Shown here one piece after another: positions 1 through 64,000 of a DNA stretch of 64,000 bases (position 1 is the stretch's first letter; every line of letters starts with the position of its first letter). A model generated the notes under the pieces. The model did no database searches and had not been told where the DNA came from. It was given only the letters and a program-made list of their open reading frames with translations. Origin of the DNA: Solibacillus sp. FSL R7-0668. GTDB lineage: Bacteria > Bacillota > Bacilli > Bacillales_A > Planococcaceae. Where the stretch lies: NCBI RefSeq assembly GCF_038006205.1, contig NZ_JBBOUU010000001.1, forward strand, positions 1,242,001 to 1,306,000, in the 5' to 3' direction. The position numbers were made by a program, and so were the translations under genes.

Positions 1-668
1 GGCACCATAATTTCGCGCGCAATTTTATCGTCAAATTCAAATACATTGTTTACATATTTTAGCTCGTTCTTATTAATTTCGCCTGATTTATAACTCTCAG
101 AAAGAAGCAAACGTAATTCTTCCTCTGTATGTGATAATTCATGCTCGCCAGCTGGCTTCATACCGAATAATTTTAATAATAAACGTGCAGAGCCATTTAA
201 GAGCCAAATTAATGGGAACATGAGCTTATAAAACAATTGAATTGGTTTTGCGAATGCTAGTGTAATCATTTCAGCCTTTTGGATGGCAATTGTTTTAGGC
301 GCAAGTTCACCTACAACTACGTGGAAGAATGTCGCAAGGAAAAATGCCCCGCCTAATGTAAACCAGTGGATATAATCTGTTGAGATACCGATTGATTCAA
401 ACATTGGGTGCAATATAAACTCAAATGTAGATTCACCAACCATACCGATACCTAATGCAGTAACAGTAATACCTAACTGACAGGCAGATAAATATTCATC
501 TAAATGGGTTGTAACATTTTTGGCAGCCAATGAGCCGGTTTTTCCTTCAGCAACAAGCTGATCAATACGAGATTGGCGCACTTTAACAATCGCAAACTCT
601 GTTGCAACGAAAAAGGCAGTTAATGCGATTAATATCGCGAAAATGATTAAGTTAATGACTGTGGTCAA
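1..668 (-). CDS. CorC/HlyC-type (DUF21) membrane protein, C-terminus off the window
   Basis: Reading the minus strand from a TTG at 668 gives an open frame to the window edge with no stop. It begins with a hydrophobic segment followed by [17 protein letters not shown], then [15 protein letters not shown] and [12 protein letters not shown], which are hallmarks of the DUF21 transmembrane domain of the CorC/HlyC family. The last visible residues ([11 protein letters not shown], then [12 protein letters not shown]) are where the paired CBS domains begin in this family; those domains and any CorC_HlyC domain lie outside the window. Members are linked to divalent cation (Mg/Co) efflux or tolerance, but the transport activity of this protein is inference. 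The in-frame codon upstream of the TTG run is a TAG, so TTG 668 is the only usable start. The AGGAGG lies at 702-707, about 33 nt away, with a hairpin between (see findings). It follows the MerR gene and is probably co-transcribed. Confidence 0.85.
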
Positions 669-673
669 ACAAG

Positions 674-696
674 CGTCCTACTCACGAAGTAGAACG
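674..696 (-). promoter_or_regulatory. Hairpin between the ribosome binding site and TTG start of the CorC gene
   Basis: On the minus strand a 9-bp stem (arms 696-688 and 682-674, one U-G pair) with a 5-nt loop lies exactly between AGGAGG (707-702) and the TTG start (668-666). With the stem folded, 5 nt on each side remain, giving an effective spacing of about 10 nt. Seen directly; the role in translation is inferred. Confidence 0.6.
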
Positions 697-704
697 TTCA
701 CCTC

Positions 705-1105
705 CTAGTTATTTAAAATTAATAAAAGCGATTGCATGAGTGCAACACTTTCAGGCGATACTTTTTTACGCAGTTTTTTACGTTCTTTGTCGTCTAGATT
801 TCCCATTAGCATCGTGACATCTTGTTCTAGCTTGCGCATTTGTAAACGGATATCTTGAATATCGATTTCTTCGTGCGTTTGTTCTGTAGGGGATAGCATG
901 TTATGAATTTCATCTAAACATTTCCCAAGTTGCTTTTGTTTTTCAATCCAATGAATTCGTTCGATCATTGTTTTATCATAGTAGCGATAATTGGAGGCAG
1001 AACGTTCAACTGATAGCAAGCCTAAATTTGTATAATAATCAATTGTTCGTTTTGTTACTCCCGTAGCAGAGGCAAGCTCACCAATTTTTAATTTGTCGAT
1101 CCCAA
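705..1105 (-). CDS. MerR-family regulator with a broken or non-canonical start
   Basis: The minus strand encodes KIGELASATGVTKRTIDYY, a typical MerR winged helix-turn-helix, followed by YRYYDKTMIERIHWIEKQKQ and a coiled-coil effector/dimer region, ending at a TAG that overlaps the next gene's AGGAGG. No ATG/GTG/TTG lies in this frame between the upstream TGA and the helix-turn-helix. The only well-placed start (TTG at 1105-1103, 7 nt after GGGAG at 1117-1113) is in another frame and hits TAA after five codons. One extra G in the GGG run (positions 1101-1103 on the plus strand) would join that TTG to the frame. So this is a sequencing slip, a real frameshift, or initiation at an unusual codon. 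An in-frame TTG at 1019 would discard the DNA-binding domain. It probably regulates itself and the downstream CorC gene through the dyad at 1125-1148. Confidence 0.7.
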
Positions 1106-1124
1106 AATATCACTCCCATCTATC

Positions 1125-1148
1125 ACGTTATACTTTTAAGGATAACGT
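1125..1148 (-). promoter_or_regulatory. Probable MerR operator/promoter
   Basis: A 7-bp inverted repeat (ACGTTAT, 10 nt, ATAACGT) sits between a minus-strand TTTAAA and TATAAC separated by 18 bp. A dyad inside a long spacer is the classic MerR-activated promoter layout. It lies about 20 nt upstream of the MerR start region. Confidence 0.5.
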
Positions 1149-1287
1149 AATTTAAAGAAAATGTAAATTAATCACGCTGTATGAAGAGGCTAGATTTTTA
1201 TGACTGTGAATGATAGGGGCAAGCAATAACATGAAGCATTAGAAAATGGTAAAATGATGACTATAAGTATGAAGTGAGGCGAAATAG

Positions 1288-2190
1288 ATGCAAGCATTAA
1301 CAGATCCAATCGAAGACTATCTTCATTTTATAAAAGTAGAACGTCAATTATCAGACAATACATTGCAATCCTATAAAAGAGATTTACTAGCATATGCAAG
1401 GCATTTGTATCATGAGCAAAAAAAGTCAGATTTCAATCAAGTTATTCGAGAACATATTTTGCTGTATTTAGATAGTTTACGAGCGGTCGGCAAATCGAGC
1501 AAAACCGTTTCGAGACAAATTTCATCGATTCGTTCGTTTCATCAATTTTTATTACGTGAAAAAGTGTGTGACCAAGATCCGACGGTACATTTAGAAATGC
1601 CTAAAAAGGAACAGACTTTACCGAAAGTGCTTTCTATAGAAGATATAGATGCACTTATTTCAGCACCGTCCATTGAAAAGCCACAAGGAATTCGAGATAT
1701 TGCGATTTTAGAGATGATGTACGGCTCTGGCATGCGCATAAGCGAGCTCATTGCATTAAATTTGGAGGATGTGCACATAACGATGGGCTTTGTGCGCGTA
1801 TTTGGTAAAGGCGGAAAGGAACGAATTATTCCACTCGGGCGGGGTGCACTAACGGCATGTACCAATTATTTGAACGAGGCAAGACCGCAATTACTCGGCA
1901 ATGCCCCGAAAAATGATGCGTTTTTCATTACACAAAGAGGGAAAGGATTTACGAGACAAGGGTGCTGGAAAATTATAAAAGAACATGCGCAAACGGCTGG
2001 AATCACGAAAGAAATTACACCGCATGTGCTACGTCATTCCTTTGCAACGCATTTAATCGAAAATGGGGCAGACCTACGTGCAGTGCAGGAATTATTGGGG
2101 CATTCTGATATTTCCACAACGCAAATTTATACACATGTTAGCAAAACAAGATTATCCGAAGTGTACAAACAATTCCATCCGAGAGCGTAA
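1288..2190 (+). CDS. xerD: Site-specific tyrosine recombinase XerD
   Basis: A 300-residue tyrosine recombinase. Together with XerC it resolves chromosome dimers at dif during segregation. The N-terminal SAM-like core-binding domain covers residues 5-90 and the catalytic domain about 110-298. All six active-site residues are visible: R150 in GSGMRISEL, K174 in FGKGGKERI, H246 and R249 in HVLRHSFATH, H272 in LGHSDISTTQ and the nucleophile Y281 in IYTHV. The length matches XerD (about 296-298). In B. subtilis the orthologue (ripX) also sits just upstream of drm/deoB, which supports XerD over XerC. There is only a weak GAGG ribosome binding site before ATG 1288. The next gene begins 106 nt downstream with its own probable control site. 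Confidence 0.92.
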   Translation: MQALTDPIEDYLHFIKVERQLSDNTLQSYKRDLLAYARHLYHEQKKSDFNQVIREHILLYLDSLRAVGKSSKTVSRQISSIRSFHQFLLREKVCDQDPTVHLEMPKKEQTLPKVLSIEDIDALISAPSIEKPQGIRDIAILEMMYGSGMRISELIALNLEDVHITMGFVRVFGKGGKERIIPLGRGALTACTNYLNEARPQLLGNAPKNDAFFITQRGKGFTRQGCWKIIKEHAQTAGITKEITPHVLRHSFATHLIENGADLRAVQELLGHSDISTTQIYTHVSKTRLSEVYKQFHPRA

Positions 2191-2204
2191 AGACAATCAT
2201 TTTT

Positions 2205-2218
2205 TGAAAACCTTTTCA
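2205..2218 (+). promoter_or_regulatory. cre-like CcpA site upstream of deoB
   Basis: TGAAAACCTTTTCA matches the catabolite-responsive element consensus TGWAANCGNTNWCA at every defined position except the central CG, which is CC. It lies between xerD and deoB. Catabolite repression of nucleoside catabolism genes by CcpA is known in Bacillus; its use here is inferred. Confidence 0.4.
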
Positions 2219-2296
2219 ATAATCGGATGTCTGACCTTTATTTATTGGGACTTTTTATGTAAAATAGGAGTGAAGAAAGAGGAGTGAACAGTAAAA

Positions 2297-3475
2297 ATGC
2301 AACCTTTTAAAAAAATACATGTAATCGTAATGGACTCAGTAGGAATTGGTGAAGCACCAGATGCGGATAAATTTGGTGATGTGGGTGCACATACATTAGG
2401 CCATATCGCAGAAAAAATGAACGGCTTAAATATGCCAACGCTCGAAAAAATGGGTTTATCGAATATTCATGCACTACAAGGCATCGCCAAAAGCGAAAAT
2501 CCAACAGCCTTTTACGGCATGATGCAAGAAGCTTCTGTAGGGAAGGATACGATGACAGGACACTGGGAAATCATGGGCCTACACATTGACAAGCCCTTTA
2601 AAGTATATCCAGAAGGCTTCCCACAAGCACTCATTACAAAGCTTGAAGAAGCAACAGGTCGCAAAGTGCTTTGTAACTTACCTTATAGCGGGACAGCCGT
2701 AATTGAAGATTTTGGAAAAGAGCATATGGAAACCGGTGCTATAATCGTGTATACATCTGCTGACCCTGTATTACAAATTGCGGCACATGAAGACATTATT
2801 CCGCTAGAAGAACTATATAAGATTTGTGAAATTGCTCGTGAATTGACATTAGACCCTGAATTTTTAGTTGGTCGTGTCATTGCCCGTCCGTTCATTGGCG
2901 AACCGGGGAGCTTCACACGTACGTCTAATCGTCATGATTATGCATTAACACCATTTGGACGTACAACAATGGCTGAAATGAAAGATGCTGGTCTTGATGT
3001 CATTGCAATTGGAAAAATTTCTGATATTTTCAATGGGGACGGTGTAACCGAAGCCATTCGCACGAAAAATAACACAGATGGCATGGACAAAATGGTAGAG
3101 GCCGCGCGTCGTGATTTCCACGGAATGAGCTTTTTAAACTTAGTAGACTTTGATGCCAACTTTGGTCATCGTCGTGATCCGATTGGCTATGGGGAAGCAT
3201 TAGAGGAATTTGACCGCCGCTTACCAGAAGTTTTGGAAGCATTAACGGAAGACGATTTATTAATGATTACAGCTGACCACGGCAATGACCCAACCTTCCC
3301 AGGCACAGATCATACGCGTGAATATGTTCCGTTACTTGTCTACTCACCACGCTTCAAGCAAGGAACAGAATTACCATTGCGTGAAACATTTGCAGATATC
3401 GCAGCAACAGTGGCGGAAAACTTTAATATTGCTACACCGGAATTTGGAAAGAGCTTCTTAAACGAATTGAAATAA
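2297..3475 (+). CDS. deoB: Phosphopentomutase
   Basis: DeoB (Drm) interconverts ribose/deoxyribose 1-phosphate and 5-phosphate in the cytosol, feeding nucleoside sugars into the pentose phosphate route or glycolysis. The protein is 392 residues, matching the family (about 394). It belongs to the alkaline-phosphatase-like metalloenzymes: the Mn-binding Asp13 is in [12 protein letters not shown], the phosphorylated threonine is T85 in [11 protein letters not shown], and C-terminal metal ligands lie in [18 protein letters not shown] good GGAGTG ribosome binding site precedes ATG 2297. It is followed after 13 nt by pdp, so the two are co-transcribed. In B. subtilis the next gene would be the purine nucleoside phosphorylase pupG, which is missing here. 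Confidence 0.95.
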
Positions 3476-3488
3476 GGGGGAAATCAAC

Positions 3489-4793
3489 ATGAGAATGGTT
3501 GATATTATAGAAAAAAAGCGTAATGGCGAAGAGCTTTCAACACAGGAAATCCGCTTTTTTGTGGAAGGCTATACAGATGGTTCCATTCCTGATTATCAAG
3601 TAAGTGCGTTATGTATGGCGATCTATTTCCAAGACATGACAGACCAAGAACGCGCAGATTTAACGATGGCAATGGTCGAATCAGGCGATCAAATCGACCT
3701 CTCTTCTATTGCTGGTGTCAAGGTAGACAAGCATTCAACGGGTGGCGTGGGCGATACGACGACATTACCCCTAGCAGCAATGGTAGCGGCAGTTGGTGTT
3801 CCTGTTGCCAAAATGAGTGGTCGTGGTTTAGGACATACAGGCGGTACAATCGATAAATTAGAGTCAATTGAAGGCTTCCATGTTGAATTAACGAGCGAGG
3901 AATTCTCAAAGCAAGTAAATGAAATCGGCATGGCGGTAATCGGTCAATCAGGGAACTTAACACCTGCGGACAAAAAGCTATATGCATTACGTGATGTAAC
4001 GGGTACGGTTTCGAGTATTCCGTTAATCGCTAGTTCCATCATGTCGAAAAAAATTGCAGCTGGTGCAGATGCAATTGTACTTGATGTAAAAACAGGTGAC
4101 GGTGCATTTATGAAAACGGTGGATGATTCCATCAAGCTCGCTCAGGCAATGGTGAAAATCGGCAATAGCGTTGGACGTAAAACGATGGCAATTATTTCAG
4201 ATATGAGCCAACCATTAGGCTTTGCAATCGGAAATGCGTTGGAAATTCAAGAAGCCATTGACACATTAAAGGGCAATGGTCCAGCAGACTTAAAGGAGCT
4301 TTGCTACACATTAGGCTCTCAAATGGTTGTTGTTGGCGGGAAAGCGGAAACAATCGAACAGGCACGCAAAATGCTTGAAGAGGTTGTGGCAAATGGTGCG
4401 GCGTTAGAAGTGCTAAAAAAATTCATCGCAGCTCAAGGTGGCGATGCTTCAGTAGTAGATGATTCAACACGTTTACCACAGGCGAAATTCAAAATCGACG
4501 TACCGGCAAAACAAGCGGGCTATGTTGCAAAAATCGAAGCAGATGATATCGGTACGGCGGCTATGTTACTTGGCGCAGGTCGTGCAACGAAGGAATCAGA
4601 AATCGATTTAGCGGTTGGTTTAGTGCTACACAAAAAAGTAGGAGACAAAGTATCTCAGGGTGAGTCCATTATGACGATTCATGCCAACACTGAAAATGTA
4701 GAGGATGTATTAGAAAAAATCTATGCACACTTCCATATTTCTGCTGAAAAAGTAGAAGCGCCAAAATTAATTGAAGCGATTATTACGGAATAA
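3489..4793 (+). CDS. pdp: Pyrimidine-nucleoside phosphorylase
   Basis: Cleaves uridine, thymidine and deoxyuridine with phosphate to free base and (deoxy)ribose 1-phosphate, the substrate of the upstream deoB product. At 434 residues it is full length for the thymidine/pyrimidine phosphorylase family. It has an N-terminal helical domain (1-65), the phosphate-binding loop [10 protein letters not shown] (81-90), the family signature [16 protein letters not shown] (110-125) and the C-terminal PYNP domain (about 345-420). The AAGGGGG ribosome binding site is well spaced before ATG 3489. In B. subtilis pdp sits in dra-nupC-pdp; here it is paired with deoB, giving a two-gene salvage operon closed by a strong terminator. 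Confidence 0.95.
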
Positions 4794-4802
4794 TAGTTAG
4801 CT

Positions 4803-4843
4803 AAAGCCTATTGCGAAGACAAATTTCGCAATAGGCTTTTTTT
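4803..4843 (+). terminator. Terminator after deoB-pdp
   Basis: A perfect 15-bp stem (AAAGCCTATTGCGAA and its complement at 4825-4839) with a 7-nt loop is followed by a T run. It ends the nucleoside operon. Confidence 0.9.
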
Positions 4844-4964
4844 GCTCTTTAAATATTTTATATTTGTGGTAGAATATGCATAATAATACTGTTTTGTGTA
4901 TATTGTTTTCTGTTTTACGAGTGTTTATCGTCATGCTTTCATCCTACTGTAAAGAAGGGGTCTT

Positions 4965-6722
4965 ATGTACTTGAAATGGTCAGGGAGATTTGAGGGGTAT
5001 TCATTTGCACATTTTAAGAAGGATTTAATTTCGGGGACGATTGTTGGGATTATCGCAGTTCCCCTAGCGATGTCGTTTGCTATTGCATCAGGGGTAAAGC
5101 CGGAGTATGGCATCTATACGGCGATAATTGCAGGTATTTTAATTTCATTATTAGGCGGCTCCAAATATCAAATCGGTGGGCCAACAGGTGCGTTTGTGCC
5201 GATTTTACTTGGGATTGTGCTCGTCTATGGCTATGAAAATTTATTGATTGCCGGCTTGATGTCGGGCATTATGCTCGTTTTGATGGGGGTGTTTAAGCTC
5301 GGAACGCTCATCAAGTATATTCCGCGACCTGTGACGGTGGGCTTTACAGCAGGAATTGCCGTCATTATTTTCACAGGGCAGGTGGGCAATTTTTTAGGCT
5401 TATCGAATATGGAGCAGCATGAAAAGTTTCATATGAATGTGCTAGAGATTGCGTCCAATATTGGAACATTTAATTATTATAGTGTGGTTGTAGCAGGAAT
5501 TAGCCTTTCGCTGATTTTATTAACACCGCGCCTTTTACCGAAAATTCCAGGAGCACTCATTGGCATTGTCGTGTCCACCATGATTACGGTGCTGTTTTTA
5601 CAAGGACAAGTAGCGACAATTGGCTCAACATATGGCGAAATTCCAAATACTTTGCCACAATTTCAACTTCCTGAAATTACGTTTGAACGGATGTATCTCT
5701 TAATTGGTCCGGCATTTGTCATTGCAATGCTTGGCGGGATCGAGTCCTTATTATCAGCGGTTGTAGCGGATGGGATGACAAATAGCAAACATCAGAGTAA
5801 TCGTGAATTAATCGGGCAGGGGGTCGCGAATATCGTGACACCATTTTTCGGGGGAATTCCTGCAACAGGAGCGATTGCTAGAACCGCCACCAATATTAAA
5901 TCAGGCGCCACTTCTCCTATATCAGGCATTATCCATGGCGTCTTTGTGCTGTTGACATTAGTGTTGCTCGCACCAATGGCAATTCATATACCGCTTGCGA
6001 GCTTAGCACCCGTGCTTATGATGGTAGCTTGGAATATGAGTGAACGTCATCACTTTTTACATATTGTAAAGCTTAAATCAGGAGATTCGCTTGTGCTGGT
6101 AATTACCTTTTTATTAACTGTATTTACAAGCTTAACGTTTGCAGTGCAAGTTGGGTTAATTTTAGCGGTTGTACTATTTGCAAAACGCATGAGTAATATA
6201 CTGACGGTGAAAAAGGTGCTGCCGAATTTAGAAGAGCATGGTGGCAAGTTACAATCACAAATGGTGTCAGATACACATGATTGTCCGCAAATTAGTGTCT
6301 ATACAATCGACGGCCCGCTATTCTTTGGCGCGGCACAAACATTTGAACAATCGATTTTAAAGACCATTCACTATCGACCGGCTGTATTTATTATGCGTCT
6401 AGGGAATATGCCTTATATTGATTCAACTGGCGAGGAATATTTCCGTAATATCGTTCAAAACTTCCAAAGTAATGGTGGGGCCGTGTTTGTTAGTGGGGCA
6501 CAGCCAAGCTTACAAACGATGCTTGAGCGCAGTGGGTTGCTTGAATTGATTGGTGCGCAACATTTTTATTCATCAACAGGAGAGGCGATTACGGAGGCCA
6601 TTTCGTACATTAATCAAACGAAGTGCTTTGGCTGTAAGCATTTTGCGTTTCGAGAATGTCAGCAGCTTGCAAATGGTGAGCAATTAGAACAATCCAAACA
6701 GCTTATTGAAACAATGATTTAA
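4965..6722 (+). CDS. SulP-family anion permease with STAS domain
   Basis: A 585-residue inner-membrane transporter. The N-terminal about 400 residues hold 10-12 hydrophobic segments with SulP hallmarks: VGIIAVPLAMSFAIASG, YGIYTAIIAGILISLLGGS and QIGGPTGAF. A cytoplasmic STAS domain follows (about 445-550) with the core MPYIDSTGEEYF. The family carries sulfate, bicarbonate or other anions (often with Na+ or H+); the substrate cannot be read from the sequence. A C-terminal tail with three cysteines (C554, C557, C565) could bind metal or sense redox, but that is speculation. It is a single-gene unit between terminators, placed between pdp and the spoIIA operon, where B. subtilis has pupG and dacF. 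Confidence 0.9.
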   Translation: MYLKWSGRFEGYSFAHFKKDLISGTIVGIIAVPLAMSFAIASGVKPEYGIYTAIIAGILISLLGGSKYQIGGPTGAFVPILLGIVLVYGYENLLIAGLMSGIMLVLMGVFKLGTLIKYIPRPVTVGFTAGIAVIIFTGQVGNFLGLSNMEQHEKFHMNVLEIASNIGTFNYYSVVVAGISLSLILLTPRLLPKIPGALIGIVVSTMITVLFLQGQVATIGSTYGEIPNTLPQFQLPEITFERMYLLIGPAFVIAMLGGIESLLSAVVADGMTNSKHQSNRELIGQGVANIVTPFFGGIPATGAIARTATNIKSGATSPISGIIHGVFVLLTLVLLAPMAIHIPLASLAPVLMMVAWNMSERHHFLHIVKLKSGDSLVLVITFLLTVFTSLTFAVQVGLILAVVLFAKRMSNILTVKKVLPNLEEHGGKLQSQMVSDTHDCPQISVYTIDGPLFFGAAQTFEQSILKTIHYRPAVFIMRLGNMPYIDSTGEEYFRNIVQNFQSNGGAVFVSGAQPSLQTMLERSGLLELIGAQHFYSSTGEAITEAISYINQTKCFGCKHFAFRECQQLANGEQLEQSKQLIETMI

Positions 6723-6724
6723 TC

Positions 6725-6773
6725 AAACAACTGTCTAAAAGAGTAACTTCTCTTTTTGGACAGTTGTTTTTTT
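6725..6773 (+). terminator. Terminator after the SulP gene
   Basis: A long stem (arms around AACAACTGTC and GGACAGTTGT, with AAAAGAG/CTCTTTT inside) runs into seven Ts. Confidence 0.88.
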
Positions 6774-6932
6774 GTGGCTATAAATCGTGTAATCCGAATA
6801 TGAATAGACATCTACTCCCGCTAATTTACACGAATTGTTTTTTTCTAGCTGAAGATGATTAAAACATAGAATTTTTTCCTATACTGCATCTAGCTGTCGT
6901 AAATCCACTACTTATAGCGAACGTGCACTTGT

Positions 6933-6941
6933 TTTGTCAAC
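6933..6941 (+). promoter_or_regulatory. Spo0A box candidate for spoIIA
   Basis: TTTGTCAAC matches the 0A-box consensus TTTGTCRAA at 8 of 9 positions and lies just upstream of the sigma-H -35. A weaker TGTCGTA lies near 6894. Spo0A activation of spoIIA from this region is established in B. subtilis. Confidence 0.55.
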
Positions 6942-6944
6942 GTG

Positions 6945-6973
6945 ATAGGAAAAAGATTCTCGTTGCCGAATTT
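6945..6973 (+). promoter_or_regulatory. Sigma-H promoter of the spoIIA operon
   Basis: ATAGGAAAA at 6945-6953 fits the sigma-H -35 consensus RnAGGAWWW and GCCGAATTT at 6965-6973 fits the -10 RnnGAATWW. The 11-nt gap is within the known 11-12. The predicted start is about 20 nt before the spoIIAA ATG. The spoIIA operon is sigma-H dependent in B. subtilis. Confidence 0.85.
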
Positions 6974-6997
6974 CGAAGCTAGAAGGAGGCGGCATGT

Positions 6998-7360
6998 ATG
7001 AATTTTAATGTAACGATGTACCCGAATCAGCTATTAATTGTGAAGCTGTATGGGGAGCTCGATCATCATGAAACTGAAAAAATACGCGGAGATATATCAA
7101 AAGCAATTTTACAAGGAGATGTGCGGCTACTTGTTTGGAATTTAGAGCATTTGCAGTTTATGGATAGCGCAGGAATTGGATTAGTACTTGGACGAATGCG
7201 TGAACTACGAGCGGTAGATGGACAAACAATGCTGCTTAATCCGTCACCCACGATGCAAAAAATCTTTCAATTTTCAGGATTATCAAAATTTATATGTTTT
7301 GCGACAGAAGAACAGGTCATTTTACGTAGCAAGGGGGATTTTCAATGGATAACGAAATGA
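6998..7360 (+). CDS. spoIIAA: Anti-sigma F factor antagonist SpoIIAA
   Basis: A 120-residue single STAS-domain protein. Unphosphorylated SpoIIAA binds SpoIIAB and releases sigma-F in the forespore; SpoIIAB phosphorylates it and SpoIIE dephosphorylates it. The phospho-acceptor serine is S57 in FMDSAGIGLVLGR, aligning with Ser58 of B. subtilis. AAGGAGG at 6983-6989 lies 8 nt before ATG 6998. It is the first gene of spoIIAA-spoIIAB-sigF, driven by the sigma-H promoter above. In B. subtilis dacF precedes it and provides read-through from a second promoter; here that gene is replaced by the SulP gene and a terminator. Confidence 0.96.
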   Translation: MNFNVTMYPNQLLIVKLYGELDHHETEKIRGDISKAILQGDVRLLVWNLEHLQFMDSAGIGLVLGRMRELRAVDGQTMLLNPSPTMQKIFQFSGLSKFICFATEEQVILRSKGDFQWITK

Positions 7361-7785
7361 CACTTACATTTTTAGCGCGTAGTGAAAATGAAAGTTTGGC
7401 ACGTATTGCCGTTACAAGCTTTATGGCGCAATTAGATCCGACCGTTGAAGAACTATCTGAATGCAAAACAATCGTATCTGAGGCAGTCTCTAATGCGATT
7501 ATTCATGGCTATGCACATAATCCAAACGGCATTATTACGGTGCATGCCACACGCCATGGTGCAGAAATTAGTGTGGTAATTAAGGATGAGGGCTGCGGTA
7601 TTGCCAATATAGATCAAGCCCGTGAACCACTATATACAACGAAACCCGAGCTGGAACGTTCAGGTATGGGCTTTACGATTATGGAAAGTTTTGCGGATTT
7701 TTTACAAATCGAATCTACGCTTGGTGAAGGAACAATCATCACTTTTACAAAGCAAATTTCTCCACTGCAAGCATATGTGACATAA
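7345..7785 (+). CDS. spoIIAB: Anti-sigma F factor / serine kinase SpoIIAB
   Basis: A 146-residue GHKL kinase that holds sigma-F inactive in an ATP-dependent complex and phosphorylates SpoIIAA. The N box (EAVSNAIIHGY), G1 box (DEGCGI) and G2 box (SGMGFTIM) are intact. Its start overlaps the end of spoIIAA by 16 nt; the AAGGGGG ribosome binding site lies inside spoIIAA, indicating translational coupling and the expected matched stoichiometry. Confidence 0.96.
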   Translation: MDNEMTLTFLARSENESLARIAVTSFMAQLDPTVEELSECKTIVSEAVSNAIIHGYAHNPNGIITVHATRHGAEISVVIKDEGCGIANIDQAREPLYTTKPELERSGMGFTIMESFADFLQIESTLGEGTIITFTKQISPLQAYVT

Positions 7786-7797
7786 CGATTTAAGGGG

Positions 7798-8568
7798 GTG
7801 GAGAAAATCGAACAGTCATCTGAAACGTTACTAACACAAGCGCATATGCGTGAGCTTATTGCACAGTCTCAACAAGGTGATACCGAGGCAAGGAAACGGA
7901 TGATTGAAGGCAATACAAGGCTTGTGTGGTCGATTGTACAGCGCTTTGCATCACGTGGGGTAGAACTAGAAGATTTATTTCAAATTGGCTGTATCGGGCT
8001 GATGAAATCTGTAGATAAATTTGATTTGTCCTATGAGGTGAAATTTTCAACCTATGCCGTGCCGATGATTATCGGGGAAATCCAACGTTTTTTACGAGAC
8101 GACGGGATGGTGAAAGTGAGCCGTTCAATACGCGAGCTTAATTTTAAAATTCGCCATGCGACAGATGAATATTTAAAAACAAATGAAAAATCACCTTCTA
8201 TTGCAGAGCTTGCTGCGATTTTACAAGTATCACCGGATGAAATTTTAATGGCGACAGATGCCATGCGTGACCCAGCGAGCCTACACGATCAGCTGTTTGA
8301 AAATGATGGGGATTCGATTACGCTGATGGATCAAATGCGTGATGATAAATCCCAGCTTGCCTTTGATTATATTACGCTCAAAGATCTATTGAAGCGTTTA
8401 GGAAAACGAGAACAGTCGATTATTTATTTCCGCTATTATTTAGATTTAACACAGACGGAAATTGCGGACAGGCTCGGTATTTCTCAAGTACAAGTATCTC
8501 GTTTAGAGAAAAAGATTTTAGCTCAATTAAAAACATGGCTAGAACAACCAATAACAAGTAAGCGGTGA
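7798..8568 (+). CDS. sigF: RNA polymerase sigma-F factor
   Basis: The first forespore-specific sigma factor, about 256 residues. Region 2 is clear (RLVWSIVQRF, DLFQIGCIGLMKSVDKF, FSTYAVPMIIGEIQRFLRDDG), region 3 follows, and region 4 ends with a helix-turn-helix (QTEIADRLGISQVQVSRLEKK). It follows spoIIAB by 12 nt. The start is uncertain: GTG 7798 touches its purine-rich AAGGGGG with essentially no spacer, while the next in-frame ATG (7846) has no visible ribosome binding site. The GTG gives the expected short N-terminal tail before the sigma-70-type core. Confidence 0.95.
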   Translation: MEKIEQSSETLLTQAHMRELIAQSQQGDTEARKRMIEGNTRLVWSIVQRFASRGVELEDLFQIGCIGLMKSVDKFDLSYEVKFSTYAVPMIIGEIQRFLRDDGMVKVSRSIRELNFKIRHATDEYLKTNEKSPSIAELAAILQVSPDEILMATDAMRDPASLHDQLFENDGDSITLMDQMRDDKSQLAFDYITLKDLLKRLGKREQSIIYFRYYLDLTQTEIADRLGISQVQVSRLEKKILAQLKTWLEQPITSKR

Positions 8569-8572
8569 AAAA

Positions 8573-10015
8573 ATGAAGAATCAACTATTTACATCAAAAG
8601 AAATTGCAAAAGGATTCTTTGAGTCACGCTTTGACACGGATCACACTTTTGACGTATGTGTAAAAGAAATTACAATCAAAAATCTCCCAACACTCACCGT
8701 TTATATTAGCGGATTAGTAAACGGGGACACCTTGACCAAATTGCTAGCAAATTTGCAATGGGAGTATCCTGAGGAAATTGATGATGAAAACCTCTATTTC
8801 GATGAGCATTTTAATTATCATGGCAAAGAGCCAGTAACCTCCATCGATGATTTTTTACTCGGGGTTTTAAGTGGTCGAGTTGGCTTTATCACATTGAGTG
8901 GCTATGCATTTTTGGCAGAGTTTCGTGAATACCCAGGCAGGAGCCCAGAAGAGCCGGATAATGAAAAAGTAATCCGAGGGTCTCGCGATGGCTTTGCAGA
9001 AAACGTCATTCAAAATGTAGCACTTATTCGACGGCGTATTCGTAGTACAGAGCTACGCTATCAAATGCACCATGTGTCAACATACGGTCAAACCGATGTC
9101 GTCATTGCCTATATGGATGATTTGGTAAATGAGCAGCACTTACAATGGATTATCGAGCGACTTCAACAAATTAAGCATGATGGTCTAACAATGAGTGACA
9201 AATCATTGGAGGAGTGGCTATTTAAGCAAAAATTCCATCCACTCCCATTTGTCCGTTACACTGAAAGACCGGATATCGTTGCGGCTCACTTATTAGAAGG
9301 GCATATTGCGATTATTGTTGATACATCGCCTTCTGTTATGCTCATGCCAGTGACGATGTTCCATTTATTACAGCATGCCGAGGAATATCGTCAAGCACCA
9401 CTAATTGGCTCGATGATGCGCTTATTACGTTTTGGTGCAGTGCTATTAAGTTTTGTGCTATTACCATTTTGGTATTTGCTCGTCACTAATGAGCAAATTA
9501 TACCCGACCAACTAGCGTATATCGGCATTAGTGAAAAAAGTAATGTGCCGCTATTTTTGCAATTGATTATCGCAGACTTCGGGATTGAGTTTTTGCGGAT
9601 TGCCGCCATTCACACCCCGACGCCATTATCGACCGCAATGGGCTTAATTGCCGGGATTATTATAGGGCAAATTGCTATTGATGTAGGCTTATTTTCAAGT
9701 GAAGTGGTGCTCTATACAGCCATTAGTGCAATATTTACCTTTGCCATTCCCAATTACGAATTAAGTATTTCGGTTAAGGTATTCCGATTATTGCTACTTT
9801 CGGCCACAGCACTATTTGGCATCAATGGATTTTTCATTGGGATTTTCGGGATATTTACGTATCTATGCGCATTAAAGCCGATGAAAGTGCCCTATTTATG
9901 GCCGCTTGTTCCATTCTTTCCAAAAGCATTTTTACGAGTATTTATTCGCTTTCCAATGTCAGACGACGCATTACGGCCGTATATCATTGGCGCTAAACAG
10001 CGAAAACGCGCATGA
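8573..10015 (+). CDS. spoVAF: SpoVAF, GerA-type spore membrane protein
   Basis: A 480-residue protein with the GerA-family layout: a soluble N-terminal domain (about 1-285) containing VNGDTLTKLL and VIRGSRDGFAENVIQNVALIRRRI, then about five membrane segments (about 290-440) and a short basic tail. The family includes germinant receptor A subunits. SpoVAF is the member encoded at the end of spoVA and has been reported to work with FigP as an ion channel that speeds germination. It starts 4 nt after sigF and precedes lysA, as in B. subtilis, but spoVAA to spoVAE, which normally separate sigF from spoVAF, are absent. It may therefore be transcribed with the spoIIA operon. The position between sigF and lysA is what favours SpoVAF over a GerAA-type receptor subunit. 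Confidence 0.85.
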   Translation: MKNQLFTSKEIAKGFFESRFDTDHTFDVCVKEITIKNLPTLTVYISGLVNGDTLTKLLANLQWEYPEEIDDENLYFDEHFNYHGKEPVTSIDDFLLGVLSGRVGFITLSGYAFLAEFREYPGRSPEEPDNEKVIRGSRDGFAENVIQNVALIRRRIRSTELRYQMHHVSTYGQTDVVIAYMDDLVNEQHLQWIIERLQQIKHDGLTMSDKSLEEWLFKQKFHPLPFVRYTERPDIVAAHLLEGHIAIIVDTSPSVMLMPVTMFHLLQHAEEYRQAPLIGSMMRLLRFGAVLLSFVLLPFWYLLVTNEQIIPDQLAYIGISEKSNVPLFLQLIIADFGIEFLRIAAIHTPTPLSTAMGLIAGIIIGQIAIDVGLFSSEVVLYTAISAIFTFAIPNYELSISVKVFRLLLLSATALFGINGFFIGIFGIFTYLCALKPMKVPYLWPLVPFFPKAFLRVFIRFPMSDDALRPYIIGAKQRKRA

Positions 10016-10117
10016 AGGCACATTGCATGACACTCTTTCCTATGTTAAAGTTCTCATATAATATTTTGTGACTTTTAAGAATATTAGGGCGACTAATCGT
10101 AGTTAGGAGAGAATGAC

Positions 10118-11437
10118 ATGCATTTTTATGGTACACAACAAATTAACGAACAAGGCCATTTAACAATTGGTGGCGTTGACTCTGTGGAGTTAGCAAAGCA
10201 ATACGGAACACCTTTATTCGTTTATGATACAGCGTTAATTCGAAAACGTGCGCGCGGCTTTATCGATACATTTGAAAAATTAGGTGTAACGGCACAAGTT
10301 GCATATGCTTCTAAAGCATTTGCCTGTGTCGCAGCGTATCAATTAGCAGCACAAGAAAACTTATCGCTTGACGTTGTATCAGGTGGCGAATTATATACTG
10401 CTATAAAAGCAGGGTTTCCAGCAGAACGCATTCACTTCCACGGTAACAATAAATCGATTGCAGAACTTGAGCTGGCATTCGATACGAAAATTGGTTGTAT
10501 CGTAGTAGATAACTTTTATGAAATCGCTGTTTTAAAAGAAATCGCACAAAGCAAAAATCAAAAAATGAACGTATTATTACGTGTAACACCTGGTGTTGAA
10601 GCACATACACATGATTTTATTACAACGGGTCAAGCTGATTCAAAATTTGGCTTTGATTTAAATAATGGTCAAGCAGATGAAGCATTCCAACAAGTAGTGA
10701 ATGATGAGTTCATCCAACTACTAGGCTTACATTGCCATATCGGTTCGCAAATTTTTGAAACAGAAGGCTTTAGCTTAGCTGCAGGTAAGGTTATGCAAAA
10801 AATGGGTGCTTGGAAAGAGGCGTATGGCTTTGAAGCACCCGTATTAAACTTAGGTGGCGGCTTTGGTATTCGTTATACAGCAGAAGACAAGCCGCTTGAA
10901 CCTCATGAGTATGTAGCGGATATGATTAAAACCGTACAAGCAGAAAGTGTAAAGCTAGGCTTAACAATGCCTGAAATTTGGATTGAGCCAGGTCGTTCTT
11001 TAGTTGGAGACGCTGGTACATCCCTTTATACAATTGGCTCTCAAAAAACAGTACCTGGCGTGCGCGAGTATATCGCGGTTGATGGTGGGATGAGTGACAA
11101 TATTCGCCCAGCATTATACGATGCAAAATATGAGGCTGTTATTGCAAACAAAGCGAACAACGCAAAAACAAGTACATATACTGTAGCAGGGAAGCTTTGT
11201 GAATCTGGTGATAAATTAATCATCGATGCGGCCTTACAAAAGGCAGAAACAGGTGATATTTTAGCGATGTTCTGTACGGGGGCATACGGCTATTCAATGG
11301 CATCAAATTACAACCGTGTCCCACGTCCAGCAGTTGTGTTTGTAGAAAATGGGGAGCATCAATTAGCAATTCAACGTGAAAGTTATGAAGATTTAGTTGT
11401 AAATGATCTGCCGTTAACATTGAAAAAGGGTGAGTAA
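10118..11437 (+). CDS. lysA: Diaminopimelate decarboxylase
   Basis: Converts meso-diaminopimelate to L-lysine, the last step of lysine synthesis. A 439-residue PLP-dependent fold-III decarboxylase. The PLP lysine is K66 in VAYASKAFAC. Also visible are HCHIGSQ, the phosphate-binding LNLGGGFGI, IEPGRSLVGD, and the active-site CTGAYGYSMASNYN. AGGAGAG precedes ATG 10118. A perfect TATAAT lies at 10057-10062, but the -35 is weak. No lysine riboswitch is visible upstream. The downstream miniprotein starts 3 nt after its stop and is probably co-transcribed. Confidence 0.95.
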   Translation: MHFYGTQQINEQGHLTIGGVDSVELAKQYGTPLFVYDTALIRKRARGFIDTFEKLGVTAQVAYASKAFACVAAYQLAAQENLSLDVVSGGELYTAIKAGFPAERIHFHGNNKSIAELELAFDTKIGCIVVDNFYEIAVLKEIAQSKNQKMNVLLRVTPGVEAHTHDFITTGQADSKFGFDLNNGQADEAFQQVVNDEFIQLLGLHCHIGSQIFETEGFSLAAGKVMQKMGAWKEAYGFEAPVLNLGGGFGIRYTAEDKPLEPHEYVADMIKTVQAESVKLGLTMPEIWIEPGRSLVGDAGTSLYTIGSQKTVPGVREYIAVDGGMSDNIRPALYDAKYEAVIANKANNAKTSTYTVAGKLCESGDKLIIDAALQKAETGDILAMFCTGAYGYSMASNYNRVPRPAVVFVENGEHQLAIQRESYEDLVVNDLPLTLKKGE

Positions 11438-11440
11438 TCG

Positions 11441-11554
11441 TTGAAACTGTCAAAGCAGGGAAAATGGGGATTAGGGCTATTAGCGGGCATTATCTTTTGG
11501 GCGCTACTCTTCATATATGTCATTAGTCCACTAGTAAATAAACTATCAAATTAG
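11441..11554 (+). CDS. 37-residue single-span membrane miniprotein
   Basis: A short frame opens with TTG 11441, 3 nt after the lysA stop, behind AAAGGGTGAG. It encodes a basic start (MKLSKQGKWG), one hydrophobic helix (LGLLAGIIFWALLFIYVI, about residues 10-28) and a short polar tail. The basic-inside/hydrophobic/short-tail layout and the spaced ribosome binding site are typical of real bacterial small membrane proteins. I do not recognise the family and no function is proposed. A comparative search of regions downstream of lysA in related genomes would test it. Confidence 0.6.
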   Translation: MKLSKQGKWGLGLLAGIIFWALLFIYVISPLVNKLSN

Positions 11555-11653
11555 GAAAGTATCACTTACATTGTAACGTTGGAAAATTGTGTTATTGCAA
11601 TTCTCATCATCTTTTGATAGGATTTGCAATGGTAGAATTGAGGGAATGTGAAA

Positions 11654-12016
11654 ATGTTAGTTCGGTATAAAAAATCATTAGAAAAGATTGCAATGGGATT
11701 AATTTCATTAATGCCGCAAGAAAAAGATATCAAACGCTTAATGGAAACCATTCAACAATATGATCAAAATGAAAATTGGACGTTGTATTTGTGGAAAAAG
11801 GATGAGGAATATGTAGGAACAGTTGGCATTGTGGAAGAAAACGATGTCGCAACATTGCAACATATTACGGTAATTCCTTCTTATCGAGGCGAAGGTGTAG
11901 CGATGGAAATGCTGCAAGAGCTTAAGGACATGGGCTATAACAAAATTGTCGCCAATGATGAGACACATTCATTTGTTCAAAAGTGTATACCAATATTAAA
12001 TAACGAAGCGGATTGA
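11654..12016 (+). CDS. ribT: GNAT acetyltransferase RibT
   Basis: A 120-residue N-acetyltransferase whose start (MLVRYKKSLEKIAMGLISLM) closely resembles RibT from the B. subtilis riboflavin operon. The acetyl-CoA loop appears as VIPSYRGEGVAMEMLQEL (about 78-95). ATG 11654 is chosen over the upstream GTG 11648 because it aligns with RibT and sits 9 nt after GAGGG. In B. subtilis ribT ends ribGBAHT and lies between lysA/ppiB and ypuF-scpAB; here it stays in that place but the biosynthetic rib genes are gone. Its substrate is not evident from the sequence. Confidence 0.8.
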   Translation: MLVRYKKSLEKIAMGLISLMPQEKDIKRLMETIQQYDQNENWTLYLWKKDEEYVGTVGIVEENDVATLQHITVIPSYRGEGVAMEMLQELKDMGYNKIVANDETHSFVQKCIPILNNEAD

Positions 12017-12033
12017 TAACTTAGCTTCAGCAT

Positions 12034-12073
12034 AAAAAGATGAAATGGTTGTTGCACCATTTCATCTTTTTTT
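12034..12073. terminator. Bidirectional terminator between ribT and the DUF309 gene
   Basis: A perfect 15-bp stem (AAAAAGATGAAATGG and its complement) with an 8-nt loop has T runs in both directions, serving the converging ribT and DUF309 genes. Confidence 0.88.
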
Positions 12074-12080
12074 GTGCTAA

Positions 12081-12596
12081 TCAGGCGTTTTCCTTATTGA
12101 CCTTTATTTTTTTATTCGCTTCACGCAGAGCAATAATATCCGAACGGTCACGTAGCATATGCTTATTCAGTAGAAAGTGGGAATCAAGTAAAGGTGTTGC
12201 TGCGATTTTTTCTTGCACGACCACTTGAAGCTTAGGATGGGTAATCGGAATTTTTAGTCGTGTGAAAGTTTCTTTCGCCTCGATTTTCTTTAGATGTCTC
12301 TGCATATCTACCAGCAATTGCTCAAGGTCGATATAGTCAAAATAACATGAATTTTTGTTGTGCTTAAAATTATGGAGCGCTTTTTGCATAATTCGTGCGG
12401 CACCATTGAAATTTTCGCGACGCCAATGATACATACCTGTAGCAAGCTGGACATAGCCTACAAGTGAGTGAAGTTTTTCACCAGGAGCGACCTCCTTCCA
12501 ATATTCTTCTAATACTTCATGGCATTCAAAATAGTCCTCATTGCCGTTAAAATAAGCGCAATAATCGATAAATAGTGGGTGAAACAAAGGATGCAT
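12081..12596 (-). CDS. DUF309 family protein (YpuF-like)
   Basis: A 171-residue helical protein carrying the DUF309 motif FHPLFIDYCAYFNG followed by DYFECHEVLEEYWKE (about residues 5-35). A gene of this family (ypuF) occupies the same place before scpA in B. subtilis. The start is ATG 12596 because AAAGGAG lies 6 nt upstream of it on the minus strand; a longer frame starting at 12683 lacks one. Here the gene points away from scpA, unlike a simple operon. Function unknown. Confidence 0.8.
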   Translation of the reverse strand: MHPLFHPLFIDYCAYFNGNEDYFECHEVLEEYWKEVAPGEKLHSLVGYVQLATGMYHWRRENFNGAARIMQKALHNFKHNKNSCYFDYIDLEQLLVDMQRHLKKIEAKETFTRLKIPITHPKLQVVVQEKIAATPLLDSHFLLNKHMLRDRSDIIALREANKKIKVNKENA

Positions 12597-12764
12597 TGTA
12601 AACTCCTTTCGAATATACTTAATGATGGGTTCAAACAAATGATACCAATGCGTGTTGTAAGTTTTAGTATAACATGTACCCAATCATTATCATTTATGGT
12701 TTTACGATATTCACATGCTTAATGATGCAATTGCCCGGAATATTAAAAGATAGGTGACTTAAAT

Positions 12765-13547
12765 ATGTCTTATGAAGTAAAGCTAGAGGTATTTAGTGGA
12801 CCGCTGGATTTATTGTTACATTTAATTAATCGCTTGGAAATTGATATTTATGATATCCCAATGGCCGAGCTGACGGAACAATATATTGACCATATCCATG
12901 CTATGCAAACGCTGGAGCTAAACGAAGCAAGCGAATACTTAGTCATGGCGGCCACATTACTTGCGATTAAAAGCCGCATGCTCATTCCGATAAACGAAGG
13001 CGAAATCGATGTGGAGGAATTTGAAGTAGATGAAGTCGATCCCCGTGAGGAATTAGTAGCACGCTTAATTGAATACAAAAAATACAAGGAAGCCGCTGTT
13101 CAATTACAAGAGCTTGAAAGCGAACGAGGGCAAGTATTTACAAAGGCTCCTGCTGATTTGTCGGAGTATATGCCGAAAGAACAACTGACATTATTCGATA
13201 CAAATGTCAATGTGTATGATATGTTAAGCGCATTTCAAAAATTAATGCGTCGCAAGCAGTTGAAAAAACCACTATCAACAAGCATCGCGCGTCAAGAAAT
13301 TTCAGTAAAGGAACAAATGCATACGGTCGTCAATATTTTAAAGCATTCCGGTGGGAAAATGATGTTTTCACAGTTATTCGAATCCGATGACAAACCGATG
13401 CTTGTCCTGACATTCCTAACATTGTTGGAGCTGATGAAGCGCCAAGTTGTCTTCGTGGTACAAGAAAAAAACTTTGATGACTTATCGCTATTGCTGAAGA
13501 AGGAGGAAATTGACGATGAATTCGAACAAGTTATTGAGCCGAATTGA
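12765..13547 (+). CDS. scpA: Segregation and condensation protein A
   Basis: The kleisin subunit of the Smc-ScpAB condensin, bridging Smc heads to organise the chromosome. A 260-residue protein with an N-terminal kleisin domain (VKLEVFSGPLDLLLHLI) that binds the Smc neck, an acidic middle and a C-terminal winged helix (about 180-250) that binds the Smc cap. The gene order scpA-scpB is conserved. Its 3' end overlaps scpB, indicating translational coupling. Confidence 0.95.
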   Translation: MSYEVKLEVFSGPLDLLLHLINRLEIDIYDIPMAELTEQYIDHIHAMQTLELNEASEYLVMAATLLAIKSRMLIPINEGEIDVEEFEVDEVDPREELVARLIEYKKYKEAAVQLQELESERGQVFTKAPADLSEYMPKEQLTLFDTNVNVYDMLSAFQKLMRRKQLKKPLSTSIARQEISVKEQMHTVVNILKHSGGKMMFSQLFESDDKPMLVLTFLTLLELMKRQVVFVVQEKNFDDLSLLLKKEEIDDEFEQVIEPN

Positions 13548-14103
13548 GGCGTTATTATTCGTAGCTGGCGATGAAGGAATGACAGCAAAACAGCTTGCCC
13601 AATATATAGAAGTAGAAGTAATGGATATTGAGGCAGGGCTAAGTGAGCTACAATCACAGTATGAGGAGGAGGCTTCACGTGGCATCACATTAAAAGAGCT
13701 GGCGGGGATGTATCAATTAACAACAAAGCCCGATGTCGCCAATACATTGAAAAAATTAATTGAAAATCCAACGAACCAAGTATTAACGGCCGCTTCCTTA
13801 GAAGTACTTGCCATCATTGCGTACAAGCAGCCGATTACTCGTGCAGAGATAGAGGATATACGTGGGGTAAAAAGTGAGCGACCTATTGCAACCCTCGTCT
13901 CGCGTGCATTAGCTCAAGAGGTAGGACGAGCAGAAGGAACCGGCCGTGCTATTTTATATGGGACAACGAAGGAATTTCTAAATTATTTTGGCTTAAAAAA
14001 TATTCAAGAGCTTCCACCCTTGCCAGAGGATGTGGATGCAGAAGAGGAACAACCGACGGATTTATTTTTATCGAAATTCCAGGAAACATTTAATCAAAAT
14101 TAA
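13516..14103 (+). CDS. scpB: Segregation and condensation protein B
   Basis: The kite subunit of Smc-ScpAB: a homodimer of two winged-helix domains that binds the middle of ScpA. 195 residues, with RIEALLFVAGDEGMTAKQLA at the start and LEVLAIIAYKQPITRAEIE in the second winged helix. ATG 13516 is preferred over TTG 13510 because AAGGAGG at 13500-13506 is 9 nt upstream. It overlaps scpA by 32 nt. Confidence 0.95.
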   Translation: MNSNKLLSRIEALLFVAGDEGMTAKQLAQYIEVEVMDIEAGLSELQSQYEEEASRGITLKELAGMYQLTTKPDVANTLKKLIENPTNQVLTAASLEVLAIIAYKQPITRAEIEDIRGVKSERPIATLVSRALAQEVGRAEGTGRAILYGTTKEFLNYFGLKNIQELPPLPEDVDAEEEQPTDLFLSKFQETFNQN

Positions 14104-14115
14104 AGGAGTGGCCCG

Positions 14116-15096
14116 TTGAAGAAATGGATTGTAAGTTTAGTTGTGATGCTGTTCTTTGGTTTTCATTCTATTCAAGTAAATGCTGCCTCAGCAAGCTATG
14201 TCGTGATTGATGCTGAAAATGGTCGTACATTGGTAGGACAAAATGAACACGAGCGCTTACCAATCGCGAGCTTAACAAAAATTTGGACGGCTTTAATTGT
14301 GCTAGAACAAAGTGAACTAACAGATTTAGTGTATGTCTCCAATCGTGCAGCTTTAGTAGAAGGTTCTTCCATTTATCTAGAACAAGGACAAACCTATACA
14401 ATTGACTATTTAGTGCATGGTTTAATGATGCAATCAGGCAATGACGCAGCGACCGCATTGGCCGAGCATGTAGGGGGCTCTGTAGAAGGTTTTGTTCGTT
14501 TAATGAATGAAAAAGCACAAGCCTATCAATTGAACAACACTTATTTCACCAATCCAACGGGCTTACATGATGAAAAGCATTTATCATCTGCCTATGATAC
14601 AGCGAAAATGCTACAAATCGCGATGCAAAATGAAAAATTTCAAAAAATCGCTTCAACAAAAGTTTTTTCACAAGGTATGACTTGGAAAAACAAGCATCGC
14701 TTACTGCATGAAGATGTAGGGGCTATCGCTGGAAAAACAGGTTATACAAAGGTAGCAAGTCGCACACTTGCTACTTTTTTTAAACGGGAACAAAAATCAT
14801 TCGTAGTCGTTACATTGAATGAAGGAAATGATTGGTTTATTCATAAGGAATTGGCAAATTATATTGATGCGAATTTTTCGAATGAAGTAATTGTAAAAAG
14901 AGGAATATACAAAACAAATGGCCTAACTGTTGAAGTAAAAGAGCCAATCGAAATGCTGATGCGAAAAGGCGAAAAGTCGGAGCTACAGCATATCTTATAT
15001 GTCTCTAGGCATCCGAAATCCACTCGGGCTGCGTGGCGCGTATTGGATGGTAAGCAAGTTGTCGCTTCCAAACTTGTACAAATTAAGTCTCGTTAA
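14116..15096 (+). CDS. D-alanyl-D-alanine carboxypeptidase (S11 family)
   Basis: A secreted or membrane-bound serine peptidase that trims the terminal D-Ala of peptidoglycan stem peptides. 326 residues: a signal peptide (MKKWIVSLVVMLFFGFHSIQ, cleavage near VNA-AS), then all three penicillin-binding motifs, S52-x-x-K55 (ASLTK), SGN 107-109 and KTG 207-209. A short C-terminal beta domain follows (about 245-320). The start is TTG 14116 behind AAGGAGTGG. In B. subtilis dacB (382 residues, spore cortex) lies at this position with spmA and spmB; this protein is shorter and spmAB are absent, so it may be a dacB replacement or a general carboxypeptidase. Confidence 0.88.
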   Translation: MKKWIVSLVVMLFFGFHSIQVNAASASYVVIDAENGRTLVGQNEHERLPIASLTKIWTALIVLEQSELTDLVYVSNRAALVEGSSIYLEQGQTYTIDYLVHGLMMQSGNDAATALAEHVGGSVEGFVRLMNEKAQAYQLNNTYFTNPTGLHDEKHLSSAYDTAKMLQIAMQNEKFQKIASTKVFSQGMTWKNKHRLLHEDVGAIAGKTGYTKVASRTLATFFKREQKSFVVVTLNEGNDWFIHKELANYIDANFSNEVIVKRGIYKTNGLTVEVKEPIEMLMRKGEKSELQHILYVSRHPKSTRAAWRVLDGKQVVASKLVQIKSR

Positions 15097-15245
15097 GCGG
15101 CACAGAGGATAGCAATGAACCTAGATAAAGCATATTCTCTTTTCTAATATAACGAAGTATGACATAATCAAAAACGTAAAAACTGTGAATGCGTACGCTG
15201 AGAAGCTTGCGTTATTTGCGAATTATCAATCAATGAGGTGAACTT

Positions 15246-15989
15246 ATGGAACGATTACAGAAAGTGATTGCATACGCAGGTGTTGCATCACGACGTAAAG
15301 CAGAGCAATTAATCGTAGAAGGTAAAGTAAAGGTCAATGGAAAAGTGATTAAAGAACTTGGAACAAAAGTTTCTAATTCAGATGAAATTGAAGTTGAGGG
15401 CGTGAAATTAGAAAAAGAAGATAAAGTTTACTTCTTATTATATAAACCACGTGGCTATATCTCAGCTGTTACGGACGACAAAGGACGCAAAACCGTAACG
15501 GATATTTTTAAAAAGCACGTACATCAACGTATTTTCCCAGTAGGACGTTTAGACTATGATACAACAGGTTTACTATTATTAACGAATGATGGGGAATTTT
15601 CAAACTTAATGACCCATCCAAAATTCAAAATCGACAAAACGTATATCGCACGTGTAAAGGGCGTACCAACAAAGCAAGGTTTAATGAAGCTACAAGGTGG
15701 TATAAAGCTAGAAGATGGTAAAACAGCACCAGCGAAAGTAAGTATGACAAGTTTCGATGAAAAAGCAGGCAAAGCCATTTGTGAAATTACCATTCATGAA
15801 GGTCGTAACCGTCAAGTACGTCGTATGTTTGAAGCGATTGGTACACCTGTCGTGAAATTAAAACGTGAACGCTTTGCTTTCCTTGATTTAACAGGTCTTT
15901 CACCAGGTGAATACCGTCAGTTAACGAAGCACGAAGTTAAATTATTACGTGTATTAGCGGAAACAGGTAAAATTGATTCCAATAGATAG
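15246..15989 (+). CDS. rluB: 23S rRNA pseudouridine synthase RluB
   Basis: Converts a specific uridine in the 23S rRNA peptidyl-transferase region to pseudouridine. 247 residues with an N-terminal S4 RNA-binding domain (1-60, RLQKVIAYAGVASRRKAEQL) and an RsuA-type catalytic domain with aspartate D103 in GRLDYDTTGLLLLTNDG. HEGRNRQVRRMFEAIG is the usual second motif. It sits just upstream of resA as in B. subtilis (ypuL). Confidence 0.92.
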   Translation: MERLQKVIAYAGVASRRKAEQLIVEGKVKVNGKVIKELGTKVSNSDEIEVEGVKLEKEDKVYFLLYKPRGYISAVTDDKGRKTVTDIFKKHVHQRIFPVGRLDYDTTGLLLLTNDGEFSNLMTHPKFKIDKTYIARVKGVPTKQGLMKLQGGIKLEDGKTAPAKVSMTSFDEKAGKAICEITIHEGRNRQVRRMFEAIGTPVVKLKRERFAFLDLTGLSPGEYRQLTKHEVKLLRVLAETGKIDSNR

Positions 15990-16095
15990 ATAGTGGAAAC
16001 GTTCATAAAGGATTCAAAATAAAGCAATTTCTATTTTGTAATTATTTGCTATAATAGGCAACAGAAGTTGTGAAAAGGAAGGAGGTTTTCCTGTT

Positions 16096-16629
16096 TTGGA
16101 ACAAAAGAAAAAACGTTCGATTATGCGCGGTGTGATTCTTGTCATTTTAGCGATCGCCATTGGATATACTGTATACGCCGCCATAACGAAAGATAAAATA
16201 GAAATCATTGCTGCTGGTGCAGAGGCGCCAGATTTTGAAGTAATCGATTTAAATGGTGAAAAACATCGCCTTAAAGATTATAAAGGACAAGGTGTTTTGT
16301 TAAATTTCTGGGGTACATGGTGTGCGCCTTGTGAACGAGAATTCCCCGCAATGGAACGTCAATACGAACCCTTTAAAGAGCAGGGCGTTCAAATTATTGC
16401 TGTCAATTTTGCGCAATCCGAATTTGAAGTAGAAAAATATGTGACGAATATGGGCATGACTTTCCCCGTCGCAATCGATAAAACAAAAAGTGTATTCACA
16501 GCCTATAATATCGGGCCACTGCCAACTTCGATTTTTATTAAGCCAGATGGTACGATTGATCGTATAATAACAGGTGAAATGAGCGAGGTAGAAATCATTC
16601 AATATTTAGAATCGATAAAGCCAGAATAG
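16096..16629 (+). CDS. resA: Thiol-disulfide oxidoreductase ResA
   Basis: A membrane-anchored extracytoplasmic thioredoxin that reduces the CXXCH cysteines of apocytochrome c before haem attachment. 177 residues: an N-terminal anchor (about 10-29), then a thioredoxin fold with W75-C76-A-P-C79 and a cis-proline loop (GPLPTSIFI). The start is TTG 16096, about 10 nt after AAGGAGG. It leads the resABC cluster; a TATAAT at 16050-16055 is a possible -10. Confidence 0.94.
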   Translation: MEQKKKRSIMRGVILVILAIAIGYTVYAAITKDKIEIIAAGAEAPDFEVIDLNGEKHRLKDYKGQGVLLNFWGTWCAPCEREFPAMERQYEPFKEQGVQIIAVNFAQSEFEVEKYVTNMGMTFPVAIDKTKSVFTAYNIGPLPTSIFIKPDGTIDRIITGEMSEVEIIQYLESIKPE

Positions 16630-16642
16630 GAGTTTTTACGCA

Positions 16643-18301
16643 ATGAATAAAATACTTTGTGAATGCGGGCATGAAAATCTGGAAGGCACAAAGCTCTGTC
16701 AAAAATGTGGCTCCCCTCTAACAGAAGAGGAAAAGGGCAAAAAAATTGCAGACATGCGCTATGAAGGAACAGCCATCCGTTCAAAAACTTATAATAAGTC
16801 AGTAATTGATAAAATTTGGAATTTCTTTTCAAGCGTTAAAGTTGGGATTTCACTCATTATCATCAATTTAATAGCAGCATCGATTGGTACGATTTTGCCT
16901 CAAGAGTTTTACATAAGTGTAGCGACTGAGGAAGAAAAGAAGCAATATTATTCAGATGTTTATGGTTGGTTCGGTGAAGTTTACTATGCTTTAGGTTTAT
17001 CGGATCTTTATTCATCCCTATGGTTCCAAATACTTGTATTAATGTTAGGTGTGTCCATCATTATTGCCAGTATCGACCGAGGTTTCCCGTTACATAAATC
17101 TTTAACAAATCAACGAGTAAAACGACATATTAATTTCATGAAGCGTCAGCGTATTGTAGCAAACGGTGCTGTTACTGAGCAGCAAGAGCAGACGTTAGAG
17201 TTAGTCGAACAAAAATTAAAAGCGTTAAAATACAATGTGCGTCGTGAAGATAAGGCTATCATGGCTGAAAAGGGGCGCTTTTCTCGTTATGGTGCTTATG
17301 TCAATCACGTTGGTTTAATCGTCTTTATCGTGGGCGTAATGTTGCATTTAGTCCCGGGCTTTTACGTCGATGAATCGATGTGGCTACGTGAAGGTGAAAC
17401 ACGTGCGATTCCAGGCATGGACGGTTATTTCTTAAAAAATGAAAAATTCATATTAGAAACCTATGATAATGATCCACAGGGAGAGCAGCTAAAGCAAGGG
17501 GTTAATACGATGGCGAAAAACTATCAAACAAATGTAACCTTGTATAAGCAGGCAGACGATGCCGTTCCAGGACAAGCGGATAATTTACAAGAAGTGAAAA
17601 GCTATGAAATCCGAGTGAACCATCCATTAAAGCATGAGGGATATGCAGTTTATCAAATGGATTATCGCTTAAATGAGTTAAAAACGATGATATTTGATTT
17701 GTCGAATAAAGCAACAGACGAATCACTTGGTCAAATTAGCATCGATTTAGCGAATCCACAAGATGAATATGATTTAGGCAATGGTGCGAAAGTTCGCTTA
17801 ATGGGCTACTACCCTGACTTCTCAGGCTTTAAAGAGGGTGTACCACAAACAGCATCACAAACACCGAATAACCCAGCCTTCATCTTCAAAATGTATACGC
17901 CTGAAACGCCAGATGGAGAAACAAGCTTTGTAGCGATTCAGCAAACGCTTGAACCAGATGGAGAAAATATCTATAAAATGAAGTTTGCAAACGTAGAAAT
18001 GCGTAATATGTCAGGTTTAATGGTTCGCTATGATAAAACGATCCCAATGCTATTTGTGGGGGGGATTATTTTCATGATTGGTGTAGCGATTGGCTCATAT
18101 TGGAATCACCGCCGTATTTGGATTGAACAACTGGCAGATGGTACAGTGCGTTTAGCGGCCCACACGAATAAAAACTGGTTTGGTATGAAGAAGGATTTGG
18201 ATGCGTTAACGAGCCATGCCCATTTACCACACTATGTGGATCAACAGGAACTAGAAAATAATGAAAATGCTGAAATAGAAAAGGATGGTAAAACCTTATG
18301 A
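16643..18301 (+). CDS. resB: Cytochrome c biogenesis protein ResB
   Basis: A subunit of the system II cytochrome c synthase; with ResC it moves haem across the membrane and attaches it to apocytochrome c. 552 residues. The N-terminus is a zinc-ribbon-like knuckle (C6, C8, C19, C22), a feature also present in B. subtilis ResB. Membrane spans lie around 68-90, 128-145, 220-240 and 465-485, with a large extracytoplasmic domain between the last two. It follows resA by 13 nt and overlaps resC by 4 nt (ATGA). Confidence 0.94.
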
Positions 18302-19482
18302 GTTTAATCGATTTAAGCGGTAACTTGTTGTACGTTGCGTTTATCTGCTATTTAATCGGAACATTTTTCTTTGCGGGTGCGATTAAAGAAAAAAATGATA
18401 CTGCAGCAAGTCGTGCAGACAAATTTGGTAAAATCGCAATTTTCGTAACAATCATTGGTTTTGTAGCGCAATTAGGTTACTTCATTACACGTTGGATCTA
18501 TACAGGACATGCTCCTGTAAGTAATATGTTTGAATTTACGACGGCATTTGGGATGTTTATTGTGCTATCGTTTATCGTTCTTTACTTCATGTATAAAGTT
18601 TCCGTGCTAGGCGTAGTGGCACTTCCAATTGCGTTATTAATTATTGCCTATGCGGCGATGTTCCCAAGTGAGGTAAGTCCACTTGTACCGTCATTACAAA
18701 GTCATTGGTTAACGATTCACGTAATTACAGCCGCATTTGCTCAATCCATTTTTGCCATTAGTGCGGTTGCTGGTTTAGCTTATTTATTGAAAAATGTCGA
18801 CATGACGAAAAAATCAAAAGAAAGCTTTTGGTTAGAGACAGTGATGTTCTGCTGTGTGCTTGTCATCGGCTTTATTGTTGCAACCATTACTTTTTCCGCG
18901 ATGGATTACAAAGCGGAATTTGAATATGTTGATACATTAGATCAAGTAAGCAAATCAACTTATACAATGCCTCCCTTATTTGGGATGAATGAATATAAAG
19001 AGCTTTCAGAAAATAAAATGACGCCACTTATAGAATTACCAGCAGTAATTGATGCCCGTAAATTAACGACGGTTGTATGGTCTGTTCTTTTTGGTACAAT
19101 CTTATACGGTTTCATCCGTTTAATTTTCCGCAAAAAAGTGGCAGTAATGCTGCAACCATTAGTAAAACGTGTGAACTCTACTTTATTAGATGAAATTGCT
19201 TATCGTGCGATTTTAATTGCTTTCCCAATCTTTACATTAGGAGCGCTGATTTTTGCGATGATTTGGGCACAAAAAGCATGGGGCCGTTTCTGGGGGTGGG
19301 ACCCAAAAGAAGTATGGGCACTTATTACGTGGTTATTCTATGCAGCCTTCTTACACTTACGCCTTTCAAAAGGATGGGAAGGAAAGAAAACAGCTTGGTT
19401 AACAGTAATCGGATTTGTCATTATTATCTTTAACTTAGTTGTTGTAAACTTAGTCATCGCTGGTTTACATTCATACGCATAA
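18298..19482 (+). CDS. resC: Cytochrome c biogenesis protein ResC (CcsA)
   Basis: The haem-handling partner of ResB, a polytopic membrane protein of 394 residues. The signature tryptophan-rich WWD segment [18 protein letters not shown] lies near residues 330-347, and conserved histidines occur in external loops (for example H in [11 protein letters not shown]). The start overlaps the resB stop (ATGA), so translation is coupled. Confidence 0.94.
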
Positions 19483-19505
19483 AATTAACAAAATATCATA
19501 TTTTT

Positions 19506-19543
19506 AGAAAAGTTCTTCCTTATTCGGTCGAGCTTTTCTTTTC
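19506..19543 (+). terminator. Weak hairpin between resC and resD
   Basis: AGAAAAG and CTTTTCT arms around a 20-nt loop run into TTT. It may partly separate resABC from resDE; the stem is AT-rich and short. Confidence 0.35.
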
Positions 19544-19603
19544 AATTGCCATTCAAACAGGTACAATAGAAAGAGAAACAGAGTTTTGAAAGGGGTAACA
19601 CCA

Positions 19604-20320
19604 GTGTCTGAAAATATATCTGTATTAATTGTTGATGATGAAGATCGTATTCGTCGCTTACTAAAAATGTATTTAGAACGTGAAGGCTATTTTGTTGAAG
19701 AGGCCGAAAATGGAGAACAGGCGCTTGAAATGGCTATGGAAAAAGATTATCACTGTATTCTTTTAGATATTATGATGCCTGAAAAAGATGGACTAGAAGT
19801 ATGCGCGGAGTTACGTGAAAAGAAAACGACCCCAATCGTATTACTTACAGCAAAAGGTGAAGAAGCAAACCGTGTACAAGGGTTCGAGCTTGGCGCGGAT
19901 GATTATATTGTAAAACCATTTAGTCCACGCGAGGTTGTGCTACGAGTAAAAGCCATTTTACGCCGCTCAGCTGTATTCTCACCAGTAAATAATGCATCGT
20001 CATCAAAGGATTTAGTCGTGTTTCCACATTTAACGATTGACCATGATGCGCACCGAGTGACAGCTGATGGCACAGAAGTTAACTTAACACCAAAAGAGTA
20101 TGAGTTACTTTACTTCTTAGCAAAATCGCCAGACAAAGTATTCGACCGTGAGCAATTATTAAAAGAAGTTTGGCATTATGACTTCTTTGGTGACTTACGT
20201 ACGGTCGATACGCATGTTAAGCGCTTACGTGAAAAATTAAATCGTGTTTCTGAAAATGCGGCGAAAATGATCGTAACGGTTTGGGGCGTCGGCTATAAGT
20301 TCGAGGTCGTGAATGATTAG
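19604..20320 (+). CDS. resD: Response regulator ResD
   Basis: An OmpR/PhoB-type regulator that in Bacillus controls aerobic and anaerobic respiration genes. 238 residues: a receiver domain with phospho-acceptor D55 (ILLDIMMPEKDG), K near 105 in YIVKPFSPRE, and a C-terminal winged helix (KEYELLYFLAKSPDKVF, TVDTHVKRLREKL). GTG 19604 is preferred over TTG 19586 because AAAGGGG ends 8 nt before it. The coding end overlaps resE by 8 nt. Confidence 0.94.
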   Translation: MSENISVLIVDDEDRIRRLLKMYLEREGYFVEEAENGEQALEMAMEKDYHCILLDIMMPEKDGLEVCAELREKKTTPIVLLTAKGEEANRVQGFELGADDYIVKPFSPREVVLRVKAILRRSAVFSPVNNASSSKDLVVFPHLTIDHDAHRVTADGTEVNLTPKEYELLYFLAKSPDKVFDREQLLKEVWHYDFFGDLRTVDTHVKRLREKLNRVSENAAKMIVTVWGVGYKFEVVND

Positions 20321-22088
20321 AATAGCAACAAGTATCGTCGGGAAGCTATGGGGAACCATTTTGCTTCTCGTTTCGTTTGTCCTGTTTATTTTTACGATTT
20401 TTATGTTAGAGCTATTACAGCAATATAATAATGAACAATCCGAAATGTCCCTGCGTCAAACGGCGGCAGCCATCGTGAGCATTGTAGATCATAATGAATT
20501 AGACGAAAAGCAGTTTGCCATTATTTCTGAATTATTAACAGAAACAACGAATGTGCTCATAGCCAAAAATTCCGATGAAGTACTTTATTCTGTTCAGGAG
20601 GGCGTCAACAAAGAAGCCATTCAGGAGAAGATAATTTCAAGTAAGGCATTTGAGCAGGTATACGCTACCAATGAGCCGATTGTAAAAGAACTATCCCTGC
20701 CATCGAACACCCATGAAGATAAAAATAGCATGTACATCGTGCTTGGATTCCCCTTAAAGAGTGAGGCAGAAACACATGGCGCGGTTTTTATCTACAAAAA
20801 TCCAGACGCACTGCACCAGTCAAGTAAGGAAACGACCAAAATTGTCTTTATCGCAGCGGCTATCGCCTTTGTACTAACAACAATTTTTGCTTTCTTCTTA
20901 TCTTCTAAAATTACGTTACCGCTACGAAAAATGCGCGAACATGCCTTTGAGCTGGCGAAGGGGCGCTTTGATTCGAAATTAGATACAAAGCAAAATGACG
21001 AAATCGGTCAGTTGGCGGTCGCATTTAACCAGATGGGACGCCAATTGAAGCATCATTTAGAAGTAATCAATCAAGAAAAAGAGCAATTGTCGAGTGTCTT
21101 AACCTCAATGTCCGATGCGGTGATTACGTTTAACCGGGATAAGACGATTTTAGTAAGCAACCCACCTGCAGAGCGCATGCTACAAAAATGGTTTGTGACA
21201 TCCGGTTTAGATAGCTCAAAACCGATTCCAGTTGAGTTTTATCGTATGCTTGACCATGTGTTAAGCTTTGAAGATCAGCTTGAAGAAGAGCTAGAAATTG
21301 GCAAATCCTATTACAGTATTTCCATTAGTCCACTCTACAGCGGAGAGTCGATTCGTGGAGCGGTTGCAGTCATTCGTGATAAAACGGAAGAAACAAAGCT
21401 CGAAAAGTTAAAATCTGATTTTATCGCCAATGTTTCACATGAATTGCGTACGCCTATCGCGATGCTACAGGGTTATTCGGAAGCGATTATAGATGGTGTT
21501 GTGGAATCTGATGAAGAACGGAATGACATGATTCGTGTCATTCACGATGAATCGCAGCGCATGAGCCGATTAGTAACAGATTTACTCGATTTAGCTCGTA
21601 TGGAATCGGGATATATGACGCTTTATAAAGATGATGTACCACTTGTTTCGGTCATTGACCGGATGACCCATAAATTCGACCAGCGTGCGAAGGAACTACA
21701 GGTGGATTTGAAATTTAAAACGACAATTCCAAAAGAAACGATTATCCCGATAGACGAAGACCGTATCGAACAAGTACTAACTAATTTAATCGATAACGCC
21801 ATTCGTCATACTTCACAAAATGGCTCGGTCACGGTGTCAATTTCAGAAGAGCAAGGCTTTGCGAAAATCGAAGTGAGCGATACGGGTCAAGGGATTCCAC
21901 AAGATGATTTACCGTATGTATTTGAACGCTTCTATAAAGCGGATAAAGCCCGCACTCGTTCAAAAGGCGGTACAGGTCTTGGTTTAGCCATTACTAAAAA
22001 TATCGTAGAAGCACATAAAGGAAAAATCGCCGTAACAAGCGTAGAACAACAAGGCACGACGTTTACATTCCATTTGCCGCTTAATTAA
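20313..22088 (+). CDS. resE: Sensor histidine kinase ResE
   Basis: The membrane kinase partner of ResD. 591 residues: TM1 about 12-32, an external domain, TM2 about 177-197, HAMP 198-250, PAS 258-360, HisKA with H376 in NVSHELRTPIAML, then HATPase_c with N box, DTGQGIP and GGTGLGLAI. In B. subtilis ResE responds to oxygen limitation and nitric oxide. It overlaps resD by 8 nt and ends at a terminator. Confidence 0.94.
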   Translation: MIRIATSIVGKLWGTILLLVSFVLFIFTIFMLELLQQYNNEQSEMSLRQTAAAIVSIVDHNELDEKQFAIISELLTETTNVLIAKNSDEVLYSVQEGVNKEAIQEKIISSKAFEQVYATNEPIVKELSLPSNTHEDKNSMYIVLGFPLKSEAETHGAVFIYKNPDALHQSSKETTKIVFIAAAIAFVLTTIFAFFLSSKITLPLRKMREHAFELAKGRFDSKLDTKQNDEIGQLAVAFNQMGRQLKHHLEVINQEKEQLSSVLTSMSDAVITFNRDKTILVSNPPAERMLQKWFVTSGLDSSKPIPVEFYRMLDHVLSFEDQLEEELEIGKSYYSISISPLYSGESIRGAVAVIRDKTEETKLEKLKSDFIANVSHELRTPIAMLQGYSEAIIDGVVESDEERNDMIRVIHDESQRMSRLVTDLLDLARMESGYMTLYKDDVPLVSVIDRMTHKFDQRAKELQVDLKFKTTIPKETIIPIDEDRIEQVLTNLIDNAIRHTSQNGSVTVSISEEQGFAKIEVSDTGQGIPQDDLPYVFERFYKADKARTRSKGGTGLGLAITKNIVEAHKGKIAVTSVEQQGTTFTFHLPLN

Positions 22089-22118
22089 ATACGTGGTAGT
22101 TGAATGAATGCTACTTTT

Positions 22119-22159
22119 TAAATTCACCATTTATAATTGAATGGTGAATTTAATTTTTT
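22119..22159 (+). terminator. Terminator after resDE
   Basis: A perfect 13-bp stem (TAAATTCACCATT with its complement at 22140-22152) and 8-nt loop run into a T tract, separating resDE from sigX. Confidence 0.85.
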
Positions 22160-22211
22160 ATCGTTCAATATCTATAAAACTTACCATAATTACGATAAAC
22201 TTAATGCAGAA

Positions 22212-22237
22212 TGTAACTTTTATAGTGTTGAAACGAC
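22212..22237 (+). promoter_or_regulatory. Autoregulatory ECF (sigma-X type) promoter
   Basis: TGTAAC at 22212-22217 and CGAC at 22234-22237, 16 bp apart, match the sigma-X -35 and -10 (TGTAAC, CGWC). It lies 27 nt before the sigX start. Autoregulation of sigX is established in B. subtilis. Confidence 0.75.
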
Positions 22238-22263
22238 AAATTAATGAAATGGAGGTGGGATGG

Positions 22264-22797
22264 GTGCAACAATCCATTTTCCATCGATTATACGCTTCGT
22301 ATCATCAAGATGTTTTTAATTTTTTGTTTTATCTAGTGAAGAACCGCACAGCTGCTGAGGATCTCTCACATGAAGTTTATATAAGGGTGTTGAATGCCTA
22401 TGATCGCTTTGAAGGGAAAAGCAGTGAGAAAACCTGGCTCTTTTCCATCGCAAAAAATGTTGCGATCGATTACTTTCGGAAAAAGCAAGTTCGGGACAAA
22501 CATGCATTTACCGCTTTTGATTGGGAGACGGAGCAGCTCGTATCATCTAGCCCATCACCTGAACAGTCTGTTGAATTTAGTGAACAAATGAGACAGCTGC
22601 TAGAAGCGCTTGAGCAATGTACAGGCGATCAAAAAATGGTCGTGATTATGCGTTTTATACAAGAGTTGTCAATTCAGGAGACTGCTGAAATACTAGGCTG
22701 GACGCAAGGAAAAGTGAAAACCACACAGCATCGGGCTTTAAAGAATTTACGCTTACTAATGGAGCAGCAAGATGGAAAGGGGGCGAATTCATTATGA
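22264..22797 (+). CDS. sigX: ECF sigma factor SigX
   Basis: An extracytoplasmic-function sigma factor of 177 residues. In Bacillus SigX controls cell-surface modification genes (D-alanylation, lipids) and responds to cationic peptides. Region 2 is HQDVFNFLFYLVKNRTAAED...SHEVYIRVLNAYDRF with SSEKTWLFSIAKNVAIDYFRK; region 4 has LSIQETAEILGWTQGKVKTTQHRA. GTG 22264 is chosen because GGAGGTGGG lies 4-6 nt upstream and because a longer frame from 22141 runs through the resE terminator and the promoter. It overlaps rsiX by 4 nt. The order resE-sigX-rsiX is conserved. Confidence 0.9.
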   Translation: MQQSIFHRLYASYHQDVFNFLFYLVKNRTAAEDLSHEVYIRVLNAYDRFEGKSSEKTWLFSIAKNVAIDYFRKKQVRDKHAFTAFDWETEQLVSSSPSPEQSVEFSEQMRQLLEALEQCTGDQKMVVIMRFIQELSIQETAEILGWTQGKVKTTQHRALKNLRLLMEQQDGKGANSL

Positions 22798-23792
22798 ACA
22801 AAGAGCCGTGGAAAGAAGAAGATTTAGAAAACCTTTTCAAACAAGCACCAAAAGTAACCGATCATCGAACAAAAGATGAAGTATTACAGCGCTTAATCGA
22901 TGAAGGGGTATTTAATGAACAACCGCCTCAACAGCAAAAATCAGCGAGAAGAGGGATTCGCTGGACGCCATTAATCGCCTCGATTGCCTCATTATTTATT
23001 TTAGTAGTAGTAGGCGCTCAATTTATCGGGCAGAACTCCATTTCAATGGATAATCGTGCACATGATGAAGTTAAAATAGAATCAAAAAGTGAAGCTATGG
23101 AAGCAGAAATGGCTAACGATGAATCAGCAGTGATGTCAACTCGAGCAGTGTTCGATGCAGCGGCACAGCAAACACTTGTGTACGAATCGCAATTAGAAGG
23201 GGTTACCCTATTTGAAGTAGGCTTATTGGATGGAGCAGAAAGTATACCCGTAAGCTTTTTAATTCCAAATGAGGTCGTCGTCAATAATACGGGTACAGAG
23301 CATCCAACGAAACAGCAATTATATGAAGCATTTGCATCACAAATAGATGAAACGGCTTTAGGCTTTAGCGGCTATCAACCATTACAAGATCAACAGGGCT
23401 CAAATAATTATGTTGCCTATCAAAAAGAAGATGGCTCCTCTTATTTAAGTCCGAATCTCCATATGAGCTATTCAACCGTTGAAGATGCATTGAGCAATAT
23501 GACGATTGAAGTAAATGAAAGCTATCAAACGGTCATTTTACCAGAAGTGACATTTCATACAGATGTAAATGAAGATATCGTCACAATTACATTTGATCAG
23601 CCACTGGATTTAACGCAATTTGAGCCAACAGCTGCGATGCGGATGATTGAAGGCATGCTTTTAACAGCGGCAAGCTTTAATAAGCAAATTAAATTTGAGC
23701 AAATTGTGCAAGAGAATTGGAGTGGTTTTGACTTTAAAAGCCCTTTAGAAAAGCCGATTGCCGCCAATATTGTATTTCATAACTTTCAATAA
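22794..23792 (+). CDS. rsiX: Anti-sigma X factor RsiX
   Basis: A 332-residue membrane anti-sigma factor by position and layout: a cytoplasmic N-terminal part (1-56) that would bind SigX, one membrane span (about 57-78, IASIASLFILVVVGAQFI) and a large external domain. The overlap ATGA with sigX couples their synthesis. Sequence similarity to RsiX is judged from layout and synteny rather than an alignment. Confidence 0.82.
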   Translation: MNKEPWKEEDLENLFKQAPKVTDHRTKDEVLQRLIDEGVFNEQPPQQQKSARRGIRWTPLIASIASLFILVVVGAQFIGQNSISMDNRAHDEVKIESKSEAMEAEMANDESAVMSTRAVFDAAAQQTLVYESQLEGVTLFEVGLLDGAESIPVSFLIPNEVVVNNTGTEHPTKQQLYEAFASQIDETALGFSGYQPLQDQQGSNNYVAYQKEDGSSYLSPNLHMSYSTVEDALSNMTIEVNESYQTVILPEVTFHTDVNEDIVTITFDQPLDLTQFEPTAAMRMIEGMLLTAASFNKQIKFEQIVQENWSGFDFKSPLEKPIAANIVFHNFQ

Positions 23793-23808
23793 TTCAAATG
23801 AATTTACT

Positions 23809-23846
23809 CGGAATTGTAAGCAAAGGGCTTTACAATTCCGTTTTTT
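23809..23846 (+). terminator. Terminator after sigX-rsiX
   Basis: CGGAATTGTAA and TTACAATTCCG form an 11-bp stem with a 10-nt loop followed by six Ts. Confidence 0.87.
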
Positions 23847-23906
23847 ATTTTATAATAGAAATTGTAGTAAAGTTATTTATACTTTACGAAAATTTCATAT
23901 TGATTC

Positions 23907-24077
23907 ATCTTCGGGGCAGGGTGTAATTCCCGACCGGCGGTAATAAAAGTGTCAACCTCTGACCATTCACTTGGAGGACGTTGCGTCAAAGCTTTTTCAG
24001 CCCGCGAGCCACATTTTTGTGTGCAGGATTTGGTGTGATTCCAAAGCCGACAGTAGAGTCTGGATGGGAGAAGATGA
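23907..24077 (+). ncRNA. FMN riboswitch (RFN element)
   Basis: The conserved RFN blocks occur in order: CTTCGGGGCAGGGTG, ATTCCCGACCGGCGGTAAT, a variable arm, AGCCCGCGAGC, GATTTGGTGTGATTCC, AAAGCCGACAGT and AGTCTGGATGGGAGAAGAT. It binds FMN in the nascent RNA. It lies about 250 nt upstream of ribU, a riboflavin importer, so high FMN should stop import. A terminator hairpin with T run (24227-24257) is the expression platform. Confidence 0.96.
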
Positions 24078-24322
24078 AGGTACGGTCGTCATTTTATGAA
24101 AATGTCGCGTATTTGTAGTACCAATGTATCCGCTTATATAAATGGGTGCTATTCTTTTTGTGTACGCAAAAAGAATGATAGACTACAAACATGCGAATAG
24201 ACTCTTATTTAAGTGTGCCTATTTCTCCCTTATGCTTATTTTGCATAAGGGTTTTTTCATGAGATGGTGTGGATCGTCCTTTCTTCTTGCGAGACTGAAT
24301 CAGCAAAGAGGAGAGAGTGCAA
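24078..24322 (+). promoter_or_regulatory. Expression platform between FMN aptamer and ribU
   Basis: This stretch has no convincing gene. It contains a 10-bp hairpin ATTCTTTTTG/CAAAAAGAAT (around 24149-24175), then the terminator at 24227-24257, then the ribU ribosome binding site AGAGGAGAG. The first hairpin is a candidate part of the antiterminator, but I could not derive the competing pairing by eye. Confidence 0.5.
24227..24257 (+). terminator. Riboswitch-controlled terminator before ribU
   Basis: CCCTTATGC and GCATAAGGG form a 9-bp stem with a 7-nt loop followed by six Ts, between the FMN aptamer and ribU. Confidence 0.88.
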
Positions 24323-24898
24323 ATGCAAAAAAGAAGTTTAAAGTTACGCTCGTTCGTAACAATTGCGATGCTTAGTGGGGTATCATTCGTATTGATGCTA
24401 TTAAATTTCCCACTACCATGGTTCCCAGTGTTTTTACAAATCGATTTCAGTGATGTGCCAGCATTAATTGCGGCGATTACAATGGGACCGGTAGCTGGTA
24501 TTATCGTCGAGCTTGTAAAAAATGTGCTTGATTGGATTTATACTGGTACGCCAGAGGGAATTCCAGTAGGTCATATGGCCAACTTTGCGACAGGTGTATT
24601 ATTCATTTTACCAGCGTACTTTATCTATAAAAAATTCCCTTCAGTGAAAGGGTTAATGTCAGGCCTAGTTGTTTCGACTGTCGTCATGTCACTAGGTATG
24701 GCGGTATTAAATTATGTCGCGTTTTTACCACTTTACACGTATTTACTAGGCTTTGAATATAATATGTATGAAACGATTGTTTTAGGGATTTTGCCATTTA
24801 ACATTGTCAAAGGGATCATTATGTTAGTTGTGGTCACAATGCTTTATCGGACAATGCGCGCATGGATTGAAAATCAACGTAAACAATATTCACTTTAA
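24323..24898 (+). CDS. ribU: Riboflavin ECF transporter S component RibU
   Basis: A small substrate-binding membrane protein (191 residues, about six spans) that binds riboflavin and docks to the shared ECF energising module (EcfA/EcfA'/EcfT), which is not in this window. FPLPWFPVFLQIDFSDVPAL and MGPVAGIIVELVKNVLDW are typical RibU segments. ATG 24323 is 9 nt after GAGGAG; the GTG at 24317 is less well spaced. The FMN riboswitch upstream supports the substrate. Confidence 0.93.
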   Translation: MQKRSLKLRSFVTIAMLSGVSFVLMLLNFPLPWFPVFLQIDFSDVPALIAAITMGPVAGIIVELVKNVLDWIYTGTPEGIPVGHMANFATGVLFILPAYFIYKKFPSVKGLMSGLVVSTVVMSLGMAVLNYVAFLPLYTYLLGFEYNMYETIVLGILPFNIVKGIIMLVVVTMLYRTMRAWIENQRKQYSL

Positions 24899-24908
24899 TA
24901 AACAGATG

Positions 24909-24954
24909 AAAAGCTATAGACATACAGGAACCTACTGTATGCTATAGCTTTTTT
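24909..24954 (+). terminator. Terminator after ribU
   Basis: AAAAGCTATAG, then CATACAG, pair with CTGTATG and CTATAGCTTTT (one bulged A), followed by Ts. Confidence 0.88.
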
Positions 24955-24999
24955 GTTATTCCTTTGATAATAGGTGGATAGCATTGTAGTAAGAGCGGT

Positions 25000-25049
25000 T
25001 AATAATAACAAATTGCTATTGAATTCAATGCGATAGCCTGTTATTATTA
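25000..25049 (+). repeat. Long inverted repeat upstream of brnQ
   Basis: TAATAATAACA (25000-25010) and TGTTATTATTA (25039-25049) are perfect 11-bp arms. The 28-nt loop contains a second pair GCTAT/ATAGC and the palindrome ATTGAATTCAAT. No T run follows, so it is not a simple terminator. It may be an operator or a structured leader of brnQ. Confidence 0.6.
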
Positions 25050-25121
25050 GGACTATTGTTGAAAGAATCGATATATTCACATTATTAGACAACATAGAAA
25101 AACATCATAGGAGCGAATGAA

Positions 25122-26456
25122 ATGGAGAAAAAAATACCATTTTCAACATACGCAGTGATTGGTACGATGCTGTTCGGTATGTTTTTTGGGGCAGGAAATT
25201 TAATTTTCCCTATTCAAATGGGGCAGCTAGCCGGGACGAACTATTGGCTAGCATTAACAGGGTTTTTAGTAACGGCAATCGGCTTACCGTTTTTAGGGAT
25301 ATTGGCGATTGGTCTATCGGGAAGTAATGGCCTACGTGATTTAGCGGGCAAAGTTCATCCGTTATTTGGGGTAGTTTTTGCATTAGCGCTTTACTTAACA
25401 ATTGGTCCGTTCTTTGCGATTCCACGTACAGCGACAGTGCCATTCGTTGTAGGGTTTGAACCGTTTATTGATCCGTCACAAATGAAAATTTGGCTAGCGG
25501 TCTTTAGCTTTGTGTTCTTTGCTATCGTGTTTTATTTTTCATTGAATCCAGCGAAAGTGATGGATGTGATTGGGAAATATTTAACTCCGGCGTTTTTGCT
25601 ATTTTTATTTATTTTAATTAGCATTAGTCTATTTTCGCCGATGGGGAGCTTTGTAGAGCCGGCGGGTAGCTATATTAACGAAGCGTTTATGACGGGCTTT
25701 AAAGAAGGCTATAATACAATGGATGCCCTTGCGTCACTGGCATTCGGGATTATCGTCATTAATGCGATTAAACGCGCAGGCATCACGGATAAAAAAGAGA
25801 TTGCCAAAGCAACGTGGAAATCAGGTATTTTTGCCATGGCCTTAATGATGCTGATTTATGGGTTGATTGCTTATATGGGTGCCTCTAGTGTGACGGTGAT
25901 TGGTACGTTTGATAATGGTGGACAAATTTTCGCAGCAGTAGCGGATCATTATTTTGGTTCGTATGGGGCGATTTTATTAGCGATTATTATCGTGCTTGCC
26001 TGTTTGAAGACGAGTATAGGGTTAATTACAGCTTGTAGTGAATTTTTCCATGAGGTGTTTCCGAAAATTAGTTATAAAACGTTTGTCATTGTTCTTTGCG
26101 TGGTGTCGTTTACAATTGCTAACTTTGGCTTAACGAATATTATTACGTATGCGATTCCAGTATTAATGTTCTTATATCCGCTTGCAATTGTGCTTATTAT
26201 ATTAGCGTTAGTAGGACCGCTATTTCAATATAAGCAGCAGGTATTTGCGGTGGCGATGTTATTTACTTTCTTTATTAGTTTAATTGATGGCTACAATGCA
26301 TTAGTGGCAAGTGTGCCGGCTTTTGAAGTAGGCTTCTTAACGAGTTTAGCGGAGATTTATGCCGATTTGTTGCCGTTTTATTCGATTGGATTAGGATGGA
26401 TTGTTCCTGCTATTGTGGGCGCGGTCATTGGTTATTTGATAACATTATTTAAATAA
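25122..26456 (+). CDS. brnQ: Branched-chain amino acid transporter BrnQ
   Basis: A 444-residue, about 12-span LIVCS-family carrier importing leucine, isoleucine and valine with Na+ or H+. Family features include FFGAGNLIFPIQMGQLAG near the start, GPFFAIPRTATVPF, and DALASLAFGIIVINAIK. AGGAG lies 7 nt before ATG 25122. No T-box or CodY box was recognised; the inverted repeat at 25000-25049 is the only upstream structure. It ends at a terminator shared with the converging YitT gene. Confidence 0.92.
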   Translation: MEKKIPFSTYAVIGTMLFGMFFGAGNLIFPIQMGQLAGTNYWLALTGFLVTAIGLPFLGILAIGLSGSNGLRDLAGKVHPLFGVVFALALYLTIGPFFAIPRTATVPFVVGFEPFIDPSQMKIWLAVFSFVFFAIVFYFSLNPAKVMDVIGKYLTPAFLLFLFILISISLFSPMGSFVEPAGSYINEAFMTGFKEGYNTMDALASLAFGIIVINAIKRAGITDKKEIAKATWKSGIFAMALMMLIYGLIAYMGASSVTVIGTFDNGGQIFAAVADHYFGSYGAILLAIIIVLACLKTSIGLITACSEFFHEVFPKISYKTFVIVLCVVSFTIANFGLTNIITYAIPVLMFLYPLAIVLIILALVGPLFQYKQQVFAVAMLFTFFISLIDGYNALVASVPAFEVGFLTSLAEIYADLLPFYSIGLGWIVPAIVGAVIGYLITLFK

Positions 26457-26498
26457 AAACAAGCGTGAACGGATGGATACGTTCGCGCTTGTTTTTTT
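26456..26498. terminator. Bidirectional terminator between brnQ and the YitT gene
   Basis: AAAACAAGCGTGAACG pairs with CGTTCGCGCTTGTTTT (one T-G pair), with T/A runs on both sides, between converging genes. Confidence 0.87.
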
Positions 26499-26504
26499 GA
26501 GGGA

Positions 26505-27362
26505 TTAATGTACATCCCGTTTTTGGAAGTTCCCGCCTTTAACTTCGATTACCTCATAAACGGTTACAAATGCTGATGGGTCAATTTCGCGGATAATTGT
26601 TTTCATTTTACTTTCTTCCATACGGTTGATAATGCATGTAATTTCTTTGAATTCCTGGTTCGAATAAGCACCTTGAACGGTATTAATCGTTGCGCTACGA
26701 CCAAGGCGATCGCGAATCGTTTCGACCATATTGACCGGTTCGGTAGTAATAATTTTAAATGATTTCGAACCGCTTAAACCTTCTTCTACAATTAGGATGA
26801 CTTTAGATGCGATGTAATAAGCGATAGCCGATAATAATGCGCCTTTGAAGCCGAATACGGTAGCGACAATAATGAAGACAAAGAAGTTTAAAAATAAGAT
26901 TAAATCACTTGTACCGAATGGTAACTTACGAGAAAGTAAGACGGCAAGCATATCAATCCCATCTAATGCCCCGCCATTACGTAAAGCAATCCCCATACCG
27001 AAGCCGATAATAATACCACCTGCAACCGTTACAAGAAGCGCATCTCCTTTAATGATTGTAGGAACATGGTGCATTAATGACGTACCGATTGCTAAGGAAA
27101 TAATCCCGATAACGGAATTAATGGCAAAACTTTTACCAATTTGCTTATACCCCAAATAAATAAATGGAATATTGAGTACAGCAATTAGTATCCCGAGTGA
27201 AAGCGGTGTTAGTTGTGATATTACGATACTAATTCCTGTAACCCCACCATCAGATACATTATTTGGGATTAAAACAGCCTCTAAACCATAAGCGGCGATT
27301 AATCCGCCTAGGATAATGAAAAATTTTTGTGTAAGTGATTTCGATATTTGATGTTTTTTCAT
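26505..27362 (-). CDS. YitT family membrane protein (DUF161/DUF2179)
   Basis: A 285-residue protein with about five or six membrane spans in the first 195 residues (GGLIAAYGLEAVLIPNNVSD, GGVTGISIVISQ) and a C-terminal soluble DUF2179 domain (about 210-275). The physiological role of the family is not established. ATG 27362 follows AGGAGGAG by 5 nt; an upstream alternative adds six residues without support. Single-gene unit. Confidence 0.85.
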   Translation of the reverse strand: MKKHQISKSLTQKFFIILGGLIAAYGLEAVLIPNNVSDGGVTGISIVISQLTPLSLGILIAVLNIPFIYLGYKQIGKSFAINSVIGIISLAIGTSLMHHVPTIIKGDALLVTVAGGIIIGFGMGIALRNGGALDGIDMLAVLLSRKLPFGTSDLILFLNFFVFIIVATVFGFKGALLSAIAYYIASKVILIVEEGLSGSKSFKIITTEPVNMVETIRDRLGRSATINTVQGAYSNQEFKEITCIINRMEESKMKTIIREIDPSAFVTVYEVIEVKGGNFQKRDVH

Positions 27363-27644
27363 AAATCTCCTCCTGACCAACTCCTGCTAATAATTATACA
27401 TGAATACCGAGGTGATTTCTTTCTGTTGCTCTGAATGACGGGAATTTATGCTCAAAAAAGAAAACGGATAAGAATTATTTGATATTACACCTATTTTTGG
27501 TAAATGAACTAGAATGAAAGAATCGATTATTTCAAAATTTCTCTGGTAAAAAATGTTTTATGAACAATAAAATATAGTATTGTAAGATGGTGCATTGATA
27601 AAATAAAGTAAGGGAATAGTGCGAGAAGAGAAGAGGTATTTAAC

Positions 27645-28889
27645 ATGACAGAAGAAAATGCGGTACACAATTTAACTTGGAAACGTGACATTACATTATT
27701 TTTAAGTAGCCAAACCATTTCGCTATTTGGCTCATCGCTCGTACAATATGCAATGATGTGGTATATCACGCTATCAACACAATCCGGTATGATGATGACA
27801 ATTTATATTATTTGTGGCTTTATCCCGACATTTATACTGTCGCCAGTAGCGGGTGTATGGGCAGATCGCTATAGTCGTAAAAAATTGATTGTTTATGCGG
27901 ATGGAATGATTGCTGTATCGACATTGATTTTGGCTATCTTATTTTTGATGGGCTATGACTCGATTTGGTTATTATTCGTTATGGCGGTGATTAGGGCACT
28001 TGGTACGGGAATTCAAACACCTGCTGTCAGTGCGATATTACCTCAAATTGTGCCAGAAGAGCACTTAATGCGTGTGAATGGTATCAATGGCACGATTCAG
28101 GCAATCATTATGTTTGTTTCGCCAATGGTTAGTGCAGCGCTGTTGACTCTAACGACAATGCAAGTAATCTTTTTTATTGACGTAATTACTGCTGCAATTG
28201 CGATTGTTGTGATTGTTACATTGTTAAAAATTCCGTTGCATAAAAAGGCAGCGAGTAATGAACCAATTGGTTACTTACAAGATTTTAAATTGGGGATTGA
28301 CTATATTCGCAAGCATCCATTTTTAAAAAGCTTTTTTGTATTCTTTGCACTGTTGTTTGTCATGATGGCGCCCGCTGCATTTTTAACGCCACTACAAGTG
28401 ACGCGAACATTTGGGGATGATATTTGGCGTTTAACGGCGATTGAGATTGCCTTTTCAGTCGGGATGATGATTGGTGGTGGGATTATTGCTGCTTGGGGTG
28501 GCTTTAAGAACCGCATTTACACAATGATGTTTGCTGGAGTTATCATGAGTATTTGTACCATTCTACTAGGTGTGTTACCAATTTTTACATTGTACTTAGT
28601 AGCAATGGGGATTTTCGGTTTATCGATGCCAATTTTCAACACACCAACGATGACGATCATACAGGAAAAAGTGGATTCGGATTATTTGGGTCGTGTATTT
28701 GGTGTATTTGGGATGATTTCGACGTCGATGATGCCGCTTGGGATGTTAGTGTTCGGGCCTTTAGCGGATATTGTTTCTGTTGAGCAGCTTCTTATTGGGA
28801 CTGGTGTAGCGATGTTAATTGTCACTGTCTGTATCAAGTTAAGCAAGGCATTAATTGAAGCGGGAAAACCAACGATGAAAACAGAATAA
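27645..28889 (+). CDS. MFS transporter, drug-efflux type
   Basis: A 414-residue, 12-span major facilitator protein. ADRYSRKKLIVYADG is the loop 2-3 motif A of MFS; SSQTISLFGSSLVQYAMMWY and VRALGTGIQTPAVSAI resemble the MFS_3/macrolide-efflux (Mef-like) group. Substrate unknown; resistance is not shown by the sequence. It has its own terminator and no adjacent regulator. The 282-nt gap before it shows no clear structure. Confidence 0.85.
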   Translation: MTEENAVHNLTWKRDITLFLSSQTISLFGSSLVQYAMMWYITLSTQSGMMMTIYIICGFIPTFILSPVAGVWADRYSRKKLIVYADGMIAVSTLILAILFLMGYDSIWLLFVMAVIRALGTGIQTPAVSAILPQIVPEEHLMRVNGINGTIQAIIMFVSPMVSAALLTLTTMQVIFFIDVITAAIAIVVIVTLLKIPLHKKAASNEPIGYLQDFKLGIDYIRKHPFLKSFFVFFALLFVMMAPAAFLTPLQVTRTFGDDIWRLTAIEIAFSVGMMIGGGIIAAWGGFKNRIYTMMFAGVIMSICTILLGVLPIFTLYLVAMGIFGLSMPIFNTPTMTIIQEKVDSDYLGRVFGVFGMISTSMMPLGMLVFGPLADIVSVEQLLIGTGVAMLIVTVCIKLSKALIEAGKPTMKTE

Positions 28890-28896
28890 TCAATGG

Positions 28897-28940
28897 AAAG
28901 CCATTTACTACGTGTAATCATATAGTAAATGGCTTTTTTT
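28897..28940 (+). terminator. Terminator after the MFS gene
   Basis: AAAGCCATTTACTA pairs with TAGTAAATGGCTTT, followed by a T run. Confidence 0.88.
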
Positions 28941-29020
28941 GTTTAGAAATCTCACGTGAATCAGCTGAATATTTCTGAAAAACATTCGAAAACTGAGATG
29001 AAATCCATCTAAAAACAATA

Positions 29021-29037
29021 TGTTAGTTTTTATAACA
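29021..29037 (+). promoter_or_regulatory. GlnR operator of glnRA
   Basis: TGTTA-n7-TAACA is an exact match to the GlnR/TnrA consensus TGTNA-n7-TNACA. A second, two-mismatch copy (TGACA-n7-TTACG, 29044-29060) overlaps the -35. A two-operator layout is known for B. subtilis glnRA. Confidence 0.88.
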
Positions 29038-29042
29038 TTAAA

Positions 29043-29072
29043 TTGACAAATTATCTTACGTTGCTTTAAAGT
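29043..29072 (+). promoter_or_regulatory. Sigma-A promoter of glnRA
   Basis: TTGACA at 29043-29048 and TAAAGT at 29067-29072 are 18 bp apart, directly downstream of the GlnR box and 27 nt before the glnR start. Confidence 0.7.
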
Positions 29073-29098
29073 AATAATCAAGAAAGGGAGGCGAGCTG

Positions 29099-29515
29099 AT
29101 GAGTCGAGAGTTTCGAAGAGCAATGCCGTTATTGCCAATAAGCATGGTCATGCAATTAACCGAATTAACGGCTAGACAAATTCGCTACTACGAAGAACAC
29201 GAGCTAATCATCCCTGCCAGATCAGAAGGGAACAGGAGGATGTTTTCTTTAGATGATATCGATGCGTTACTAGAAATTAGAGAATTACTAGAACAAGGCA
29301 TTAATATGGCGGGCATTAAAAAGGTGTTTGCGATGCGAAATAATACTTATGTTAGAAATTCTGACGTTATTGGAATGTCGGATGCAGAATTACGCTCCAT
29401 ATTACGCGAGGAAATGCAGCAGGCGCAGGCAGCTAAAAAAACTTCGCTACGACAAGGTGACTTATCGCGTTTCTTCCAATCTAACTTGATTCAGCGGGGT
29501 TCAAATCCTGGCTGA
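29099..29515 (+). CDS. glnR: Glutamine synthetase repressor GlnR
   Basis: A MerR-family repressor of nitrogen genes, activated by feedback-inhibited glutamine synthetase. 138 residues: a winged helix-turn-helix (MQLTELTARQIRYYEEHELI, RSEGNRRMFSLDDIDALLEIRELLEQGI) and a C-terminal regulatory tail ending LRQGDLSRFF. B. subtilis GlnR, from memory, ends at about that point; here about a dozen residues follow (QSNLIQRGSNPG), encoded by a hairpin-forming sequence. The C-terminal tail is the known autoinhibitory part of GlnR, so the extension could matter. AAGGGAGGCG precedes ATG 29099. glnA follows after 78 nt. Confidence 0.93.
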   Translation: MSREFRRAMPLLPISMVMQLTELTARQIRYYEEHELIIPARSEGNRRMFSLDDIDALLEIRELLEQGINMAGIKKVFAMRNNTYVRNSDVIGMSDAELRSILREEMQQAQAAKKTSLRQGDLSRFFQSNLIQRGSNPG

Positions 29516-29520
29516 ATCAA
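29486..29520 (+). repeat. 10-bp hairpin across the glnR stop codon
   Basis: TTGATTCAGC (29486-29495) and GCTGAATCAA (29511-29520) are perfect arms around a 15-nt loop that itself contains GG-TTCAAAT-CC. No T run follows. It could act in mRNA processing or stability between glnR and glnA. Confidence 0.6.
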
Positions 29521-29593
29521 AGGAACTCAGGCTAAGAACGCCTAAGGTAATGGATAAATGAGCAATAACCATTAAAAAGGAGAGTGTTGAAGT

Positions 29594-30952
29594 ATGACAA
29601 ATATAGTGGTAAATGGAACAAGTAAGTTATCAAAAGAGGACATCCAAAAAATCGTTGTGGATAAAAACGTGAAGTTTATTCGTCTACAATTTACAGATAT
29701 TTTAGGTACAATTAAAAATGTTGAAATTCCAGTAAGCCAATTAGAAAAAGCGTTAGATAATAAAATGATGTTCGATGGTTCATCAATCGAAGGCTTTGTA
29801 CGTATTGAAGAATCTGACATGTACTTACGCCCAGACTTGGATAGTTTCATGATTTTCCCTTGGACAGCTGAAAAAGGGAAGGTAGCACGCTTAATTTGTG
29901 ATATCGCTCGTCCTGATGGTACGCCATTTGAAGGGGATCCTCGTTCAAACTTAAAACGGATGTTAAAGGAAATGGAAGCACTTGGTTTCACAGGCTTCAA
30001 CTTAGGGCCAGAGCCAGAGTTTTTCTTATTCAAATTAGATGAAAAGGGCGAGCCGACTTTAGAATTAAATGATGATGGCGGTTACTTCGATTTAGCACCA
30101 ACAGATTTAGGAGAAAACTGCCGTCGCGATATCGTATTAGAGCTTGAAGAAATGGGCTTTGAAATTGAGGCGTCTCACCATGAGGTAGCTCCTGGTCAGC
30201 ACGAAATTGATTTTAAATATGCAAACGCAGTAGAAGCATGTGATAACATCCAAACGTTTAAATTAGTTGTTAAAACGATTGCACGTAAACACGGCTTACA
30301 TGCCACATTCATGCCAAAACCATTATTCGGTGTGAACGGTTCGGGCATGCACTTTAACTTATCATTATTCCAAGGCGACAAAAACGCATTTTGGGATGAA
30401 GGGGCAGACTTACAATTATCAAAAACAGCGAAACATTTCATGGCGGGTGTATTAAAGCACGTACAAGGTTTCACGGCTGTTACAAATCCAATTGTCAACT
30501 CTTATAAGCGCTTAGTACCAGGCTATGAAGCACCATGTTATGTGGCATGGTCAGCACAAAACCGTTCACCATTAATTCGTATTCCGGCTTCACGTGGATT
30601 ATCAACTCGTATCGAATTACGTTCAGTTGACCCATCGGCAAATCCCTACTTAGCGATGGCTGTCATTTTAGCAGCGGGTTTAGATGGCGTGAAAAACGAA
30701 ATCGAGCCACCAGCACCAATTGATCGCAACATCTATGTGATGAATGCCGAGGAGCGCGCGATAAATGGGATTGATAGCTTACCAGGTTCTTTAGATGTAG
30801 CATTAGCCACATTAGCAAAAGACCAAGTAATCATTGATGCGTTAGGTGATCATATTTATGCAAACTTCAAGGAAGCGAAAGAAGTAGAGTTCGATATGTT
30901 CCGCACAACCGTTACACAGTGGGAACGTGACCAATATATGAAGATGTATTAA
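29594..30952 (+). CDS. glnA: Glutamine synthetase type I
   Basis: ATP-dependent synthesis of glutamine from glutamate and ammonia, in a cytosolic dodecamer. The 452-residue length is close to the short GSI-alpha type (about 444) of Firmicutes, which lacks the adenylylation loop. Visible motifs: [30 protein letters not shown] (metal ligand), [11 protein letters not shown], and [13 protein letters not shown]. Feedback-inhibited enzyme controls GlnR. Strong AAAGGAGAG ribosome binding site; terminator follows. Confidence 0.96.
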
Positions 30953-30954
30953 TG

Positions 30955-30991
30955 AAAAAGCGTTGGAGTGATTGGCTCCAACGCTTTTTTT
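30955..30991. terminator. Terminator between glnA and the hybrid kinase gene
   Basis: AAAAAGCGTTGGAG pairs with CTCCAACGCTTTTT around a 7-nt loop. The T run overlaps the stop codon of the converging kinase gene, and A/T runs on both sides suggest use in both directions. Confidence 0.87.
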
Positions 30992-33815
30992 ACCGTATTT
31001 CATTTCCTTGATGCAATAGGGCTACTAATGCTTTTGAAAGTTCTTCAGGAGGATAGGGTTTTGTGAAATATTTTTCCACTTTATATTTTTCTACATTTTC
31101 CCGTGATTCATCTAATGCAGAAGAAATGATAATTGGAATATTTTTCGTTTCCTCGCGCTCTTTTAGCTGCGCGATTAAGTCCCAACCCGTAATATCGTCT
31201 CCAAGCATTAAATCGATGATGATGCCAACAAGAGGTGTTTGAAGGGCTTCTTCAAATGCTCTTTTCGGATTATCATGATAGATGACAGTGAAGCCTTTAC
31301 TTTTAAGCTCTTCTGATAAAAGTAATGCCAAGCTCAAGTCGTCCTCAATAATCATGACATTTAAACCGGTTTGAATTTCGATTTCATTTTCTTCAAAGCT
31401 TGTATTGAAGGGCTTGATTTGATTGAGTGGTAGATTGAAGATAACAGTTGTCCCATTGCCTTCTTCCGATTCTAACCAAATGTCCCCGCCGTGCTTTTTA
31501 ATAATTTCTCTACTAATGGAAAGCCCTAGTCCTGTACCACCAATTTTTCGTCTAGATGTATTGTCAATTCGCTTAAATTTCTGGAATAGCTTTGGAATTT
31601 CATCTTCTGGAATCCCGATGCCCTGATCTTTAATACGAACTTGTAGCATCTGATTAATATTTTCAAGTGTAATCGTTACATCGCCACCTGCAGGGGAGAA
31701 TTTGATGGCATTCCCAATTAGGTTAATGAATAATTGAACGAGTCGCTCTTGATCGCCGACAACATTCACATGTTTGGCTTTGTCGATTAAATGGACATGA
31801 TGCTTTTGCTCGTGACGGAAACGGTTAACTATGTCAATCGCCATTTCGTCCATCGATAATGGTTGCATCGTATACTGCTGTCTACCGGATTCCATTCTTT
31901 GTAAGTCTAAGAAATCATTAATTAAATTTGTTAAACGAACCGCCTCTTTATGAATGGTTTCGATATATTTTTTTTGGCGTTCAGGTTTTAGCTCTTTTGC
32001 TAATAATAGCTCTGTAAAGCCAAGAACACTTGATAATGGCGTACGCAGCTCATGGCTGACAGTGCTGACGAGCTCAGATTTCATTTGATCGATTTCGTAT
32101 TCTCTTGTAATATCACGGTGAACAAACATCGTGCCCATCTTTTCATCGCTTTTGTAAACACTTGTTGCATATACCTCGACGAATACCGGCGTATTTTGTG
32201 AAATGGAATATCGGAACGTCCGTGTATCCGAAAAGTCCTCCACAATGGCTTCTGTGAAAAACTGTGCCAACTCATCAGGCTGATCGCAAATCGATTGGAA
32301 ATGCTTCAATGATACGTGTTCGGAATCATTATTTTCATGTAAAGGGTTATGTGGAGCGATGATTTTCGATAATGCCTTATTATTTAATACCACCTCGCCA
32401 GAAACAGAAACGAGTTGAATGCCCTCGTTTACAGTATCGATAATATTTTGGTTGAGCTGTCTAGAGCGCTCCACCTCTTCATACATATGAATCCGTTCAA
32501 AAGCAATGGATACACGATTCATTAAGCCGTTTAATTCCATAATTTCTTGCTTTGTAAATGGATAGCCCTCGCGCGTGGCCATTAATACCGCTACAAGACG
32601 CCCCTCTGAATTTAAAATAGAGGAGTAAAGGTCATAGCAATAATAGTGTTCTTGTGCGATTTCTTGAATATTCATCGGGATTTCACGTGTAATGACAAAG
32701 GATTTTTCTTCCTCTAAGCGAACTTGCTTATCCTTATTTAGATTGTTAACTAACTGCTCGGTTGTTTGCTCAGACAATCCTTTGGAAACATAGACATGAC
32801 CTTCGATAAAATGCAAAATACTCGTATCAAATTTATAAATATCTGTTAAATAATCATGTAAATTTTTTAGGAGCTGTTGTTTATCTAGTGTAAAAGTTAA
32901 AACATGATTTAACTCGTTATACAATTGTAATTGATCGAGTGAACGCTGTAGTTGCTCTTGATTTCCTTGCAGTTCATCTTGCTGGGCAACGAGCTCTTCA
33001 TTTTGTGTTGTGAGCACTTCTTCTTTTTCTTGAATGGACAGCGTCATTTTATAAAATGAGTTGGCCAATATGCCTAATTCGTCTTCCTTCGTTACGAGAT
33101 TGTCAAGATTAACAAAACGGCCGGAAGCTAATTCATTGGTAGCATTTGTTAATTGTTCGATTGGTTGAATGACATTGGACAGCACGCGGCGCATAATAAT
33201 GGCAACCAAAAAGACAATGAGTGCCCCTAATAAAATTGCAATAATCGAAAATTGCTGTGCCTTCTCTACTGTTTTTGAGAATAGCTCGTTTAAGTGGACT
33301 TCAGTTTTATTATCATAGGTTTTGGTAAAGGCAATAATCTGATTGACAAGCTCATTTGCACCACCACTTGATAGTTTACGTAATGCTTCGTAATCGTTTG
33401 CCTCAACATAGCTTAATGCTTTTGGCAAAATAACAGTTTGATAATTTTCATTAAATGTCACTAATTCCTCGTATAATTTTGTTTCCTCATCTGTAAGAGA
33501 GAGTTTTGAAAATTGCTGTAAATAATCTTCGAACTCTTCTATATTTTCATACAATAGCTTCAGTTCGTTTGGGTCCTGAAATGCATAATACCCTCGGGCT
33601 CTAAACATGATACCGTTGTATGTATCGGCTAAACCATCGACAACTTCGGCTTTTCCACTGACAGCTTCAATTTCGGCTTTTAAACTATCGTTAGTTGCTT
33701 TTACATAGAATATAAAAATAATCATAATCGTTGAGAAAATGATGATTAACGATAGAAGCATTTTCAAAAATTGATTGCGAATATTTTTTTCGAGCAATGG
33801 AAAAGAATTAGGCAT
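30990..33815 (-). CDS. Membrane hybrid sensor histidine kinase with C-terminal receiver
   Basis: A 941-residue phosphorelay kinase. TM1 about 19-38, an extracytoplasmic helical domain (40-185, CHASE3-like: FRARGYYAFQDPNE), TM2 about 190-208, HAMP 209-262, a coiled coil (263-300), GAF (about 300-445), PAS (about 450-570), HisKA with H588 (STVSHELRTPLSSV), HATPase with DQGIGIPEDE and GGTGLGLSI, and a receiver with D868 (GIIIDLMLGDD). It is the last gene of a minus-strand cluster and overlaps the CheY-like gene by 8 nt. The ligand is unknown. Confidence 0.9.
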   Translation of the reverse strand: MPNSFPLLEKNIRNQFLKMLLSLIIIFSTIMIIFIFYVKATNDSLKAEIEAVSGKAEVVDGLADTYNGIMFRARGYYAFQDPNELKLLYENIEEFEDYLQQFSKLSLTDEETKLYEELVTFNENYQTVILPKALSYVEANDYEALRKLSSGGANELVNQIIAFTKTYDNKTEVHLNELFSKTVEKAQQFSIIAILLGALIVFLVAIIMRRVLSNVIQPIEQLTNATNELASGRFVNLDNLVTKEDELGILANSFYKMTLSIQEKEEVLTTQNEELVAQQDELQGNQEQLQRSLDQLQLYNELNHVLTFTLDKQQLLKNLHDYLTDIYKFDTSILHFIEGHVYVSKGLSEQTTEQLVNNLNKDKQVRLEEEKSFVITREIPMNIQEIAQEHYYCYDLYSSILNSEGRLVAVLMATREGYPFTKQEIMELNGLMNRVSIAFERIHMYEEVERSRQLNQNIIDTVNEGIQLVSVSGEVVLNNKALSKIIAPHNPLHENNDSEHVSLKHFQSICDQPDELAQFFTEAIVEDFSDTRTFRYSISQNTPVFVEVYATSVYKSDEKMGTMFVHRDITREYEIDQMKSELVSTVSHELRTPLSSVLGFTELLLAKELKPERQKKYIETIHKEAVRLTNLINDFLDLQRMESGRQQYTMQPLSMDEMAIDIVNRFRHEQKHHVHLIDKAKHVNVVGDQERLVQLFINLIGNAIKFSPAGGDVTITLENINQMLQVRIKDQGIGIPEDEIPKLFQKFKRIDNTSRRKIGGTGLGLSISREIIKKHGGDIWLESEEGNGTTVIFNLPLNQIKPFNTSFEENEIEIQTGLNVMIIEDDLSLALLLSEELKSKGFTVIYHDNPKRAFEEALQTPLVGIIIDLMLGDDITGWDLIAQLKEREETKNIPIIISSALDESRENVEKYKVEKYFTKPYPPEELSKALVALLHQGNEIR

Positions 33816-34170
33816 CTAATATATCCTCCACTAAGCTCATTAATTCAATCGGACTAAAGGGCTTAGAGACGAAATAGTTTGCTCCTTTATCTAATGCGAT
33901 TTGACGATCCGACTCCTGCGCCTTAGCAGTAAGCATTAAAATCGGTGTGCTATCCTTCACCTCTGATGGAATGCGCTCAATGACCTCAAGCCCTGTCAAA
34001 TTCGGCATCATATAATCTAAGATAACAAGATCATAGGGCTGTTGATTGATTTTAGTAAGGGCATCTAGTCCGTCCTCGGCCTCGTCAATTTCATAGCCTA
34101 AATCCTCTAATGTATCACAAATGAGCATTCTTAAAATTTCTTCATCATCTGCTACTAATATTTTTTTCAT
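33808..34170 (-). CDS. Stand-alone CheY-like receiver
   Basis: A 120-residue single receiver domain: acidic pocket ADDEE (8-11), phospho-acceptor D52 (LVILDYMMPNLTG), threonine in LMLTAKAQ and lysine in VSKPFSPIE. No output domain, so it probably shuttles phosphate between the flanking kinase and Hpt proteins (inference). It overlaps the hybrid kinase gene and follows the Hpt-GGDEF gene by 21 nt. Confidence 0.9.
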   Translation of the reverse strand: MKKILVADDEEILRMLICDTLEDLGYEIDEAEDGLDALTKINQQPYDLVILDYMMPNLTGLEVIERIPSEVKDSTPILMLTAKAQESDRQIALDKGANYFVSKPFSPIELMSLVEDILDA

Positions 34171-34191
34171 AAATATACCTCTTTCTGCGGT

Positions 34192-35820
34192 TTATAAAAA
34201 CATTCGGTTGATTAAATTGTGAATGCGATTCGAAACATCGGTAATATTGAAAGGCTTCACGATATAGTCATTCGCCCCAAGCTTTAATGCCTCAACAACA
34301 TGTTCATTACCTTTTCTTCCCGTTAGCATCGAGACAATCACTTCATTCGATGTATGGGATTCTCTAATTTTTTTCAGCACTTCAAGGCCGTCCATCTTCG
34401 GCATCATGCCATCAAGTAAAATAATGTATTTCGAATTGGCGTTATACCAATTTGAATTTAAGAAGCTAAGCCCATTGCTAAATTCCAGCACTTCAATTTC
34501 GAAGCGTTCATCGATTGTCCAATTTTTGAAGAAGTTGGCCACCATGTTTCGAATAATGAATACATCATCAATGACAATAATTTTGATATTTACTTTCTTT
34601 GTGACTACATCAGCAATGCTATCAAAGATGACCGAGCGATTTCTGCCTGATTGTTTAGCGTCATAAAGTGCTTGATCGGCCTTTTCTAGCATCTTTTTAG
34701 GGTGAGAATGCGTTGGGCTCACCTCGATTAAGCCTGCAGATAAAGTTACGTTGAATGGAACGCCATTCGCCATGAATTCCTTTTTGAACATTGCCTTACG
34801 AATCTTTTCGATTTGGGTATGGGCATCCTGTACGGAAGATTGAGGTAACAGCATTACAAACTCCTCACCCCCATAGCGACAGAAGATATCTTGATCGCGC
34901 TTTAATTCCATCACTAACGCTGCGAAGCCTTTTAGCACGTCATCACCGACTAAATGACCGTATGTATCATTTACTTTTTTAAAATAATCTAAATCGAAAA
35001 TGGCAACTGAAAAGGGCGTGTGGTTGCGCTTGTATTGTTGAATTAAATGGTCGAACTGCGACTCCAAAAATTTGCGATTATACACTTGCGTTAATTCATC
35101 GATAATAATCGAATGCTCTAATTCCTTTTTAAAGGCTAAGCGGTTTGTTACGTAAGATAGTAAAATTTCTTCATCAATCGGTTTCGGAATGAAGTCTAAT
35201 GCCCCCATTTTATAAGCGCGCACGTGATTTTCTTTACAATCATTGGCGCTAATAATTGTAACAAACATACGATCCTTTTTGACCTTTTTCAACGTTTCTA
35301 AAATAGAAAACCCATTGCCATCTGGTAGCATAATGTCTAAAAAGACGATGGCTGGCTTTAGTTCGTAAATGAGCTCCAACCCACGTTTTTCATTATAAGC
35401 GATAATCACTGTATAGCCCTGCTTTTCTAGCACCTTTTTAATATACGATATAAAAATAATATCGTCATCAATGACTAAAATTAGCTCCTGATTAAGCATG
35501 CTGTTTGGAAGGGGCGGTTGTCCTTCTTCAAGTGTTTGCACCAAATTGGTTTGGTAAAAACGCACGCCTTCAATGATGGAAGATAGGTACGCTGTCCATT
35601 CCTCTTGGTTCCATTGCTTGTCACTTGCTTCATCTAAAGCTTTTAATTTTTCGCTTGCTGTATGTGAAAGTTCGTCCAAACCAATCGTGCCAGCCGTTCC
35701 TTTTAAACTATGAAGAAAACTATAGATTTCCCTTTCCGTAATAAACGCTTGTGCATGCCAGGCTTTAAATTTTTCAAGCATTTGCCTATAGATTAATTGC
35801 TGATATTTTGTCGTGTCCAT
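34192..35820 (-). CDS. Hpt-receiver-GGDEF-receiver diguanylate cyclase
   Basis: A 542-residue four-domain signalling protein: an Hpt helix bundle (1-95, H37 in LHSLKGTAGTIGL), receiver 1 (113-230, D162 in FLDIMLPDGNG), a GGDEF domain (about 238-398) with active-site GGEEF (317-321) and an inhibitory RxxD (R308-D311) five residues before it, and receiver 2 (about 412-540, D470 in LLDGMMPKMDG). It should make c-di-GMP under control of the two receivers; Hpt is the natural acceptor from the hybrid kinase. First gene of the minus-strand cluster. Confidence 0.9.
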   Translation of the reverse strand: MDTTKYQQLIYRQMLEKFKAWHAQAFITEREIYSFLHSLKGTAGTIGLDELSHTASEKLKALDEASDKQWNQEEWTAYLSSIIEGVRFYQTNLVQTLEEGQPPLPNSMLNQELILVIDDDIIFISYIKKVLEKQGYTVIIAYNEKRGLELIYELKPAIVFLDIMLPDGNGFSILETLKKVKKDRMFVTIISANDCKENHVRAYKMGALDFIPKPIDEEILLSYVTNRLAFKKELEHSIIIDELTQVYNRKFLESQFDHLIQQYKRNHTPFSVAIFDLDYFKKVNDTYGHLVGDDVLKGFAALVMELKRDQDIFCRYGGEEFVMLLPQSSVQDAHTQIEKIRKAMFKKEFMANGVPFNVTLSAGLIEVSPTHSHPKKMLEKADQALYDAKQSGRNRSVIFDSIADVVTKKVNIKIIVIDDVFIIRNMVANFFKNWTIDERFEIEVLEFSNGLSFLNSNWYNANSKYIILLDGMMPKMDGLEVLKKIRESHTSNEVIVSMLTGRKGNEHVVEALKLGANDYIVKPFNITDVSNRIHNLINRMFL

Positions 35821-36097
35821 TTACTTTCGCTCCATTAACTATTTTCTTATTTACATAGTATATCCTTATGGACAAGAAAACTAGATGCAATGAACGATAT
35901 CTTGGTAATATATTGGGACTAATAGAATTTTTGGCGCTGTTCCTAGAAGCTAGTGAGGATTAGCTGGAGCTACGGCAATAACTTCTTGCTTTATATGAAA
36001 TCGCGTATTTTCTTCATGGAAATACGGAATAGTGTAATAAAAATCGGGATTTTGTGTTATTTTTAATGAAAAGAATAACTAAAAGGAAGCTATTGGT

Positions 36098-37681
36098 ATG
36101 AGAAGAAGCTCATGGAATTTTCGTTTTTTTAAATACAATATGATTTTGGCAATCATTATTATTTTTGTCGTGCTCATTTCAGCGTATTATGTGCTTGGAA
36201 AAATTGTTGAAAAGGAGATCGGGGAGCGCGCTGTAAATGTAGCAGAGGTCACTGCGCTTCATCCAGATGTCATAGAAGGGTTGAAAAAGGATGCGACATC
36301 ACCTGAAATTCAAAAAATCGCCAAACAGATTCAAAAAAGCGCAGAGGCCGAGTATGTTGTAATTGGCGATGAAAATGAAATTCGCTATGCACACCCTGTA
36401 AAAGCGCGCATTGGCCAACGAATGGTCGGTGATGATAATGACAGGGCATTGATTGATGGGCAATCGTATATGTCAATTGCAGAGGGGACATTAGGAGAAG
36501 CGCTTCGAGGGAAGGCCCCTGTTTTCGATGAACAACGCAATATTATTGGTGTCGTGTCCGTTGGTTATTTATATAAAGATGTATTTTCAATGAATATTGG
36601 TTATACGAAGAATTTATTGCTTGTACTGGCGATTGCTATCATCTTGTCGATTCTATTATCAAGCTACTTAGCCAATAAATTAAAAAAACAGCTTCTTAAT
36701 TATGAGCCACAGGAAATTGTCAAAATTTTATCAGAGCGAAATGTCATTTTGGAAACGATTCGTGAAGCAATTATCATGGTAAATCGTAATGGAATCATTA
36801 CATTGAGTAATCAAGCAGCGAATGATATTTTAAATAGTCATAATTCGGTTATTGGCGAAAATATAAAAGAGGTATTACCTAATACGAAATTATTGCGTGT
36901 CATGGAAACAGGGAAGGAACAGCTAAATCGGGTCATGACGATTAATGGAACAAAAACATTAGTTAACCGCATACCTCTAGTGGATAATGGTAAGGTTACG
37001 GGCGTAGTAGCAAGCTTTAGACCATTTGAAGAAATTGACTTAGTGGCCAATGAGCTATCTCAGGTGAAGCAATTCATAGAATCATTACGCTCGCAAACCC
37101 ATGAATACAATAACTTTTTGTATACAATATCGGGGTTAATTCAATTGAAGGAATATGAGGAGGCCCTGTTTCTAATTCATTCAGAGCGTCTGGGAAACCA
37201 TGCATTAATAGCCTTTATTAATGAGCATATTAAAGATATGTTTATAAATGGTTTAATAATAGGCTTTTATAATCGAGCGAAAGAGTTGAAGGTTACACTT
37301 ATGCTAGATGAAGATAGTAGTTGTGGTAAACTTGGTCACTTGATGGAAAAGCATATGTTTATCTCCATCTTGGGTAATTTGATGACCAATGCTTTTGAAG
37401 CAGTGGAGCATTTGGAGGAAGAAGAACGCATTGTTCGCATTTATATTTATGAAAGTGAAAGAGAAGTAGTTTGTGAAATCGAGGATTCAGGGGAAGGGAT
37501 TCGAGAAGAGCAAATAGAAGAAATTTTTAAATTAAAGAGCTCTACAAAAGACAAAGATTCGAGGGGCTATGGATTGCATATTGTGCAAGAACATTTAAAA
37601 GCTTTAAATGGCACCATTGCAATTGAAAAGGGTGATTTGGGCGGAGCATTATTTATTGTTTCGATTCCAAAAGAGGGGTGA
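36098..37681 (+). CDS. CitS/DcuS-type sensor histidine kinase
   Basis: A 527-residue kinase of the citrate/dicarboxylate-sensing family: TM1 about 11-33, an extracytoplasmic Cache/PDC sensor (35-165), TM2 about 171-191, cytoplasmic PAS (205-315), a dimerisation helix with phospho-acceptor H335 in SQTHEYNNFLYTISGLIQL, and an HATPase with EIEDSGEGI and SRGYGLHIV. The extracellular sensor typically binds citrate or dicarboxylates. It overlaps nothing but precedes its regulator by 4 nt and the TctCBA transporter, which suggests it senses the tricarboxylate imported by that system. Start ATG behind AAAGGAAG. Confidence 0.88.
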   Translation: MRRSSWNFRFFKYNMILAIIIIFVVLISAYYVLGKIVEKEIGERAVNVAEVTALHPDVIEGLKKDATSPEIQKIAKQIQKSAEAEYVVIGDENEIRYAHPVKARIGQRMVGDDNDRALIDGQSYMSIAEGTLGEALRGKAPVFDEQRNIIGVVSVGYLYKDVFSMNIGYTKNLLLVLAIAIILSILLSSYLANKLKKQLLNYEPQEIVKILSERNVILETIREAIIMVNRNGIITLSNQAANDILNSHNSVIGENIKEVLPNTKLLRVMETGKEQLNRVMTINGTKTLVNRIPLVDNGKVTGVVASFRPFEEIDLVANELSQVKQFIESLRSQTHEYNNFLYTISGLIQLKEYEEALFLIHSERLGNHALIAFINEHIKDMFINGLIIGFYNRAKELKVTLMLDEDSSCGKLGHLMEKHMFISILGNLMTNAFEAVEHLEEEERIVRIYIYESEREVVCEIEDSGEGIREEQIEEIFKLKSSTKDKDSRGYGLHIVQEHLKALNGTIAIEKGDLGGALFIVSIPKEG

Positions 37682-37685
37682 TTAG

Positions 37686-38375
37686 TTGGAAAAGCAAATT
37701 GAAGTGTTAATTATTGAAGATGATATTCGAATCGCTCAAATCCATGATAAATTTCTCAATCAAATAGAAGGCTTTAAAACAATTGGGATGGCGCATACGA
37801 TTGAAGAGGCCAAAATGTGGATTGAAACATTGAAGCCTGATTTGGTCTTGTTAGATATTTATTTTCCAGATGGCTTAGGGCTATCCATTATCGACATGAT
37901 TGTTGAGCAAAAACTACAGACGGATATTATTTTAATAACGGCTGCTGTCGAGATTGAAATCGTCAAAAAAGCTTATACAAGTGGTGTGACAGATTTTTTA
38001 TTGAAGCCGATTACTTTGCAGAAGTTTACGTATTGTTTAGAAAAGTATAAAGAGAAGCATCAAATATTATCGTCCAATGAGTATGTTCAAGAAGAGCAGA
38101 TCCAAAAACTTTGGGATCATTATTCCGTACCGACGATTGAACAAGATAAAAGTCCAAAGGGAATTGATGCCATCACGAAAAATAAAATTATTGATTTTAT
38201 CCTCACAATTGATGGGGGTATTACAGCAGAAAGCTTAGGGGCTGAGTTGGGGATAAGTCGTACAACGGCAAGACGCTACTTGGAGCATTTAATGGAAGAA
38301 AAAATTATTTTTGTCGAACATATTTATGGCTCGGTTGGACGACCGGAACGCCGATATTTTAGCACACGCAGCTGA
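37686..38375 (+). CDS. CitT-type response regulator
   Basis: A 229-residue regulator with a receiver (D57 in LVLLDIYFPDGLG; K in DFLLKPITLQKF) and a C-terminal helix-turn-helix (GGITAESLGAELGISRTTARRYLEHL), as in CitT/DctR. TTG 37686 starts just after the kinase stop behind GGGGTG. It probably activates tctCBA immediately downstream. Confidence 0.88.
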   Translation: MEKQIEVLIIEDDIRIAQIHDKFLNQIEGFKTIGMAHTIEEAKMWIETLKPDLVLLDIYFPDGLGLSIIDMIVEQKLQTDIILITAAVEIEIVKKAYTSGVTDFLLKPITLQKFTYCLEKYKEKHQILSSNEYVQEEQIQKLWDHYSVPTIEQDKSPKGIDAITKNKIIDFILTIDGGITAESLGAELGISRTTARRYLEHLMEEKIIFVEHIYGSVGRPERRYFSTRS

Positions 38376-38396
38376 TTCATTCAGCTGCTTTTTTTT
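38368..38396 (+). terminator. Terminator after the CitST-like pair
   Basis: GCAGCTGA and TCAGCTGC form an 8-bp stem with 5-nt loop and eight Ts; the stem includes the regulator's stop codon. Confidence 0.87.
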
Positions 38397-38485
38397 CGTG
38401 AACATTATGAACAAAATGAATTTTATGCAATTAAAAGTTTATATTTCGCTTTTATATAAAATTATTAGATTATCGTTTTTAATAA

Positions 38486-38499
38486 AGATAGCGCTTACA
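38486..38499 (+). promoter_or_regulatory. cre-like site upstream of tctC
   Basis: AGATAGCGCTTACA matches 12 of 14 positions of the CcpA cre consensus and lies about 33 nt before tctC. CcpA repression of citrate uptake is known in Bacillus; here it is inferred. Confidence 0.45.
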
Positions 38500-38531
38500 A
38501 AGGGTGCAAACTAATTAAGGGGGATTTCTAA

Positions 38532-39554
38532 ATGTCATTCAAAAAGAAATTAGTAGCATTGTTATCTGCTACGACGCTGAGTATCGCGTTAGCAGCTTGT
38601 AGTGATAGCAGTGATGGGGGAAGCAAATCTGCAAGTGATTATCCAAAGAACAATATTACGATTGTAGCGCCTTCTGGAGCGGGTGGTGGCTGGGATTTAA
38701 CGGCTCGCGCAATTGGTAAAACAATGAATGAAACAGGCTTAATTGATAAATCAATCACAATCGAAAATCAACCTGGTGGTGGCGGTGCGGTGTTCATGGC
38801 ATCCTACGCAACAAAGGAAGCAAAGAACGATCATATGTTAATGGTGAAATCACCACCAATTTTAATCAACAATTTAAAGGCAGAGGGAAATAGCCCTTAT
38901 GGTTATAAAGATACAACACCACTTGCACAACTAACAAAAGACTATGGTGCGATTGTTGTCAGAAAAGATTCACCGTATCAAACGATTACTGATTTACTAG
39001 ATGCAATTAAAGCAGATCCGACAGCATTAACATTAGCAGGCGGTTCAGCACCTGGCTCGATGGACCATTTAATTACCATTTTACCGGCATATGAATATGG
39101 CATTGACCCAAAATCAGTTAAATATGTATCTTATGACGGTGGTGGAGAAGCGATGGCTGCGTTATTAGGTAGCAATGCAGATGCAATCGGCACGGATATT
39201 TCAACCGTTACTTCATATGTAAAAAGCGGAGATGTACGTGTATTAGCGGTAACATCACCAGAAAAATTAGCAATCGAAGGATTAGAAGAAATCCCAACTT
39301 TATATGATGAAGGGATTGAAACAGAATTTACGATTTGGCGCGGTATTTTCGGGCCAAAAGATATGTCTGAGGATGCAAAGGCCTACTGGATTGAAAAATT
39401 AACGGCTTTAAATGAAAAAGAAGAATGGAAAGCAGAATTAACACGTAATGGTTGGGAACAAGAATTCCGTGTAGGCGATGACTTTACAAAATTCTTAGAA
39501 GAACAAGAAGCATCGATTGTTGAAATTTTAACAGCATTAGGGATGCAAAAGTAA
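38532..39554 (+). CDS. tctC: Tripartite tricarboxylate transporter binding lipoprotein TctC
   Basis: The extracytoplasmic substrate-binding subunit, 340 residues. Signal peptide with lipobox ALAAC (lipidated C23), then a Bug/TctC fold with ITIVAPSGAGGGWDLTARAIG and IENQPGGGGAVFMASYATKE. It captures citrate or a related carboxylate for TctAB. AAGGGGGA precedes ATG 38532. A hairpin separates it from tctB, which would favour surplus binding protein. Confidence 0.92.
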   Translation: MSFKKKLVALLSATTLSIALAACSDSSDGGSKSASDYPKNNITIVAPSGAGGGWDLTARAIGKTMNETGLIDKSITIENQPGGGGAVFMASYATKEAKNDHMLMVKSPPILINNLKAEGNSPYGYKDTTPLAQLTKDYGAIVVRKDSPYQTITDLLDAIKADPTALTLAGGSAPGSMDHLITILPAYEYGIDPKSVKYVSYDGGGEAMAALLGSNADAIGTDISTVTSYVKSGDVRVLAVTSPEKLAIEGLEEIPTLYDEGIETEFTIWRGIFGPKDMSEDAKAYWIEKLTALNEKEEWKAELTRNGWEQEFRVGDDFTKFLEEQEASIVEILTALGMQK

Positions 39555-39560
39555 TCAAGC

Positions 39561-39595
39561 AATGCGAGCAATTGAAGCTGCTCGCATTTCCTTTT
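39561..39595 (+). terminator. Attenuating hairpin between tctC and tctB
   Basis: AATGCGAGCA and TGCTCGCATT form a 10-bp stem followed by TTCCTTTT. A partial terminator here would lower tctBA relative to tctC. Confidence 0.6.
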
Positions 39596-39609
39596 AGGGA
39601 GGTAGGGGC

Positions 39610-40074
39610 ATGAATTTAAAATTCGATCAAATTGCGAGTGTTGTCTTTTTAGTAATTGGCCTTTTAGTCGTTGTAGAATCTCAAAAGATTTCTAGTAGTG
39701 CATATGGCTCTACAATCGGGCCAAGTACATTTCCAATGGGGTTAGGCATATTATTGATTGGTTTAAGTGTGCTGTTATTCATTGAAACGATTCAAAATAA
39801 GAAAACTTATAAAATCGTGGAGGAACATGAGGATATTAAATCGCCGAATTATAAGCGTTTTATCATCATTTTTTTAGCCGCATTAGGTTATGTATTGCTG
39901 CTTGATGTATTAGGTTATTTAATTACGACATTTGTGTTCTTAGTAATCGGATTCCAAACACTAGAGCGCGGCAAAATACTGACATCGGTTATTATAGCAG
40001 CAGCATTTTCGGCTGTAATTTACTTTGGATTCGTTAACGTCTTAGGCGGCTCATTACCAGGATTACCATTCTAG
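39610..40074 (+). CDS. tctB: Tripartite tricarboxylate transporter small subunit TctB
   Basis: A 154-residue protein with four membrane spans and the family segment YGSTIGPSTFPMGLGILLIGLS. It is the small membrane subunit of the TctABC importer. Strong GGGAGGTAGG ribosome binding site; tctA follows after 16 nt. Confidence 0.9.
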   Translation: MNLKFDQIASVVFLVIGLLVVVESQKISSSAYGSTIGPSTFPMGLGILLIGLSVLLFIETIQNKKTYKIVEEHEDIKSPNYKRFIIIFLAALGYVLLLDVLGYLITTFVFLVIGFQTLERGKILTSVIIAAAFSAVIYFGFVNVLGGSLPGLPF

Positions 40075-40090
40075 AGAGGGGGGATACACG

Positions 40091-41617
40091 ATGGATACAT
40101 TAGGATATTTATTTGACGGTTTTGCGATTGCATTTCAATGGTACAACATTCTTTTTGCATTATTAGGCGTAATTATTGGAACAGCCGTAGGGGTTTTGCC
40201 TGGAATTGGACCGATGTCAGGGGTGGCGCTGCTAATTCCGGTAACTGCTACGTTAACGTCTGGACTTCCATTAGAAGTAGCTGCTACTAGCTCGATCATC
40301 TTACTAGCAGGTGTTTACTATGGGGCAATGTATGGTGGATCTACAACATCTATTTTATTGAATACGCCTGGAGAGTCCTCTTCTGTTGTAACGACATTAG
40401 ATGGGTACCAAATGGCCAAACAAGGACGTGCAGGTTCGGCTTTATCGATTGCAGCGATTGGCTCCTTCGTGGCAGGGATTGTATCGTTAATTGGATTGGT
40501 GCTACTGGCACGACCTCTTTCAAAAATAGCAATTAACTTTGGTCCAGCAGAATATTTCTCGTTAATGTTATTAGGTTTGGCGGCAGTAAGTGGCCTGGCG
40601 GGAAAATCCATTAATAAGGCGTTAATTATGACGGTTATTGGCTTATTGTTAGGGACGATTGGTATTGATGTTGTATCGGGTATTGCCCGTTTTACATATG
40701 ACCAACCCGTACTATTTAGTGGGATTGAATTTTTAACAATTGCTGTTGGTTTATTTGCACTTGGCGAAGTATTTAAAACAATTTTTGAAAAAGACGGTGC
40801 CGATGAGCCTGTTGCCAAAATTAACCGAGTTTTACCAACAAAGCAAGATTTAAAAGAAAGCGCTGCACCAATTGGTCGTGGTTCAATTTTAGGCTTCTTC
40901 CTTGGCGTATTACCAGGGGCGGGTGCGACATTAGCTTCTTTCTTTGCCTATATTGCGGAAAAAAAGATTAGTAAAAATCCAGAATCATTCGGTAAGGGTA
41001 ATATTGCAGGGGTAGCCTCACCGGAGTCAGCAAATAATGCCGCTTCAGGTGGTGCTATGATTCCATTATTAACGCTAGGTATTCCAGGCTCAGGGACAAC
41101 CGCTATTTTAATGGGTGCATTCATTATGTACAATATCCAGCCGGGCCCGCTCTTATTTGCAGAACATCCAGATGTAGCTTGGGGCTTAATCGCGAGTATG
41201 TTTATCGGAAACTTAATGCTCTTAATACTAAATATGCCAATGGTAAAAATCTTTGCTAAAATTATTGAAACTCCGAAAAAGTATCTATTACCAATCATCA
41301 TTGCAATCTCAATCTTTGGGGTTTATGCCGTACAATATACAACGTTTGATTTACTATTATTATTAGCTTGTGGTGTGTTAGGATATTATTTTGCGAAAAA
41401 CGATTTCCCTGTAGCGCCATTAGTATTAGCGCTTGTATTAGGCCCGATGCTTGAAAATAATATGCGCCGAGCATTAACGATTTCTAATGGGGATTATAGT
41501 ATTTTCGTTGCAAAGCCATTATCACTGGTGTTTTTAGTGGTAGCTATTCTATGGATTATTATTCCAATTATTTTAAAGTTACGTGGTAAAAATGTTATTA
41601 TAAATGAAGAAGGGTAA
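40091..41617 (+). CDS. tctA: Tripartite tricarboxylate transporter large subunit TctA
   Basis: A 508-residue permease with 11-12 spans and the two family motifs GVLPGIGPMSGVALL and GVLPGAGATLASF, plus GIPGSGTTAILMGA. It drives ion-coupled uptake of the carboxylate delivered by TctC. It ends the tctCBA operon at a short terminator. Confidence 0.93.
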   Translation: MDTLGYLFDGFAIAFQWYNILFALLGVIIGTAVGVLPGIGPMSGVALLIPVTATLTSGLPLEVAATSSIILLAGVYYGAMYGGSTTSILLNTPGESSSVVTTLDGYQMAKQGRAGSALSIAAIGSFVAGIVSLIGLVLLARPLSKIAINFGPAEYFSLMLLGLAAVSGLAGKSINKALIMTVIGLLLGTIGIDVVSGIARFTYDQPVLFSGIEFLTIAVGLFALGEVFKTIFEKDGADEPVAKINRVLPTKQDLKESAAPIGRGSILGFFLGVLPGAGATLASFFAYIAEKKISKNPESFGKGNIAGVASPESANNAASGGAMIPLLTLGIPGSGTTAILMGAFIMYNIQPGPLLFAEHPDVAWGLIASMFIGNLMLLILNMPMVKIFAKIIETPKKYLLPIIIAISIFGVYAVQYTTFDLLLLLACGVLGYYFAKNDFPVAPLVLALVLGPMLENNMRRALTISNGDYSIFVAKPLSLVFLVVAILWIIIPIILKLRGKNVIINEEG

Positions 41618-41627
41618 GTGAAGGAGA

Positions 41628-41651
41628 GTCGTCAAATGGCGGCTTTTTTTT
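41628..41651 (+). terminator. Terminator after tctCBA
   Basis: GTCGTC and GGCGGC pair through 6 bp including two G-U, followed by eight Ts. Confidence 0.6.
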
Positions 41652-41694
41652 CGTATAAGAAAGACATTTCGGATAAAGAAAGGTTGAGTTGGCT

Positions 41695-42669
41695 ATGAAA
41701 ATCGTTCAGCAATATGAACTAGGTAGTGCAGAGGTATTGCAAGTTGAGGAAGTAGCAATACCAACAATTGGGGAGCAGGAAGTGTTAATAAAAGGCTACT
41801 ATTCAAGTATCAATTTTGCAGATATTAAGACGCGGACAGGAGCGAAGGGCAAGCCGGTATTTCCATTTACAATCGGGCTAGATTTAGTAGGAGAAGTTGT
41901 GGAAAGTACTAGCGTCAATTTTAAAGTTGGTCAGAAAGTAATGGCTTTTCCGAAAAATGGCTCTTATCGTCAATATGCAGTTGCGTCAGAGCAGCTCACT
42001 TTTTTACTTCCAGATGACATTGATTTAAAGCAAGTAGCTGCAATGCCAACTGTCATGATTTTAAGTTATATGTTGCTGACGCAAATTGCACAGGTGAAGG
42101 AAACGGATACGATTGTTGTTCATAGTGCGAGTGGTGGCGTTGGCTCAAGCTTGATTCAGCTAGCAAAAATAGTGGGCGTAAAACAAATCATCGGTACAGT
42201 GGGTTCGGTACAAAAGGCAAATTTTGTCGAGGCATTGGGCGCGGATGCTGTTTATACATATGCTGATTTTGTGGAGGGAGTAAAGGAACAGACAAATGGC
42301 AAGGGAGCAAATGTCATTTTTGATTCGGTAGCGGGGGAAGTAACGTCACGAAGTATGAACTGCTTGGCAAATTACGGAACACTTGTCCAGTTCGGCAATA
42401 GTAGCGGAAAGCCTGGAACATTTTCAACGAATGATGTCCACAATAGCTGCCGCAATGTCAAAGGCTTTAGTTTAGGGACGACGAGAAAAGAAGACCCTTC
42501 ACGATTAAAGCCTGTTGTAAAAGTAATCCTGTCCTATATTGAAAAGGGGATGCTGCACGTGCCAATCGAACGCGTTTTTGCATTAAAGGACATTCAACAA
42601 GCCCATCGATTAATGGAAAGTCGTAAGCATCAAGGGAAAATCTTGATTCAGTTGAATGATGATATCTAA
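41695..42669 (+). CDS. Quinone oxidoreductase-type MDR protein
   Basis: A 324-residue NADPH-dependent oxidoreductase of the zinc-free MDR group (Qor/zeta-crystallin-like): an N-terminal GroES-like fold (GYYSSINFADIKTRTG, FTIGLDLVGEVVE) and a Rossmann domain with HSASGGVGSSLIQLAK (cofactor loop). No catalytic zinc cysteines are seen. ATG 41695 is chosen over TTG 41689. Natural substrate unknown; it is a stand-alone gene. Confidence 0.85.
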   Translation: MKIVQQYELGSAEVLQVEEVAIPTIGEQEVLIKGYYSSINFADIKTRTGAKGKPVFPFTIGLDLVGEVVESTSVNFKVGQKVMAFPKNGSYRQYAVASEQLTFLLPDDIDLKQVAAMPTVMILSYMLLTQIAQVKETDTIVVHSASGGVGSSLIQLAKIVGVKQIIGTVGSVQKANFVEALGADAVYTYADFVEGVKEQTNGKGANVIFDSVAGEVTSRSMNCLANYGTLVQFGNSSGKPGTFSTNDVHNSCRNVKGFSLGTTRKEDPSRLKPVVKVILSYIEKGMLHVPIERVFALKDIQQAHRLMESRKHQGKILIQLNDDI

Positions 42670-42809
42670 GCAAATTGAATGCACTCTCAATTACGTGAGG
42701 TTTATTATTAAATTACGGCATAGCTTACATAAATTTGAAAGGTACAAAAAGTTCAGTTATTCTATAAGTGGAACTAATTTACAAAAATCGAATAGAAAGG
42801 GGGATGAGC

Positions 42810-43925
42810 GTGTTTCAAGCATTAAAAGTAGGTTTATTAATTGAGCGTACGAACCGTAAAAATCTAGTGGCTTTGCTAGCGGTAGTGGTCATTGTATTTG
42901 GCTGTATGTTTTTCATTAAAGCACAGTCCGTTGGGGATCAACTAAATGATCGAAAGGGCGATTATTATCACGCGCGCGCAATCCTGTCTAAGTTTCAGGT
43001 ACAGGACGCTTCGATCGATGGTGATGGAAGCGATTTGTTTAAAAACTTAACACAACAGCAAAGCGCCATTGCTTTACAAATTGCTTCTTTAACGATGGAA
43101 AATTACCCACTCTATTATGAAGCATCTCTAAGAATCGCAAAACTACGTCAACAAGCTTTTGGTATGGAGGGCTATGAAAAGGTAGCAGAATTACTGCCAT
43201 CTCAATTGCAAAATGACATGAACTATTTATATTTTAAAACGATGCATCAATCCAATAAGGACACTGTGAGCAATTTATCTCATTACATACCGTTTTTATT
43301 GTTTTTCTTTAGCTTAGTAGGTGTAGGTTGGTACATATTTATGAGCTTTTATACAAGCTCGATTTTATTGGATGACTTTGAACATTCGAGTATTATTAGA
43401 GGCTATCCAGTGCGATTTGATCATTATATACTTTCAAAATGTATCATTGCCTTTTTATATGTGCTTGCATTTATTGCCCTCATTTTTATTAGTGCGATAC
43501 CGCTCTTATTTAACGGATTAGGTGATCCAGCTGAGCCGGTGAAAGTTTATTTAGGTGAAGCAGCGCTCATTTCAAGTGTTGGCTATATTGCGCGTTGTAT
43601 TGGCTATATGGTCGTTATTTCATTATTTGTCATGCTATTATCCATTATTTTGAATGTACTGTTAAAAAATATGTATTTAACGTTATTCGTTCACTTTATC
43701 CTGTACTTTTTACCGGTTATTTTCCCATCGTTCATTAGCGTTTTCCCGTTTAATCCTTTTAATTTCATGAACTTCAATGAAATACTTAACGGCATGCCGC
43801 TAGATCTTGCAAAGCCTGTTGATATTACGATGAATGCAGGGCTACTCATTATGTTAATTTGTATAATTGCCATGCTATTTGTCATTAAAACATTTTTCTC
43901 AACAGGAAAAATGAAACGGGCATAG
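42810..43925 (+). CDS. ABC-2 type permease, first subunit
   Basis: A 371-residue membrane protein: a first span (about 20-38), an external domain (40-165) and five further spans, the layout of ABC-2 exporters. GTG 42810 lies 6 nt after AAAGGGGG; ATG 42804 touches it. It starts a three-gene operon with a second permease and an ATPase. The cargo is unknown. The family is only weakly recognisable. Confidence 0.75.
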   Translation: MFQALKVGLLIERTNRKNLVALLAVVVIVFGCMFFIKAQSVGDQLNDRKGDYYHARAILSKFQVQDASIDGDGSDLFKNLTQQQSAIALQIASLTMENYPLYYEASLRIAKLRQQAFGMEGYEKVAELLPSQLQNDMNYLYFKTMHQSNKDTVSNLSHYIPFLLFFFSLVGVGWYIFMSFYTSSILLDDFEHSSIIRGYPVRFDHYILSKCIIAFLYVLAFIALIFISAIPLLFNGLGDPAEPVKVYLGEAALISSVGYIARCIGYMVVISLFVMLLSIILNVLLKNMYLTLFVHFILYFLPVIFPSFISVFPFNPFNFMNFNEILNGMPLDLAKPVDITMNAGLLIMLICIIAMLFVIKTFFSTGKMKRA

Positions 43926-43937
43926 GGGGGAAATGTT

Positions 43938-45149
43938 ATGTGGGGATATTTAAAATTCGAATTCAAGCAATTTTTTACGAATAAGAAAAACTTGGCTATC
44001 TATTTTTTATTAGCGTTCGCAGCGATTTTTTATGCGATTAAAATAGCACCTGCCTATGATCCGATTGAAAAAGTGGATCGTGAGGAAATCGAAGCACGTT
44101 ATTTAACGAGGCAGGAATTTATTGATGGCATGGAGGGGCGAGATCTTCGAGATGTTCATCCTATGACGGTGGAAGCTTTTTATATGTTTAGTGATGTCAA
44201 TCCATTAGACAAGAAAAGGCTTGAAACCCTTGATGCAGGTGATTTGAAAAACTACGCACAGGTTACGAGCGACTGGTACTTTCTCACAAATTATATGACG
44301 TATTATAATGAGCATATTTCATACAACGCACGTTATTATGTGAAAGACCGAGAAATGGCAGATGCGAAGGGCTTTTATAATTCGTTAGAGCAATATGTAC
44401 GTTATGGGGCATATGCTGATGCGGATTATGAGCTGTCGATTAATCAATTTGAACAGCGTACAGCACTGCAAACTGTTGAGCGCTTATTAATCGGTCCGCT
44501 GCCCGTGATACTCATCATTTGTACGTTGCTATTGGCAATCGATATTGTAACGAAAGATCGACTGCATCCGTCTGTTTTAAAGGGCTTTCCGATAGCCGAT
44601 TGGAAGAGGCTTCTTGTAAAAATGTTCGTTGCCTTTATTGGGAGTATCGCACTCTTCATTCCGTTATTCATTGGATTTATTATCATCGGCATGCAAGCCG
44701 GCTTTGGTCATTTTCAGTTACCCTCACCGGTATTTACAACGACCGTTCAATGGCAGCAAAATGGTAGCTTTGATATGATGACGCTCGGTACGTTTTTTGC
44801 TCAATCAGTGTCACTACTATTGCTATGGTTCATCGTTGTCATCGGAGTTGTCTTATTATGTAGCGTATTATTCCGTCAAGAAATGGTGAATTTAGCAATT
44901 GGTCTTCTTTTAATTTTTGGAGAAAAATTCTATTTAAGTCGTGGTGTCGGTTATTTTTGGGATATCGAACACTACCCAACCTCTTATATACAAATAGGGA
45001 AAATCGTTTCGAAATACCAAAACTTTTACTTAGCAAGCGACCCGTTAAATTACCTCTTAGGAATCCAATTATTAGCGATCGTAGCTGGAATTGTACTCAT
45101 TTTAACATTAGTCATTTCTTTAAATAAACGATTCAAGCTCATAAAATAG
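43938..45149 (+). CDS. ABC-2 type permease, second subunit
   Basis: A 403-residue protein with the same layout as its neighbour: one N-terminal span (about 17-34), an external domain (35-175) and five C-terminal spans. The two likely form a heterodimeric exporter. Strong GGGGGGAAA ribosome binding site 13 nt after the previous stop. Confidence 0.75.
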   Translation: MWGYLKFEFKQFFTNKKNLAIYFLLAFAAIFYAIKIAPAYDPIEKVDREEIEARYLTRQEFIDGMEGRDLRDVHPMTVEAFYMFSDVNPLDKKRLETLDAGDLKNYAQVTSDWYFLTNYMTYYNEHISYNARYYVKDREMADAKGFYNSLEQYVRYGAYADADYELSINQFEQRTALQTVERLLIGPLPVILIICTLLLAIDIVTKDRLHPSVLKGFPIADWKRLLVKMFVAFIGSIALFIPLFIGFIIIGMQAGFGHFQLPSPVFTTTVQWQQNGSFDMMTLGTFFAQSVSLLLLWFIVVIGVVLLCSVLFRQEMVNLAIGLLLIFGEKFYLSRGVGYFWDIEHYPTSYIQIGKIVSKYQNFYLASDPLNYLLGIQLLAIVAGIVLILTLVISLNKRFKLIK

Positions 45150-45160
45150 GAGGAAAACAG

Positions 45161-46072
45161 ATGATTACGATTCAAAATATATCCGTGCATTTTACCGACA
45201 AAAAAGTACTTGATGATATTTCGATTACGTTTGAACAAGGAGAGCTCATCGGACTTGTAGCGCCAAATGGTACGGGTAAATCAACATTAATGAATGTCTT
45301 AATGAACTATTTGCAGCCGACAAAGGGAAAAGTACTTTTTGACAATAATTTAAGCTATTCTAGTAAATCAAATGAAGTGAAAATCCATCAATTCGTGTCG
45401 ATGATGCCAGATCAAAGTGATTTATATAACCATTTAAGTGGGCGCGAGCATTTAAAAATGTATGCGATGATGTGGGAATCAGATATAAAGCTCATCGATG
45501 AAACGATTGCCGCTCTCAATATGGGGCATTATGTGAATAAAAAAACAGGCACCTACTCGCTTGGCATGCGTCAGCGTCTCTGCTTTGCGATGCAAATCGT
45601 TGCAAACACTAAAATTATGATGATGGACGAAGTAATGAATGGACTGGATCCAAATAATGTGGAAATTATTTCGAAAATTTTAATGCAGAAAAAAGCAGAG
45701 GGCAAATTGATTATTATTGCCTCACATTTGCTCGATAATTTAGAGAAGTATGCAGATCGCATTTTCTTATTTAATGAAGGAAAGCTTATCGATGCCAACG
45801 AGATTGTCGAAGGTTTTAGTAAAGCAACAATAAAAACCATTCGTGTAAAAAATATGGATGAGCAAGTAAAGAAAAGGATGAAAATGCAATACCCATCCAT
45901 TGAGCAGCAAACGCTTGTTAGTGAAATGACATTATTACATTTACCAAGCTCAGAGCCACACTTATTAAGTGATTTAACGACCTTTTTAGTTGAGCATCAA
46001 GTGATGGACTTTGCGTTTGGCAAAGTAACGCTAAATGATTTATACGCACTGTATTATCATGAAGTTGTATAA
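45161..46072 (+). CDS. ABC transporter ATPase of the exporter
   Basis: A 303-residue ATPase: Walker A APNGTGKST (34-42), signature YSLGMRQRL, Walker B IMMMDEVMNGLDP and the switch histidine in ASHLLDN. Residues about 215-300 form a C-terminal domain as seen in ABC-2 exporters. It energises the two permeases upstream. Antimicrobial peptide or lipid export is possible but not shown. Confidence 0.88.
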   Translation: MITIQNISVHFTDKKVLDDISITFEQGELIGLVAPNGTGKSTLMNVLMNYLQPTKGKVLFDNNLSYSSKSNEVKIHQFVSMMPDQSDLYNHLSGREHLKMYAMMWESDIKLIDETIAALNMGHYVNKKTGTYSLGMRQRLCFAMQIVANTKIMMMDEVMNGLDPNNVEIISKILMQKKAEGKLIIIASHLLDNLEKYADRIFLFNEGKLIDANEIVEGFSKATIKTIRVKNMDEQVKKRMKMQYPSIEQQTLVSEMTLLHLPSSEPHLLSDLTTFLVEHQVMDFAFGKVTLNDLYALYYHEVV

Positions 46073-46085
46073 ATAATAGGAAGAG

Positions 46086-46138
46086 ATACCTTTAGAGCAA
46101 ACGCATTTCTCATGTTTAGTTCCTAAAGGTATTTTTTT
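46086..46138 (+). terminator. Terminator after the ABC exporter operon
   Basis: ATACCTTTAG and CTAAAGGTAT arms with a 27-nt loop run into a T tract. Confidence 0.75.
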
Positions 46139-46150
46139 CTTTTTTAATGG

Positions 46151-46179
46151 TTGACAATATACCTGTGGGGGTATATTAT
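46151..46179 (+). promoter_or_regulatory. Promoter with CstR-type operator before the CoA-disulfide reductase gene
   Basis: TTGACA (46151-46156) and TATTAT (46174-46179) are 17 bp apart. The spacer holds ATACCTGTGGGGGTAT (46159-46174), the first copy of the palindrome repeated at 47980, 48320 and 50617. Confidence 0.85.
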
Positions 46180-46235
46180 AAAACTTGTAAATAGTAAAAA
46201 ATAAAAAAGTGGTCATGTCAGAGAGGGGTATTTAA

Positions 46236-47927
46236 ATGAAGAAAATTGTAATCGTTGGTGGCGTTGCAGGTGGTGCATCTGCAGCAGCACGAATTCGTCG
46301 TTTAGATGAAGAAGCACAAATTGTAATGTTTGAAAAAGGTCCCCATGTATCGTTTTCAAACTGTTCTTTACCATTTTACTTAAGCGGTGTTGTAGCAGAT
46401 TCAAAAAAATTAGTCATGATGAACCCAAACTCATTTGAAGCAAAATATAATATTGATGCACGTGTAAATAGTGAAGTCGTTGCGATTAACCGTGAGCAAA
46501 AACTAGTAACTGTTAAAAATGGTGTAACTGGCGAAAGCTATGAAGAAGCATATGATGTATTAATTTTATCACCAGGTGCAAGTCCGATTGTACCGAAGCT
46601 TGAAGGTGTGGACCTACCGCATGTATTTACAGTACGTAATGTAGTGGATATTGAAAAGCTACATAATGCGATTGTTGAAAAAGATGCAAAAAGTATTGCG
46701 GTAATCGGTGGTGGCTTTATCGGTGTAGAAGTGGCAGAAAATTTACGTCTAGCTGGTCGTAATGTGTCATTAGTCGAATTCGCACCACAAATTTTAACAC
46801 CATTTGATGAAGACATGGTGCAAATTTTGCATAAGGAAATGACGGATCATGGTGTTGATTTAGTCGTTGGAGATGGCTTAGCAGCGATCAATGAACAGGC
46901 GATTACGTTAAATTCAGGGAAAGTCATTGAAGCAGATATCGTTGTATTAGCGATTGGTGTACGTCCTGAAACGTCTTTAGCAGTCAATGCAAATCTTGAA
47001 ATTGGTGAAACAGGTGCGATTGCCGTTAACCAAAATTATCAAACGAACGATCCGAATATTTATGCGGTAGGTGATGCGATTGAAGTGTACCACCGCCTAA
47101 TGAACAAAAAAACACGCCTTGCATTAGCAGGTCCAGCACAAAAACAAGCACGCGCCATTGCGGACCATATTTATGGTATACCAAATCAGAACCGTGGTGT
47201 CATTGGTTCATCAAGTATTCAAGTGTTTGATCTAGCGGCTGCTTCAACAGGCTTAAACGAGCGTACGGCGAAGCAATTAGGGATTCCGACAGATGCCGTA
47301 TATGTCATTGCACCGGATAAAGTGGGCTTAATGCCATCAAGTAATCCATTGCATTTTAAATTAATTTATGAAATGCCTACGGGTCGTATTTTAGGTGCAC
47401 AAGCAATTGGTAAAGGAAATGCGGACAAACGAATTGATGTCATCGCTACATTGATTTCGATGAATGGTACGGTAGAGGACTTAAAGGATTTAGAATTAAC
47501 GTATTCACCTATGTTCTCAACAGCTAAGGACGTTGCGAATATGGCAGCTCTAGTCGCATCGAACCTTATGGCGGGTCGCTTCAAGCAAGTACGTGTTGAC
47601 GAAGTACGCGGCTTAGTCGAATCTGGCGCGGTAATTATTGACGTGCGCGAGCCAAATGAATTTGCAAATGGTGCATTAAAAGGTGCAATCAATATTCCAT
47701 TAGGCGAAATCCGTACACGCATGAACGAAATTCCTAAAGATGTACCGGTATACGTACATTGCCGTTCGTCTCAGCGTAGCTATAATGCTGTAATGGCATT
47801 AGAAAACAGTGGTTATGACAATGTGTATAATATTTCGGGTTCTTATTTAGGGATTAACTTATATGAGTATTTCAATGACCAACAACAAGGTCGCGAGCCA
47901 ATTGTGACGGAGTATAATTTTAAATAG
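46236..47927 (+). CDS. CoA-disulfide reductase with C-terminal rhodanese domain
   Basis: A 563-residue FAD/NAD(P) oxidoreductase of the CoADR-RHD (polysulfide or CoA-persulfide reductase) type. FAD-binding VGGVAGGASAA (8-18), single redox C43 in SFSNCSLPFYLSG, NAD(P)-binding VIGGGFIGVEVAENL (about 150), and a rhodanese domain (about 460-560) with active-site C509 in VHCRSSQR. Homologues reduce CoA-persulfides, polysulfides or CoA disulfide and are found in sulfur-detox loci. It has its own CstR-type promoter and a terminator, so it is separately transcribed from cstR. Confidence 0.9.
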   Translation: MKKIVIVGGVAGGASAAARIRRLDEEAQIVMFEKGPHVSFSNCSLPFYLSGVVADSKKLVMMNPNSFEAKYNIDARVNSEVVAINREQKLVTVKNGVTGESYEEAYDVLILSPGASPIVPKLEGVDLPHVFTVRNVVDIEKLHNAIVEKDAKSIAVIGGGFIGVEVAENLRLAGRNVSLVEFAPQILTPFDEDMVQILHKEMTDHGVDLVVGDGLAAINEQAITLNSGKVIEADIVVLAIGVRPETSLAVNANLEIGETGAIAVNQNYQTNDPNIYAVGDAIEVYHRLMNKKTRLALAGPAQKQARAIADHIYGIPNQNRGVIGSSSIQVFDLAAASTGLNERTAKQLGIPTDAVYVIAPDKVGLMPSSNPLHFKLIYEMPTGRILGAQAIGKGNADKRIDVIATLISMNGTVEDLKDLELTYSPMFSTAKDVANMAALVASNLMAGRFKQVRVDEVRGLVESGAVIIDVREPNEFANGALKGAINIPLGEIRTRMNEIPKDVPVYVHCRSSQRSYNAVMALENSGYDNVYNISGSYLGINLYEYFNDQQQGREPIVTEYNFK

Positions 47928-47928
47928 A

Positions 47929-47971
47929 ATTTTGGCGGGAGAAATTAATTTTTCTCCCACAAAATTTTTTA
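47929..47971 (+). terminator. Terminator after the CoA-disulfide reductase gene
   Basis: GGGAGAAA pairs with TTTCTCCC, with AATTTTG/CAAAATT outside, followed by six Ts. Confidence 0.8.
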
Positions 47972-47972
47972 G

Positions 47973-48001
47973 TTGACATATACCTCTAGGGGTATTAATA
48001 T
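47973..48001 (+). promoter_or_regulatory. cstR promoter with embedded operator
   Basis: TTGACA (47973-47978) and TAATAT (47996-48001) are 17 bp apart; the spacer contains ATACCTCTAGGGGTAT. The arrangement is the same as at 46151, indicating autorepression. Confidence 0.87.
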
Positions 48002-48034
48002 AAGAGTAAGCAAAACGAAAAAAGAGGTGAGCTT

Positions 48035-48295
48035 ATGCAATACGATGCAAAGGTAACAGCACGTATGAAACGAATTGAAGGTCAGCTTCGTGGCGTACTT
48101 CGCATGATGGAAGAAGAAAAGGATTGCAAAGAAGTCATCACACAGCTCAGCGCAATTCGTTCTGCAGTCGACCGAACAATCGGAGTAATTGTTTCAGACA
48201 ATTTAGTGGAATGTTTATCTAAAGAAGATGAAAAAGAATTAGATAAAAACGAATTGGTCAAACAAGCAGTAGAATTATTAGTAAAAAGTCGATAA
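48035..48295 (+). CDS. cstR: Persulfide-sensing repressor CstR (CsoR family)
   Basis: An 86-residue all-helical CsoR-family repressor. The two sensing cysteines are C31 and C60, exactly the positions described for staphylococcal CstR, which forms inter-subunit di-/tri-sulfide links with persulfides. The His that binds copper in true CsoR is replaced (N56), arguing against a Cu sensor. RMKRIEGQLRGVLRMMEE is the family start. It sits among persulfide genes and is preceded by its own operator. Confidence 0.92.
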   Translation: MQYDAKVTARMKRIEGQLRGVLRMMEEEKDCKEVITQLSAIRSAVDRTIGVIVSDNLVECLSKEDEKELDKNELVKQAVELLVKSR

Positions 48296-48319
48296 GGCTT
48301 TTTATTTTTCAAAAATAAT

Positions 48320-48335
48320 ATACCTATAGGGGTAA
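48320..48335 (+). promoter_or_regulatory. CstR-type operator overlapping the dsrE ribosome binding site
   Basis: ATACCTATAGGGGTAA is the third palindrome copy. Its right half runs into GGTAAGGAG, the ribosome binding site of the gene at 48345. No clear -35/-10 surrounds it, so it may block passing polymerase or a weak local promoter. Confidence 0.75.
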
Positions 48336-48344
48336 GGAGATAGT

Positions 48345-48821
48345 ATGGAAAAGAAAAGAACAACCATCGTTTTATTTAGTGGAGATTATGACAAGGCAAT
48401 GGCAGCATATATTATTGCCAATGGTGCAGCAGCGTACGATCATGAGGTAACAATCTTCCATACGTTCTGGGGTATTAACGCATTACGAAAACAAGAGCCT
48501 GTTCAAGTGAAAAAAGGTTTCCTAGAAAAAATGTTTGCCAAAATGATGCCACAAGGTGCTGAAAAGCTAGGTCTTTCAAAAATGCAAATGCTTGGTATGG
48601 GGCCAAAAATGATCAAGCATGTCGTTAATAAGCACAACGCACTAACATTAACGCAACTGATTGATATGGCACAGGAGCAAGATATTAAACTTGTTACTTG
48701 TACGATGACAATGGATTTACTAGGACTTCAAGAAGAAGAGTTACTTGACGGGATTCAATATGCAGGAGTCGCAGCTTATTTAGCAGACGCTGAAGAAGGA
48801 ACGGTCAACTTATTCATATAA
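48345..48821 (+). CDS. DsrE-family sulfur carrier protein (long form)
   Basis: A 158-residue DsrE/DsrF-like (DsrE2 group) protein. FSGDYDKAMAAYIIANGAAA and a conserved cysteine C119 in LVTCTMTMDLLG match the family; a lysine/methionine-rich insert (55-90) sets it apart from the shorter copy at 50128. Members accept and pass sulfane sulfur. It starts the run dsrE-rhodanese behind a CstR operator. Confidence 0.85.
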   Translation: MEKKRTTIVLFSGDYDKAMAAYIIANGAAAYDHEVTIFHTFWGINALRKQEPVQVKKGFLEKMFAKMMPQGAEKLGLSKMQMLGMGPKMIKHVVNKHNALTLTQLIDMAQEQDIKLVTCTMTMDLLGLQEEELLDGIQYAGVAAYLADAEEGTVNLFI

Positions 48822-48831
48822 GAGGTGCGAA

Positions 48832-49173
48832 ATGGAAACAATTATTATCATTGCAGTTATTGTGGCGTTTTTCGCTTGGCGTATGAAGCCAGCGAAAGGT
48901 ATTCAAACGATAACGACAGCAAAAGCAAAAGAAATTATTAATGATAAAGATAAAGTGTTTATCGATGTTCGAACACCAGCAGAATATAAGGCACGCAATG
49001 TCAAACAGTTTAAAAATATGCCACTTGGTACAGATTATTCGAAGCTACCTAAGGATAAAGAAATTGTTGTCATTTGTCAGAGCGGCATGCGTTCAATGCA
49101 AGCGTGCAAGCAATTAAAAAAATTAGGCTATGAAAAAGTAACGAATATTCGTGGCGGTATGAGTGCATATTAA
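48832..49173 (+). CDS. Membrane-anchored single-domain rhodanese
   Basis: 113 residues: an N-terminal membrane helix (about 2-16, IIIIAVIVAFFAW), then a rhodanese domain (25-113) with active-site C82 in VICQSGMRSM. It transfers sulfane sulfur at the inner membrane face. It follows the dsrE gene by 10 nt. Confidence 0.88.
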   Translation: METIIIIAVIVAFFAWRMKPAKGIQTITTAKAKEIINDKDKVFIDVRTPAEYKARNVKQFKNMPLGTDYSKLPKDKEIVVICQSGMRSMQACKQLKKLGYEKVTNIRGGMSAY

Positions 49174-49247
49174 TTTATCATTCGGTCGCGTCTGTTATAA
49201 GCGCAATGAATGTTCATAAACGAATGATTCCTTAGGAGGAACAAAAA

Positions 49248-49544
49248 GTGAAAACAATTTTACCAGAAGAAGTGCAAGCAAAATTACAAGCAGGCGAAGC
49301 GTTAAATTTAATCGACGTTCGCGAAGTGGATGAAGTAGCTGCGGGTCATATTCCGGGCATTACAAATATTCCACTTGGCTTATTAGAATTTAAAATGAAT
49401 GAGCTCGATAAAAAGAAAGCATATATTATGGTTTGCCGATCAGGTGGTCGCAGTGGCCAAGCAACAGCATTTTTAGAGTCACAAGGCTATGATGTAACAA
49501 ATATGACTGGCGGTATGCTGGATTGGACTGGCGACGTCGAGTAA
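49248..49544 (+). CDS. Single-domain rhodanese
   Basis: 98 residues, almost entirely rhodanese domain, with active-site C63 in MVCRSGGRSGQA and the CH2 motifs LIDVRE and HIPGITNIPLG. GTG 49248 follows TAGGAGGA. A soluble sulfurtransferase or carrier for the persulfide island. Confidence 0.9.
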   Translation: MKTILPEEVQAKLQAGEALNLIDVREVDEVAAGHIPGITNIPLGLLEFKMNELDKKKAYIMVCRSGGRSGQATAFLESQGYDVTNMTGGMLDWTGDVE

Positions 49545-49565
49545 TAAAAAAGACGGAGGTTTCAC

Positions 49566-50126
49566 ATGATTAAAGCAGACGTAAAATTAGACGCAAAAGG
49601 CTTAGCATGTCCAATGCCAATCGTGAAAACGAAAAAAGCGATTCAAGGCTTAGAGGACGGGCAAGTTTTAGAAGTAGTAGCAACAGACAAAGGCTCAAAA
49701 GCAGATTTAGCGGCTTGGGCGAAAACAGTTGGTCACCAATATATCGGGACAACTGAAGAGGGCGATGTACTATACCACTACATCCGCAAATGTAATCCAG
49801 AGGTAAGCGATGCTGTCGAGAAAACATTTGAACAAACAGCAACAAACGAAGAAGCAGTCGCAGCTAACGGCTTAATTTTAGACGTACGTGAAGCAGCAGA
49901 ATACGCATTCGGTCATATTCCAGGCGCAAAATCGATTCCAATGGGTGAATTGGCAGAGCGTATTGGTGAGTTAAACAAAGATGAAGCAATTTATGTCATT
50001 TGCCGTACAGGCACACGCTCCGATTTAGCGGCTCAGCAATTAGCACAAGCAGGATTTACAAAAGTATATAACGTCTTACCAGGTATGACTGGCTATGAAG
50101 GCGAATTAGAGAAAGAGGTACAATAA
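49566..50126 (+). CDS. TusA-rhodanese fusion protein
   Basis: A 186-residue fusion: a TusA/SirA domain (1-76) with the sulfur-carrying C15 in KGLACPMPIV, a short linker, then a rhodanese domain (about 98-185) with active-site C146 in VICRTGTRS. The fusion puts a sulfur donor and a carrier on one chain. It ends 1 nt before the next dsrE start, so they are tightly coupled. Confidence 0.92.
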   Translation: MIKADVKLDAKGLACPMPIVKTKKAIQGLEDGQVLEVVATDKGSKADLAAWAKTVGHQYIGTTEEGDVLYHYIRKCNPEVSDAVEKTFEQTATNEEAVAANGLILDVREAAEYAFGHIPGAKSIPMGELAERIGELNKDEAIYVICRTGTRSDLAAQQLAQAGFTKVYNVLPGMTGYEGELEKEVQ

Positions 50127-50127
50127 T

Positions 50128-50523
50128 ATGTCAAACAAAGTAGCAATTATCGCATCAAACGGTGGTCTTTTCGACGCGTATAAAGTATTCAATATCGCAA
50201 CAGCAGCAGCGGCTTCAGATAAAGAAGTAGAAATTTTCTTCACATTTGAAGGCTTAAACTTAATTCATAAAGAAGGCATGCACGCTTTAGCAATGCCAGC
50301 AGGAAAAGAACATTTCGCAGAAGGCTTTAAAAACGCACAAGTTCCAGCGATTCCACAATTAGTGGAAATGGCACAAGAATTAGGCGTGAAATTCATCGCT
50401 TGCCAAATGACGATGGACGTAATGGGCTTAACAAAAGAAAACTTTGTGGATGGCATCGACGTAGGTGGGGCTGTAACATTCTTAGAATTCGCAAAAGACG
50501 CAGCACCAACACTTACATTCTAA
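50128..50523 (+). CDS. DsrE-family sulfur carrier protein (short form)
   Basis: 131 residues with IIASNGGLFDAYKVFNIATAA and the conserved C92 in FIACQMTMDVMG. It is a paralogue of the 48345 product and lacks its insert. DsrE2 proteins pair with TusA and rhodanese in sulfane-sulfur relays. It follows the TusA-rhodanese gene directly. Confidence 0.88.
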   Translation: MSNKVAIIASNGGLFDAYKVFNIATAAAASDKEVEIFFTFEGLNLIHKEGMHALAMPAGKEHFAEGFKNAQVPAIPQLVEMAQELGVKFIACQMTMDVMGLTKENFVDGIDVGGAVTFLEFAKDAAPTLTF

Positions 50524-50568
50524 TAACGGGCATTTGCTCTTCAACTATTCCACAATTTGATTGAATCG

Positions 50569-50597
50569 GTACTAGGTAGCTCTGTCTACCTAGACCA
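50569..50597. repeat. Hairpin between dsrE and the persulfide dioxygenase gene
   Basis: GGTACTAGGTAG and CTACCTAGACC arms around CTCTGT form a near-perfect stem. It is followed on the plus strand by As, so it would terminate only minus-strand transcripts; role unclear. Confidence 0.45.
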
Positions 50598-50616
50598 AAA
50601 AAATTTACACTAAATT

Positions 50617-50632
50617 ATACCTATGGGGGTAC
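50617..50632 (+). promoter_or_regulatory. CstR-type operator before the persulfide dioxygenase gene
   Basis: ATACCTATGGGGGTAC is the fourth palindrome copy. It ends 6 nt before ATG 50639 and contains the GGGGG that would serve as ribosome binding site. Confidence 0.75.
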
Positions 50633-50638
50633 TAAAAA

Positions 50639-51766
50639 ATGACAGTAACAGCATGGACAGCGGCACAAGTAGCACGCAAAGTAATCGACAATAAAGAATT
50701 ATTCATTTTAGATGTTCGTAATGCAGATGCATTTGAAGATTGGAAAATCGACGGTCATAAGTTCGAGTATTTAAATATTCCATACTTCGAGTTACTTGAT
50801 GGCGTAGAAGAAATTTTACCACAAATTCCAACAGACAAAGAAGTACTTGTCGTATGTGCAAAAGAAGGCTCATCGATCATGGTAGCGGAAATGTTATCTG
50901 AAGCAGGTCGTGAAGTTGGCTACTTACAAGGTGGTATGAAATCTTGGTCAATGTACCTAGAGCCCATTAAAGTAGGCGACCTTGCAAACGGCGGCGAGCT
51001 CTACCAATTCGTACGCTTAGGGAAAGGCTGTCTTTCTTACATGGCAATTTCTGAAGGCGAAGCAGCAATCATCGACGCAGTACGCTTCACAGAAGTCTTC
51101 ACGAAGTTCGCTGAAGAAAAAGGCGTAAAAATTAAGCATGTCTTTGACACACACTTACACGCAGACCATATTTCTGGTGGTCGTCAGATTGCAGCTGCAA
51201 CAGGGGCAACATACTACTTACCACCAAAAGATGCAGAAGAAGTAGTATTCGACTATGCACCACTTGAAGATGGTTTAACAGTACAGCTTGGTTCATCTAA
51301 GATTGAAGTAGGCGCACTTTATTCACCAGGTCACACAATCGGTTCCACTTCATTCGTGATCGATGGCAAGTATTTATTAACAGGTGACATTTTATTCATC
51401 GATTCAATCGGTCGTCCAGATTTAGCTGGCTTAGCAGAGGATTGGGTAGGCGATTTACGCGAAACATTATATTCTCGCTACCGTACGTTAGCAGAAGATT
51501 TAATCGTATTACCGGCACACTTCATGATCATTGAAGAATTAAATGAAGACGGAACTGTAGCCAAACGTTTAGGTGATTTATTCGCTGAAAACCACGGCTT
51601 AAATGTGGAAGATGAGGAAGTATTCCGTTCAATGGTAACAGACAACTTACCGCCACAACCAAACGCATACCAAGAAATCCGTCACGTAAACATGGGTAAA
51701 ATTACTCCAGATAACGATGAGCAAACGGAGATGGAGATTGGCCCAAATCGTTGCGCAGTGCGCTAA
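50639..51766 (+). CDS. Rhodanese-persulfide dioxygenase fusion
   Basis: A 375-residue two-domain enzyme. N-terminal rhodanese (1-110) with C73 in VVCAKEGSS, then an ETHE1-type metallo-beta-lactamase fold (about 115-375). The iron-site residues of that family are present: H172, H174, D176 and H177 in [12 protein letters not shown]232 in SPGHTIGS, D250 in LTGDILF and H294 in LPAHF. Persulfide dioxygenases oxidise low-molecular-weight persulfides to sulfite with O2. Staphylococcal CstB is the functional parallel but has the dioxygenase first; here the order is reversed. Driven by its own CstR-type site. Confidence 0.9.
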
Positions 51767-51993
51767 CGATTCGGCCCAACTAAGAGGAACAAAAGCAAAG
51801 AACGCCACATCGTGTGGCAATGCTTTTGTGACATGCATCGTGCATGCCTCAAACCGTTGCGCAATACGCTAATTAAGTAAAATTGAAATGCTACACATAC
51901 GCTTGCCTCACGCTCAAGAGGCAAGCAACCGTCTTGTACGGAAAATTAGAAAATCGCTTACAAAATAAAACGTTAAGAATAGAGGAAATGAAC
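51767..51993 (+). repeat. Hairpin tract with duplicated 3' end of the dioxygenase gene
   Basis: Three hairpins follow one another: ACAAAAGCA/TGCTTTTGT with GCCACA/TGTGGC inside (51790-51829), CATGCA-TCG-TGCATG (51832-51846), and GCTTGCCTC/GAGGCAAGC (51901-51926). Between them 51850-51872 repeats the last 23 nt of the dioxygenase gene (51744-51766) at 20 of 23 positions, including a stop codon. It looks like debris of a local duplication or a small repeat element. Confidence 0.6.
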
Positions 51994-52221
51994 ATGAATA
52001 TTACACAAACTTTAGATGCAAAAGGGATCGCATGCCCAATGCCAATCGTACGTACAAAAAAGGCAATTGATACAATTAACACAGGTGAAGTATTAGAAGT
52101 TTTAGTAACAGACAAAGGCGCTTTAAATGACTTCCCAGCATGGTCAAAAGCAAGCGGTCACACGATTTTAGAAACAAAAGAAGTAGATGGCGTACACTAC
52201 TTCTACATTCAAAAAGCATAA
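51994..52221 (+). CDS. TusA-family sulfur carrier protein
   Basis: A 75-residue TusA/SirA-like protein with the conserved C14 in KGIACPMPIVRTKKAI. It resembles the TusA half of the 49566 fusion. ATG 51994 is 6-7 nt after AGAGGAA; a longer frame from 51883 crosses the hairpin tract and is rejected. It delivers sulfane sulfur to acceptors such as DsrE or biosynthetic enzymes. Confidence 0.9.
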   Translation: MNITQTLDAKGIACPMPIVRTKKAIDTINTGEVLEVLVTDKGALNDFPAWSKASGHTILETKEVDGVHYFYIQKA

Positions 52222-52232
52222 CAGTGTTTAGG

Positions 52233-52260
52233 GCGAGTAGAGCATTGTTCTACTCGCTTT
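52233..52260 (+). terminator. Hairpin after tusA
   Basis: GCGAGTAGA and TCTACTCGC form a 9-bp stem with 7-nt loop, followed by only three Ts, so termination may be partial. Confidence 0.55.
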
Positions 52261-52298
52261 AATATTCTAAAAGAAGAAAAAGAAAGAAGGAAAAAGCA

Positions 52299-53084
52299 AT
52301 GGAAATCGATTTATCCATCACATATATTACCGTCATTTTCGCCATTGGTTTTATTGGTTCATTTATATCAGGGATGCTCGGGGTCGGGGGCTCGATTATT
52401 AAATACCCGATGTTACTGTATATTCCACCGCTATTTGGTTTAGTGGCTTTTAGTGCACACGAAGTATCCGGTATTAGTGCTGTGCAAGTATTTTTCGCAT
52501 CAATTGCCGGAGTTTGGGCATACCGTAAAAGCGGTTTATTAAACAAAGATTTAATTATTTACATGGGGACATCGATATTAATTGGTAGCTTTATTGGTAG
52601 TTACGGATCTGGATTTTTATCAGAGGATGCAGTGAATGTCGTCTACGGGATACTCGCAGCCATTGCAGCCGTGATGATGTTTATTCCACGTAAAACGGTT
52701 GAAGATGCAAATGTGATTACCTTTAATAAAGTATTAGCAAGTTCATTAGCATTAATCGTCGGGATTGGATCTGGTATTGTCGGAGCAGCAGGAGGCTTTT
52801 TACTTGTACCGATTATGTTAACAGTCTTAAAAGTCCCAACACGCGTGACGATTGCAACGAGTTTAGCCATTACCTTTATTTCGTCCATTGGTGGTAGTAT
52901 CGGGAAGTTAGTGACAGGTCAAGTGGAATACTGGCCAGCCTTCTTAATGATTATTGCGAGCGTCATCGCGGCTCCACTTGGCGCTAAAGCTGGACAAAAA
53001 ATGAACATCAAAATTTTACAAGCTTTACTTGCTATTCTGATTGGTGCAACGGCTATTAAAATTTGGGTTGATATCCTGCTATAA
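52299..53084 (+). CDS. TauE/SafE-family exporter
   Basis: A 261-residue membrane protein with seven or eight spans in two related halves: [20 protein letters not shown] and [18 protein letters not shown]. The family exports sulfite and small sulfonates. Next to a persulfide dioxygenase, which makes sulfite, a sulfite exporter is the natural role (inference). Confidence 0.9.
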
Positions 53085-53090
53085 TAAATT

Positions 53091-53153
53091 GTGAAGTAAT
53101 TTTCACTTTATTGATATGAATTTGCCACGTGAACTTCAAATTAATTTCACAAA
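53091..53153 (+). promoter_or_regulatory. Possible anaerobic regulator sites before the nos-type operon
   Basis: GTGAAGTAATTTTCAC (53091-53106) is an 8-base-spaced GTGA/TCAC dyad, and TTTCACAAA (53145-53153) is the reverse of TTTGTGAAA, eight of nine to the ResD half-site TTTGTGAAT. Fnr normally needs a 6-nt gap, so the first is not a clean Fnr box. Assignment is tentative. Confidence 0.3.
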
Positions 53154-53203
53154 TCATTGATAGTATTAACTTGGAGAAGATAAGAAAAACTGGAGGCAAA
53201 ATA

Positions 53204-53866
53204 ATGAAAAAAATGATCTTAGTTGTACCATTAATTTTAGGTTTATATGCATGTGGGGATGCAGCAGAAGAAAATCCACCAGAAAAAGAAAATGTAACGC
53301 AACAAGCTGAGACAGAAGAAAATGAAGTCGTAGCAGGTGCAGAAAAGACAGAGTGGGAAATTGATGAACGCTTACAAGAACCTACAGAGGATACGACATG
53401 CTATATGTGTAATATGAAGGTGTATATGCGTGATCATGAACAAGGTGTATTCTCGGCACAAGCGATTCGTGAAGATGGGGAGCTTGTTTTCTATGACGAC
53501 ATTGGCTGCTTATTAAACGATGAATATGTTAATAATGTATCGAATGAGAAATTTGTCCGTGATTATAAAACGTTAAACTGGTTTGATGTGGAAGAGGCTC
53601 ATGTTGTGAAAACCGACTTAAAATCACCGATGAACTGGGGCTATATTTTCTTTAAAAATGAAGAACAAGCAAATGACTATATTGCGCAAAATGATGGTGC
53701 TGCATTAACGGAGCTACAACAGGTGCGTGAAGAGGCAATTGAGCGATTCAAGAAAAAGCAAGAGGCAAATAAAGATGGCGGCCATATGGAAATGGAAGGT
53801 CACGGACAGGATGACGGTCATAATCACGACGATGAAGGTCATTCAATGGACGATTCAAAAGAGTAG
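53204..53866 (+). CDS. nosL: NosL-family lipoprotein with His-rich tail
   Basis: 220 residues: a lipoprotein signal (lipobox LYAC, C17), an acidic linker (20-62), a NosL domain (about 63-180) with the putative Cu motif C66-x-x-C69-N-M71 (CYMCNM), and a histidine/aspartate/methionine-rich tail (about 195-220, for example GHGQDDGHNHDDEGH). NosL brings Cu(I) to NosDFY/NosZ. ATG 53204 is 7 nt after TGGAGG; an upstream frame is rejected. It begins an operon with nosD 3 nt downstream. Confidence 0.82.
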   Translation: MKKMILVVPLILGLYACGDAAEENPPEKENVTQQAETEENEVVAGAEKTEWEIDERLQEPTEDTTCYMCNMKVYMRDHEQGVFSAQAIREDGELVFYDDIGCLLNDEYVNNVSNEKFVRDYKTLNWFDVEEAHVVKTDLKSPMNWGYIFFKNEEQANDYIAQNDGAALTELQQVREEAIERFKKKQEANKDGGHMEMEGHGQDDGHNHDDEGHSMDDSKE

Positions 53867-53869
53867 CCT

Positions 53870-55198
53870 ATGTGGAAAAACATCGTAATTTCAATCGTGC
53901 TTTTAGTAAGCTTGACTAGTGGCGCATCATTAGGGGTCGCAGCGACTCATGATCATCACGCACCAGTAGAATTTAAGAAGCCCATTATTAACACAGGCGA
54001 AAAAAGTACCTTACAGAAATTAATTGATGCCACAAAACCAGGTGACACGCTTCTTTTAGAGGGGCGTGTTTATCGTGGTTCGGTATCCATTACAAAACCT
54101 ATTAAAATTCAGGGCGTAGAAGGGACAGAAATTCATTCTTTATCAAATGCGCTCACAATCACGGATAGTGAAAATATTACGTTAGAAAACCTTGTATTTA
54201 ATGTAGAGGAAAATGCGATTGTTGCAAACAATATAACGAATCTTACTTTGAGTAATATACAGTTTCTGAATTCAAATGCAGGGCTACTAATTACGGATAG
54301 TCAACAGATTAAGCTGCACAACCTGACAATTGAGGGTCGAGAAGGGCATTTTAAAACGAAAAATCATGGTGTCGCTATTTATAATTCACAGGACGTTACC
54401 GCAACGCAAAGTACGATATCGAATGTATTAGATGGCTTTTATTTTGAGCGTGTTAAGGGCATTGAGCTGCACGAAAATACGATTACAAATAGTCGCTATG
54501 CAACGCATTTTATGTATAGTGACAATATGAATATAACAGGTAATGAGCTTACTCATAATATGACGGGCTTTATGATTATGATTGCGAAAAACTTAATGCT
54601 GTCAGACAATCGCATTGCAAAAAATAACACATTAAATAGCTTAGGTGTATATTTTTATGATGTTGAAAATGTAGTATTTCAAAAGAACAAACTAAGTGAA
54701 AATACCATTTCGATGGATATACAAAATACAAAAAAAGTAATTGCCCAACATAATGAATTCCAAACGAACGGAACGGTGTTGCAGGTTAAACATTCACCAG
54801 ATTTTGCTGTGACGGACAATCAATTTTATGGCAATATTTTAACGGTTCGTTCGGACAAAGAGCGATTGCAGCTTGCAAATAATTTTTATGATGATTATAG
54901 CGGACATGATTATGACGGGGATGGTATTGGAGATACACCTTACATCGCGACCAATTCGTTTGGGCAATGGATGGTGAAAAAGCCGGTGTACCAATATTTT
55001 ATCGAATCACCGGGTGTTGTTGTGCTCAATATGATGGACACCGAAGTAACGGGGGACCATCAGCTCGTTGTGACAGACGAAACGCCACATAGTCAGAAGC
55101 AGCCATATAAATGGAAATGGGATATTGATATGATCCAGCTCATGATGAGTACCATTGTATTAGCTGGAATGCTTGTAATAAGGAGAAAATTGATATGA
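53870..55198 (+). CDS. nosD: NosD, periplasmic-type beta-helix copper assembly protein
   Basis: 442 residues: signal peptide (about 1-25), a right-handed parallel beta-helix of CASH/NosD repeats (about 60-330), the conserved DYDGDGIGDTPY segment, and a C-terminal membrane anchor (about 420-440). With NosF and NosY it forms the NosDFY ABC machine that matures the Cu-S centre of N2O reductase. Stop overlaps the start of the next nosL by 4 nt. Confidence 0.88.
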   Translation: MWKNIVISIVLLVSLTSGASLGVAATHDHHAPVEFKKPIINTGEKSTLQKLIDATKPGDTLLLEGRVYRGSVSITKPIKIQGVEGTEIHSLSNALTITDSENITLENLVFNVEENAIVANNITNLTLSNIQFLNSNAGLLITDSQQIKLHNLTIEGREGHFKTKNHGVAIYNSQDVTATQSTISNVLDGFYFERVKGIELHENTITNSRYATHFMYSDNMNITGNELTHNMTGFMIMIAKNLMLSDNRIAKNNTLNSLGVYFYDVENVVFQKNKLSENTISMDIQNTKKVIAQHNEFQTNGTVLQVKHSPDFAVTDNQFYGNILTVRSDKERLQLANNFYDDYSGHDYDGDGIGDTPYIATNSFGQWMVKKPVYQYFIESPGVVVLNMMDTEVTGDHQLVVTDETPHSQKQPYKWKWDIDMIQLMMSTIVLAGMLVIRRKLI

Positions 55199-55650
55199 AA
55201 CTTCACCAAATATTAATTGTAGCAGTGAGTATTATTTTTTTAGCAGCATGTAGCGAACAAACGTATGAACCACGTGAGGTAAACCAAGAAACAGATGTGT
55301 GCCAAATTTGCAATATGAGTATTACCCATGTTGATTATGCGGCACAAACCGTATTGAAAAATGGCGACCAAATCGTATTTGATGATTTAGGCTGCTTAAT
55401 AGACTATATTTTACAAAATGGTGAGGACGATATTGGAGCGAGCTATATTCGTGCAGAAAATTCGTCGGAATGGCTAAATATCAAGGAAGCTGTGTATGTA
55501 TACTCAAAGGATTATTGGACACCAATGAATTATGGCGTGCTTGCGTTTAGTGCACAGACTGAAGCTGAAAACTATATGAATGAGGAGCCCGGCAAGCTAT
55601 TGCAATATGAGGATTTATTGACGCTAAACTGGGGTGTACATGAACACTGA
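55195..55650 (+). CDS. nosL: NosL-family lipoprotein, second copy
   Basis: 151 residues: lipobox LAAC (C19) and a NosL domain with C36-x-x-C39-N-M41 (CQICNM), the same motif as the first copy but without the acidic linker and His-rich tail. The second copy overlaps both neighbours by 1-4 nt, tying it to NosD and NosY. Confidence 0.85.
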   Translation: MKLHQILIVAVSIIFLAACSEQTYEPREVNQETDVCQICNMSITHVDYAAQTVLKNGDQIVFDDLGCLIDYILQNGEDDIGASYIRAENSSEWLNIKEAVYVYSKDYWTPMNYGVLAFSAQTEAENYMNEEPGKLLQYEDLLTLNWGVHEH

Positions 55651-56462
55651 TGAATGCCCAAATGATTGTACTTGAATGTAAACAGCTTTTACGTAGCCGC
55701 TGGATTCAAATTGTTACGCTTCTTTTTGCGATTGTATTTAGCGCCATTTTAATGATTCAACATTTAGCGCTGCCAAGCACGACTAGCTTCACACGCCAGA
55801 CAGCATCTTTACTTAATATTTTATTATTTTTATTGCCGTTATTTATGCTAACCATTGGTAGTATGAATATTGCAAGTGATAAAGAGACGGGATGGCTTGG
55901 GCTATTATCGACGTATCCATTATCAATGGGTCGTTTTGTACTGACGAAGTATATTGCACTTTGCCTCGTATTTACGGGCATTAGTGTATTTGTTTTTGCG
56001 GTTGCACTGTTTGCGGGGAGCTTTTTTGGTGGACTAAAGTTACCGTGGTTTGCGGTGATCATTACGATGCTTATTATATTGATTTTCAATGCAATCAGTG
56101 TACTGCTTGGGGCAATCGCCAAAACGCGTTTACACGCACTCGCGATTGGGCTTGGTGTATGGTCGGTTGTTAGTTTATTAATTTCGTATATGATGATGGC
56201 AATTGGTACCGTGTCGTCTGAGGCATTATTAAAACAGCTTGTCATCGTAATGATTCACCTCAATCCGTTAGAATGGATTCGCTATGGCTACTTTGTATTT
56301 TCAGAGCAAACGGCTGTACTTGGGCCAGCCTTTTACGGAATGTCGATGTTTTATTCTTCACCACCAGGCTTTGTTATTTTCGGTGTCGTTTCATTATTGT
56401 GGGTTGCATTGTCATTAATGATGGCCACATTATTATTGAAGGTGAGAGGAAAACGACTATGA
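55650..56462 (+). CDS. nosY: NosY, ABC-2 type permease
   Basis: A 270-residue ABC-2 permease with six spans (IVTLLFAIVFSAILMIQHLA, LLNILLFLLPLFMLTIGSM, and others). In denitrifiers it forms NosDFY with NosD outside and NosF inside. It overlaps nosL by 1 nt and nosF by 4 nt. Confidence 0.87.
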   Translation: MNAQMIVLECKQLLRSRWIQIVTLLFAIVFSAILMIQHLALPSTTSFTRQTASLLNILLFLLPLFMLTIGSMNIASDKETGWLGLLSTYPLSMGRFVLTKYIALCLVFTGISVFVFAVALFAGSFFGGLKLPWFAVIITMLIILIFNAISVLLGAIAKTRLHALAIGLGVWSVVSLLISYMMMAIGTVSSEALLKQLVIVMIHLNPLEWIRYGYFVFSEQTAVLGPAFYGMSMFYSSPPGFVIFGVVSLLWVALSLMMATLLLKVRGKRL

Positions 56463-57145
56463 CGATTGAATTACAGCATGTAACAAAGGTATTTAAAGGT
56501 GAGCGTGGGATATTTGATGTCAGCTTTTCATTGAAGCCAGGTCATATTACGGCACTTGTCGGCTCAAATGGTGCGGGAAAAAGTACCATTATTAACTTAT
56601 TAACGAATTTACTGCAGCCAGACGAAGGAACGATTACGCGTGCTGTTCATGATGTCCGCTATATGCCTGATGATATTAGTTTTCCGGATACATTGACCGC
56701 ACAAGAAATCATTAAGTTTTTAGCGGGTTTAAAAAATGTACCTGCTCAAAAACAAGCAGAGCTCTTACAGCAAGTTGGGCTAGACGATGCAAAAACAATG
56801 AAGGTGGGACAATTTTCAAAGGGAATGCGACAGCGCTTAAATTTAGCGCAAAGCTTAATGGGAGATAGCCCACTATTTATATTAGATGAGCCAACAAATG
56901 GGCTTGATCCCTATTGGATTGCGCAATTAAAGGCAATGCTCCAACAGCAGCGCGAAAATAATCAAATCGTATTATTTTCAACACATTTACTGAGCTTAGC
57001 TGAGGAAATTGCCGATGAGGTTGTATTAATCCATCATGGCAAAATTTTAGCAACAGGACCGATAGACATATTATTAGCCCACTATTCATGCCAATCGCTT
57101 GAGCAGCTTTGGCTCCAGCTGACAAAGCAAGGTGATCAGCATTGA
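56459..57145 (+). CDS. nosF: NosF, ABC ATPase
   Basis: A 228-residue ATPase: Walker A GSNGAGKST (about 38-46), signature FSKGMRQRLNLAQ, Walker B LFILDEPTNGLDP and switch histidine STHLLS. Start ATG 56459 overlaps the nosY stop (ATGA); a longer upstream frame is just the nosY gene in another frame. It powers the NosDFY complex. Confidence 0.88.
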   Translation: MTIELQHVTKVFKGERGIFDVSFSLKPGHITALVGSNGAGKSTIINLLTNLLQPDEGTITRAVHDVRYMPDDISFPDTLTAQEIIKFLAGLKNVPAQKQAELLQQVGLDDAKTMKVGQFSKGMRQRLNLAQSLMGDSPLFILDEPTNGLDPYWIAQLKAMLQQQRENNQIVLFSTHLLSLAEEIADEVVLIHHGKILATGPIDILLAHYSCQSLEQLWLQLTKQGDQH

Positions 57146-57657
57146 AGAAATGGGCAATAGGGTTCGGAATTGTATTCGTATTAGGATTTGTCGCATTTGA
57201 GTTAGTTTCAACGTTTCAGCAAGCGCAAAAGCGTGAAGTCATTCGTACGGTGCAGGCAACAGATTTTACGCTGCCTACATTAGATGACCAAAAGCAAACA
57301 TTGGCCCAAACCCGTGGGAAGGTTGTTATTTTGAATTTTTGGGCATCCTGGTGTGAGCCGTGTAAGTCAGAAATGCCACATTTTCAAACCTATTATGTAC
57401 AGCATAGCGAAGACCTTGAAATTTTGGCAATTAACTATACGAAAAAAGACCAAGTGGCTCAGGTGAAAAGCTTTGTGGAGCAATACAAACTAACATTTCC
57501 GATATTGTTAGATGAAACAGGGGAAACGAGCATTATGTATGGGGCCTTTACCTTACCGACGACGATTATTCTTGATCGTGAAGGTAATATTGTTCACGAA
57601 ATATTAGGTCCGTTAGATGAAGCCCTATTAGAAGAATATGTAGAGCCCCTCTATTAA
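57142..57657 (+). CDS. TlpA/ResA-like membrane-anchored thioredoxin
   Basis: 171 residues: an N-terminal anchor (about 4-20) and a thioredoxin fold with C71-E-P-C74 (FWASWCEPCKSEMP) and a cis-proline loop FTLPTTII. TlpA-type reductants keep copper-chaperone cysteines reduced, which fits the two CxxC NosL proteins upstream. TTG 57142 overlaps the nosF stop. It ends the operon. Confidence 0.88.
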   Translation: MKKWAIGFGIVFVLGFVAFELVSTFQQAQKREVIRTVQATDFTLPTLDDQKQTLAQTRGKVVILNFWASWCEPCKSEMPHFQTYYVQHSEDLEILAINYTKKDQVAQVKSFVEQYKLTFPILLDETGETSIMYGAFTLPTTIILDREGNIVHEILGPLDEALLEEYVEPLY

Positions 57658-57698
57658 AAACAAGCGCCACTTCAACCATTCGAAGTAGCGCTTGTTTT
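57657..57698. terminator. Bidirectional terminator after the nos-type operon
   Basis: AAAACAAGCGC-c-ACTTC pairs with GAAGT-a-GCGCTTGTTTT, with A/T runs on both sides, between converging tlpA and carD genes. Confidence 0.85.
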
Positions 57699-57710
57699 AC
57701 GTATATATGT

Positions 57711-58223
57711 TTAAGCATGTGTAGTGATAGTGGCTTGGATTTTTTCTTGAATTTGTTTTTCCAATTGAGCTTTTGTTTGATTTAATGCAAGCTCTAAAGT
57801 ATCGAACATCATCATGGAAATTTGCTGTAGCATTTGTGTATCTTGAGATGTTAGCTTCTTTTCTTGTTGTTGTAATTCTTGCTCTTTACGAAGCAATGTA
57901 TTCATCAGCTGTGCAATTTCTACATGATTATTCTTGCTTAAAATATCAGCATGATGGCGTTGGCGATTCGTATTGCGTTCGTCCCAATCACTTGCTTCAT
58001 TGGAGAATATGTCGAGTATTTTACTAGCTTCATCATAGCTAAGTAATTTTTCAAGCTGACAGTTATCGCTTTCTACCGGATGATATAATGTGACGCCTGG
58101 TCGCAATTTTGACTGTAAAACATAATACTGCATCGGTGTCCCGGTGAAGTTTTGTTCTACAATGCTATCGATTCGGCAAATACCGTGTGATTTATAAAAA
58201 GTAAGATCACCAATTTTGTACAT
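57711..58223 (-). CDS. CarD-family transcription regulator
   Basis: A 170-residue protein with an N-terminal CarD/TRCF RNA-polymerase interaction domain (MYKIGDLTFYKSHGICRIDSI, 1-60) and a helical C-terminal part (about 65-170). CarD proteins bind RNAP and alter open-complex stability; the Bacillus members are less well studied. ATG 58223 is used because GGAGGG lies just upstream, and a longer frame runs into the promoter at 58255-58283. Confidence 0.85.
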   Translation of the reverse strand: MYKIGDLTFYKSHGICRIDSIVEQNFTGTPMQYYVLQSKLRPGVTLYHPVESDNCQLEKLLSYDEASKILDIFSNEASDWDERNTNRQRHHADILSKNNHVEIAQLMNTLLRKEQELQQQEKKLTSQDTQMLQQISMMMFDTLELALNQTKAQLEKQIQEKIQATITTHA

Positions 58224-58254
58224 GTTTTTAGCCCTCCAATGTTTTGTTAATTCT

Positions 58255-58293
58255 ATTATAAATGAAAAAGAGTTTTGCGTCAACTAAGTTGAC
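58255..58293 (-). promoter_or_regulatory. carD promoter with a GTCAAC palindrome
   Basis: On the minus strand TTGACG (58283-58278) and TATAAT (58260-58255) are exactly 17 bp apart. The palindrome GTCAAC-TAA-GTTGAC (58279-58293) overlaps the -35. The adjacent MarR protein is a natural candidate to bind it. Confidence 0.75.
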
Positions 58294-58309
58294 TTTTGGT
58301 GTAATACAT

Positions 58310-58338
58310 TTGAAAAAATAAAAAGGGTTTAGTATGAT
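58310..58338 (+). promoter_or_regulatory. Promoter of the MarR gene
   Basis: TTGAAA (58310-58315) and TATGAT (58333-58338) are 17 bp apart on the plus strand, 40 nt before the MarR start. Confidence 0.65.
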
Positions 58339-58378
58339 GCTTGAGAAGTTAATGAACGGATGGTAAGGAGTGCATGTG

Positions 58379-58792
58379 ATGAATGATTTAATCGAATTAT
58401 TATATAGACAACATAAGCAGCTACGTCATGTGGCCGATACAATGTGGAACAGCCATTATGATTTACATTTAACGAGTTCGGAATGGTATGTTTTGAAGAG
58501 TATTTCGGATGGCAAAATGACTGTGCCAGAGCTTGTTGTACAGCTTGATATTACAAAGCAGGGGGTACACAAGTTTTTACAAGCACTGCAGGATAAGGGG
58601 CTTATTCAAACAGAGCTTGTAAAAGGAGCAAAGCTACAAAAAGTCGCTTCATTAACGGATAAAGGTCAAGAGGTAATGCAAAAAAGCTTGGCACTAGATT
58701 ACGAAATTTCAGAAAGAGTACGTGCCTCAATTGGTCAAGAGCAATACGAGCAGCTTATTTCGATATTAGGACAGCCTTTAATTTCTAAATAA
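58379..58792 (+). CDS. MarR-family regulator
   Basis: A 137-residue winged-helix repressor: LTSSEWYVLKSISDGKMTVPELVVQLDITKQGVHKFLQAL with a wing (KVASLTDKG). ATG 58379 is 8 nt after TAAGGAG. It is divergent from carD; the GTCAAC palindrome lies between. Ligand and targets unknown. Confidence 0.85.
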   Translation: MNDLIELLYRQHKQLRHVADTMWNSHYDLHLTSSEWYVLKSISDGKMTVPELVVQLDITKQGVHKFLQALQDKGLIQTELVKGAKLQKVASLTDKGQEVMQKSLALDYEISERVRASIGQEQYEQLISILGQPLISK

Positions 58793-58837
58793 TGTGATTC
58801 CTTCTGCTTGAATAGATTGTAATGAAAGAAAAAGCAT

Positions 58838-59536
58838 TTAAAGTGTTCCTTTATCAGAGAAAATAGTATCAATATGGAGCTGTTCCATTTGCTCGGCGAT
58901 TTCTTTTTTATTAACGGTGTATGCTCGCACAACGATGCCTTGCTGAATCGCCCGCTGAATGATCGAGCGCATACCGTAATAATACGGTATATGGATGGCG
59001 TCACAGTCGAAGTTTCGTACATAGTCATCTAGATTTGTAATGAGTGAAGCAAATAATAGGGCACAGTGAATCTGTGGCTGTATTTGCTGAAAACGGGCAA
59101 TCGTTTCGTGATTAAACGATGAGATTATGATTCGTTCCTTTTGTTGAAATGCTTCAAGAGCATTGGCAATAAGCAGTTCAATGCCGGGGTATTCGAAAAC
59201 ATCGGACTTAATTTCAATGTTAATTTGGTGTTTTGTATCTTTGAAAATAGCAAGTACCTCTGATAAGGTGCAAATTTTTTGACCAGCAAACTTTACGTCA
59301 AACCATGAACCAAAATCATAGGTTTTTAACTGCGCTAATGTTAGGTCTTTTACAAAGCCAGTACCATTAGATGTACGGTCAATCGATTCGTCGTGAATTA
59401 CGACTAACTGCTGATCCGATGTTAAGTGGACGTCAAATTCTACTCCCCAGCAATCAAGTTTTGCGGCTTGTTGAAAAGCAATCGCTGTATTTTCTGGAAA
59501 GCTAGCACTAAGTCCACGATGCGCTAATATTTTCAT
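58838..59536 (-). CDS. Glycerophosphodiester phosphodiesterase
   Basis: A 232-residue GlpQ/UgpQ-type enzyme that splits deacylated phospholipid headgroups to glycerol 3-phosphate and alcohol. Active-site features: H6-R7 (LAHRGLSASFPENT), E33-x-D35-x-H37 (VEFDVHL) and H48-D49 (VVIHDES). No signal peptide, so cytoplasmic. AGGAGGC is about 13 nt before ATG on the minus strand. It lies downstream of fabI behind a hairpin. Confidence 0.9.
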   Translation of the reverse strand: MKILAHRGLSASFPENTAIAFQQAAKLDCWGVEFDVHLTSDQQLVVIHDESIDRTSNGTGFVKDLTLAQLKTYDFGSWFDVKFAGQKICTLSEVLAIFKDTKHQINIEIKSDVFEYPGIELLIANALEAFQQKERIIISSFNHETIARFQQIQPQIHCALLFASLITNLDDYVRNFDCDAIHIPYYYGMRSIIQRAIQQGIVVRAYTVNKKEIAEQMEQLHIDTIFSDKGTL

Positions 59537-59591
59537 CGATAAAATATAAGCCTCCTCAAACTGTATTTTTCAATATTTTAGCAATATAAGA

Positions 59592-59623
59592 AGCGAATTC
59601 ACAAGGGAGGATGTGAATTCGCT
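59592..59623 (-). terminator. Hairpin after fabI
   Basis: AGCGAATTCACA and TGTGAATTCGCT form a perfect 12-bp stem with an 8-nt loop. The minus-strand tail TTCTTATATT is only partly T-rich, so termination may be leaky. Confidence 0.6.
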
Positions 59624-59629
59624 AAATAA

Positions 59630-60397
59630 CTACCCCATAATATGATAGCCGCTATCGATGTAAATTGTTTCGCCTGTCACACCGCGCGATAGATGACTTA
59701 ACATCACCATCGTCATATCAGCAACTTCTTCTTGATTGGTATTGCGCTTTAGTGGCGCATTTTCTTCGATTTTTTTCAAAATGTCATTGAAGCTAGGGAC
59801 ACCTTTTGCAGCCAATGTTCGAATTGCACCAGCTGAAATCGCATTGACACGAATATTTTCTGCGCCAACATCTGCAGCTAAATAACGCATTGACGCCTCC
59901 AGTGCAGCCTTCGCAACCCCCATTACATTGTAGCCAGGTAATACACGTTCCGCGCCTAAATAAGACATCGTCACGATGGAACCACCCTCTGTCATAAATG
60001 GCTTGGCAGCTTTTGTGACGGCAATTAGTGAATAGGCACTTGTATCTTGAGCAAAGGCATATCCATCGCGCGTTGTTTCTACGAAGCGATTGTGTAAGTC
60101 CTCCGCGTGAGCAAAGGCAACCGAGTGTACAATACCGTGAATGACACCAAATTTTTCTCCGATTTCTGTGAAAGCTTTGGCAATACTGTCATTATTATTA
60201 ACATCACATTCAACAATCGTTGCTTCTCGATCCGCTAAAAGCTTTTCGATTTTGCCCTTTGAGCGTTCCTTTCGATAAGTGAAAATAACATTTGCTCCTA
60301 CATCAAAAAGTCGTTTTGCTATGCCCCAAGCGATACTACGCTCATTGGCAACGCCCATCACGACAATATTTTTTCCTTCTAATTGTAGTAAATCCAT
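59630..60397 (-). CDS. fabI: Enoyl-ACP reductase FabI
   Basis: Reduces the trans-2-enoyl-ACP double bond in each cycle of fatty acid elongation; target of triclosan. A 255-residue SDR: NAD(P) loop VMGVANERSIAWGIA, catalytic Y146 and Y156 with K163 (SYLGAERVLPGYNVMGVAK), and the C-terminal GVTGETIYIDSGYHIMG. A FapR box lies upstream, so it belongs to the malonyl-CoA-controlled lipid regulon. Confidence 0.95.
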   Translation of the reverse strand: MDLLQLEGKNIVVMGVANERSIAWGIAKRLFDVGANVIFTYRKERSKGKIEKLLADREATIVECDVNNNDSIAKAFTEIGEKFGVIHGIVHSVAFAHAEDLHNRFVETTRDGYAFAQDTSAYSLIAVTKAAKPFMTEGGSIVTMSYLGAERVLPGYNVMGVAKAALEASMRYLAADVGAENIRVNAISAGAIRTLAAKGVPSFNDILKKIEENAPLKRNTNQEEVADMTMVMLSHLSRGVTGETIYIDSGYHIMG

Positions 60398-60424
60398 AAC
60401 GACACCCCTGTATATTAGTTATTA

Positions 60425-60441
60425 TTAGTACCAGCTACTAA
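60425..60441 (-). promoter_or_regulatory. FapR operator of fabI
   Basis: TTAGTACCAGCTACTAA is a near-exact FapR box (TTAGTACCTGNTACTAA type), 28 nt upstream of fabI on the minus strand. FapR repression of fabI, relieved by malonyl-CoA, is established in Bacillus. Confidence 0.88.
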
Positions 60442-60553
60442 CAATAACTATAACATTATGCGTGTTTTGTGTAAATCATTTTCTAGCTCAAAAGGAAAAA
60501 TGTCCATCTTAGCTTGTATGCTCGGATATTTGCGAGTGTCCAAAAATCGCCAT

Positions 60554-60593
60554 AAAAAAACAATCTCTTAATTAAAAAATTAAGAGATCGTTT
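60554..60593 (-). terminator. Terminator after fer
   Basis: ATCTCTTAATT and its complement form an 11-bp stem with a four-A loop; on the minus strand it is followed by seven Ts. Confidence 0.85.
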
Positions 60594-60601
60594 GTACTGT
60601 A

Positions 60602-60889
<288 letters not shown>

Positions 60890-60952
60890 TTATTATTCTA
60901 AATGTGTTCTTCATACATTTCAACCTAATACTACGAAAATGAGGGATTTGAT

Positions 60953-61990
60953 TTGCTAATTCAACAGATTCTTTTAAAAATCTTACATACATTTCAACAA
61001 GAACGTACAGTTTCCGCTGCTTTTCATCTATTAAAGGGCAAACGTTCTGGACAAACCATTCAAGATGTTGGTCTCTACAAATTGTATCAGTTTTTTGGCA
61101 TATTACCAAAATTATCACGTCAAAAATTTGAGCAGCAAATTGATTTATTATTTGCCAAAAATTATATTGATATCGATGAAAACGGTTATTACACTTTGTC
61201 TGAAACAGGTAGAGAACTTGCAACAGAGTCATTAAAGGTAACATTTGATGGCTGGCATTATCGTGGAAATGAGCATCTATTTTTTGGACGACTTTCCCTT
61301 GTTGTTCAGAGCTTGTCACATCAAGCTAATGGCCAAAAAGCATTTATTCCGATTGAGCGAAATGAGCAAATTCAAGGGTGGGTGCGTCAATTTTTAATGG
61401 CCAATCATTTTTTACAACGGACATTACAGCAACCTTTCTATGATGAAATGAATCGATCTTTAACTAAATTACCCGTGGAAGATCGTATAAAGGAGCTACT
61501 AATCTATCGGTTGACGGGCTACAACGAACCAGGCTTTACTTGGCAGCAGCTTGCATTTGGTTACCATATGCAGGAAATGGATGCCCAACTCTATTATATT
61601 AGTGGATTGCATGCGTGGTTAAATGAAATCGAGCAACAAGTGAATTATCCACTCCTTGCACAAATAGCAAGTGGAATTCGTGTGGAGGCCTTGTTAACGA
61701 TGTCCGCTCATGAAACGGCTCAGCTCTTTAAAAAAGGGCATTCTATTGAAGCAATTAGTCAAATACGTCGCTTGAAAACCAATACGATTGAGGATCATCT
61801 TGTCGAAATGGCAATGAATGAACCGAACTTTTCTATCGATGAATTCGTTACGATAGAGGACCAGCAGCAAATCTTATTGATAGTGGAAGATTATGGAACG
61901 AAGCGTTTAAAAACGTTAAAGGAACTATTACCGCATGTTAGTTATTTTCAATTGCGTTTAACATTGGCGAAAGGAGTGACAACAACTTGA
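60953..61990 (+). CDS. ypbB: YpbB, helix-turn-helix partner of the RecQ helicase
   Basis: A 345-residue protein of the YpbB family, always found upstream of the short RecQ in Bacillales. A C-terminal helicase-associated helix-turn-helix region (about 250-330) is plausible (ALLTMSAHETAQLFKKGHSIEAISQIRRLK). TTG 60953 follows GAGGG. Its role is unknown, but the 4-nt overlap with recQ suggests a joint DNA repair function. Confidence 0.85.
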   Translation: MLIQQILLKILHTFQQERTVSAAFHLLKGKRSGQTIQDVGLYKLYQFFGILPKLSRQKFEQQIDLLFAKNYIDIDENGYYTLSETGRELATESLKVTFDGWHYRGNEHLFFGRLSLVVQSLSHQANGQKAFIPIERNEQIQGWVRQFLMANHFLQRTLQQPFYDEMNRSLTKLPVEDRIKELLIYRLTGYNEPGFTWQQLAFGYHMQEMDAQLYYISGLHAWLNEIEQQVNYPLLAQIASGIRVEALLTMSAHETAQLFKKGHSIEAISQIRRLKTNTIEDHLVEMAMNEPNFSIDEFVTIEDQQQILLIVEDYGTKRLKTLKELLPHVSYFQLRLTLAKGVTTT

Positions 61991-63426
61991 AATTAGAGGC
62001 TACTTTACATCAGCTTTTTGGATATGAAACCTTTCGACCAGGGCAACGAGAAATTATTGAGGCACTTGTTGAAGGACAGGATGTGCTAGCCATTTTACCG
62101 ACGGGCATGGGGAAATCGCTGTGCTATCAGCTACCAGGCTATTTGTTTTCGAAACCTGTGCTGATTATTTCACCACTTTTATCATTAATGCAAGATCAAG
62201 TGGACCAGCTCAAGCAGCGCGGAGAAAAGCGAGTGGTAGCGCTGAATTCGTTTTTGTCACCGGAGCAAAAACAATATGCCTTGCATTTTTTACATGAGTA
62301 TCGCTTTATTTTTGTATCACCTGAGATGCTGCTTCAGCCACAGGTGAAAGCGCGGATTGAGCAAATGGAATTATCCTTAATGGTCGCAGATGAGGCGCAT
62401 TGTATTTCGCAATGGGGCTTTGATTTTCGTCCTGATTATTTGCGCATCGGTGAGGTGTTCGCGCAAACGAATCGTCCACCGATTTTAGCATTGTCTGCAA
62501 CGGCGACAGATACCGTTATGGAAGATATACAGCGTTATCTAAATATGCGTGGGCCATTATGCTATATGCATTCGGTCAATCGTGAAAATATATACTTGAT
62601 GAAAAAGGGATTTACGAATAAGGAGCAAAAAATCGAGTGGATTGTAGACCATGTTTCGAACACAGCGGGACCAGGGATTATCTATACACAATCTCGTGCC
62701 AAAAGTGAGGCTATCAGCTTACAGTTACTTGAAAAAAATATTGCGGCAGCAGCGTACCATGCCGGGAAGGATGCACAGGATCGTCAATTTATTCAACAGC
62801 AATTTTTAACAGATAAGCTAGAGTGGATTGTCGCGACTAATGCGTTTGGAATGGGTGTGCATAAAGACAATGTTCGACAAATTATTCATGAAACGATGCC
62901 AGCTACTTTATCAAACTATATGCAGGAAATTGGTCGTGCTGGTCGAGATGGGCTGGACGCAGTTGCGTTTTTACTATATGCAGAGGGGGATGAGAAGTTT
63001 GCGAAATTTATTGCAACGGAGGATTTACCAAAGGAAGTACATATCGACCGATTCATGCAAGTCATCGCAAATGGGGAGCAGCCTAATGCACTACTGACAC
63101 GCGGAGAGTTAACGGAGGTGTCGTTTCGTGTTTTAAATTACTGGCTACAGCAGGAGTCACCGGAACAAGTAAAAAAGCGTATGCAGGAGATGCAATTGAA
63201 AAAGTTTGCGGAAGTGAATCTTGTTTTAAAGCTAATCGAACAGACAGATTGTATGCGTGAGCAAGTGGTGCGCTATTTTGGACAGCAATTAGCGCAAAAG
63301 CAACAAAACTGTTGTAGCAATTGTGGGCTTGATATTACCCCATTTATGAAGCCTCGCGCGGAGCAACAGCAAACACAAATGACTACTTGGCAACAACGTT
63401 TACAGCAAATCTTGCTACGAAACTAG
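61987..63426 (+). CDS. recQ: RecQ-type ATP-dependent DNA helicase (short form, RecS-like)
   Basis: A 479-residue 3'-5' helicase. Walker A LPTGMGKSLCYQLPG (37-51), DEAHCISQWGFDFRPDYLR (motif II/aromatic loop), SATATDTV (motif III), EIGRAGRDG (motif VI) and a C-terminal zinc-binding part (C416, with C438, C439 and C442 in the NCCSNCG stretch). It lacks an HRDC domain and corresponds to B. subtilis RecS (ypbC) by position after ypbB. TTG start overlaps ypbB (TTGA). Confidence 0.92.
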   Translation: MKLEATLHQLFGYETFRPGQREIIEALVEGQDVLAILPTGMGKSLCYQLPGYLFSKPVLIISPLLSLMQDQVDQLKQRGEKRVVALNSFLSPEQKQYALHFLHEYRFIFVSPEMLLQPQVKARIEQMELSLMVADEAHCISQWGFDFRPDYLRIGEVFAQTNRPPILALSATATDTVMEDIQRYLNMRGPLCYMHSVNRENIYLMKKGFTNKEQKIEWIVDHVSNTAGPGIIYTQSRAKSEAISLQLLEKNIAAAAYHAGKDAQDRQFIQQQFLTDKLEWIVATNAFGMGVHKDNVRQIIHETMPATLSNYMQEIGRAGRDGLDAVAFLLYAEGDEKFAKFIATEDLPKEVHIDRFMQVIANGEQPNALLTRGELTEVSFRVLNYWLQQESPEQVKKRMQEMQLKKFAEVNLVLKLIEQTDCMREQVVRYFGQQLAQKQQNCCSNCGLDITPFMKPRAEQQQTQMTTWQQRLQQILLRN

Positions 63427-63511
63427 TAATCTTAGCACGAACCGTTTACTTTTTTGTAGAAATTCGTCATAATATATGTAAATGTTTTAGTAGTTGGAGG
63501 GTTGATAGACC

Positions 63512-64000
63512 ATGACAAAAGAAGATTATCGTGAGAAGGTTGAGGAGCATCGTCAAGAGATTGATTTACATAACGAGCCGGATGCGAAATTGTCACGAGC
63601 TAGCCGACATCAAAAAAAAGGTAAGAAGAAACAATCGAATCCAATTATGACACTATTAGTTGTTGTTTTAATTTTTATTCCATTGAGCATTTTAGGATAT
63701 GTATGGTTTGTTTATGAGCCAAGTGCTTCAAAACCAGAAGAGGTAGATGCGAATGAAAAAAATGATGATGTTGTCGTAGAATTTGTAAAACCAGATCAGG
63801 ATTCAACAAAGGGCGCTGCTGATGACAAAGATGAAGAAGAAAAAGTGGATGATGTTAAAGATAAATCCACAGATGCTGATAAAAATGCAGATTTAGAAAA
63901 AGAGCGCTTAGCCGCTGAAGCAGCAAAAAAAGCTGAAGAGAAAGAAGCAGAGGAAGCGAAAAAAGCAGAAGAGGCTCAAAAAGTTGCGGCACAAAAAGCG
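63512..64000 (+). CDS. YpbE-like membrane protein with low-complexity linker, 3' truncated
   Basis: The frame runs off the window. Visible part (163 residues): a charged N-terminus, one membrane span (about 44-65, NPIMTLLVVVLIFIPLSILGYV) and a long acidic/Ala-Lys-Glu-rich segment typical of wall-spanning linkers. By position after recQ it is probably ypbE, whose C-terminus is a LysM domain, but that part is not visible. Confidence 0.75.
   Translation, partial: MTKEDYREKVEEHRQEIDLHNEPDAKLSRASRHQKKGKKKQSNPIMTLLVVVLIFIPLSILGYVWFVYEPSASKPEEVDANEKNDDVVVEFVKPDQDSTKGAADDKDEEEKVDDVKDKSTDADKNADLEKERLAAEAAKKAEEKEAEEAKKAEEAQKVAAQKA

Follow-up and report, generated by a model that had tools for sequence, protein, structure and literature searches.

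A NosDFYL-type cassette without N2O reductase in Solibacillus and its probable place in a copper regulon of the Planococcaceae

The NosDFYL proteins have been described for the maturation of N2O reductase (NosZ), and KEGG places nosD beside nosZ (PMC11388526; this and the other articles cited by PMC number were available as partial texts, to which our statements refer). NosZ-less NosDFY(L) clusters have already been noted in Bacillales (PMC3475470; PMC13068155), so that the initial annotation of the locus described here, which credited NosDFY and NosL with no known role other than building the Cu-S centre of NosZ, has to be corrected. In Bacillus subtilis, YcnJ (CopC-CopD-YtkA), CtaK (YtkA) and Sco have been implicated in supplying Qox and Cta with copper (PMC13344008).

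The locus lies in a 64,000-nucleotide stretch of the genome of Solibacillus sp. FSL R7-0668 (NZ_JBBOUU010000001.1, positions 1,242,001 to 1,306,000; hereinafter, the window). Pfam searches and reading of the genes confirmed the previously noted arrangement nosL1-nosD-nosL2-nosY-nosF-tlpA, an operon at 53204-57657 of the forward strand in which successive genes overlap or almost abut. The features are as follows:

53135..53166, forward strand: conserved promoter element TTCA-N7-TTCACA-N9-TANNNT, located between tauE and nosL1 (unique in the window; expected number in shuffles, 0.00)
53204..53866, forward strand: nosL1, copper lipoprotein of the NosL type, CXXCXM motif, tail rich in His/Asp (PF05573, 32.7 bits; start by eye)
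53870..55198, forward strand: nosD, secreted beta-helix protein anchored by a hydrophobic C terminus, in which HxM and M237 are conserved (PF05048/PF13229; PDB 7o0y, E 6.7e-33; conservation)
55195..55650, forward strand: nosL2, second NosL-type lipoprotein (PF05573, 53.4 bits)
55650..56462, forward strand: nosY, ABC-2 type permease (PF12679)
56459..57145, forward strand: nosF, ABC ATPase, starting within the end of nosY (PF00005, 99.8 bits; start by eye)
57142..57657, forward strand: tlpA/resA-like gene, thioredoxin with CEPC and a hydrophobic stretch at the N terminus (PF00578, AhpC/TSA, 102.7 bits)
57657..57698, forward strand: intrinsic terminator hairpin at the operon end (fold -22.1 kcal/mol, z -7.9)

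Both NosL scores exceed the Pfam gathering threshold of 24 bits, and both translations contain CXXCXM (CYMCNM and CQICNM), as has been reported for NosL of clade II (PMC6530538). The starts of nosL1 (53204) and nosF (56459) are likely ones, chosen by eye; the longer frames look like artefacts. The ResA and StoA models match the tlpA product, both below their cut-offs. The terminator was found by folding and is absent from the list produced by a simple terminator scan. Between 44000 and 60000, the sole Rfam match is a Bacillaceae-1 RNA. The gene names nadE, moxR, hemA, nosB, ccdA and that of a crp-type gene were assigned by eye.

Homologues of NosD, NosF, NosY and NosL thus occur together, by Pfam and gene order, as in an N2O reductase maturation operon. 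Nevertheless, there is no NosZ in the operon, and the whole 4.2 Mb genome yielded no match at E<=1e-3 to the models TIGR04244 and TIGR04246, the latter of which recovered NosZ above its cut-off in five relatives. Furthermore, NosD scores 220.5 bits against TIGR04247 (cut-off 300) and does not group with NosZ-linked NosD in unrooted trees. The genome-wide search for nosZ that the initial annotation had called for thus extends its remark on the missing nosZ from the window to the genome, and a NosZ encoded elsewhere in the genome, its other option, was not found. Given that there is no NosZ anywhere in the genome, the machine appears to have another client, as that annotation had proposed. The parts of a NosDFY(L)-type copper-delivery ABC system are all present, i.e., a beta-helix NosD, an ABC permease, an ATPase and NosL with the copper motif, and the copper half of the role suggested earlier fits these findings.

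The NosZ-less cassette is present in 72 of the 250 genomes of the family Planococcaceae (77 genomes with NosD minus five whose sole NosD is NosZ-linked), and the order L1-D-L2-Y-F is found in 66 of the 73 NosZ-less loci, in many genera. Only one of the 72 cassette genomes has NosZ alongside the cassette, and that NosZ is split. In an unrooted tree of 42 rows, a single branch with support 100/99 separates NosZ-less from NosZ-linked NosD; the support drops to 95/92 when five rows are added (47 rows, also unrooted). A profile of 15 NosD proteins of the NosZ-less type matches one distinct sequence in PDB, NosD 7o0y (E 6.7e-33, with HxM aligned), which we take to be from Pseudomonas stutzeri. In a sample of the phylum, NosD-like matches at E<=1e-30 were detected in 10 of 398 genomes besides the present one; NosZ is above the cut-off in six of these, and no NosZ at E<=1e-30 was found in the other four.

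The promoter element consists of the half-sites TTCA and TTCACA, 11 bp apart. Of the 73 loci, 71 were used for the counts (excluded were L057, which lies at a contig end, and L093, which has no nosL1). TTCACA is located 5' of 68 of these 71 cassettes, compared with a shuffle mean of 7.8 and a maximum of 16, there is no such enrichment on the other strand, and the half-site spacings are 22 and 10-12 bp. A relaxed form of the element precedes 59 of the 71 cassettes and 1 of 621 other genes. An Fnr-type palindrome was rejected: the best-enriched gapped palindromes are limited to one genus, and the true signal is a one-strand direct repeat. The strict element occurs at only 11 of the 71 cassettes, and no element was seen in four of six out-of-family cassettes inspected (G643, G624, G315 and G583); both counts speak against assignment of the cassette to a copper regulon.

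The strict pattern was also sought in 88 whole genomes, all picked for a match to a beta-propeller lipoprotein (a weak one in G058). It matched 148 times, compared with 35 matches of the reversed pattern: 86 at the operon encoding the propeller lipoprotein and a two-component system (in 86 of the 88 genomes), seven at the cassette, at least seven at copC and 48 elsewhere. Among 24 of these 48 sites that were read (20 picked by eye for a good-looking element and four others), there were three further copC sites and seven PepSY-TM operons. Pfam identified CopC, CopD, PepSY and YtkA in proteins of some of those operons, and one strict site is followed by a gene that looks ccdA-like by eye and has no Pfam match at E<=1e-10. 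With copC sites in at least 10 genomes and PepSY sites in seven, the strict element is shared by the cassette and copper-handling genes. Against the copper regulon, the cassette is present in only 6 of the 10 listed copC-site genomes and in only 2 of the 7 PepSY-site genomes, and CopC is rarer where the cassette is found (30 of 72 cassette genomes versus 129 of 178 others). This negative association excludes CopC as an obligate partner, despite the element at copC in some genomes.

The propeller itself is associated with the cassette across genomes. Counting as present a match at E<1e-60 (105 genomes, with seven weaker matches kept apart), the propeller is found in 61 of 72 cassette genomes versus 44 of 178 others (odds ratio 17, uncorrected for kinship). 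TTCACA occurs in all 30 of 30 propeller loci, in four of them only past the called start, which we take to be mis-called. Two propeller operons that were read encode the lipoprotein propeller, a histidine kinase, a response regulator and a further lipoprotein, YtkA-like in the Solibacillus genome itself. In G034, which belongs to the genus of Caryophanon tenue, the genes run propeller-response regulator-histidine kinase-nosD, and in G030 and G082 a run of response regulator, histidine kinase and SCO genes is divergent to the cassette. No published account of this regulon was found in the open-access literature searched.

Given that the promoter signal of these helper genes is shared with copper-handling genes, they probably feed copper to something other than NosZ, and we consider the cassette to be, with reasonable probability, a NosZ-independent NosDFYL copper-trafficking module within an extracytoplasmic copper regulon. 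We propose that the two surface NosL lipoproteins would bind Cu(I) and pass copper to the membrane-anchored NosD, that NosFY would drive, at the expense of ATP, the release of copper from NosD to a client outside the cytoplasm, and that the TlpA-like thioredoxin might hold cysteines of the client or of a chaperone reduced. The cassette would be controlled by a response regulator of the OmpR type, for which that of the propeller operon is the most likely candidate, in a regulon that would also take in the copC and PepSY operons of other genomes and probably answers copper shortage.

Several alternative readings have to be weighed against this module. The cassette does not look like a leftover: that it is the remnant of an N2O reductase operon after loss of nosZ is very improbable. 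Such a loss would account for the absence of NosZ here and its presence in six of the 250 family genomes (split in one), but the gene order is kept across many genera, a supported branch lies between the cassette NosD and NosZ-linked NosD, G183 and G643 hold both sets, and the six NosZ operons have a gene order unlike that of the cassette and no TTCACA within 400 bp before nosZ. The initial annotation had proposed delivery of copper and/or sulfane sulfur, on account of the genes 5' of the cassette, in which Pfam identifies DsrE (twice), rhodanese, TusA-rhodanese, rhodanese-Lactamase_B, TusA and TauE. A machine that delivers sulfane sulfur or Cu-S in connection with this persulfide island would fit the position of the cassette next to such genes here and at L051, L052 and L053, a gene 3' of the G082 cassette that is rhodanese-like by eye and by cluster, and an older view of NosDFY as a sulfide supplier (PMC6530538); moreover, no terminator from the tauE-nosL1 interval appears in the list of the simple scan, so that transcription of the sulfur operon may read through into the cassette. 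However, in the comparison of neighbourhoods that had been called for (flanks of about 6 to 9 kb, shorter at contig ends), only 4 of the 73 NosZ-less loci, all in the genus of the window, have TusA and persulfide-dioxygenase genes nearby, the cassette is preceded by a promoter element of its own, which copper-type operons elsewhere share, and a newer account has NosDFY relaying copper from NosL (PMC13068155). The association is local and this reading is improbable; of the original interpretation, the missing NosZ, the other client and the fit with copper are supported, and the sulfane-sulfur link is not. Control by low oxygen or redox state through ResD, with no special copper signal, is a less remote alternative that we nonetheless regard as unlikely. 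The half-site resembles the ResD box, approximately TTTGTGAAT, and cydABCD genes are located next to cassettes; in the Solibacillus genome, pairs of half-sites without the full spacing precede a gene of the Rieske/qcrA type and one of the hemA type (the latter by eye), and these looser sites make a ResD-like oxygen or redox regulator possible. The strict matches in the 88 genomes, on the other hand, cluster at the propeller operon; the other groups that recur are those at the cassette, copC and PepSY operons, and the remaining matches are near the chance rate.

As for the client of the copper-trafficking module, we tentatively favor heme-copper terminal oxidases, which may well not be the final answer, with the CuA site of caa3 oxidase as the most likely site among them. 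The cydABCD genes, which encode a copper-free oxidase, adjoin the cassette in G315, G008 and G241, and cydCD/A genes are near it in G126/G108. Speaking against an oxidase client, a search for CuA motifs in 1356 proteins of the neighbourhoods picked up NosZ alone, so that no oxidase subunit lies beside the cassette; there is also no cupredoxin by motif among neighbourhood proteins that could be the client. Another cuproenzyme, e.g., NirK or a multicopper oxidase, seems a rather poor candidate: NirK has been proposed as the recipient for Bacillus azotoformans and Parageobacillus (PMC3475470; PMC13068155), and weak NirK-model matches of multicopper-oxidase size are found in genomes with and without the cassette (a frame of 535 aa, E 3e-11, in the Solibacillus genome), but no genome among the 250 passes the model cut-off, and matches at E<1e-50 are confined to 10 of the 250 genomes and 0 of the 72 with the cassette, which rejects NirK as a general client. 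It is similarly doubtful that the propeller lipoprotein is itself the copper-loaded client, or the copper-binding partner of the sensor. The strict element at its operon in 86 of 88 genomes, its position next to nosD in G034 and two His and two Met residues invariant in 31 sequences would agree with such a role; the 44 genomes that have the propeller without the cassette do not, and in PDB it matches surface-layer, YncE-type and designed propellers but not NosZ.

More speculatively, NosDFYL might be a general energy-driven copper-delivery machine, as opposed to a dedicated N2O reductase factory, that in Planococcaceae would metallate heme-copper oxidases under copper limitation, under two-component control with the secreted beta-propeller as the sensing partner, the NosZ-linked version being a specialised sister. 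The large NosZ-less family implies that, in these bacteria, nosD or nosL alone should not be taken as a sign of N2O reduction, by which a greenhouse gas is removed. The cassette is a route to what the ATP-driven copper-delivery complex does without a CuZ site, and the regulon offers a concrete candidate regulator, a promoter and a copper gene set for Lysinibacillus and Solibacillus. What is mainly new here is the promoter element, and with it the proposed regulon; NosZ-less NosDFY in Bacillales was already known (PMC3475470; PMC13068155).

The NosDFY-NosL apparatus of Pseudomonas stutzeri and Paracoccus denitrificans comprises the same protein families, with a NosD match (7o0y) and a CXM-type NosL motif. 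The present cassette differs from it in the absence of NosZ from the genome, two NosL proteins, the presence of TlpA, a separate NosD lineage, a different promoter and a TIGR04247 score below the cut-off. Further counterparts, compared here by their descriptions, are the NosL-NosDFY locus of Parageobacillus thermoglucosidasius (PMC13068155) and the nosDYF clusters of B. azotoformans (PMC3475470), both without NosZ in the cluster and both with another copper recipient proposed. B. azotoformans, however, has nosZ in three other clusters, whereas the Solibacillus genome has none, and P. thermoglucosidasius has a NirK-type enzyme, whereas cassette genomes lack a strong NirK match; unlike for either of these clusters, a regulon was found for the present cassette. 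With respect to YcnJ, CtaK and Sco of B. subtilis, the available text of PMC13344008 contains no mention of NosD or of a two-component system and gives YcnK as the regulator; the CopC, CopD, YtkA and SCO families of that system are found again next to the cassette or among the genes of its regulon.

The six genes that had been read as a NosDFY-NosL-TlpA operon in the initial annotation were all confirmed at 53204-57657, together with the terminator behind them:

53135-53166, strict promoter element (TTCA-N7-TTCACA-N9-TANNNT), sole match in the window
53204-53866, nosL1
53870-55198, nosD
55195-55650, nosL2
55650-56462, nosY
56459-57145, nosF
57142-57657, tlpA
57657-57698, terminator hairpin at the operon end (z -7.9)

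The absence of nosZ holds for the whole genome (listed as 100% complete), in which two NosZ models had no matches. Among 250 Planococcaceae genomes, the single sample on which all family-wide counts rest, NosZ scores above the TIGR04246 cut-off in five, and a sixth encodes a split NosZ. NosD was matched (E<=1e-20) in 77 of these genomes and, because five of them hold only NosZ-linked NosD, 72 genomes carry the NosZ-less cassette, in 73 loci; one genome, the metagenome bin G183, has both kinds of NosD. NosD carriers by name include Lysinibacillus sphaericus, L. fusiformis, Kurthia, Caryophanon, Viridibacillus, Psychrobacillus and Domibacillus (D. mangrovi also lacks NosZ). The order nosL1-nosD-nosL2-nosY-nosF is kept in 66 of the 73 loci, 16 loci have a tlpA of the same cluster, and nadE-like and moxR-like genes (names assigned by eye) flank the cassette in several genera. 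Among the seven exceptions, one locus lies at a contig end, nosL1 is divergent in two, an additional ORF was called between nosY and nosF in one, and the permeases of two were assigned to another cluster; the last, L093 (G177:C1:1113987-1115147), lacks nosL1 and has a stop codon inside nosD. G177 also has a cassette whose nosD is free of such a stop. Outside the family, NosD matches of this kind were found in 10 of 398 sampled genomes (our own excluded), four of which lack NosZ (G442, G624, G315 and G583); in another out-of-family case, G643, one NosD adjoins NosZ and another lies elsewhere.

In trees of 42 and 47 proteins, NosZ-less and NosZ-linked NosD fall without exception on opposite sides of a single branch (support 100/99 and 95/92, respectively); because the trees are unrooted, we make no claim as to which lineage is the older. 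Both lineages conserve the HxM motif and M237, whereas M235 is present in 24 of 25 NosZ-less proteins and is Ala in all three NosZ-linked rows compared. Five of the six NosZ operons of the family share the order nosZ-(nosB-like)-nosD-nosY-nosF-YtkA-like-nosL, the sixth having no YtkA-like gene call.

The initial annotation had also attached the operon to a persulfide island and proposed delivery of copper and/or sulfane sulfur to a different client. The lack of NosZ in the genome favors a different client, but the sulfur part was not supported: within the flanks fetched, TusA and persulfide-dioxygenase genes occur together beside 4 of the 73 loci (the window, G144, G126 and G108), all from one genus. 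The link is a local arrangement. In the window, a Bacillaceae-1 RNA (Rfam) lies between the persulfide dioxygenase and tusA genes (51780-51846).

In the 200 bp preceding nosL1 (nosD in two loci), TTCACA is found in 68 of 71 cassettes (shuffle mean 7.8) and TTTCACA in 61 (shuffle mean 3.6), with no clear enrichment of the reverse complements in the same regions. The half-sites recur at distances of 22 and 10-12 bp, and direct repeats with helical spacing fit an OmpR/PhoB-type regulator. A relaxed form of the element, with TTCA/TTCACA half-sites 11 bp apart, precedes 59 of the 71 cassettes vs. 1 of 621 other genes (>=150 aa) of the same loci.

Matches to the half-site pair number 20 in our own genome, compared to 5 for the control. 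One of these precedes, near G000:C1:3261088-3262041, the gene for a 321-aa lipoprotein similar to YncE and surface-layer beta-propellers, which lies behind heme-synthesis-type genes and ahead of those for a response regulator, a histidine kinase and a YtkA-like lipoprotein. The regulator of this propeller operon shares 45-52% identity over about 166 residues with cassette-adjacent regulators in G034, G030 and G082. Across 88 whole genomes, selected for matching the propeller, the strict pattern has 148 matches (35 for the reversed pattern), of which the propeller operon takes 86, one per genome, the cassette 7, copC at least 7, and other sites 48. The 24 of these other sites that were read include 3 further copC sites and 7 PepSY-TM operons, the rest being single or unrelated genes; a second lipoprotein gene lies 3' of four of the 7 PepSY-TM operons, and the one sequence tested is YtkA. 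The strict matches left after these groups approximate the control number. The cassette is present in 6 of the 10 genomes found with a copC site but in 2 of the 7 in which a PepSY operon has the element, and PepSY-type genes adjoin it in four loci (L064, L075, L077 and L080). A related element of the strict form also occurs in four genomes of the genus of the window (L224, own genome C1:2262686; G114:C1:1690521; G120:C40:142380; G144:C1:1870912), with no shared downstream gene at the three sites read. A 280-aa lipoprotein with no Pfam matches is encoded about 200 bp behind another half-site pair of our own genome (L219, C1:1416292).

In NosZ maturation, NosL is a Cu(I)-binding protein (PMC6530538); it hands copper to NosD, which forms a complex with NosFY and delivers the metal to NosZ (PMC13068155). 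By homology, the cassette NosL would bind Cu(I) and pass it to NosD with NosFY, NosZ not being the recipient. YtkA (CtaK), Sco and YcnJ (CopC-CopD-YtkA) have been implicated in providing the Bacillus subtilis oxidases Cta and Qox with copper, which the alternative, cytochrome bd, does not require (PMC13344008). YtkA, CopC, CopD and SCO (the last in G030, G082 and G102) are found around the cassette or with its element, cydAB with ABC partners lies beside it in G315, G008 and G241, and cydA with ABC genes is nearby in G126/G108. On this evidence, we infer heme-copper oxidases as the likeliest client, to which the cassette would deliver copper under copper shortage. Against an oxidase client, the only CuA protein found beside the cassette is NosZ. 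CopC is rarer with the cassette (30 of 72 cassette genomes vs. 129 of 178 others, raw counts with kinship ignored). Looser sites precede a Rieske/qcrA-type and a hemA-type gene, so that control by a redox regulator is possible.

Several lineages have cytochrome bd genes adjoining the NosZ-less cassette or close to it (L052, L053, L082, L083 and L325). At L288 (G015:C1:1505000-1518000), NosL-like genes, one Pfam-supported, and a TlpA-like gene adjoin copCD, and two transposase-part-like genes sit between the NosL-like pieces.

A 2012 paper on B. azotoformans noted nosDYF clusters apart from nosZ and considered that NirK might be a further recipient (PMC3475470); for a NosZ-less NosL-NosDFY locus noted in Parageobacillus in 2026, the client was suggested to be NirK or a beta-propeller peroxidase (PMC13068155). 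In our sample, NirK was matched at E<1e-50 in 10 of 250 genomes, none above the model cut-off and none among the 72 with the cassette, which rules it out as the general client. Within the literature searched, this exclusion is new, as are the breadth of the cassette in Planococcaceae, its separate NosD lineage, and the promoter element with its regulon.
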